A stretch of DNA of 32,072 bases from Cytobacillus oceanisediminis 2691 (GTDB taxonomy: Bacteria; Bacillota; Bacilli; Bacillales; Cytobacillaceae), in contig NZ_VEEP01000009.1 in assembly GCF_007678455.1 (NCBI RefSeq), positions 1 to 32,072 on the forward strand. Reading direction: 5' to 3'. Under the pieces are notes generated by a model that worked only from the letters and a program-made list of their open reading frames with translations, had not been told where the DNA came from and did no database searches. Shown here piece after piece: positions 1 to 32,072 of the stretch (its first letter is position 1; each line of letters begins with the position of its first letter). The position numbers and the translations under genes were made by a program.

Positions 1-26
1 ATCAACAGCCCCATTCCAGCACAAAC

Positions 27-73
27 CAAAAAAACTGTAGGCAAGCTCGATTTCCATCGAGTTTGTCTACAGT
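27..73 (-). terminator. Rho-independent terminator, minus strand
   Basis: An inverted repeat pairs 34-51 with 56-73 around a TTCC loop. Read on the minus strand it is followed by seven T residues (plus-strand A28-A34). Two pairs are G-T wobbles on the plus-strand RNA and mismatches on the minus-strand RNA. It lies behind the STAS gene and a second hairpin. Confidence 0.55.
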
Positions 74-75
74 CT

Positions 76-115
76 GACTCAAAAAACCCCGTTACATAAC
101 GGGGTTTTTTGAGTC
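76..115. terminator. Perfect 18-bp palindromic terminator
   Basis: Positions 76-93 pair perfectly with 98-115 around the loop ACAT, with a GGGG/CCCC core flanked by A6/T6 tracts, so it can act in both directions. The stop codon of the STAS gene (92-94) lies inside the hairpin. Confidence 0.85.
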
Positions 116-574
116 TGATATTTTTCTGAATTCCAACCCTTTTTCCTTCATTAAATGAGATAATGCTGATTGAAAAGTTGCGAAGGTTTGCGCTTCCAAT
201 CGAATCCCATCGAGTACCATTTTCTTGACAAGCCCCGGGTTAAGACCCACAAATACAGTCCTTACACCCATCAAAGACATAGATGAAGCCATTTCATGCA
301 GTTCTCGCCCAATCTCTTCAAGACAAAGACCGGCTACCCTATCACCACTGATATCAGTCAAATCAATAATTGCTGTTTCAATATCTTTATTGTGACAAAA
401 GTCAAGCAACTTTACACGTATTTTATCGAACCGCTCCGCTCGAATTAATCCAGTTAATGGTACAAGGATCGTTTGAGGTACGATAGAAGGTATAATTGGC
501 GCGGACATTTCAGAAATAATTGTTTCATACTCTCGAATTTTTTCCTCGAGCTCTTTCAGCCTATTTGTTTCCAA
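92..574 (-). CDS. STAS-domain protein, short RsbR-like paralogue
   Basis: The 160-residue protein has a short coiled-coil-like N terminus (residues 1-25, rich in Glu, Lys and Leu) followed by a STAS domain (about 35-150). Its pattern, VPLTG at the first strand, AIIDLT, then MGVRTVFVGLNP, matches the C-terminal half of RsbR stressosome proteins. It lacks the globin-like N-terminal sensor of full-length RsbR (about 270-280 residues). After IDLT the usual Asp-Thr/Ser phosphoacceptor is not conserved (SGDRV instead); the Thr in GVRT is kept. The start is TTG at 574 behind a GGGAGG site 11 nt upstream. rsbS and rsbT lie 3.4 kb away on the same strand, so a stressosome role is plausible but inferred. 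Confidence 0.8.
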   Translation of the reverse strand: METNRLKELEEKIREYETIISEMSAPIIPSIVPQTILVPLTGLIRAERFDKIRVKLLDFCHNKDIETAIIDLTDISGDRVAGLCLEEIGRELHEMASSMSLMGVRTVFVGLNPGLVKKMVLDGIRLEAQTFATFQSALSHLMKEKGLEFRKISDSKNPVM

Positions 575-694
575 GCTGTATTAAACCTCCCAAAAAGCGC
601 AGTAATCTCTGTTTTTCTACCTTTCTATCATACATTTATACCAAAGCTTTGTATAGCCAGTAAACCTCATCTTAAAGGAAGCAGTTATAAACAT

Positions 695-832
695 CTAATT
701 AATCACATTAATTAATTGCATGATATCTTCATAAATCTGCTCTTGATATTCATCATCACAGCATCTTTTATAGTCATCGATCAAACGTCCAAGTTCTTTT
801 AAAAAGATTAATTTTTCTTCTTCGTTTATCAT
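695..832 (-). CDS. small acidic protein of unknown function (45 aa)
   Basis: The ATG at 832 follows an AAGGAGAA ribosome site with good spacing, and the frame stays open for 45 codons to TAG at 695. The protein begins MINEEEKLIFLKELG, is charged and probably helical, and has a Cys-Cys pair at residues 24-25. I do not recognise the family. It stands alone between the STAS gene and a divergent membrane protein. The ribosome site and codon use support a real gene, but there is no functional clue. Confidence 0.55.
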   Translation of the reverse strand: MINEEEKLIFLKELGRLIDDYKRCCDDEYQEQIYEDIMQLINVIN

Positions 833-985
833 GGCAAAATTCTCCTTAATAGGACAAAGGTCATGTGTTGTTTAAGTTAACATAAATATTTCCAGAACAA
901 AATAGAAAATTTCAATTGCACATTATTATATTTTGTAATTCTGGAGAAACTATACCTAATGACACCGAATTTTAAAGGAGCAGAT

Positions 986-1438
986 ATGGTACATAATATA
1001 TTCAGGTTAATTATGCTTTTAGTATCCTGGTCTACTTTGTTGCTTTATCCCAGAAGGGAAGTTAAACGATTTTTGCCTGTAACTGTATTCGTCACAGGCC
1101 TGGTATTTATTTTGTTGATTTTATCGAATCCCTATAGATTATGGAGAGTATCTGGAGGGTTACGGTCAAAAATCTTCAATGATTTAAGCTTCACTCTCGG
1201 ACCCTTCTTTGTGGCTAATCTTTGGGTGTTCCGACTCGCCTACGGCAGCATCTGGCAATACTTAGGCATTAATTTAGTGATGGATTATTTATTAGCATAC
1301 CCGGTTAGCAGTCTCTTTAAGAAACTGAATATTTACCAATTGGAGAGGTTCAAACCTTTATATTTCTTCAGCACTATTTATTCCTTTGCCATCCTGGCAT
1401 ATGGCTTCCAATATTTTTTTAGAAGCACCAGGAGATAA
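986..1438 (+). CDS. polytopic membrane protein, CBO0543-like
   Basis: An open frame begins at 959, but AAAGGAG at 974-980 points to the ATG at 986, giving a 150-residue protein starting MVHNIFRLIML. It has four to five hydrophobic segments (about 5-20, 30-47, 70-88, 95-112 and 125-143). The arrangement PYRLWRVSGG, then LGPFFVANLW, then MDYLLAYPVS resembles small Bacillus membrane proteins annotated as the CBO0543 family, whose function is unknown. It is monocistronic and ends at a bidirectional terminator shared with the convergent gene. Confidence 0.75.
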   Translation: MVHNIFRLIMLLVSWSTLLLYPRREVKRFLPVTVFVTGLVFILLILSNPYRLWRVSGGLRSKIFNDLSFTLGPFFVANLWVFRLAYGSIWQYLGINLVMDYLLAYPVSSLFKKLNIYQLERFKPLYFFSTIYSFAILAYGFQYFFRSTRR

Positions 1439-1441
1439 TGT

Positions 1442-1479
1442 AAAAGACCTTCCACTACAAAGAATGGAAGGTCCTTTTT
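1442..1479. terminator. Bidirectional terminator
   Basis: Positions 1446-1454 (GACCTTCCA) pair with 1465-1473 (TGGAAGGTC), flanked by an A run on one side and CTTTTT on the other. It sits between two convergent genes. Confidence 0.8.
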
Positions 1480-2083
1480 AATTTTCTGTGGTTATATTCT
1501 CCATGACCAGCTTGACTCCTTCGACATTTTCAACAAAGTCAATGACAGGGTCGATTTCATTCCTTAGTTTCGGAGTCAATGGTAACTCAATGGTTTCGAT
1601 CCCGTATGTAAAAACCAATTTTTCAGGTGTCAGCGTCCCGCCATCATTTTTGTTTATTTGCTTCATGGCGGTTATGTCATCCCATGAATAAAAGCTTTTC
1701 TCCAGCTTCCAAAGCTCGTCATAATGCAATCCATTCTTATCGATATAATAATAATTGTCAAGACTCATGTAGATGCCTGAAATCATTACGAGCAATGTTA
1801 CTAAAGATGCAATGAAAACATTAACATTTCTCTTCCTCGATTCATCTGTCCTGAAAAGATAGATAGCGATAATGATCTGAAAGATCGGAATGATCAATAA
1901 TACGGCTACTATTGTTACATAGGAAGACATCGGGCTGTCAAAAAACCAATATGACCTTTCCAAATACATTGATTGATGTACGAAAGAAACGATAAAGATT
2001 CCAATTGGTACAGATGCGAAGAGCAGGATTACGGCTGCTGTAATCAATAGACTCCCTGCACGATCAGCGTTATGTGCGCTCAA
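1478..2083 (-). CDS. membrane protein of unknown function (about 201 aa)
   Basis: The protein has three hydrophobic segments in its first 110 residues, with a KRNVN basic loop between the second and third. A soluble C-terminal half of about 90 residues follows, starting near YYYIDKNGLHYDEL. I recognise no family. The frame opens upstream at a TTG at 2131, but AAAAGGGG lies 9 nt before another TTG at 2083 (protein starts LSAHNADRAG), and I prefer that start. The longer form would have 217 residues. The C-terminal half looks like a small beta-rich domain on the membrane surface, but this is only an impression from the sequence. Confidence 0.7.
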   Translation of the reverse strand: MSAHNADRAGSLLITAAVILLFASVPIGIFIVSFVHQSMYLERSYWFFDSPMSSYVTIVAVLLIIPIFQIIIAIYLFRTDESRKRNVNVFIASLVTLLVMISGIYMSLDNYYYIDKNGLHYDELWKLEKSFYSWDDITAMKQINKNDGGTLTPEKLVFTYGIETIELPLTPKLRNEIDPVIDFVENVEGVKLVMENITTEN

Positions 2084-2198
2084 ATCATTATTCCCCTTTT
2101 CTATTTCTATATCTCCATAATATATATTCAATATTAGTAAAAATTTCCCTTCTCCGAAACAACTATTTCTTAAAATTATTCCAAAACAAGGAAGCCAA

Positions 2199-2324
2199 GT
2201 GGAGACAGCAGGAATTTATGGACATATCCCTATTTTTGTTGATGCACAACGAAATTACCACGTAAAGGAAGATACTTCCCATGATCTGCAGAAAGACTTC
2301 CTACCAAATGACAATACCATCTAA
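2199..2324 (+). CDS. possible 41-aa peptide or gene remnant
   Basis: A GTG at 2199 follows AAGGAAG by four bases and the frame runs to TAA at 2322-2324. The peptide contains GIYGHIPIFVDAQRNYHVKE, which looks like real protein sequence. The same frame stays open upstream to 2121 without a good start, so this could be the tail of a decayed gene. I do not recognise it. Confidence 0.25.
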   Translation: METAGIYGHIPIFVDAQRNYHVKEDTSHDLQKDFLPNDNTI

Positions 2325-2336
2325 ATTTGAAAAAAA

Positions 2337-2369
2337 AACCAAGCCGAAATCATTGCCGGCTTGGTTTTT
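2337..2369. terminator. Bidirectional terminator
   Basis: Positions 2337-2346 (AACCAAGCCG) pair with 2357-2366 (CGGCTTGGTT). An A8 run lies before it and TTTTT after it. It ends the minus-strand gene at 2375 and anything reading in from the left. Confidence 0.85.
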
Positions 2370-2374
2370 CCAAT

Positions 2375-2524
2375 TTATTTTCTTAAATTTTCCTTGTCCT
2401 TCATTCTGTTTTGCTGGTCGGGAACCCTGCCTTGATCTTTGAACTCATCGATCTTTTTTTCTTCACCTAATTTTTCACGTTCATATTCGACAAGGCTCTG
2501 CTGGTTTTTTTGCGAGTTTTCCAC
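2375..2524 (-). CDS. small hydrophilic protein of unknown function (49 aa)
   Basis: A strong AAGGAGGG site lies 8 nt before the GTG start at 2524. The 49-residue product is very hydrophilic (about half Glu, Lys, Gln, Asp, Arg and Asn), begins VENSQKNQQSLVEYE and ends ENLRK. It resembles the many tiny charged proteins of Bacillus with no assigned role. A second ATG in another frame inside the ribosome-site region would give only about 20 codons and is too close to the site. A terminator lies 6 nt past the stop. Confidence 0.6.
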   Translation of the reverse strand: MENSQKNQQSLVEYEREKLGEEKKIDEFKDQGRVPDQQNRMKDKENLRK

Positions 2525-2708
2525 GGCATTTCCCTCCTTGTTATTGTTAATATTCTATTCCCTTACAAAAAGGGACCAAACACGACTCTTGTGATTGTTG
2601 CCAGATCTTGAAAGGGAATTATCCATTTCATAACTGCCATCACTTTCATGGCCTTTTTGAAATTTTATATGATATCAAGTTCTTCAAGGGGATTTATATA
2701 TGAACTAT

Positions 2709-2734
2709 GTTTACTTCCCCTGTTTATATGGTAA
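2709..2734 (+). promoter_or_regulatory. possible SigB-type promoter
   Basis: GTTTAC (2709-2714), a 14-nt spacer and TGGTAA (2729-2734) match the SigB consensus GTTTAA-N12-14-GGGWAW at five of six bases in each element. It lies about 60 nt upstream of a gene resembling a small stress protein, which fits. This is pattern matching by eye. Confidence 0.4.
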
Positions 2735-2794
2735 TTAAAAATAACACAGAGGTAATCTATCAATTTGCACTACATTTAGAAAGGAAAATGTTTT

Positions 2795-2935
2795 ATGAGA
2801 GAAATAACAGTAACTGTAGACTTTCAGGGGAAAAATTATTTAACGAATGTTATTGCCGATCGTGATACATCCGAAGAAGAAATCATGGAGATGGCAAGAA
2901 AGCAAGTTAAAGAACAGTGGTTGTTTTACTCCTAA
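2795..2935 (+). CDS. small stress-response protein, BA3454-like (46 aa)
   Basis: The ATG at 2795 follows AAAGGAAA. The 46-residue product begins MREITVTVDFQGKNYLTNVI and then has TSEEEIMEMARKQVKEQW. That layout, two beta strands followed by one helix ending in KxQW, is typical of the short Bacillus proteins named BA3454 family stress response proteins. Their biochemical role is not established. It stands alone, with a possible SigB promoter upstream and its own terminator downstream. Family assignment is from memory of the pattern and is moderately sure. Confidence 0.7.
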   Translation: MREITVTVDFQGKNYLTNVIADRDTSEEEIMEMARKQVKEQWLFYS

Positions 2936-3010
2936 ATATTCACACAAATCAGTAGCTTACTCGAATTCAAACAAGCATTGATGGGTCTTAATTAGATTTA
3001 TACAATCGAA

Positions 3011-3048
3011 AAGGAGGTTCAGTTTACAAGGACTGAACCTCCTTCTTT
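3011..3048 (+). terminator. Rho-independent terminator
   Basis: Positions 3011-3023 (AAGGAGGTTCAGT) pair perfectly with 3032-3044 (ACTGAACCTCCTT), followed by CTTT. It lies 75 nt after the small stress-protein gene. Confidence 0.75.
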
Positions 3049-3175
3049 AATGGCTTTTTTCAAATTGCTGATTTAAAGTACTTTTTTAGTTTTTCATAAA
3101 CTGGGGATGTACAAAAGGAGATGGCATTTTAAAAATACCTTGTGGAAGAAGGGGAATAAAATTCGAGACAGTATT

Positions 3176-3562
3176 TTACTCTTCATACAGTTCAATAGGC
3201 AATCCATCGGGATCGGCAAAGAATGTAAATCGTTTTTCAGTCAGAGGGTCAATCCTGATTTTCTCCACTTTTAACCCTTGACTTGCAAGATAATCAACAT
3301 GTGCAGAAAGGTCCTTCACAGCAAAAGCTAGATGCCTGAGTCCTGCTGATTCTGGATAACTCGCCCTCGCAGGCACTTCCGGGAAAGAGAATAATTCAAT
3401 CTGGAAATAGTCACCTACACCTAAATCCAATTTATATGACTCACGTTCTTCCCTATATACTTCCGAGATGACCTTAAAGCCCAGGATCTTTGTATAAAAC
3501 TCCTTGGATTTTTCATAGTCAGCACAAATAATGGCGACGTGATGAATTTTTTCTAACTTCAT
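3176..3562 (-). CDS. VOC-superfamily metalloprotein (glyoxalase I-like, YaeR/GloA2 type)
   Basis: The 128-residue protein is a single VOC module of two beta-alpha-beta-beta-beta halves. It starts MKLEKIHHVAIICADYEKSK. Likely metal ligands are His in KIHHVAI, Glu in FQIELF, His in LRHLAF and Glu in PIELYE, the four positions of the glyoxalase I fold. Length and motifs match the YaeR/GloA2 subgroup, whose substrate is not established. The start follows AAAAGGAG with 6-7 nt spacing. It lies 12 nt behind rsbT on the same strand, so it is probably the last gene of the rsbS-rsbT transcript. Whether that link is functional is unknown. Confidence 0.88.
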   Translation of the reverse strand: MKLEKIHHVAIICADYEKSKEFYTKILGFKVISEVYREERESYKLDLGVGDYFQIELFSFPEVPARASYPESAGLRHLAFAVKDLSAHVDYLASQGLKVEKIRIDPLTEKRFTFFADPDGLPIELYEE

Positions 3563-3574
3563 CGCAATCTCCTT

Positions 3575-3976
3575 TTACCTTGCCCATTTAGTAATGGTGA
3601 TTTTCGTACCAGATCCTGGCATTGAATCAATATCAAAACTATCCATTAACCTTTTTACTCCCGGAAGGCCTGCACCAAGTCCCCCAGACGTCGAAAAACC
3701 ATCCTGCAGAACCATCCTGATGTCGTTTATTCCTGGTCCATTATCCGCCGCAGTTATCTGGATTCCTTTTCGGCCATTTTCATTCAAGACCTGTATCGTA
3801 ATCTGGCCGCTGCCTGCATAAAGGTATATGTTCCTGGCAAGCTCGGAAATCGCAGTCGTGATCCTTGCCTGATCAACCCCTCCAAATTGAAGCTCTTTTG
3901 AAACTTCTCTCCCTTTTTGTCGGGCAAGTACTATATCAAATTCATTATTTATGTTTATTACAAACGATTCTGTCAT
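3575..3976 (-). CDS. rsbT: RsbT, stressosome serine/threonine kinase
   Basis: This 133-residue GHKL-fold kinase is very close in pattern to Bacillus subtilis RsbT. Shared blocks include VDQARITTAISELARNIYLY (N-box), DNGPGI (G1) and GFSTSGGLGAGLPGVKRLMD (ATP lid). In the stressosome RsbT binds RsbS and RsbR, phosphorylates them under stress, is released, and activates the phosphatase RsbU, leading to SigB activation. It starts 4 nt after the rsbS stop. No rsbU, rsbV, rsbW or sigB follows; a VOC-fold gene does. Its downstream target must therefore be encoded elsewhere or differ from the classical one. Confidence 0.96.
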   Translation of the reverse strand: MTESFVININNEFDIVLARQKGREVSKELQFGGVDQARITTAISELARNIYLYAGSGQITIQVLNENGRKGIQITAADNGPGINDIRMVLQDGFSTSGGLGAGLPGVKRLMDSFDIDSMPGSGTKITITKWAR

Positions 3977-3980
3977 ATGG

Positions 3981-4337
3981 CTAAACCTCTAACAAATGGC
4001 TTAATATCGAAATTCCTTGTTCAAGATCCAGAGCAGTGTGGACATTTTCCAATGTGATGCCCAACTCGATCAAAGTAATGGCGACCGCTGGCTGTATGCC
4101 TGTCAGGACCGCTTTTGTGCCCATCAAGCTTGTCATGACAATGACATCACCCAAAACCTTTGCAATAAATGAATCAATCATATCTACAGAAGTCAGGTCG
4201 ATCACAACACCTTTGGCTCCTGTGTCTTTTATTTTATTCAACAAGTCCTCCTGGAACGTCAGTACGGTCTGGTCATCCAATTCCACTTGTACAGAAACCA
4301 GCAGGTAGTCTTTTAATTTTAATATAGGAATCCTCAC
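3981..4337 (-). CDS. rsbS: RsbS, stressosome scaffold (STAS domain)
   Basis: A single STAS domain of 118 residues matches RsbS along its length: [31 protein letters not shown] and [21 protein letters not shown] blocks. The phosphoacceptor Ser in MIDSF is present (residue 56 here, equivalent to Ser59 of B. subtilis). RsbS holds RsbT inactive in the stressosome core. The frame opens at an ATG at 4385, but a GGAGG lies 8 nt before the GTG at 4337 and homologues start there, so the shorter start is chosen. No rsbR lies directly upstream, unlike B. subtilis; a shortened RsbR-like gene lies 3.4 kb downstream. Confidence 0.95.
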
Positions 4338-4407
4338 TTTATTTGCCTCCAAATCATTAAACTCACCAGAAATCCACTTTTGCATTTACAAAGAAGAATT
4401 TAATTGG

Positions 4408-4437
4408 ATTATACGCTATGTAATAAGTGCATTACAA
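4408..4437 (-). promoter_or_regulatory. possible SigA promoter for rsbS-rsbT
   Basis: On the minus strand TTGTAA, an 18-nt spacer and a perfect TATAAT lie about 70 nt upstream of the rsbS start. The -10 box is good and the -35 is moderate. Confidence 0.45.
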
Positions 4438-4493
4438 ATTAAAAGCAGTATTTATATGACTAAATGCGGTTTGACCAATAAGAATAAAAAAAT

Positions 4494-4519
4494 TAAAAAA
4501 CCTCCCAAAAAGGAGGTTT
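4494..4519 (-). terminator. Rho-independent terminator of the cell-wall hydrolase gene
   Basis: AAACCTCC (4498-4505) pairs with GGAGGTTT (4512-4519). On the minus strand the stem is followed by a run of T residues. Confidence 0.75.
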
Positions 4520-4543
4520 CAATCACAAAAAAACGGGTATGTG

Positions 4544-5554
4544 TTAAAAAGCAGTTTTTGCACCAAGATAACGAGGTTTCCAGTAAGAGTTATTCATATC
4601 ACTGATTTCGACTCCTCTGGAAGATCCTGCATGAATAAATTGGCCATTGCCGAGATAAATACCAGCATGGGATGGACCGGCTTTATATGTTTCAAAGAAT
4701 ACTAGGTCCCCTACACGTGGTGAAGAAACAGACTTGGTCGCATCCCAAATGGAGGCCACTGTTCTTGGAATGGAGATTCCCGCCTTATTATAGACATAGT
4801 TCAGATAACCAGAACAGTCAAATCCAGATGGAGTGCTGCCAGCCCAAACATATGGAACTCCAATGTATTTTTTTGCTTCAGCAATCAATGAATTCACCTG
4901 TGAAGTTGAGTTATATGATGCAACTACAGGTGCAGATGCTGTGGAGACCTTTGTAGCAACAATAGTTGCAGCCGCCCCTGATAATTTTAATACCTGCCCA
5001 GGGAAAATAAGGTCAGATTTAAGATTATTAATAGACATCAACTGCGAGAGCGATACATTATGGCGAGTTGCAATAGATGATAAATTATCACCGCTACGGA
5101 CTGTGTATGTGCTTGATGTACTTGCAGGTGCAACAGAAGCTGGTGCAGCCGCAGATCCTGAAACCTTCAATTTTTGGCCAGGAAAAATGACATCAGAAGT
5201 TAGTCCATTCAGTGATTTTAGTCCACTGATAGACATTCCGTATAATTTTGAAATTCCCCATAAAGTATCGCCGGACTTCACGATATAACCATCGACAGTC
5301 GTGCTTGTTGCAGCAGTGGTTGAGTGACTATGAGGAGCCAGGACTGAAAGTTTTTGATTTACATAGATTATAGAACTTGATAGGTTATTCCATTTTTGTA
5401 TATCTTTAATTGCAACATTATATGTGTTAGAAAGCTTCCATAAAGAATCACCAGATTGAACTGTGTGTAATTTTTCATGAGCACTTGCAGAACCATTGAA
5501 CGATGTAAATAAAAATCCGGCTGTTGCAGCCACCGTCAGAATTTGTTTTTTCAT
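4544..5554 (-). CDS. lytE: secreted peptidoglycan endopeptidase, three LysM plus NlpC/P60 (LytE-like)
   Basis: The 336-residue protein has a signal peptide (1-25, ending SASA), three LysM domains (about 29-72, 89-132 and 149-192, each with a V-x-SGD motif) joined by Ser/Thr/Ala-rich linkers, and an NlpC/P60 domain (about 220-336). The catalytic Cys is in FDCSGY (247); His is in SHAGIY (296) and FIHAG (308). Such D,L-endopeptidases cut the gamma-D-Glu to diaminopimelate bond of the wall peptide. Length and LysM count match B. subtilis LytE (334 residues) better than LytF or CwlS. The frame opens 28 codons upstream, but AAAGGGAG before 5554 and the signal peptide fix the start. The gene is monocistronic. 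Confidence 0.9.
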   Translation of the reverse strand: MKKQILTVAATAGFLFTSFNGSASAHEKLHTVQSGDSLWKLSNTYNVAIKDIQKWNNLSSSIIYVNQKLSVLAPHSHSTTAATSTTVDGYIVKSGDTLWGISKLYGMSISGLKSLNGLTSDVIFPGQKLKVSGSAAAPASVAPASTSSTYTVRSGDNLSSIATRHNVSLSQLMSINNLKSDLIFPGQVLKLSGAAATIVATKVSTASAPVVASYNSTSQVNSLIAEAKKYIGVPYVWAGSTPSGFDCSGYLNYVYNKAGISIPRTVASIWDATKSVSSPRVGDLVFFETYKAGPSHAGIYLGNGQFIHAGSSRGVEISDMNNSYWKPRYLGAKTAF

Positions 5555-5897
5555 GTTGAGCAACTCCCTTTGATTTCGATTACAAATTAATAGTAGAGTT
5601 TCCCAAACTAGTTTTGAATCTATAAATTTTGGTTTCAAAGGAAATGTTTTCCTCTGTGAAATATTCGGTTTTATTTCCAGAAATACTACTAATCCTTTAA
5701 ATATCAGGGATAACAGCCTGTTTTTTCCACTGGTATTGTATTATTTGTAACAAAAATGCAATATAAGCTTAACTGTTTTGTAATTTAATTACTCTATGTA
5801 ACAGTTCCTATAAGATTGTATTACAAGGGAACAAAGAACTAATAACATGTCAATAAGGTGAAATTTTCTCATTACAATTCATCGTTTAGCAATGAGT
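5555..5897. other. intergenic region upstream of the cell-wall hydrolase, no gene seen
   Basis: About 340 nt of AT-rich sequence with no convincing coding frame. It should carry the promoter of the hydrolase. I looked for the direct-repeat WalR motif (TGTWAH-N5-TGTWAH) and found only partial matches, such as TGTAAC-N5-TGCAAT near 5755, in the reverse direction. Confidence 0.4.
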
Positions 5898-5929
5898 AAA
5901 GCCCACTGTAGAATCACACAGTGGGCTTT
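5898..5929. terminator. Rho-independent terminator
   Basis: AAAGCCCACTGT (5898-5909) pairs perfectly with ACAGTGGGCTTT (5918-5929). It lies 18 nt after the end of the minus-strand gene at 5948 and probably ends its transcript. Confidence 0.75.
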
Positions 5930-5947
5930 ACTTTATTTCATTTCATG

Positions 5948-6382
5948 TTAGAGATTTCGTTTAATCAACTGTTCAGCAGCCTGGTCAACCTGCTGGCTGT
6001 TTCCTTCCTGCTTAGCGGCTGAGGCAATTTGACTGATTAACTGGCTGCTTTCCGGGTTAGTGGAACTTGAAGCATGATAACCGGAATTAGTATTTGTTGT
6101 TTTGGAATCAGTCATGCCTGAAGTAATTTCTTTTGCGAATTCCGTTAAACCCGGAGAAATGGCCCGATTTAGTGAATTCCCCGTGTTTGTATTCTGAAAA
6201 AGCTGCCTCATTCCATTTCCCATTCGATTACGGAAAGCAAATGCAGCAGCAGCACTTGCTACAACACCCATTACTGAATACGTCATGGAGCGAGATTTCT
6301 TGCGTTTATACCCGAACATCTTCATCAGATTTTGAGGTATATTCGAATTCATTAACGCAGACATCCAAGCGGATCTATTCAT
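5948..6382 (-). CDS. unknown protein with one hydrophobic segment (144 aa)
   Basis: AAAGGGGTG lies 7-8 nt before the ATG at 6382, giving MNRSAWMSALMNSNIPQN at the N terminus; the frame opens 24 codons earlier without a better site. A basic stretch (YKRKKSRS) precedes a small Ala-rich hydrophobic segment (about 37-51). A polar tail rich in Ser, Asn and Gln follows. I recognise no family. It lies 104 nt downstream of the 2Duf gene on the same strand and may share its transcript, which would suggest a spore-related role. That is inference from position only. Confidence 0.6.
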   Translation of the reverse strand: MNRSAWMSALMNSNIPQNLMKMFGYKRKKSRSMTYSVMGVVASAAAAFAFRNRMGNGMRQLFQNTNTGNSLNRAISPGLTEFAKEITSGMTDSKTTNTNSGYHASSSTNPESSQLISQIASAAKQEGNSQQVDQAAEQLIKRNL

Positions 6383-6486
6383 CGGCAGCACCCCTTTATG
6401 AATTAGAGGGGAAATATCCCCTCCACCCTTTAGTATTAGGTTCTGGTCATTCAATATACCGGTAAAAGTTTTACAGTGAAGTCAGT

Positions 6487-7347
6487 TTACTCATTAAGGT
6501 AGGGTTTCAATTTGTGTATAGCCTGCTGCAACTTTTCAGCGTTTTTACTATACATTTGTTTTACTATAGAAGACTCTGTTCCGAGAGCAAATAATTCTAA
6601 ATCTGCCTGGCATTTATTCATCATAGCGAGCAATAGCTTCCTTGGCTGTGGAGAAGGAATCTCAAACTGATCATCATAAGTATCAATGGTAAGCTTTCCG
6701 AATGAATCCACCTGTCCCAAAAAGACATTATCAAGCGTTACACCTAAGTTTGCTAATTCTATATCCAGCCACCCTCTGTTCTTGCCCGCCGAAGTTAACG
6801 AATCGTTCAGAATATTCCCGTCCATGATTACAGTATAGGGTTCTTTCTCTGGAGCTACTGTCAGATTCAAATCTTTAGCGGTTAAAGGTTGTAATTCTTT
6901 TTTTAAAAGGACACTTAAGTCTCCTTTTGGTTCAAGAACTGCGAATTCAACATCTGCTGTTTTAAATACATTCTTCTGACGCAATAAAGAATTCAATTCA
7001 TCGATCGTATATTTTTCTTTCTTAAGATTTTCTTCAAGGACTTTCCCGTCTTTAATTAAAACTGTTGCTTTTCCCTCGAATATATCACGGAACTTTTTGC
7101 TCTTAATTCCAATAAGGTCATGGAAATATGTAAATGCACCAAATACCATAATCGCTAAAACACCATGAAAAAAATTACCATCCAGTCCCATGATAACTTC
7201 GCCCGCAATACTCCCGATTGTTATGCCTGATATATATTCAAAAAAAGACAACTCTGAAAGCTGTTTTTTTCCGCCTATCTTTGTGATTGCGTACAATGTG
7301 ATTGCAAACAATATAGATGAGACGAAAATATGTGTGTAATCATTCAT
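6487..7347 (-). CDS. 2Duf-type spore membrane protein (DUF421/YetF fused to DUF1657)
   Basis: The 286-residue protein starts with three membrane segments (about 8-22, 35-52 and 60-80). The soluble DUF421/YetF region follows (about 85-225, with KATVLIKDGKVLEENL and MDGNILNDSL). A DUF1657-like tail comes last (about 240-283), containing LELFALGTESSIVKQMYSKN, which clearly parallels the separate DUF1657 protein encoded at 7620. This two-domain architecture is that of 2Duf, a spore inner-membrane protein that raises wet-heat resistance and is known from the spoVA-2mob element of Bacillus. Here no spoVAC/AD/AE genes accompany it. It lies 11 nt after a DUF1657 gene, so the three genes form one operon. 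Confidence 0.88.
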   Translation of the reverse strand: MNDYTHIFVSSILFAITLYAITKIGGKKQLSELSFFEYISGITIGSIAGEVIMGLDGNFFHGVLAIMVFGAFTYFHDLIGIKSKKFRDIFEGKATVLIKDGKVLEENLKKEKYTIDELNSLLRQKNVFKTADVEFAVLEPKGDLSVLLKKELQPLTAKDLNLTVAPEKEPYTVIMDGNILNDSLTSAGKNRGWLDIELANLGVTLDNVFLGQVDSFGKLTIDTYDDQFEIPSPQPRKLLLAMMNKCQADLELFALGTESSIVKQMYSKNAEKLQQAIHKLKPYLNE

Positions 7348-7358
7348 TGCTTCACCTT

Positions 7359-7562
7359 CTAGCTTTTATATTGGGGCTCTTCAATTTCCACCTTGATTTT
7401 TCGTTCTTCTAAATCTGTTTTGATTTCCGTGATGACCAGCATGGTTTCATGGAAAACCCTGCTTGCTTCTGGAATCGTTGAGTTTAATGCCATTGCAGAC
7501 AGTTGCGCTTCTATCCCTTTTATCGTTGATAAAACTTGATTCACATTTGAACCTACTGTCAT
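7359..7562 (-). CDS. DUF1657 protein
   Basis: The 67-residue protein begins MTVGSNVNQVLSTIKGIEAQ and ends EEPQYKS, the same ends as the neighbouring DUF1657 protein (MTVGAQVKQ...EEPQYNQ). It is a helical, soluble protein of a family found almost only in spore formers and often next to spoVA and 2Duf genes. Its start follows AGAGGTGAT. In place of the usual LETFALGTEN block it has LSAMALNSTI, so it is the more divergent of the two copies. Function is unknown; a spore-membrane link is likely from context. Confidence 0.85.
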   Translation of the reverse strand: MTVGSNVNQVLSTIKGIEAQLSAMALNSTIPEASRVFHETMLVITEIKTDLEERKIKVEIEEPQYKS

Positions 7563-7619
7563 TTATCATCACCTCTATAATGTAGAAGAGGGCGGGTTGC
7601 CCTGCCCTCCCTGTCCAGC

Positions 7620-7823
7620 CTACTGATTATATTGTGGTTCCTCTTGTTCAATTTCTTGCAGACGAGGCTGAAGACTGTCAATAACCGCTTGTGTCTGCTG
7701 TGCAGCAGTTTGGTAAAGCTGCTTTGCCTGCTGATTTTCTGTCCCGAGCGCAAAAGTTTCCAAACTAGCCTGGGCACTTTTCAAACCCGCCAATGTTTGT
7801 TTTACCTGAGCACCAACTGTCAT
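7620..7823 (-). CDS. DUF1657 protein
   Basis: This 67-residue canonical DUF1657 protein contains LETFALGTENQQAKQLYQTA, with the ends MTVGAQVKQ and EEPQYNQ. The frame opens at 7919, but the family start and a GCAGGGG ribosome site place the real start at 7823. It is the first gene of a three-gene operon (DUF1657, DUF1657, 2Duf). A forespore SigG promoter would be expected upstream; I see only a loose candidate (GGAATA, 16 nt, CAATAATA on the minus strand), too weak to annotate. Confidence 0.88.
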   Translation of the reverse strand: MTVGAQVKQTLAGLKSAQASLETFALGTENQQAKQLYQTAAQQTQAVIDSLQPRLQEIEQEEPQYNQ

Positions 7824-7936
7824 CGTATCCCCTGCTTTCTGAAATAAATATGGTACTGTTTTATTATTGCTACATTCCCTTGAAATATTCCCTGCTTTTA
7901 TCTTTTTCCGATTTCCCAATTGAAACCATTATATCC

Positions 7937-7958
7937 AAAAAAAAAAGCCATTGCGGCC
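7937..7958 (-). terminator. weak Rho-independent terminator
   Basis: On the minus strand a 4-bp GC stem (GGCC/GGCT, plus-strand 7946-7958) is followed by ten T residues. It lies 16 nt past the end of the gene at 7974. The stem is short, so strength is uncertain. Confidence 0.45.
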
Positions 7959-7973
7959 GTTATGATTTTAGGA

Positions 7974-8435
7974 TTAATCTTCATTCACTTGTATCCTGAT
8001 GTTGTAAAGTGCGTAGCCAACTTCCCATTTGGCCCGGATTTCCATTGCATAATCTCCCGAAGAGACTTTTGCTTGGGCAAGATTTAATGGTAATCCATCC
8101 AGGCTTTTATATGCGAGTCCTCCTGTATTCATATCCCATAAATAGCAAGTAACAGAAATTGGTGAATGCTCAAATTGCATGTTGATGCTGTCATTGCGAT
8201 TGACCATAATGGGAGGAAATTCTCTTACAAATACAGCAGGATCGGTATTGGAATCTGCCGCTGTTGCCCTCCCCCATTTTCTCAAGGAGTAGGTCGTAGC
8301 TTTTACCTCCACCTTTTGACTGTCTACAGTCATTTCTAATTCAGGAGGAGTTGGTTTATAGCTTTTATATGTATTCCAGCCGATGATAATGGCGAACAAT
8401 AATAAAGCCGAGATTCCCCAAAATATTGTTTTCAC
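7974..8435 (-). CDS. membrane-anchored extracytoplasmic protein of unknown function
   Basis: The product (153 residues) has one N-terminal membrane segment (about 5-20, FWGISALLLFAIIIGW) and then an extracytoplasmic domain rich in beta strands (for example KVEVKATTYSLRKWG and ISVTCYLWD). No lipobox Cys is present, so it is a membrane anchor rather than a lipoprotein. I do not recognise the family. AAAGGAGG precedes overlapping TTG (8438) and GTG (8435) starts; GTG has the better spacing. It reads toward the DUF1657 operon but a weak terminator separates them. Confidence 0.7.
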   Translation of the reverse strand: MKTIFWGISALLLFAIIIGWNTYKSYKPTPPELEMTVDSQKVEVKATTYSLRKWGRATAADSNTDPAVFVREFPPIMVNRNDSINMQFEHSPISVTCYLWDMNTGGLAYKSLDGLPLNLAQAKVSSGDYAMEIRAKWEVGYALYNIRIQVNED

Positions 8436-8577
8436 CAAACTCCTCCTTTCAAAAAATCAAAAATATCACATCTTATTATTTAGACGGTTCCGCTGGGAAG
8501 TAAGTTTCATATTTCCAGTATTTCGCGTGTCTGATTGTTTAATGTACTTCATATTCAAAAACCATTTGTCATTATTG

Positions 8578-8620
8578 TGTAACATTCCTTACATGCAAAC
8601 TCTCCCGGCTAAACTATAAT
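8578..8620 (+). promoter_or_regulatory. promoter region with an inverted repeat upstream of the radical SAM gene
   Basis: A perfect TATAAT at 8615-8620 lies 28 nt before the ATG. No good -35 is seen. Instead the dyad TGTAA-N6-TTACA (8578-8593) occupies the -35 region, in a spacing typical of CRP/FNR- or Rex-type operators. This suggests an activator or repressor site. The regulator cannot be named from this. Confidence 0.4.
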
Positions 8621-8647
8621 GAATGAATAAATAATGAAAAGTTGGTG

Positions 8648-9814
8648 ATGAAAGTGCATGGAATTGGACATGCTCATTCCACTGGCAGCCATCCGGGTGC
8701 AATTGATTTCAACATGAATCCTTATATTGTTATTTGGGAAGTGACAAGGGCTTGTCAGTTAAAATGTATCCATTGCCGGGCTGATGCACAAAACAGGCCT
8801 GACCCAATGGAATTAAGCCCGGAGGAAGGACTGAAGCTGATCGATCACATTTATGAGATGGGTAACCCAATGCTTGTGTTTACAGGCGGAGACTGTATGA
8901 TGCGAGAGGATCTTTTTGAACTTGCTGAATATGCGGTGAAGAAAGGCATGCGCGTGTCAATGACACCAAGCGCTACAGATAATGTTACAAAAGAAAAAAT
9001 GGAAAGAGCCAAGGAAGCTGGACTTTCAAGATGGGCTTTCAGCTTGGATGGTCCCACTCCTGAAATCCATGATCATTTTCGTGGAACTCCCGGTTCATTC
9101 AATCTGACAATCGAAAAAGTTAAATACCTAAATGAATTAAAAATGCCTTTGCAGCTTAACACGGTCATTTCACGGTATAATTATGAGTACCTTGAACAAA
9201 TGGCTGAACTGATGAAAGAACTTAAAGTTGTGATGTGGTACATATTCCTTTTGGTTCCTACAGGCCGAGGCCAGCTGGATGCCTGTTTGACACCTGCAGA
9301 ACATGAAAAAGTTTTCCGTTGGCTGTATGAATTAAGCAAGACTGCTCCATATGATATTAAAACGACGGCAGCCCAGCATTACCGCCGGGTTGTTTTCCAA
9401 CAAAAAACCAGGGAACATAGCGTTAACAAGGATGAAATCCGGTATGAAGACACATTAACGAAAGATATGGCTTCTGTCATCGATGGCCTGAAACGTGCTC
9501 CAAAAGGGGTCAATGATGGCAACGGCTTTGTTTTCATTTCGCATACGGGAGATGTGATGCCATCCGGATTGCTTCCTTTAGTTGGCGGAAACGTTCGGGA
9601 TAAGCCTTTAGCGGACATTTACCGCGATTCCCAAATCTTTAAGGACCTGCGTAATCCTGATCAATACAAAGGAAAATGCGGTGTTTGCGAATTCCGCTAT
9701 GTCTGCGGGGGTTCCCGTTCAAGAACCTATGCGGTCACAGGAGACTACATGGGCAGCGAGCCATTCTGTGTCTATATCCCCGAGACAATGCGCAAAACGA
9801 AATCGCCAATCTAA
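8648..9814 (+). CDS. radical SAM/SPASM protein (TIGR04053-like)
   Basis: The 388-residue protein carries the radical SAM cluster motif CQLKCIHC (Cys 36, 40 and 43) and GGD in FTGGDCMMRED. A C-terminal SPASM-type Cys cluster (CGVCEFRYVCGG, then EPFC) likely holds one or two further iron-sulfur clusters. It begins with an unusual His-rich segment (MKVHGIGHAHSTGSH). The overall layout resembles the TIGR04053 family of uncharacterised radical SAM/SPASM enzymes and heme d1/AdoMet-decarboxylase-like relatives. Possible starts are TTG 8642, GTG 8645 and ATG 8648; I chose ATG. No precursor-peptide gene is seen beside it, so a peptide-maturase role has no support here. It is monocistronic with its own terminator. 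Confidence 0.85.
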   Translation: MKVHGIGHAHSTGSHPGAIDFNMNPYIVIWEVTRACQLKCIHCRADAQNRPDPMELSPEEGLKLIDHIYEMGNPMLVFTGGDCMMREDLFELAEYAVKKGMRVSMTPSATDNVTKEKMERAKEAGLSRWAFSLDGPTPEIHDHFRGTPGSFNLTIEKVKYLNELKMPLQLNTVISRYNYEYLEQMAELMKELKVVMWYIFLLVPTGRGQLDACLTPAEHEKVFRWLYELSKTAPYDIKTTAAQHYRRVVFQQKTREHSVNKDEIRYEDTLTKDMASVIDGLKRAPKGVNDGNGFVFISHTGDVMPSGLLPLVGGNVRDKPLADIYRDSQIFKDLRNPDQYKGKCGVCEFRYVCGGSRSRTYAVTGDYMGSEPFCVYIPETMRKTKSPI

Positions 9815-9819
9815 TGCCG

Positions 9820-9849
9820 ATAGCTCCTGATAAAGGAGCTATTTTTATT
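9820..9849 (+). terminator. Rho-independent terminator
   Basis: ATAGCTCCT (9820-9828) pairs with AGGAGCTAT (9834-9842), followed by TTTTATTT. It lies directly behind the radical SAM gene. Confidence 0.8.
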
Positions 9850-10022
9850 TGGAATGCTGTTCTAATCCCAAGCCACAACATTAAAGAGAGTCGAATAGCA
9901 ACACAACATTCTTATTTGATCAATATTGACACTTTTATGACTTCCTTTTTTCTGTGACATAAAGCACGGAAAACACCACCAACCAAGTTTTACAATAAAG
10001 TTAACGAAAGGATGGTGCAAAG

Positions 10023-10319
10023 ATGACAATCAAGATTGATCAAGAAGCATTTAAATGGTTTGAAAGAGAATTCGACACACCAAAACCGTTTCACATCCGC
10101 CTTTATCCTCAATATGCCGGGTTTGGCGACAAGAATAAGGGCTATAGCCTGGCATTTTCGCTAGAAACTCCTGCCATTGCCGCCGAACAGCAGATAATTG
10201 ACGGTATTACCTTTTATGTAGAGTCAAATGACACCTGGTTCTTTAATGAGACAGATGTAGAGATCAAGTACAGTGATACTGCCGGTGAAATATTCACCAA
10301 ATACAATGAGCATCATTGA
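10023..10319 (+). CDS. HesB/YneR-family protein
   Basis: The 98-residue protein begins MTIKIDQEAFKWFEREF, has HIRLYPQYAGFGDKNKGYSL and ends in a short acidic strand followed by NEHH. This matches the Bacillus YneR group of the HesB-like fold. Unlike the A-type iron-sulfur carriers it has no cysteines at all, so it cannot bind a cluster in the usual way; its function is unknown. The start follows AAAGGATGG with normal spacing. It is monocistronic and convergent with argS, sharing a terminator. Confidence 0.8.
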   Translation: MTIKIDQEAFKWFEREFDTPKPFHIRLYPQYAGFGDKNKGYSLAFSLETPAIAAEQQIIDGITFYVESNDTWFFNETDVEIKYSDTAGEIFTKYNEHH

Positions 10320-10364
10320 TCATCAATATATATAACAACAATCATTGCATTAAAATGAAGCGGG

Positions 10365-10385
10365 GCTCCTGGCAGAACCAGGAGC
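10365..10385. terminator. terminator between convergent genes
   Basis: GCTCCTGG (10365-10372) pairs with CCAGGAGC (10378-10385), loop CAGAA, followed by TCTTCTT. It serves the YneR-like gene and probably argS, whose stop is 6 nt away. Confidence 0.7.
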
Positions 10386-10390
10386 TCTTC

Positions 10391-12088
10391 TTACATTTCC
10401 TCTGGAGCCTTGATTCCCAAAAGTCTCAGGCCTTCTTCGAGAACGATGCTGACTGCATTCACCAAAGCCAGCCGTGCATCTTTCTCCTCATTTTCTTTCA
10501 GGATCCTTACCTCTCCATAATATCTATTGAAAGCCTGGGCGAGATTCAATACATATTTTGCGATTTGAGATGGATCATTATTGTGGCAGGCTCTTATGAC
10601 AGTTTCAGGGAAATCCATAAGCTCTGTGACAACTGGCCATTCAGCCGCACCTTCAAGCTTGATTTCCACACCAGTTACTGGACTTGCTGCCTTTCTTAAA
10701 ATGGTTTTAGCCCGGGCATTTGTATATTGTACATATGGAGCTGATTCTCCTTCGACCCTCAACATTTCCTCCAAGGAAAAATCAATATCATTCATTCTAA
10801 AATTCTTCAGGTCATGAAAAATGATTGCTCCTGTACCCACCATAGCAGCTGTTTCTTGCTGATTCGGGAGTAAAGGATTTTTTTCCTCGATATTCTTTTT
10901 AGCCAGCTCAATCGAGTCTTTAAGGACATCCTCCAGTAAAACAACTTTCCCTTTGCGCGTTGACATTTTCTTGCCATCTTTCAGCATCATTCCAAAAGGA
11001 ACATGGATGATTCCATCCGCCCATTCAAAATCCATTTTTGCAAGAACCGCTTTTAACTGTTTAAAATGAAGACTTTGCTCATTTCCCACAACGTATAAAG
11101 ATGTAATAAAAGAATGCTGATCATATCGATACTTGGCCGCGGCCAAATCCCGGGTCGCATACAATGTGGCACCGTCTGATTTTTTAATCAGGCAGGGTGG
11201 CAGGCCGATATCTTCCAATTGAACGACCAGAGCCCCATCTGATTCGTCAAGAAGCTCTTTGTTCCTTAGCATTTCAACAATAGGCTCCATTTTATCATTA
11301 TAGAATGCTTCTCCAGCATATGAATCAAATTCAATCCCCAGCAGCTCATAAACCTTCTTGAACTCTTTCAATGATTCTTCCTTGAACCATTTCCACAATC
11401 CGAGTGCCTCTACATCTCCGTTTTCAAGACGCCTGAACCAATTTCGGCCTTCCTGCTCGAGTTCAGGATTGGTTTCTGCGGCTTCATGAAACTTTATATA
11501 AAGGGCCAGAAGCTCCTTTATCGGACTCTCTTTCACTTTCTGTTCACTGCCCCAAAGCTTATAGGCCGTAATTAGTTTGCCAAACTGAGTCCCCCAGTCT
11601 CCAAGATGGTTTATTTTAAACGTCTTGAATCCACATTTTTCATAAATTAGTGAAAGAGAATTTCCTATAACGGTAGAACGTAGATGCCCCATAGAAAAAG
11701 GTTTGGCAATATTAGGGGAGGAAAGATCAATTGTCACCGTATGTTGACGTCCTCGATTATAGTCCCCGTAATGGTTTTTCTTTTCTGTAATTTCATTGAG
11801 GATATAAGCTGCTGCTTTTGATTTATCCAAAAAAGCATTCACATACCCGCCAATTGCTTCAAAACGATCAAAGTCAGATTCATTTTTGGACTGTAATTTT
11901 TGGCTAATGTCTTTGGCAATTTCCACAGGTGACTTTCTCAGGGCTTTTGCCATCTGGAAGCAAGGAAAGGCCAAATCTCCGTGTTTCAGAAATTTTGGTT
12001 TTTCGATCAAACGGTCAATATTCTCATCAGATAGTATTCCTTTTAGTTCTTGAGCGAGTAATCCAGAATATTTTTTACGGTATTTCAT
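10391..12088 (-). CDS. argS: arginyl-tRNA synthetase
   Basis: The 565-residue class Ia synthetase charges tRNA-Arg. The HIGH-type motif appears as SMGHLRST after DLSSPNIAKPF, and the KMSKS-type region as GKKMSTRKGKVVLLEDVL. The N-terminal additional domain (GDLAFPCFQMAKALRKSP) and the DALR anticodon-binding domain at the C terminus (VQYTNARAKTILRK, ending LRLLGIKAPEEM) are present. The frame runs on 35 codons upstream, but AAAGGGAGG before the ATG at 12088 and homology set the start. The upstream frame is part of an arginine T-box leader that controls this gene. The protein resembles the second ArgS type of Bacillaceae rather than the standard 556-residue B. subtilis enzyme, but this needs a tree. 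Confidence 0.96.
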   Translation of the reverse strand: MKYRKKYSGLLAQELKGILSDENIDRLIEKPKFLKHGDLAFPCFQMAKALRKSPVEIAKDISQKLQSKNESDFDRFEAIGGYVNAFLDKSKAAAYILNEITEKKNHYGDYNRGRQHTVTIDLSSPNIAKPFSMGHLRSTVIGNSLSLIYEKCGFKTFKINHLGDWGTQFGKLITAYKLWGSEQKVKESPIKELLALYIKFHEAAETNPELEQEGRNWFRRLENGDVEALGLWKWFKEESLKEFKKVYELLGIEFDSYAGEAFYNDKMEPIVEMLRNKELLDESDGALVVQLEDIGLPPCLIKKSDGATLYATRDLAAAKYRYDQHSFITSLYVVGNEQSLHFKQLKAVLAKMDFEWADGIIHVPFGMMLKDGKKMSTRKGKVVLLEDVLKDSIELAKKNIEEKNPLLPNQQETAAMVGTGAIIFHDLKNFRMNDIDFSLEEMLRVEGESAPYVQYTNARAKTILRKAASPVTGVEIKLEGAAEWPVVTELMDFPETVIRACHNNDPSQIAKYVLNLAQAFNRYYGEVRILKENEEKDARLALVNAVSIVLEEGLRLLGIKAPEEM

Positions 12089-12110
12089 TGTAGACCTCCC
12101 TTTAAAAAAT

Positions 12111-12350
12111 AAAAAACCCCCGCCTCTAAAAAGAGACGAGAGTTTTATCCCGCGGTACCACTCTAATTGTTCCTGAAAGGAACCTGCTTTCATTGATAAC
12201 GGAGTTCATTCCGGCCATCCCTAATGGTTTTCAGGAAGGCATCTCAAAAGTGCGCTTCATTACCCTATTTGCACCAGGCTTTCACCGTCCCCGGCTCGCT
12301 AACTCAAAAAAGGATAACTACTCTCTTTCTCATCGATTAGATATTTTTAC
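12111..12350 (-). promoter_or_regulatory. T-box riboswitch with arginine specifier
   Basis: On the minus strand the leader has an AGAGAGTAG (AGTA-type) motif, the stem I pattern AGCGAGCCGGGGACGGTGAA, and the T-box core AGAGTGGTACCGCGGG (plus 12149-12164). A 10-bp terminator (12117-12126 with 12133-12142) ends in T6. The codon before ACTTTTGAG in the specifier loop is CGC (plus 12252-12254), an arginine codon. Uncharged tRNA-Arg pairing with this codon and the T-box bulge would favour the antiterminator and turn on argS. Confidence 0.93.
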
Positions 12351-12351
12351 C

Positions 12352-12381
12352 GTTATAAACAACAACTATGATCGATTGCAA
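12352..12381 (-). promoter_or_regulatory. SigA promoter of the argS T-box transcript
   Basis: On the minus strand TTGCAA (12376-12381), an 18-nt spacer and TATAAC (12352-12357) lie just upstream of the T-box leader, at the edge of the GNAT gene stop. Confidence 0.6.
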
Positions 12382-12858
12382 TCATTTTTTCACAGCCAAA
12401 ACTGTATCAAATTCCTGGGTTGAACAATTGTTATCATCAAAGGTTTCAATATAATTTCCACCTGTATAATCTCCTATTACCTTCCGCCAAAAACTTCTCG
12501 CTGGTTCGTTTTTCTCGACCTGGATGACACTCCATCCGCCAGGAAATTGATCAAACAGCCTGGTAGCGACAATTCTGCCGAACCCTCTTCTGTAAAATTT
12601 CCTAAGGATAAAAAATTCGAGGATGACATTGGGTTCCCCGCTTTCAACCATGGCAAACCCAGCATATTCACCTTCATGTATGATGAAGAAAGCATGAAGA
12701 TTCATATCAGTCCAATATGGTTTCAAATCAAACGGTGCGTAACTTCCGTTCTCCTCAAGCCTGATTTCCTGAAACAACGTAAACTCGTAGATATAGAATT
12801 GAATCAGATTCTGAAGGACTGCTTCATCCTCCTGTTTCACACGTACCAAATCGATCAC
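12382..12858 (-). CDS. GNAT-family N-acetyltransferase
   Basis: The 158-residue protein shows the GNAT core: strands HAFFIIHEGEYAGFAMVE and NVILEFFILRKFYRRGFGR. The last, with KFYRRGFGRIVA, fills the acetyl-CoA pyrophosphate-binding R/Q-x-x-G-x-G/A position in slightly altered form. WSVIQVEKNEPARSFWRKV is the typical beta-5/alpha-4 region. The acceptor is unknown. The start is GTG at 12858 behind AAAGGGG. It is followed at once by the argS promoter on the same strand, so the two are separate units. Confidence 0.85.
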   Translation of the reverse strand: MIDLVRVKQEDEAVLQNLIQFYIYEFTLFQEIRLEENGSYAPFDLKPYWTDMNLHAFFIIHEGEYAGFAMVESGEPNVILEFFILRKFYRRGFGRIVATRLFDQFPGGWSVIQVEKNEPARSFWRKVIGDYTGGNYIETFDDNNCSTQEFDTVLAVKK

Positions 12859-12938
12859 AAGGATTCCCCTTTTTGAAACTGAATTTTTTATTTTAATTAT
12901 TCGTTGATAATAAAGGAAAATCCTCTTTTAACCCGCTT

Positions 12939-13853
12939 TCATTTTTGTTCCTCTCTGTCAGGATATGAATATTGGTAGGTAAGTTCTTTCTCATCTTTTG
13001 TTATCTCAACTATTTCCATCCCATCAGCAGATTCAAAAATATAGGATGGTCCCTCACCTCCAGTATGCTTCCAAACACCTGTTGCCTGGATCTTATCAAG
13101 ATAATCTTTCATGTTTTGATCGGTACCTCGGTCCCAAGTATATTTTTCTGTGCCCCCATCGATTTCTGCCGGCCGTAACCCTACTGGATAAGGGAGCTTC
13201 CCATAGCCATGCACAACATATAGCAGCTGTTCGTGTTGATAAGGGGCTGGATTTTTAAGATCAAGTGACCCAATAATCTGAAATATTTCAGCATATTCAA
13301 GCTTTGGATAATCAAAGCTGAAATATAAAATATTCTTGCCCGCTTCCACAAAAAAGTGGTAACGGAGGCTGACATCCATCATTTTTACATGTTCGATATA
13401 TAATGTTGTAGGATAGGGAAAATTCTGCAGTTCTTTTTCAACATTCATCGCTTTGGAACTGATGATTTCCTTCTTTTTACGGTCATTCACGAATTCGGCA
13501 AAACCAACCTTTTCAGATTCTCCTTTTTTGTAAAATTCATAACCATCTGGACTTCTTTCACTATATATAGTTTCTAAATCCCATTTCAGACTGAACTCAT
13601 TTACAGCATGTGATTGACCTGATCTGTCTTCATGTTGATCATAATTTTGAACTTGAAACAACAAGCCAGCAGATAAAAGCAGAAATAGCGACGTAAATAC
13701 AACGTTTTTCAAATCGAATGTTCTTTCCTTCTTTTTTTGTGCTTTAATAGTTCGAATGGATGACCTTATTTTCAACCTCATTCTATCCCTTTCGCATTCA
13801 CCTGGTGTCAGCTTTTTCAGCAATTCCCATTGTTCATCAGAAAATTGGTTCAT
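12939..13853 (-). CDS. membrane anti-sigma factor for the adjacent ECF sigma factor
   Basis: The 304-residue protein has a cytoplasmic N terminus (about 1-48, MNQFSDEQWELLKKLTPGEC...) that would bind the sigma factor, one membrane segment (about 49-68, NVVFTSLFLLLSAGLLFQVQ) and a long extracytoplasmic part resembling DUF4367-type domains. Its start overlaps the end of the sigma gene by 17 nt, which is the usual translational coupling of an ECF pair. No zinc-binding HxxxCxxC anti-sigma motif is seen, so it is not a ZAS-type factor. It is closer in layout to RsiX. The signal sensed is unknown. Confidence 0.8.
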   Translation of the reverse strand: MNQFSDEQWELLKKLTPGECERDRMRLKIRSSIRTIKAQKKKERTFDLKNVVFTSLFLLLSAGLLFQVQNYDQHEDRSGQSHAVNEFSLKWDLETIYSERSPDGYEFYKKGESEKVGFAEFVNDRKKKEIISSKAMNVEKELQNFPYPTTLYIEHVKMMDVSLRYHFFVEAGKNILYFSFDYPKLEYAEIFQIIGSLDLKNPAPYQHEQLLYVVHGYGKLPYPVGLRPAEIDGGTEKYTWDRGTDQNMKDYLDKIQATGVWKHTGGEGPSYIFESADGMEIVEITKDEKELTYQYSYPDREEQK

Positions 13854-14388
13854 TGTGTCCGCCTCCTTCCGCTATGTCCTTTTTCCTTAGTTCCGCAAGT
13901 CCCCTGGATAGTGTTTTCCTTATTTTTGATTCAGACCAGCCTAGGATTTCGACAATTTCTTTAGTGGAACAATCCTCGATTTTTTTCAGCGTGATCACAA
14001 GCCGGTGGTCAGGTTTAAGCTGTTGAATTGCTTTAAGGCTCCTTTCTACCGTATCTCGGTTTTCTATATATTTTTCGATATTTAAAGGTGATGCAATGTC
14101 TTTCCCCTCAGAAAATAACGTGATACTCCTTCTTCTTTTCCGCCTGCGTATTTCATCGAATACGAGGTGCTTTGCAATACTAAAAAGCCAGGTCTTCACA
14201 CTCGCCCTCTTTTCAAATTTCTCGAAGGACGTATAAGCACGCAGAAATGTATCATGAACGAGGTCCTCACAGGATTGGCGATCACCCAGCATATAATAGA
14301 TAAAACGGTAAAGATCTTTATAATACAATTCATACCATTCCATTACTTTTTGTTCTTTTAAGTTATCGCTAATTGTTGCCCACCTCAT
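13837..14388 (-). CDS. ECF RNA polymerase sigma factor (SigX-like)
   Basis: The product (up to 183 residues) has sigma region 2 (about 18-85: YELYYKDLYRFIYYMLGD, CEDLVHDTFLRAY, VKTWLFSIAKHLVFDEIRR) and region 4 (about 115-168: STKEIVEILGWSESKIRKTLSRG). The closest layout I know is B. subtilis SigX. The start is uncertain. ATG 14388 sits only 2 nt after AAAGGAA. GAGGTG lies 7 nt before an in-frame ATT (14373). ATG 14343 has no good site. A likely autoregulatory promoter lies directly upstream. A pair with the overlapping anti-sigma gene. Confidence 0.9.
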   Translation of the reverse strand: MRWATISDNLKEQKVMEWYELYYKDLYRFIYYMLGDRQSCEDLVHDTFLRAYTSFEKFEKRASVKTWLFSIAKHLVFDEIRRRKRRRSITLFSEGKDIASPLNIEKYIENRDTVERSLKAIQQLKPDHRLVITLKKIEDCSTKEIVEILGWSESKIRKTLSRGLAELRKKDIAEGGGHNEPIF

Positions 14389-14408
14389 TTCCTTTATCTA
14401 TACGATAG

Positions 14409-14434
14409 GTCGAAGAAAATTCAATAATGTGACA
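14409..14434 (-). promoter_or_regulatory. ECF-type autoregulatory promoter
   Basis: On the minus strand TGTCAC (14429-14434), a 16-nt spacer and CGAC (14409-14412) match the SigX-type consensus (TGTAAC and CGAC) closely. The expected start site near 14402 leaves a leader of only about 14 nt before the first ATG. Confidence 0.6.
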
Positions 14435-14464
14435 CTTTTTCTCCTCTTTTTTCCATTATAAAAT

Positions 14465-14505
14465 AAAATGGGCCGTTACCTTGTTAAGATAACGGCCCAT
14501 TTTTT
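14465..14505. terminator. strong bidirectional terminator
   Basis: AAAATGGGCCGTTA (14465-14478) pairs perfectly with TAACGGCCCATTTT (14490-14503). It lies exactly at the end of the OsmC-like frame when that frame is read through its UGA. This supports the read-through reading, because a terminator here would be 270 nt from the end of a gene stopping at the UGA. Confidence 0.85.
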
Positions 14506-14974
14506 AATCTTCTTCTATTTCCCATGTATGTTCGAATTGTATACAGCCTTTTAATGTTTGTGCAACCGGACATCCTCTTTCGAAAACATTCAACGCCCTT
14601 TCGGCTGCTTCCCTTTTGCCAGTTGGAATCTTAAGTATATAGTGACAACTGATTTTCGTTATTTTCAATACTCCTTCAGGTGCTTCAATTGTACCTTGTA
14701 CCTGTGCCTTTACTTTATCGGGTGAAGTCGGTATTTTACGCGCCTCCAGCGCGCCTGATAGGGTGCCGACCAGTCAGCCCCCTGCAGCAGCAACGATGTG
14801 ATCCAGGGTTGAAGGGTATTCCACTTTAGGATTGACACCGTAGAATTGTTTTACACCGCCGTGTACACCGAACAACAAAGGTTCCTGGAAACCATCAATG
14901 TAGGCTTCTCTAATTTTGTTGGGAGTATCTTTTTGAATTACCGTTATTTTTGTTAAGGCAATTGGGTCAGACAA
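14504..14974 (-). CDS. OsmC-like selenoprotein (in-frame UGA as selenocysteine)
   Basis: The frame from TTG 14974 (GGAGGG site 9 nt upstream) meets UGA at 14776-14774 and continues open to TAA at 14504, giving 156 residues with selenocysteine at 67. The sequence before (TLDHIVAAAGG) and after (LVGTLSGALEARKIP) the UGA is continuous OsmC/Ohr family sequence. The UGA occupies the place of the peroxidatic Cys. The second, resolving Cys is in FERGCPVAQTL (Cys 135). OsmC proteins reduce peroxides or handle thiol adducts. A SECIS-like hairpin lies 20-36 nt after the UGA, and selB is in this window. Read conventionally it would be a truncated pseudogene; I consider the selenoprotein reading much more likely. 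Confidence 0.9.
14738..14754 (-). promoter_or_regulatory. SECIS-like hairpin of the OsmC selenoprotein mRNA
   Basis: Nucleotides +20 to +36 after the UGA form GCGCGC/GCGCGT (five GC pairs and one G-U) with the five-base loop UGGAG at +26 to +30. Exposed G residues at loop positions 2 and 3 and the distance fit bacterial SECIS elements bound by SelB. Confidence 0.75.
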
Positions 14975-15173
14975 TGAAACGATCCCTCCTTTTTTAGTTA
15001 TTACAACCATAATAGAAAGATTAGTATTTTTCAAATAAAGTCCTTTGCATAAAAAAGGCAGCCCTTATTTTGATTCCTATGATACAAGCTGATGCTCGTC
15101 CGATAATTTTACATATGATGTTGTTGTAAGGTTCGGATCTTACCTATCTTCTTTAAAGGAAGGGGGTGGGGAG

Positions 15174-15311
15174 ATGTTAATCACTGCTATCGTGGTACTT
15201 TTGTTGGCGCTGGCTTTGGTCGTTGCTATCTTGTTGAACCAGGATGAACTTGCTGACGTCCTCTACAGATGCATCGGCGAAGTTATTGCTGTTGATAATG
15301 GTGTTGCTTAA
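15174..15311 (+). CDS. small single-span membrane protein (45 aa)
   Basis: The ATG at 15174 follows a very purine-rich ribosome site (GGAAGGGGGTGGGGAG). The product has one long hydrophobic helix at its N terminus (residues 2-21, TAIVVLLLALALVVAILL) followed by NQDELADVLYRCIGEVIAVD. I do not recognise it. The -1 frame after the stop stays open for about 30 codons with a coding-like sequence (SSNDVEPGPCDWLPGYTG), so a frameshifted longer protein is possible. It lies 97 nt before the next gene on the same strand and may be in its operon. Confidence 0.55.
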   Translation: MLITAIVVLLLALALVVAILLNQDELADVLYRCIGEVIAVDNGVA

Positions 15312-15408
15312 TCTCTTCAAATGATGTAGAACCTGGACCTTGTGACTGGCTCCCTGGCTATACCGGTATTGGCCGGGGAGACCCAAAATATCGAAAGGAT
15401 CGGTGAAG

Positions 15409-15834
15409 ATGAAAGAGAATGACCTAAATCTGGACATTGACATTGACCGTTTGAAAAAAGATCCCTCCTTGAATGAGGTACTTAATTTAACCCAGGCCAT
15501 TTTTAAAAAGCTGCCACAAGAAACAAACGATGAGAAACCGATAAATTCAAAACCAGCTGAAACAACCACTTTCAACCAAGATAGTATTCAATCATTGTTG
15601 ACAACAGCACAAAGTATCATCAACCCTGCTACTCTATCACTTCTCTCAAATGCATTGAAGCAGCAAAGTAACAAATCAGAGATTTCCAGGCAGGCGGTTG
15701 ATGAGCTTACCTCCAGCATGAATGCTTTAAAAGAGGAATTGAAACAGGTGAAAACCGAGTTAGTAGAGAGGAACCAGCGTTTGACTGCGCTGGAATCAGA
15801 AGTAAAATCTCTTAAACACCGCAAGAGACGGTAA
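15409..15834 (+). CDS. unknown protein with C-terminal coiled coil (141 aa)
   Basis: The protein starts MKENDLNLDIDIDRLKKDPS and has a helical middle part (QDSIQSLLTTAQSIINPATL). A clear coiled coil follows at about 95-140 (LTSSMNALKEELKQVKTE...ALESEVKSLKHRKRR). The tail ends in a basic cluster, so it may bind nucleic acid or a membrane surface. A GTG at 15403 is an alternative start; AAAGGA spacing favours ATG 15409. I recognise no family. It is the last gene of a possible two-gene unit with the small membrane protein upstream, and a terminator follows. Confidence 0.65.
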   Translation: MKENDLNLDIDIDRLKKDPSLNEVLNLTQAIFKKLPQETNDEKPINSKPAETTTFNQDSIQSLLTTAQSIINPATLSLLSNALKQQSNKSEISRQAVDELTSSMNALKEELKQVKTELVERNQRLTALESEVKSLKHRKRR

Positions 15835-15841
15835 AAAACTG

Positions 15842-15876
15842 AGAGTCCTTCATCCAGATATGAAGAACTCTTTTTT
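15842..15876 (+). terminator. Rho-independent terminator
   Basis: AGAGTCCTTCAT (15842-15853) pairs with ATGAAGAACTCT (15860-15871) with one mismatch, followed by T6. Confidence 0.75.
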
Positions 15877-15963
15877 CGTTTCTTTCTATTGTTTAGGATC
15901 GCCGAGAAGGATTTGGCAGATTTTTGGAGAATAAGGTCATATCATGCGATGGAGGTTTTGATT

Positions 15964-16704
15964 TTGAATACTGACACTTTGACAATCAATAAAACAAGCT
16001 GGGATGAGGTGGCCCGAAACTTTTTTGGGAGAACGGCTTTGCCGGAATATGGTCCCTTTGCTCCTGACGAAAAGGAACTGAACCTATTCGGGGATTTAAA
16101 CCATAAAAAAGTATTGGATATCGGATGCGGAAGCGGGCACTCCCTGAAATACACGCAAGAAAAAAAGGCCGATGAGCTGTGGGGCCTCGATCTTTCCAGC
16201 TCACAAATTCAGGCAGCCACAGAATTATTAAAAGGAACGAATGTCAAATTGTTTCAATCTCCTATGGAAGTGAACCCTGGAATTCCCGAAAGCCACTTTG
16301 ATATTGTATACTCCATTTTTGCTTTAGGCTGGACAACCAATCTGGAACAGACGCTGATTAACATCAATCAATATTTAAAGCCGGGCGGAGCGTTTATTTT
16401 CAGTTGGGAACATCCTCTGTTTAGCCGGGTGCGAAATACTGAGCATGGACTTTTACTCACAAAGTCTTATCATGAGGAAGGACCCTATGACCATGAAGCA
16501 TGGAACCATCCCGCCATCATGCAGCAGCATAAAATCAGCACCTATCTCAATTCACTAGTCGAAGCTGGCTTTAAGATCGAAAAAATAATCGAGGAAATCA
16601 GGGTTTCCGAAGAACTATTGTCCAGAGATTCTAACAGGTGGTATAACTGGGAGAAAGTTAAGGCCGTTCCGACGACCGTTATTTTTAAATGCACGAAAGT
16701 ATAG
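15964..16704 (+). CDS. class I SAM-dependent methyltransferase
   Basis: The 247-residue protein has motif I VLDIGCGSGHSLKYTQ, motif II LWGLDLSSSQIQAA, and the motif IV/post region FDIVYSIFALGWTTNLEQTL followed by YLKPGGAFIFSWEHP. That is a complete Rossmann methyltransferase core. The tail pattern SWEHPLFSRV with a His/Glu-rich loop is shared with small-molecule methyltransferases of Bacillus, but the substrate is unknown. GGAGG lies 8 nt before TTG 15964; an ATG at 15949 and a TTG at 15889 are alternatives in frame. It stands alone between two terminators. Confidence 0.85.
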   Translation: MNTDTLTINKTSWDEVARNFFGRTALPEYGPFAPDEKELNLFGDLNHKKVLDIGCGSGHSLKYTQEKKADELWGLDLSSSQIQAATELLKGTNVKLFQSPMEVNPGIPESHFDIVYSIFALGWTTNLEQTLININQYLKPGGAFIFSWEHPLFSRVRNTEHGLLLTKSYHEEGPYDHEAWNHPAIMQQHKISTYLNSLVEAGFKIEKIIEEIRVSEELLSRDSNRWYNWEKVKAVPTTVIFKCTKV

Positions 16705-16734
16705 TAATTAAAGCGAGACTTCAACGATAATATA

Positions 16735-16764
16735 AAAAAAGGACTTTTGACTAGGTCCTTTTTT
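16735..16764. terminator. bidirectional terminator
   Basis: AAAAAAGGAC (16735-16744) pairs with GTCCTTTTTT (16755-16764). It separates the convergent methyltransferase and small membrane-protein genes. Confidence 0.8.
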
Positions 16765-16767
16765 CAA

Positions 16768-16938
16768 TCAATCTCTAAAGAGTTTTTGTGAAATAAAAGC
16801 TATTAAAAGATAGACTATGAAGGCAATAATACCAAAGTATATTCTGTTCTCCCATACGTATCCGCGGGCGAACGTCAGAATGGTAGCAGCAAAAAAACCT
16901 GTGAACAGGACCTGGTCAAGATTAAATTTGGTTTTCAT
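16768..16938 (-). CDS. small membrane protein (56 aa)
   Basis: The ATG at 16938 lies within the last 17 nt of the upstream Nudix gene, behind GGAGTTAGAGG, so it is probably translationally coupled. The product MKTKFNLDQVLFTGFFAATI... has two hydrophobic helices (about 9-24 and 33-50) joined by a short RGYVWENR loop. I do not recognise the family. It closes a three-gene run: HIT, Nudix, small membrane protein. Confidence 0.65.
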   Translation of the reverse strand: MKTKFNLDQVLFTGFFAATILTFARGYVWENRIYFGIIAFIVYLLIAFISQKLFRD

Positions 16939-17404
16939 CCTCTAACTCCAATCTGAACGAAACTATAAATCGTATTATTCCCAAATCTACCTGGTCAATT
17001 TGGATATCTTCTTTTAAATCCCATAGTTTTATTTCAGAAGTCTCCTCGTTTTGAATAAAAGGCATAAGTGAATAGATCGTAGAGAAGTATAGAGGATTGA
17101 ACTTATCAGCCTTTGTCACGTGATTTTTTACCCTGGCTACCCCGATTAATTGCATACTTTCTACAATCTGTCCCGTTTCTTCAACCAATTCCCTTTTTGC
17201 ACACTCCAATGGTGTTTCATTTTCTTCTCTTTTGCCAGCCGGCAACTCCCATTGCTGTCTCAAGCTGTTGTATCCCAGAAGATATTCCCCCTCCTTTTCA
17301 ACAATCGCAAAAGACCCAGCCAGTGGATGAACATGTTCTATTTCCCGTTCACTCATTCTTATGCACTCAATCAATTCAAAACCATTATTCTGAGGTGATG
17401 CCAT
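16922..17404 (-). CDS. Nudix hydrolase
   Basis: The 160-residue protein carries a full Nudix box G-x5-E-x7-REVEE-type, seen here as GKREENETPLECAKRELVEETGQI, after WELPAG. Nudix enzymes cleave nucleoside diphosphates linked to another group, with Mg2+ held by the RELVEE glutamates. The preceding WELPAGKRE resembles ADP-sugar pyrophosphatases, but the substrate cannot be told. Its start overlaps the end of the HIT gene by 20 nt and follows AAAGGACGG, so it belongs to the same operon. Confidence 0.88.
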   Translation of the reverse strand: MASPQNNGFELIECIRMSEREIEHVHPLAGSFAIVEKEGEYLLGYNSLRQQWELPAGKREENETPLECAKRELVEETGQIVESMQLIGVARVKNHVTKADKFNPLYFSTIYSLMPFIQNEETSEIKLWDLKEDIQIDQVDLGIIRFIVSFRLELEDENQI

Positions 17405-17765
17405 TAAGCAGCCGTCCTTTTTCGTCCCTTACTCTTGCACCAAAATGAACATGCCAATGCATATGTTTATTGCTTTGATAGTTACCTGCATTGGTAGAAA
17501 TGGTACAGGCTCCATATTCTTTTTCAAGCCTCACTGCTACTTCCCTGACAACCTGGAGCACATCCTCCAATAAATCCTTTTCTTCGGCTGTAACAGTCAA
17601 GAAAGAATGTATATGTTTTTTTGGAATGACAATGATATGTACTTCATAATAAGGGCGGGTATGGTAAAAGGCGAGACTATGTTCCGTTTCTTTGATGGTC
17701 TTTACAACCGTTTTGCCAGAAAGCACCTCATAACAATAAAAATCTTCCCATTGATTGTTAGCCAC
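17385..17765 (-). CDS. HIT-family nucleotide-binding protein
   Basis: The 126-residue protein has the histidine triad HMHWHVHFG near its C terminus (about residues 102-110), with the catalytic middle His. The preceding pattern EVHIIVIPKKHIHSFL is the HIT core strand. HIT proteins are nucleotidyl hydrolases or transferases acting on AMP-linked compounds. It is the first gene of a run with a Nudix hydrolase and a small membrane protein, suggesting a nucleotide house-cleaning unit, which is inferred from context. Confidence 0.9.
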   Translation of the reverse strand: MANNQWEDFYCYEVLSGKTVVKTIKETEHSLAFYHTRPYYEVHIIVIPKKHIHSFLTVTAEEKDLLEDVLQVVREVAVRLEKEYGACTISTNAGNYQSNKHMHWHVHFGARVRDEKGRLLNGITSE

Positions 17766-17828
17766 GTTTCAAACACCCCTCTTCATCCATCTAGTTTTTT
17801 CTGTTTATTTATCCCTGTTGCCGTTCTA

Positions 17829-18293
17829 TTAAGGTTCATTACTTTTATCAAGATAACCTTGAATATATTTTAAATAACCTGACTGCAAATCTTTCGGCAA
17901 AAAGTACAAATGAAAGAACTTAAGATCGACTGATTCATGTTCATCTTTTTCCAAAATCCCTTTATATTCCCTTGTTGAATAAACAGTTGTGACAGAATAA
18001 AGTTCGTCTCCGTTCGCCACTTTTAAATAGAAGTCAGCGCCTGAGTACACGCCTTCGAGATTGAGGTCGCCTATAATAAGCCCTGTTTCTTCCTTTACTT
18101 CCCTTCTTGCTGTTTCCTCAAGACTCTCCCCTAACTCCATCAATCCACCTGGCAGGCCCCAGCCACCATCACTCCGAAGCTGCAGAAGCAATTCATCTTT
18201 CTCATTAAAAATCATGACAACTGCCCCGGGTAAAATCAGTGGCCGATGGCCAACCAACTTTCTTAGCTCAGCAATATATTCCAATGGTTTCAC
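17829..18293 (-). CDS. Nudix hydrolase
   Basis: The 154-residue protein has the Nudix box GLMELGESLEETARREVKEETGL after WGLPGG. The N terminus MKPLEYIAELRKLVGHRPLI with PGAVVMIFNEKDELLLQLRS is typical of a large Bacillus Nudix subgroup whose substrates are unproven. The start is a GTG at 18293 with only a weak ribosome site, and no better in-frame start is near. It lies 63 nt upstream of the HIT gene on the same strand and may share its transcript. Confidence 0.87.
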   Translation of the reverse strand: MKPLEYIAELRKLVGHRPLILPGAVVMIFNEKDELLLQLRSDGGWGLPGGLMELGESLEETARREVKEETGLIIGDLNLEGVYSGADFYLKVANGDELYSVTTVYSTREYKGILEKDEHESVDLKFFHLYFLPKDLQSGYLKYIQGYLDKSNEP

Positions 18294-18446
18294 TCCATGC
18301 TATTTTTTAAAGGCCCTTTTCTCAAACTTTCTTGCTATTGACTACTAATTTGGATTGAATGACCTAGTTTTCTTTATAATATTCAAGCTTAATCTGAGAA
18401 AAGAGCTTGCACACTTAAAAACGAACTTCAAAATTGCTTATAGCAC

Positions 18447-18472
18447 GTTAAAATCGGCTTTAAGATTTTAAC
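18447..18472. terminator. hairpin, possible weak terminator
   Basis: GTTAAAATC (18447-18455) pairs perfectly with GATTTTAAC (18464-18472). It lies 8 nt after the methyltransferase stop on the minus strand. No T run follows, so termination is uncertain. Confidence 0.35.
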
Positions 18473-18480
18473 AACAATCT

Positions 18481-19194
18481 TTACGAAACTGCCTTTTTAA
18501 ATAATCCAGCCAACAGTTCACTTGTTCCAAAAAGGCCTTCTTCAGGTGACCTGTCATTCATTTCCCTGATTTCCACTACTTCAAAATCCCTGAAGATTCT
18601 AGTTAGTTTTTCAAATGTAAAACCTAATCCGCCTTTCATGCTTCTCCCTCTGTACACTTCCCAATCAGAAATGTCCGACCCGCCAAGTTTTCCACCCACA
18701 ACAAAGCAGGTAAGGGCGAAATGGCCTCCGGGCTTTAAAGCACGAGTTACTAGGTCAATATAATCCATTCTCCGGTGTGGAGGGATATGATGAAAGCACC
18801 CTGAGTCATAGACTAGATCGTATGAACCCTCTTCTATATCCAATTCAAAAATATTTTGCTTTAGAAAGTTCACTTTCACATTTTCATCAAGCGCCCTTTC
18901 TTTTCCCCAGTTCACCCCCTCTTCAGATTGATCCACCGCATCCACAGAAAAACCTTTTCCAGCTAAATAAATAGCATTTCTTCCTGGACCGCATCCCAAC
19001 TCCAGGACTTTACCAGTAGTTAATTTCCTTGTTTCCACATACTCTGCCAGATTCTCATCAGGGTAGTTTTTAAAAAAAGGGACTCCTCTGTCTCTGTCGG
19101 AATAAAAAACGTCCCAATTGAATTGCCTTTCCTCACTCAAAAGCTGATCAAGCATCTCCAATAAATCATCATAGCTGTATATACTTTCTTTCAT
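18481..19194 (-). CDS. class I SAM-dependent methyltransferase (TehB/thiopurine-like)
   Basis: The product (about 237 residues) has motif I VLELGCGPGRNAIYLAGKG, motif II VDAVDQSEEGV, and YDLVYDSGCFHHIPPHRR followed by LKPGGHFALTCF. GRNAIYLA after motif I and the FHHIPPHRR block are typical of the TehB/TPMT-like group, which methylates soft nucleophiles such as tellurite or selenite in some members. Its own substrate is unknown. Two adjacent ATGs (19197 and 19194) follow AGGAGG; the second has better spacing. The gene begins 18 nt after the end of the DnaN-like gene, so the two form an operon. Confidence 0.85.
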   Translation of the reverse strand: MKESIYSYDDLLEMLDQLLSEERQFNWDVFYSDRDRGVPFFKNYPDENLAEYVETRKLTTGKVLELGCGPGRNAIYLAGKGFSVDAVDQSEEGVNWGKERALDENVKVNFLKQNIFELDIEEGSYDLVYDSGCFHHIPPHRRMDYIDLVTRALKPGGHFALTCFVVGGKLGGSDISDWEVYRGRSMKGGLGFTFEKLTRIFRDFEVVEIREMNDRSPEEGLFGTSELLAGLFKKAVS

Positions 19195-19215
19195 CATTTT
19201 CCTCCTTTAATTCCC

Positions 19216-20325
19216 TTATCCCATCACTGGAGATATCATCTGCAAATGTTGTTTATCGCTGTTTGGCTTAATTACAACTGGTCTCATGGACCCAGAGAAA
19301 CTCATCACAATTTCTTCGTCGGAAATTGATTTAAGAGCATCAATTAGAAAACTATTATTCAATGAAATCAAAATCTCCGGATTTCCTTCGAGTTCCCTGA
19401 TAGGGATAGTCTCCTCTGTTCCCCCTAAATCTGAAGAATAGGAAGCAACCATTAGTCTCCCTTCCGAAACACTCAATTTCACCTTGTTTCTGCTTGTGTC
19501 GCGAGTAAACAGGCTGGCACGGTCAATAGCATTCAATAACTTCCTGGTAGAAAGGATCATTGATGTTTTTGATTCTGATGGGATAATGCTTGAAAGGTCA
19601 GGATAGTTCCCCTCAATTAATCTTGAGTACAAGGATAAATCTTGTGACTCGAAGACAAAGTAATTTTCTGATACATGGATTGTAACGGTACTATCATTGA
19701 AAAATCTTATGAATTCCCTTATTGAATTCAGTGGAATTATGTATGAACCGGCAATAGGGGATTCAAAATCAAGTTCACTCATTGACAATCGATGAGAATT
19801 TGTGGCTGCACATCTTAGTTTGTTGTTCAGGAACGAAATCGATATCCCTGTAAGGACCTGGCGAGAATCATTTACTGAAGCTGCGAATACAGTCTGTTTA
19901 ACCATTTCGTGGAGGTGGTTTGCCTGCAGCTGGACGGTTTCATCGCTATTCACTTTTGGCAATGATGGGTATTCATCAACATTGAGACCATTTAGCTGAA
20001 TCTTTATCTCATCAGCCTTTATAATAAGTTTATTATTATCCCCTGTTTCCACCGTGATTTCACCAGGCAATTTTTTAATTAACTCTGCTAAATATTTAGC
20101 AGGTGCAACAAAGCTGCCCTTTTCAATGATTTCAAGGTTTCCCTCATTACCAAACAGCTCTTTTTTCAGAAAAAAGTTATGATTGCTGACAATAAGAGTC
20201 AAACCTTCAGAATGGGCAACTACTTTAATGCCGCATAAAATTTGCGGAATAGGATTGGCCAAAACACTCCTGCTTAAATTCGATAGTGCTTCATAAAACA
20301 AGCCACTCTTAATGATAAATTTCAT
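19216..20325 (-). CDS. second DnaN-type DNA polymerase III sliding clamp
   Basis: The 369-residue protein covers all three clamp domains. It begins MKFIIKSGLFYEALSNLSRS. Family blocks include LNGLNVDEYPSLPKV, FAASVNDSRQVLTGISISF, AATNSHRLSM, LIEGNYPDLSSIIPSES, LLNAIDRASLF and SFSGSMRPVVIKP. The C terminus is QMISPVMG where main clamps end in a PVRTY-type tail, so the conserved tail is altered. It is not next to dnaA or recF, so it is a paralogue rather than the replicative dnaN. Some Bacillus carry such second clamps with unclear roles. Its operon partner is a methyltransferase. Confidence 0.9.
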   Translation of the reverse strand: MKFIIKSGLFYEALSNLSRSVLANPIPQILCGIKVVAHSEGLTLIVSNHNFFLKKELFGNEGNLEIIEKGSFVAPAKYLAELIKKLPGEITVETGDNNKLIIKADEIKIQLNGLNVDEYPSLPKVNSDETVQLQANHLHEMVKQTVFAASVNDSRQVLTGISISFLNNKLRCAATNSHRLSMSELDFESPIAGSYIIPLNSIREFIRFFNDSTVTIHVSENYFVFESQDLSLYSRLIEGNYPDLSSIIPSESKTSMILSTRKLLNAIDRASLFTRDTSRNKVKLSVSEGRLMVASYSSDLGGTEETIPIRELEGNPEILISLNNSFLIDALKSISDEEIVMSFSGSMRPVVIKPNSDKQHLQMISPVMG

Positions 20326-20394
20326 GCTTCTTTCCTTTCCTCTTTCTATATACTATAAATTCGACAAATTTTTGGAAAATCCTTGTAAAAATTA

Positions 20395-20428
20395 AAAAAG
20401 TGACCCCTCTTTAAGAAGAATCACTTTT
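20395..20428 (-). terminator. Rho-independent terminator
   Basis: AAAAGTGA (20396-20403) pairs with TCACTTTT (20421-20428) around a 17-nt loop. On the minus strand the stem runs into CTTTTTTAATTTTT. The stop codon of the methyltransferase gene lies in the stem. Confidence 0.6.
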
Positions 20429-21035
20429 GTTCAATTTGCATTTTTTTGATGATAACCTGAATAACATGACCGGTGCCTGTGTGCAATTCACCTTCCACTC
20501 TTTCCTGTTCTCCATAAAAGAAATGAAGTACTTTGTAGCCTTTAATCCATTCTAAAACATCAGATGGATCGTAAAGCATCTCAACCGTCTTAGGTCCGCC
20601 TGTTCCGTATTTGACCTGGTCTTCTGAATATACCTCGAACATGATGGTGCCCCCCGGCTTGACAGTTGAAATCAATTTATCCATCACGGTTTTTTGATCA
20701 TCTTTACTAAAATGACCAAATACCATAAAGGCTGCATCGAATTCTTCAGCAGGTACCCCATCATGTATTAAATTCTTTAGTTCCGTTGAGATTTTCACTT
20801 TATGCCGCTCCGCCAATGCATTCGTCTTATTCAAACCATTTTCTGCATAATCATAAGCCGTAACTATATGCCCCTGCAGTGCAAGATAAACCGCATTCCG
20901 GCCTTCTCCTTCAGCAAACGCCACGATTTTACTTCCTTTTCCTAATCTGTGTGCTTGTTCTTTTATGAATTGATTTGGTTCTTCACCATATACATACTGT
21001 TCGGTACCAAAACGTTCATGCCACGAATTTCCCAT
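20421..21035 (-). CDS. class I SAM-dependent methyltransferase (TehB-like)
   Basis: The 204-residue protein starts MGNSWHERFGTEQYVYGEEPNQFI, the usual opening of small TehB-like methyltransferases. It has motif I IVAFAEGEGRNAVYLALQG, motif II VTAYDYAENGL and later VKPGGTIMFEVYSEDQ. The EGEGRNA variant is characteristic of this group. Members act on tellurite, selenite or unknown small nucleophiles. It is divergent from the thioredoxin-like selenoprotein gene with a shared 112-nt promoter region, which makes a link to selenium chemistry tempting, but nothing in the sequence proves it. Confidence 0.83.
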   Translation of the reverse strand: MGNSWHERFGTEQYVYGEEPNQFIKEQAHRLGKGSKIVAFAEGEGRNAVYLALQGHIVTAYDYAENGLNKTNALAERHKVKISTELKNLIHDGVPAEEFDAAFMVFGHFSKDDQKTVMDKLISTVKPGGTIMFEVYSEDQVKYGTGGPKTVEMLYDPSDVLEWIKGYKVLHFFYGEQERVEGELHTGTGHVIQVIIKKMQIEQK

Positions 21036-21147
21036 ACGATCACTCCTTCCTAATCATTATACCCATTACCCTTTTTTTAGTATGATAAAAGTTCAGGTGG
21101 CTATTCTATTTTTAAGTGGGTATCAGTAACGAAAGGAGCTGAATTAA

Positions 21148-21477
21148 ATGAAAGAATTAACATCAATTGATGAAGTAAAAAGTTTAATCAATGATAACGA
21201 ATTAAGTTTTATTTATGTCTTGACCGATGGTTGAAGTGTCTGTCACGGATTGCTTCCTCAGGTCGAGGAAGTTTTGAAAGATTTCCCTAAAATCGAGACT
21301 GGGCTGGTCAATGCCGGGAAGGTCGAAGAAATAGCGGGATTCCTTATGGCGTTTACAGTACCCGTTTTAGTCTTGTATGCAGATGGACGAGAGTATTTAA
21401 GAGAGGCAAGAATCGTCCAGGTTGAGAAACTCAGGGAAGACGTCTCCAGGATTTATGAAGGATTCTTTGGAGAATAA
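21148..21477 (+). CDS. thioredoxin-like selenoprotein with U-x-x-C active site
   Basis: ATG 21148 follows AAAGGAG. The frame meets UGA at 21232-21234 and continues open to TAA at 21475, giving 109 residues with selenocysteine at 29. The active-site region reads TDG-U-SVCHGLLPQVEEVL, that is U-x-x-C with Cys 32. Cys-containing homologues of this small thioredoxin family in Bacillus read CSVCHGLLPQ at the same place. FTVPVLVLYADGREYLREAR supplies the cis-Pro strand. A 7-bp SECIS-like hairpin starts 19 nt after the UGA. A conventional reading would give a 28-residue stub followed by an orphan frame starting at 21250. The role is probably thiol-disulfide reduction. Confidence 0.92.
21252..21272 (+). 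promoter_or_regulatory. SECIS-like hairpin of the thioredoxin-like selenoprotein mRNA
   Basis: CTTCCTC (21253-21259) pairs perfectly with GAGGAAG (21265-21271), extended by one G-U pair. The loop AGGUC lies at +26 to +30 after the UGA and closely resembles the AGGUCU loop of the E. coli fdhF SECIS. Confidence 0.85.
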
Positions 21478-21484
21478 TTGGGGG

Positions 21485-21516
21485 GCTTGGTTAATCCAAG
21501 CTCTCGTTTTTCTTTT
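21485..21516 (+). terminator. Rho-independent terminator of the selenoprotein gene
   Basis: GCTTGG (21485-21490) pairs with CCAAGC (21496-21501), extended by G-U pairs, followed by a T-rich stretch. It is 8 nt behind the thioredoxin-like stop. Confidence 0.75.
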
Positions 21517-21521
21517 ATATT

Positions 21522-21793
21522 GGCTCTGTTAAACAAGACTGTTGATTTTCGTTCCAGGCGCTTCGCTTTCCGCTGGAAGAATATTAAAAAACCAACTGCC
21601 GTCTTTTTCATAAGCAATTCTTCCTTGGGGCTGGCGCTGAGCCTCCTCGTCGCTTTGCTCCTGTGGGGTGCAAATGATTCCTCACGTGAATCATTTCACC
21701 TAGGTCTCACCTGTCCAGCTGCGCCCGCATGAGTCTTCGCGCCTTCCCCTACAATCAACAGGTGTAAAAACAACATTGAGCTTTAACAGAGCC
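21522..21793. mobile_element. 272-bp MITE-like element with terminal inverted repeats
   Basis: GGCTCTGTTAAA (21522-21533) and TTTAACAGAGCC (21782-21793) are perfect 12-bp terminal inverted repeats, directly flanked by the 7-bp repeat TTATATT on both sides (21515-21521 and 21794-21800). The inside is GC-richer than its surroundings and has no transposase. Its core (CGCTTCGCTTTCCGC, GGTCTCACCTGTCC, GTCTTCGCGCCTTCC) resembles a dispersed repeat common in Bacillaceae genomes. The open frame across it is not a gene. Confidence 0.8.
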
Positions 21794-21800
21794 TTATATT

Positions 21801-22061
21801 AAGGGTATTTTTCGTTAAGATCCATCAATTATGAAATATAATAACTTTATATTTCAACTTGGGAGGAAATCTTGCACCGATACCTACAATTTGTCTGAAC
21901 ACGATACCGATTTCGATAAATTCTGTGTTTTAATCCTCTCACTCCCAATCCGATATTCCCTTCTATCTCCTCTAAATATTAATCTTAGGTTAATGCATGA
22001 ATTGTTCTCTTTTAAACAAAATAAGCCTTGTTGACAATTTCCTTTCCTAAGGAGAAACAAA
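21801..22061. other. intergenic stretch, no gene seen
   Basis: About 260 nt between the mobile element and the DUF3231 gene. It contains short frames on both strands without ribosome sites, and I consider none real. The last 40 nt contain TTGACA (about 22031) and the AAGGAGAA ribosome site of the next gene. Confidence 0.4.
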
Positions 22062-22598
22062 ATGAATATAAACACAATAAGGAGTGCGGTTATGGGAATT
22101 TTAAGCGGAAATCCAAAAGATGAACCTATGCATTATGGTGAGGTATATGGGGCCTGGACTCATTTATCAGTCAATCATGGTCTGATCGCTGCATACCAGA
22201 CCTTTATCAATCACATTGGTGATGAGGATCTTAAAAAGCTTGTCCAAGAAGCAATTGAGGCGATGCAGGAAGAAAATAAGCAGGTTGAAGAACTGCTAAA
22301 AACGAATGGCATCGGGCTCCCTCCATCTTCACCTGAACGTCCTGTTGCCCATCTGGAAGATATTCCTCCTGGAGCAAGATTCAGTGACCCTGAAATTTCG
22401 GCTGCAGTCTCAAAGGATGTTGCAGAAGGTCTGATTGCCGCGAGTACTATGATCGGCCAGTCCATCAGAGAAGATATCGCGATGATGTACGGCCAATTCC
22501 ATATGGCAAAGGCACAATTTGGCGCTAAAATGCTAAAGTTAAACAAAACAAAAGGCTGGCTGATTCCTCCTCCACTACAGGTAAAATCTACCGAGTAA
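22062..22598 (+). CDS. DUF3231-family protein (single domain)
   Basis: The 178-residue helical protein starts MNINTIRSAVMGILSGNPKDEP. It has HYGEVYGAWTHLSVNHGLIAAYQTF and then QEENKQVEELLKTNGIGLPPSSPERP, followed by AMMYGQFHMAKAQFGAKML. These blocks are those of DUF3231, a four-helix ferritin-like fold of unknown function found in Bacillus, usually as two tandem repeats. Here there is a single copy. Conserved His and Glu residues (HYGE, NHG, YGQFH) could bind metal. The start follows AAGGAGAAA. It is convergent with selB. Confidence 0.82.
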   Translation: MNINTIRSAVMGILSGNPKDEPMHYGEVYGAWTHLSVNHGLIAAYQTFINHIGDEDLKKLVQEAIEAMQEENKQVEELLKTNGIGLPPSSPERPVAHLEDIPPGARFSDPEISAAVSKDVAEGLIAASTMIGQSIREDIAMMYGQFHMAKAQFGAKMLKLNKTKGWLIPPPLQVKSTE

Positions 22599-22637
22599 AA
22601 ATAATCATATTATGTAAACAATTTTTAAAACCAGACA

Positions 22638-22668
22638 AAAACAGCAGAACCCATGGCTCTGCTGTTTT
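22638..22668. terminator. bidirectional terminator
   Basis: AAAACAGCAGA (22638-22648) pairs with TCTGCTGTTTT (22658-22668). It ends both the DUF3231 gene and selB, whose stop is 5 nt away. Confidence 0.85.
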
Positions 22669-22672
22669 TTGT

Positions 22673-24559
22673 TTAACTTTTTCTCCAAACCCTTTTGTTC
22701 TCGATCCTTCTCGTGTATCCAAGTGCATCGAGACGTTCAAGGAATGGAATCATATACTTACGTGATAACTCCACTGCTTCTTTTGCCTGTGAGACTTCAA
22801 ATTCATCTCCCGTTTGCTCTTTCAGCTTACTCACTGCATCAGCAAAATGTTCTCCATACCAGGCGTATTGGTCATCCAGCATAACAATAACTTCCTGGTC
22901 TTCGAGGAAGCGTTTTAGTTCAAAGGAGATAGAGTCAGGTATGCCTGCATTTTTAATATAGTCATGCAAATAAGCAACCTTTAAGCCGTCTTTCTTAAGC
23001 TCGTTGATCAGATTCTCTGTCCGTTTTTCCCAGTTTTTCGGGACATGCGGAACAAATGCTGCAAGCGAGATATATTGTTCTTTTCTCATGAATAACCCCT
23101 TGCTGATTCCATTTTCGATTATGAATTCCAGCAACGTTTTAGAAAAAGATTTTTGCAGTGTTTGCAACAATTCAGCTTTATTCATGCCAGGACGCATTGG
23201 GCTTTCCTCGTGATAATCTTCCAATCGATCCATGATATCTTCTTCGATAAGGTCAATGATTGATGTCAGGGCATATTCTTTATTTGATACTTTGACAAAC
23301 TGGTCATCTTTTAGATTGGATAAAATAGATCCCTCATCAAGCGCTGTCCGCTTAATCAGCTCTTCGACCGTCAGGCTTTTTGCTTCATATAAGGCAGCGT
23401 TCATTCTTTCAATCGGTGTTCCAGCTTTCTTTTTTTCCAACTCCTCAATTGTCTGCTGTCCAAATCGATACTTGTTTCCACGTGGGTCGATTACCCAACC
23501 GCCACCAATTGTCTCCTGCGGACTTGGCCTGCGAACAATGAACCGGTCTCCTCGTTTAGTGACGATTTTTTCATCAAGGCGCAGCTGGCAAAGAATCTCC
23601 CCATTCTCTTCTTTTAGTTCGTTTCTGTCAAAAAAGACAATTCGTCCCATTACTTCGGCCGTACCGATATGGCACTTTATTGGCGTCCTTTGTTTTACCA
23701 GGTGGTCAAGGTCCTCAACGACTCTGATTGCGACGTCAATTGTATTGGTAACGATAAAATGCTCAGAAGAAACCAGCACCTCACCCCGTTCAAGCTCGTC
23801 CCTCGATACCCCTGAAAGATTAATGGCAGCCCGCTGACCCGCGAACGCTTTTTTGGCAGGCTGATGATGTACCTGAAGCTGTCGTGCCCTTACTTCATGC
23901 CCTGATGGCAAGACTTTTAATTGCTGCCCTTCTTCAACCGTCCCCTCGTAAACAGTGCCTCTGACAACGGTGCCCTGGCCTTTTACCGAAAATACCTGGT
24001 CGATGGGCAGACGGAAAGCTCCCTTTACATCACGCATTTCCTGTTCTTTCAGCGTACCAATAATCAGTTCTTTCAGTTCGATGATTCCTTTTTTAGATAG
24101 GCTATCGACCATCATAAAAGGTGCATTTTCAAAAACGGTCCCTTTAAGCTCGCCAAGAATGTCGTCTTTCACAAGTTCGATGAAATCCTCTTCCACCCTG
24201 TCAATCTTTGTGATTGCAATAATTCCTGAACGAATCCCCAGAAATCCAAGAATGTCCAGATGCTCACGAGTTTGCGGCATGACCCCTTCATCGGCAGCGA
24301 CAACAAGAACGACAAGATCAATCCCAGCTACACCGGCGATCATCTGGCGGATAAAGCGCTCATGTCCCGGTACGTCCACCACCGAAATTTGCAGTTCTTC
24401 ATCTTCATATAGTGGCGCAAAGCCCAGTTCAATCGAAATTTGCCGTTCTTTTTCTTCTTTCAGGCGGTCAGTGTCCACATTTGTCAACGCCTTGGTCAAC
24501 GACGTTTTCCCGTGATCAATATGACCTGCCATCCCGATGGTAAAATACCTCTTGCTCAA
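22673..24559 (-). CDS. selB: SelB, selenocysteine-specific elongation factor
   Basis: The 628-residue translational GTPase delivers Sec-tRNA(Sec) to UGA codons marked by a SECIS hairpin. The GTPase motifs are GHIDHGKT (12-19), DVPGHE (62-67) and TKID (117-120). DTDRLKEEKERQISIELGFA is the SelB-type switch I, distinct from EF-Tu. Beta-barrel domains II-III follow, and from about residue 380 the C-terminal winged-helix repeats that bind SECIS RNA. The length is normal for SelB (about 614-640). The start is TTG 24559 behind AGAAGGTG. It stands alone, not with selA or selD. Two genes in this window carry in-frame UGA codons, so its substrate mRNAs are close by. Confidence 0.97.
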   Translation of the reverse strand: MSKRYFTIGMAGHIDHGKTSLTKALTNVDTDRLKEEKERQISIELGFAPLYEDEELQISVVDVPGHERFIRQMIAGVAGIDLVVLVVAADEGVMPQTREHLDILGFLGIRSGIIAITKIDRVEEDFIELVKDDILGELKGTVFENAPFMMVDSLSKKGIIELKELIIGTLKEQEMRDVKGAFRLPIDQVFSVKGQGTVVRGTVYEGTVEEGQQLKVLPSGHEVRARQLQVHHQPAKKAFAGQRAAINLSGVSRDELERGEVLVSSEHFIVTNTIDVAIRVVEDLDHLVKQRTPIKCHIGTAEVMGRIVFFDRNELKEENGEILCQLRLDEKIVTKRGDRFIVRRPSPQETIGGGWVIDPRGNKYRFGQQTIEELEKKKAGTPIERMNAALYEAKSLTVEELIKRTALDEGSILSNLKDDQFVKVSNKEYALTSIIDLIEEDIMDRLEDYHEESPMRPGMNKAELLQTLQKSFSKTLLEFIIENGISKGLFMRKEQYISLAAFVPHVPKNWEKRTENLINELKKDGLKVAYLHDYIKNAGIPDSISFELKRFLEDQEVIVMLDDQYAWYGEHFADAVSKLKEQTGDEFEVSQAKEAVELSRKYMIPFLERLDALGYTRRIENKRVWRKS

Positions 24560-24638
24560 ATGCTGACACCTTCTTTTACTATGTATAAAGTAACTCTAAC
24601 TTTAAATCGAAAATAGTTCAAGCGACGAAATGGGACAA

Positions 24639-24727
24639 GTATCCTGGTTCTCACATAAATTGTAAGTGAAGATACATCTGCTTCCCGAACCTTGGTCACT
24701 ACATATCCAGGCAGGGTCTTTTGTCAA
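24639..24727 (-). promoter_or_regulatory. selB promoter and possibly structured leader
   Basis: On the minus strand a perfect TTGACA (24722-24727) precedes selB; its -10 is poor. Between it and the start lies a possible hairpin: GTATC (24671-24675) with GATAC (24639-24643), and inside it TCAC with GTGA. The block CCTGG (24707-24711) can also pair with CCAGG (24643-24647). These may be alternative folds of a leader, but this is a by-eye suggestion. Confidence 0.3.
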
Positions 24728-24751
24728 TTAAACTCTTCTTACTCTCGTTAT

Positions 24752-24786
24752 AAAAAAACTGCAGACACTTTCTTGCTTGTCTGCAG
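24752..24786 (-). terminator. Rho-independent terminator of the hut operon
   Basis: CTGCAGACA (24759-24767) pairs perfectly with TGTCTGCAG (24778-24786). On the minus strand it is followed by seven T residues. It lies 18 nt behind hutG. Confidence 0.9.
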
Positions 24787-24804
24787 GTCTATTTTTACTA
24801 TAAA

Positions 24805-27034
<2,230 letters not shown>

Positions 27035-27120
27035 CTATATCGAATTAGGAAGCAACTTCGAAAAGAGCCATTAAACACGTTAGAATCTGAACTCGTTCGA
27101 ATTCCCCGTTCTTTTCTACA

Positions 27121-28782
27121 TTACGGAAGCATTGGAATATCTACGCCTTTTTCTTTCGCTGTTTCAATCGCTTTTTCGTAACCTGCATCTGCATGGCGGG
27201 CAACGCCCATTCCAGGGTCCGTGGTCAGGACTCTTCTCAGTCTTTCCTCCGCCAGGTCCGTTCCATCAGCAACTGCAACCATACCTGCGTGAAGAGAATA
27301 GCCCATCCCTACTCCCCCTCCATGGTGGACAGAAATCCACGAGCCGCCGGCAGCGACATTGATTAGTGCATTAAGGATTGCCCAATCGCCGACTGCATCG
27401 CTGCCATCTTTCATCGCTTCAGTTTCCCGGTTTGGCGAAGCAACGGACCCGCTGTCCAAATGGTCTCTGCCGATTACAATCGGAGCTTTCAATTCACCAT
27501 TTCGTACCAGCTCATTGATTGCCAATCCCATTTTCACTCGCTCACCATAGCCAAGCCAGCAAATCCGCGATGGCAGACCCTGGAATTCAACCTTTTCCTG
27601 AGCCATGTCAATCCAGCGCTGGAGGGCTTCATTTTCAGGGAAAAGTTCTTTGATTAGTTCATCTGTGCGATGGATGTCAGCAGGGTCACCTGACAAAGCT
27701 GCCCAGCGGAAAGGGCCTTTTCCTTCACAGAACAGCGGACGGATATAAGCAGGGACAAATCCAGGAAAGTCAAAAGCTTGCTCTTCTCCATGGTCCTTGG
27801 CCACCTGGCGAATATTGTTTCCGTAATCGAAAGTAACCGCTCCTCGGCGCTGGAACTCAAGCATGGATGCAACATGCTTAGCCATTGAGAATGATGATTG
27901 CTTAACATATTCCTCCGGGTTATTTTCCCGCAGTTGTGCTGCCTCCTCCAGATTCACCCCGACAGGTATATAGCCATTCAATGGATCGTGAGCCGAAGTC
28001 TGGTCCGTTACGATTTCGACTTGAAAGTTTCTTGACAAAAGTTCAAGATGGACTTCTGCTGCATTGCCTACAAGACCAATCGAAAGTGCTGTACCCTTAT
28101 GCTTCGCTTCCTTTGCCCATTGAATCGCTTCATCGATTGAATGGGTCATCCTGTCGCAATAACGCGTATCCAGACGTTTTTGGATACGCTGCGGGTCGAT
28201 TTCCACCGCAATGCAAACACCTCCGTTCATCGTGACGGCCAGCGGCTGGGCTCCTCCCATGCCTCCGAGACCCGCGGTCAGTGTAATTGTATGTTTTAGC
28301 GTACCGCCAAAATGCTGTCTCGCAACCTCGGCGAAGGTTTCATATGTGCCCTGCAGAATCCCTTGTGAACCAATATAAATCCAGCTTCCCGCAGTCATCT
28401 GCCCATACATCATCAAACCTTTTTTATCAAGTTCATGGAAATGATCCCAATTTGCCCATTTAGGGACCAATACTGAATTCGAAATCAAGACGCGGGGAGC
28501 TGCTTGGTGTGTTTTGAATACCGCAACAGGTTTACCAGATTGGACAAGCATTGTTTCATCATTTTCGAGCCTTCTTAGCGTTTCAACAATTGCATCGAAC
28601 GCCTCCCAGTTACGCGCGGCTTTGCCAATTCCTCCATAAACGACTAGGTCTTGCGGTTTTTCTGCGACCTCGGGGTCTAGATTGTTATAAAGCATTCTTA
28701 ATGCCGCTTCCTGTTCCCAGCCTTTACATTCGAGTTCCAGGCCCTTTTTCGCTTTAATATTGCGTTTCGCTTTTATTGTCAT
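27121..28782 (-). CDS. hutU: urocanate hydratase (HutU)
   Basis: The 553-residue NAD-dependent enzyme converts urocanate to 4-imidazolone-5-propanoate. Recognisable blocks are [40 protein letters not shown], the NAD-binding [12 protein letters not shown], and the late [17 protein letters not shown] and [16 protein letters not shown]. Length and order match B. subtilis HutU (552). Several starts are possible (GTG 28791, ATG 28785, ATG 28782) after AGAGGAG; the last has the best spacing. It lies 30 nt behind hutH. Confidence 0.97.
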
Positions 28783-28812
28783 CATTTCCACTCCTCTTAA
28801 TAAATTAGATTA

Positions 28813-30333
28813 TCAAACTAAGCTCCCATGCTTTTTTATAGCTGTCCACTGCCAGTTATTTTTTTTTAGCCACTCTGCCAGTCTCTCAATATCCTCAGAG
28901 AAAACGCGATCTTCTGTGATTGAAGGAACAATCTTTCTGGCATCCTCGTAAAAGCTTCTTGTTTTTGGCGCCATTTTTTCGATTCCCCGGTATTGGACTG
29001 CCTGGAGTGCACAAATACATTCTATGGCCAGCACACGCCTGACATTCTGAATAATGCTGTAGGCATGGCGGGCTGCAATGGTCCCCATGCTCACATGGTC
29101 CTCCTGGTTGGCTGAGGATGGAATAGAATCTACACTTGCCGGATGTGCGAGCGTCTTATTTTCGGAAACAAGAGAGGCCGCGCTGTATTGCATGATCATC
29201 GCACCAGACTGAAGTCCAGGCTGTGGACTCAAAAATGGAGGAAGGTCATTTAATTGAGGATTGACCAGCCGCTCAATACGTCTTTCAGAAATACTCGCAA
29301 ATTCTGCGACAGCAATTTTCATGAAGTCCATCGCAATGGCAATCGGCTGGCCATGGAAGTTGCCTCCCGATATTACCGTCTCACCACTGTCAAAAATAAG
29401 AGGATTATCCGTAGCAGCATTCATTTCGATTTCAAGCTTTTCTTTCACATAATCAAGTGCCTGCCAGGAAGCACCATGCACCTGTGGTATGCATCTTAGC
29501 GAATATGCGTCCTGCACCCGTTTTTCTCCCTGGTGTGTCGTCAGCTTGCTCCCTGCAAGCAGGTCTCTCATACGTTCAGCTACGTCCATTTGCTGCTGGT
29601 AACCTCTCGCCGAATGGACAGCAGGATGGAATGCATCAATGACGCCCTCCAGTCCTTCCATAGTAAGGGAAGCAATCCACTCTGACTGATATGCCAGATC
29701 GTTTGCCTCCAGCCAATTGACAACCCCCATCGCCGTCATTGCCTGTGTACCATTAATTAGTGCAAGACCCTCTTTAGCTTTTAACTCGATCGCTTCGAGT
29801 CCTTCTTTTTCATATGCTTCGGAAGTGGAGCATACCTTGCCCTGATAATAAACTTTCCCTTCTCCGAGCAGAACAAGTGCCAAATGTGAAAGCGGAGCTA
29901 AATCTCCGGAAGCACCAAGCGAACCTTGCTGCGGCACAACTGGATGGATCTGCAGGTTAAGCAATTCCTTTAATCGTTCTACAATCACTGGCCTGATCCC
30001 GGAATATCCTTTGATTAAGGCGTTAAGCCGCAGCAAAATCATTGCCCGTGAAACCACTTCCGGAAAAGGATCCCCCACGCCGCAGGCATGCGAACGAATC
30101 AAATTCAATTGCAGTGAGTTAACATCCCGTTCATCGATGATGACATCACTGAATTTGCCAAAACCTGTGTTTATTCCGTAAATCGTACGCTTTTCCGCTA
30201 CGATTTTTTCTACTGCTTCCCTGCTTTTTTCAACCTTTTCCATACTTTCCGGACTGATCGCTACGATTTCATCCTGATAACAAACCTGCCTGATTTGTTC
30301 CAAGGTTAATGATTCACCCGTTAATACAACCAT
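28813..30333 (-). CDS. hutH: histidine ammonia-lyase (HutH)
   Basis: The 506-residue enzyme converts L-histidine to urocanate and ammonia. The Ala-Ser-Gly triad that forms the MIO prosthetic group is present in [16 protein letters not shown] (residues 141-143). Other family blocks are [45 protein letters not shown] and NQEDHVSMG. The length matches the family (about 508). The ATG follows AGGGGGT with proper spacing. It is the first structural gene behind the HutP-controlled terminator. Confidence 0.98.
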
Positions 30334-30359
30334 TCAAGCTACCCCCTGATCGGATAAAA

Positions 30360-30425
30360 TAAAAAGGAGACGATAATGGCATACTTAAACCATCATCGCC
30401 TCCTTATGACTAGTGGACTATAGGC
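30360..30425 (-). promoter_or_regulatory. HutP-dependent attenuator between hutP and hutH
   Basis: On the minus strand a 16-bp stem (30390-30405 with 30364-30379, with a few wobbles) ends in TTTTTATTTT, a strong intrinsic terminator. Just before and at its 5' side are UAG, UAG and AAG triplets separated by 5 and 4 nt, the NAG repeats bound by HutP. With histidine and Mg2+, HutP binding would block the hairpin and let transcription reach hutH. Confidence 0.85.
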
Positions 30426-30434
30426 AATGCAACT

Positions 30435-30869
30435 TCATATATGATTGATTCCCAACCCAACCGTTTCGTGTTCAGAACCTTTTACTGGAGCGCCAATCGT
30501 TCCATAGAACGCAACAGCAATCCATTCACCTTCTGCACGATCCTCGAAGGGTGTTCCCCTTACGACAGCAAATCTCAGACCGACTGTCCTGCTCATTTCA
30601 CCAATAGATAGATGGCCGCGTGTAACACCTTCCATCCCTTCCATTATTGCATGGTACAGAGCATGTGTTTCACGGTATAAATGAGGATGAATGAGTCCAT
30701 GGCGTTTGGCAGCTGTTTCCACTGCGGAAATTACCTTTTGTAAATTCATTGATCCTACCTTGCCAAGACAATAGCTTACATCACTCAACCTATCCTGAAA
30801 AAACACCATCTCTTCTTCTGTGAAAGATGCCAGCAGGACCGCTGTTTTCCCAATCGCAATTTTACTCAT
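30435..30869 (-). CDS. hutP: HutP, histidine-responsive antiterminator
   Basis: The 144-residue RNA-binding protein forms a hexamer and binds NAG triplets when loaded with L-histidine and Mg2+. Recognised blocks are IGKTAVLLASFTEEEM, CLGKVGSMNLQKVISAVETA, HGLIHPHLYRETHALYHA and RFAVVRGTPFED, the last parts containing the conserved His residues for metal and histidine. The frame opens 4 codons earlier, but GGAG lies 6 nt before ATG 30869. It is the first gene of the hut operon. Confidence 0.96.
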   Translation of the reverse strand: MSKIAIGKTAVLLASFTEEEMVFFQDRLSDVSYCLGKVGSMNLQKVISAVETAAKRHGLIHPHLYRETHALYHAIMEGMEGVTRGHLSIGEMSRTVGLRFAVVRGTPFEDRAEGEWIAVAFYGTIGAPVKGSEHETVGLGINHI

Positions 30870-30918
30870 CACTAACTCCATTTTCTGAATTTTAACTATT
30901 GACTAATAACTTACGTTA

Positions 30919-30947
30919 ATTTTATGTTTCCTGATGGCTGGTGTCAA
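30919..30947 (-). promoter_or_regulatory. SigA promoter of the hut operon
   Basis: On the minus strand a perfect TTGACA (30942-30947), a 17-nt spacer and TAAAAT (30919-30924) lie about 50 nt upstream of the hutP start. Confidence 0.8.
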
Positions 30948-31000
30948 CCACTTTGGAAAATTTTAGTATTCTAATATAGTAGTATGATACCCTGTTAAAG

Positions 31001-31029
31001 CGATAAAAAAAGCACCGCAAAGGCGCTTT
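31001..31029 (-). terminator. Rho-independent terminator
   Basis: AAAGCACC (31009-31016) pairs with GGCGCTTT (31022-31029), with one wobble. On the minus strand a run of seven T residues follows. It ends the gene at 31033. Confidence 0.8.
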
Positions 31030-31032
31030 ACA

Positions 31033-31608
31033 TTACTTATCTTCTATAGATTCCGCCAATTTGAAAAGAAAATCATAAATTAGAATAAAAGCATCTTTTA
31101 TAGATAGGCTCTCCTTGTATCCTTCCAGGCCATTCAATGCGAAATTGAGGCTCCATAATCCTTCATTGCCGTCGAACATTAAATCGTATCCTGCATCTTG
31201 AAGGCTCTGCTCAAGATAGTTTTTGATGGCCGGCCCCATCTTTTTTTGCAGTTTAAGGCCAAGCATGACATCGTAGGTCCCAAATACATCATCATTTTCA
31301 AAACTTACTGCATCGACACCGATCAAATCAAACCATTTCGATTCCATGTACATGAATTCATTTTTCCGGTCTTTAAAATAGGAGATTGGCTTCTCGAGGA
31401 AGTCGAATGATTCCTCACCAAGGAATTCCTCCGTTTCTTTGTCCCCTCTTTCAATATATGCACGATCAAAAAGGGTACCCGAATCTAAAACTTTTGCCTC
31501 TGTTCCCTCGAGAAGTCCTTGGCGTTCCGCATATTCTTTTACGACATTATGTAATTCGACAGGCCCATCTTGTGTTGTGAGATAATTCTCCACCTGGTTT
31601 TTCAGCAT
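31033..31608 (-). CDS. conserved acidic protein of unknown function (191 aa)
   Basis: GGAGGG lies 7 nt before ATG 31608, giving MLKNQVENYLTTQDGPVELH; the frame opens five codons earlier at 31623. The protein is soluble and acidic. It contains KVLDSGTLFDRAYIERGDKE and ISYFKDRKNEFMYMESKWFD, then VSFENDDVFGTYDVMLGLKLQ. I recall similar Bacillus proteins, sometimes annotated as branched-chain amino acid aminotransferase, but it is far too short for that fold and shows no PLP-lysine motif, so I do not adopt that name. It is a monocistronic gene. Confidence 0.75.
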   Translation of the reverse strand: MLKNQVENYLTTQDGPVELHNVVKEYAERQGLLEGTEAKVLDSGTLFDRAYIERGDKETEEFLGEESFDFLEKPISYFKDRKNEFMYMESKWFDLIGVDAVSFENDDVFGTYDVMLGLKLQKKMGPAIKNYLEQSLQDAGYDLMFDGNEGLWSLNFALNGLEGYKESLSIKDAFILIYDFLFKLAESIEDK

Positions 31609-31801
31609 TTCATTACCCTCCATAATTGGTTAACTGTTATTTATATTGAATGGTTATTTTGGAAATAGCAAATATTCTTGATCATTATTCCCCAAATTTA
31701 CTAAAGTTTTACGGAAGTATAGTCACATCCCCATACATTCCACTGCTTTTCCCCATATCCTGTTATTACACCACCATTCGAATGAAAGGAGAGGCGAATT
31801 C

Positions 31802-32072
31802 ATGAATTATTATTACAAGGATGACCATCGGCCAGACGACCATGACCTCTGGCATTCCAAAGACAAAAATAAACAACGGAAACATGATCAGCATAAACAA
31901 TGGGATAACTGGGATGACCACAAGGACCTCAAAAAACGCAAGGATAAGGATAAACACAAGGACTGGGACCATAATCACCATTACGAATCGGATGACTGGG
32001 ACGACCATAGGGATTCCAAAAAATGCAAGGATAAGGATAAACACAAGGACTGGGACCATGATTTCCATTTTG
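31802..32072 (+). CDS. Lys/Asp/His-rich repetitive protein, truncated by window end
   Basis: ATG 31802 follows GAAAGGAG by about 12 nt and the frame remains open for 90 codons to the window edge. The product is almost wholly made of Lys, Asp, His and Trp (for example KRKDKDKHKDWDH) and contains a repeat of 29 residues. Similar low-complexity charged proteins in Bacillaceae are often spore-coat or exosporium components, but I cannot assign one. The antisense frame over this stretch is a hydrophobic artefact of the repeats. Confidence 0.6.
   Translation, partial: MNYYYKDDHRPDDHDLWHSKDKNKQRKHDQHKQWDNWDDHKDLKKRKDKDKHKDWDHNHHYESDDWDDHRDSKKCKDKDKHKDWDHDFHF
31914..32072 (+). repeat. tandem 87-bp repeat inside the charged protein gene
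   Basis: The block starting AAGGATAAGGATAAACACAA at 31940 recurs nearly unchanged at 32027, a shift of 87 nt (29 codons). The flanking GACCAC/GACCAT units repeat with it. More copies may follow beyond the window. Confidence 0.8.

Follow-up and report, generated by a model that had tools for sequence, protein, structure and literature searches.

Does the UGA codon that interrupts a short thioredoxin-like reading frame of Cytobacillus oceanisediminis 2691 end translation, or is it decoded as an amino acid? The frame lies in a 32,072-nucleotide stretch of DNA from this bacterium (the window), and an original prediction, made from the letters of the window, assigned selenocysteine (Sec) to the UGA at residue 29. 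This assignment is supported by Cys homologues, by a hairpin downstream of the UGA and by the Sec machinery of the host genome. We conclude that the gene very probably encodes a small thioredoxin-fold selenoprotein with Sec at UGA codon 29. The features on which the analysis relies are collected in Table 1.

Table 1. Features of the probable selenoprotein locus and of related genes in the host genome (positions in the window unless another contig is given)
Feature	Position	Strand	Remarks
Selenoprotein gene, thioredoxin-like (very probable)	21148..21477	+	109 codons plus TAA, single in-frame UGA
UGA, very probably read as Sec, residue 29	21232..21234	+	attacking position of U-x-x-C; Cys codon in stop-free homologues
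Cys32, putative resolving residue of U-S-V-C	21241..21243	+	Cys in 58/59 UGA forms, Gly in L116
SECIS-type hairpin GCUUCCUC-AGGUC-GAGGAAGU	21252..21272, loop 21260-21264	+	within coding sequence
Pro72	21361..21363	+	same residue in all 26 aligned proteins; corresponds in place to the thioredoxin cis-proline
Ribosome-binding site AAAGGAG	21132..21138	+	9 nt 5' of the ATG
Terminator-like hairpin and T-run	21481..21505	+	shuffles average 0.8 such sites; weak alone
Class I SAM methyltransferase	20421..21035	-	head-to-head neighbour of the selenoprotein gene
selB, Sec-specific elongation factor	22673..24559	-	TIGR00475, 362 bits vs cut-off 242.25
Formate dehydrogenase-type gene L127	G000:C477:80417-82438		in-frame UGA, CNRT-U-HAPS
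Formate dehydrogenase-type gene L131	G000:C466:139616-140368		in-frame UGA, HQARI-U-HSST

Results

A reading frame with one in-frame UGA

Direct reading of the DNA agrees with the claim that a single frame is broken solely by the UGA: the TGA at 21232-21234 is the only interruption between the ATG at 21148 and the TAA at 21475-21477. Translation through it yields a product of 109 residues that contains U29-S-V-C32-H. The ribosome-binding site that had been placed before the ATG is present, and by eye, purine-rich stretches resembling AAAGGAG precede many homologues. The terminator claimed to follow the TAA stands less firmly. A hairpin with a T-run does occur there, but such sites arise in shuffled sequences at an average of 0.8, and the element is weak evidence by itself. 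No sigma-70-type promoter was matched in 21000-21600, where shuffles average 1.2 matches. The mechanical list of open reading frames of at least 60 residues shows just a 75-residue remnant from TTG 21250, which is the truncated call that had been foreseen. A gene caller that treats the UGA as a stop would thus cut the selenoprotein gene short. The host genome contains a single match to the read-through protein.

The two halves of the gene change in the same manner. When the window was compared with 55 other UGA forms, the differences by codon position amounted to 442/198/866 upstream of the UGA and 875/467/2304 downstream. Most differences thus hit third codon positions on either side of the UGA, which indicates that both halves have evolved under coding constraint in a single shared frame. 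The codon counts exclude one locus that is identical to the window's gene (L016), and the codon and tree counts also exclude two forms with an extra TAA (L035 and L038), both of which are included in the motif counts given below. Of 57 UGA forms, 18 also have UGA as the true stop at the end of this gene, which shows that UGA decoding depends on context and rules out a general reassignment of the codon.

Distribution of UGA forms and their Cys homologues

At an E-value of 0.001, the protein matches 87 of the 193 genomes of the host's family, and 50 of these matches contain an in-frame UGA; many family genomes are without the gene altogether. All 21 genomes searched from the host genus carry the UGA form, which is also found in a second genome of the host species (G075). 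At least four further UGA forms occur among the matches listed for a sample of 397 genomes of the order, and at least six among those listed for a sample of 398 genomes of the class. The total among the matches listed is 60 UGA forms, window included, and they span five families by our labels (f1, f2, f33, f36 and f49). Three genomes of the class sample (G866, G873 and G616) contain a second match that lies outside these counts.

The UGA occupies one residue in all of these forms. Its position is identical in the 49 alignable family forms and in all ten forms of the order and class samples, and the fiftieth family form (L077), which ends at a contig edge, contains the same UGA and hairpin in its start sequence. 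The original prediction had expected Cys at residue 29 in homologues, and a Cys codon was indeed found at the UGA place in all 31 stop-free relatives that were read (TGC in 20, TGT in 11). One distant relative (L082) is not counted among the Cys forms, and L118 and L119 duplicate L093 and L094. The prediction had also considered that related strains might replace the UGA by random codons and show decay downstream; instead, the UGA and the frame are kept. An extra TAA is present in L035 and L038, two of the 60 UGA forms. The proteins were aligned in one set of 26 (A1), and the UGA rows in a set of 24 of the 46 distinct rows (A2), to which a third alignment (A3) adds nine of the ten rows from outside the family (L135 is omitted).

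Ten named loci with the protein include Mesobacillus selenatarsenatis, M. subterraneus and M. boroniphilus, several entries titled 'Bacillus sp. ISL' and one titled 'Chryseobacterium sp. ISL-80' (L045). The last has a gene that is 94% identical at the protein level and neighbours that match the Mesobacillus region, and its record title is therefore probably wrong.

A SECIS-type hairpin downstream of the UGA

The hairpin, which the original prediction did not mention, lies 3' of the UGA and has the general form GCUUCCUC-AGGUY-GAGGAAGU. In the 59 UGA forms that could be compared (L077 is excluded because it is cut by the contig end), CAGGT begins 24 bases past the UGA without exception. The five loop bases are AGGTT in 44, AGGTC in seven, AGGTG in seven and AGGTA in one. 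In a bacterial selenoprotein gene, one looks for a SECIS-type hairpin close behind the UGA whose apical loop holds a conserved G; here, the loop position reads AGGTN in 59 of 59. The core motif CCTCAGGTNGAGG is present in 56 of the 59 UGA forms versus none of the 31 Cys forms, and the longer motif CTTCCTCAGGTNGAGG in 51 of 59 versus none of 31. Among the exceptions to the core motif, L036 and L038 each contain one unpairing change, and in L138 both partners of one pair differ (G-C in place of U-A), which also alters an amino acid.

Across the 46 distinct UGA rows, silent heterogeneity is 0.20 in the six hairpin codon columns versus 0.55 in 40 other conserved columns, so that silent variation in the hairpin codons is about one-third of that elsewhere. 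The hairpin codons are near-fixed (CAG in 46/46, GAG in 46/46 and CCT in 45/46), whereas most other conserved codons vary. Three Cys forms read the same amino acids, LPQVEE (L071, L109 and L122), with codons that differ from those of the hairpin. CAGGT alone is found at the equivalent place in five of the 31 Cys forms (L071, L093, L099, L101 and L108) because it encodes Gln-Val.

Covariation support for the hairpin is weak. The window hairpin alone folds no better than shuffled sequences (z -0.68), and the consensus fold retains four pairs only. Across 33 sequences, a single pair shows two-sided change, and 61 of 500 shuffles did as well. When the partner is shifted by +1, two pairs change on both sides, versus one in the actual structure. 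Because the stem hardly varies, these pair-shuffle tests are low in power.

At the gathering level, Rfam gives a T-box at 12129-12342 as its sole match in the window. This T-box leader, on the minus strand, lies 5' of a long open reading frame (10391-12193) and overlaps its start; judged by eye, the frame encodes an arginyl-tRNA synthetase.

Sec machinery in the host genome

A genome without selA, selD and tRNA-Sec would have argued against the original prediction; all three were found, in addition to selB, which the original prediction had not noted and which lies inside the window 1.2 kb downstream of the gene. The selA (568 bits) and selD (397 bits) genes are adjacent on contig 22, and the host selD carries its own in-frame UGA. 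Two tRNA-Sec genes with the anticodon UCA were identified on contig 332 by the Rfam model and by ARAGORN. The ARAGORN call matters here because the Rfam model also exceeds its cut-off in five of 14 control genomes. The two copies (L139, 2997-3093 and 13578-13674) are 10.6 kb apart and identical at 96 of 97 bases, and a comparison of their flanks found no similarity. In the lower-scoring copy, A replaces G at base 2; on visual inspection, this substitution seems to disrupt an acceptor pair.

Two formate dehydrogenase-type genes of the host also contain an in-frame UGA; L127 scores over the family cut-off, and L131 is partial and scores under it. A hairpin with a GGU tip follows the UGAs of selD (L011), L127 and L131. 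The loop is GGUCU in L127 and L131, whereas the fold predicted for the selD hairpin places the first G of GGU in a pair. These genes resemble the thioredoxin-like gene in that an in-frame UGA is followed by a GGU-tip hairpin, but they belong to other protein families, and their hairpins have other stems and a different spacing to the UGA. Judging from these sequences, UGA is most likely decoded as Sec in other genes of the host too, through the same kind of signal. Counting the two formate dehydrogenase-type genes with their hairpins, the host probably encodes at least four selenoproteins.

Co-occurrence of the UGA form with selA

The selA gene was detected in 59 of 60 genomes with a UGA form versus 30 of 115 others (Fisher p 8.7e-23, uncorrected for kinship). 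The comparison took 62 of 175 matching order genomes and 56 of 164 matching class genomes, mostly the best-ranked, and included every UGA form among the matches listed for the order and class; the 115 others (7 + 58 + 50) were mostly classed by the absence of a UGA inside the match. Among genomes with the UGA form, selA is present in 50/50 of the family (best E 1.7e-116 or better), 4/4 of the order sample and 5/6 of the class sample; among the others, it exceeds the cut-off in 4/7, 25/58 and 1/50, respectively. The contrast is small inside the family because nearly all of its genomes have selA, which is over the cut-off in 172 of 193, the UGA form being found in 50. Of four selA-lacking family genomes looked at, three (G040, G041 and G064) contain Cys forms, and one (G167) contains a distant relative only.

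The exceptional UGA-form genome, G616, consists of one contig that is listed as 100% complete. It retains an intact UGA form (L136) with the hairpin, but a search of it for selA gave no match, and one for selB gave nothing above the cut-off. The most economical account is that the Sec machinery was lost recently, and G616 may illustrate how a gene of this sort comes to its end.

Fold and family placement

The AlphaFold2 model, calculated with Cys for Sec, has a pLDDT of 94.5 and a thioredoxin fold, and the best 50 Foldseek hits are mostly thioredoxins or designs on that fold. In the model, residue 29 directly precedes helix 30-43, and Pro72 directly precedes strand 73-78. The predicted structure thus combines a match to the thioredoxin fold, a redox motif at a helix start and a Pro residue before the next strand. 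Pro72 presumably plays the role of the thioredoxin cis-Pro. Residues V31, C32, H33, P37 and P72 are among those invariant in the 26-protein alignment, in which L116 is not included.

The description of the protein as thioredoxin-like is borne out by the modelled fold, and its family scores fall under the cut-offs: 19.8 bits for PF00085 (gathering score 23.5), 21.7 for TIGR01068 (cut-off 96.8) and 25.0 for NF047697 (cut-off 140). These scores argue for a thioredoxin-like protein that is not TrxA. The models of SaoT (NF040730) and of the HUIPC-motif proteins (NF047660) are absent from the matches at E 0.001, and no model of this subfamily was found above a cut-off in NCBIfam. The nearest solved chain by sequence is chain A of 4euy, an 'uncharacterized protein' with C-G-V-C at this site (E-value 1.8e-13; 1.1e-27 by profile).

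Phylogeny of the Sec and Cys forms

In a tree built from 86 proteins, of which 55 are Sec and 31 Cys forms, a single branch (support 98/96) sets all Sec forms apart; the tree is unrooted and built on few columns, with many unresolved forks, a bootstrap that had not fully settled and several Sec rows, including L115 and L116, on long branches. The same Sec/Cys split appears (SH-aLRT 95) in a quickly built tree from which the residues of the hairpin and Sec were left out. One gain of Sec, or one old split, would be enough to explain the tree. Repeated independent origins of Sec were rejected, given that the tree needs one change, also when the hairpin and Sec residues are removed.

Discussion

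How would the UGA be decoded, and what would Sec do in this protein? SelB bound to the AGGUN loop would bring Sec-tRNA to the UGA, and the ribosome would insert Sec at this codon with no stop. At the N-terminal end of the long helix, and with Pro72 as its partner in the manner of thioredoxins, Sec29 would act as the nucleophile on a substrate that may be a disulfide, a sulfenic or persulfide species or a selenium compound. Cys32 would then resolve the selenenyl-sulfide, and the enzyme would be recycled by a cellular thiol or thioredoxin reductase. We infer this redox mechanism by analogy with the thioredoxin family.

One UGA form departs from this arrangement at the resolving residue. L116 (in G501) reads U-S-V-G-R; other residues stand in place of the resolving Cys and of the His next to it, and the protein would accordingly have to work with Sec alone.

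Could the UGA nevertheless be an ordinary stop, created by a sequencing error or by decay of the gene, so that the product is a 28-residue peptide or the 75-residue remnant? The standard list of open reading frames, which holds the remnant alone, and the extra TAA in two of the 60 UGA forms are what such a stop would lead one to expect. However, the same UGA recurs in 60 assemblies, including the second genome of the host species, change is of the coding type on both of its sides, and the hairpin core motif is confined to UGA forms. An ordinary stop is thus extremely improbable, and a pseudogene or sequencing error was rejected on conservation. Hardly more credible is read-through with an amino acid other than Sec, by a near-cognate Trp or Cys tRNA or a suppressor, that would serve regulation. 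This type of decoding would accommodate G616, in which the UGA form persists although selA and selB were not found, but a recent loss of the sel genes is a simpler account of that genome. The other 59 of the 60 UGA-form genomes contain selA. Moreover, the host has the full Sec machinery, the homologues place Cys at exactly residue 29, and the hairpin is of the kind found after the UGAs of selD and of the two formate dehydrogenase-type genes.

A different objection concerns the hairpin and leaves open that the UGA encodes Sec through a signal located elsewhere: the hairpin sequence might be conserved solely by amino acid constraint on LPQVEE and might not be a SECIS element. The hairpin sits in a conserved stretch of the protein, its pair counts are not clearly better than those of shuffled sequences, and a few codons outside it, such as those of Asn55 and Asp79, are nearly as fixed. 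Protein constraint does not readily account for near-fixed hairpin codons while most other conserved codons vary, for the other codons used by the three LPQVEE-reading Cys forms or for the change on both sides of one pair in L138. We consider constraint by the protein alone very unlikely, if slightly less so than the two readings without Sec. Sec insertion at the UGA, directed by the hairpin, is the reading that we prefer.

Sec thioredoxins are already known as a kind, and this protein adds a member. Compared with its Cys relatives from the same order and class, which probably include B. licheniformis YdfQ, it belongs to one family whose Cys members have C-S-V-C or C-G-V-C at the active site. 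Unlike the UGA forms, these relatives have Cys for Sec and lack the hairpin core (0/31), and they often reside in genomes without selA. The Sec forms and Cys relatives, with and without the hairpin core, form a ready-made contrast in which to ask what a thioredoxin-like enzyme gains from selenium.

In the accessible text of a survey of 2006, Sec thioredoxins (Trx, PF00085, UxxC) are listed, for example, in Treponema denticola and Geobacter sulfurreducens, and three selenoprotein families are counted in Bacillales (PMC1794560). The present protein shares with the Sec thioredoxins of PF00085 the thioredoxin fold, a UxxC motif with Sec first and Sec read at UGA. It differs from them in its sub-threshold PF00085 score, in its U-S-V-C-H motif and in its occurrence, here, in Bacillus relatives, to which it adds a well-supported selenoprotein. 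SaoT and the HUIPC-motif proteins are likewise thioredoxin-like UxxC selenoproteins, but their models do not match the host protein. A review of 2026 covers 119 selenoprotein families and subfamilies, and its table includes Trx (PF00085, UxxC), SaoT and the HUIPC-motif proteins (PMC13188914). In the accessible portion of this review, no entry is described as the present subfamily, although the generic Trx row could cover it. The subfamily is not named in the accessible portions of PMC9312934, PMC12013277, PMC5029168 and PMC1794560, and a search of the titles and abstracts of openly licensed papers yielded no recognised report of it. An accessible part of PMC9918477 describes B. licheniformis YdfQ as a hypothetical thioredoxin in a sulfur-oxidation cluster.

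A possible partner is encoded next to the gene. Relatives of the neighbouring methyltransferase stand beside 41 of the 50 family UGA forms (flank lengths differ, and kinship is uncorrected) and, tail-to-tail, beside three of the ten UGA forms from outside the family (L133, L135 and L136); none was found beside the 27 Cys or distant loci examined likewise (8 + 19). The arrangement is head-to-head in f1 and tail-to-tail in f49. The best NCBIfam match of the methyltransferase is MduS, at 53.6 bits versus a cut-off of 380, and TehB models match weakly. These matches hint at selenium or tellurium methylation and provide a lead to chalcogen chemistry. It is conceivable, although we judge it rather unlikely as a whole, that the UGA forms are an unnamed selenoprotein family of their own, with a single origin among the Cys thioredoxin-like proteins of Bacillus relatives and a near-unchanged SECIS core, and that this family acts with the linked SAM methyltransferase on reduced sulfur, selenium or tellurium compounds, one protein reducing and the other methylating them.

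A putative MITE-like element with the terminal inverted repeats GGCTCTGTTAAA / TTTAACAGAGCC is located just 3' of the gene, at about 21522-21794. Among the loci examined, this element is confined to the host's species.
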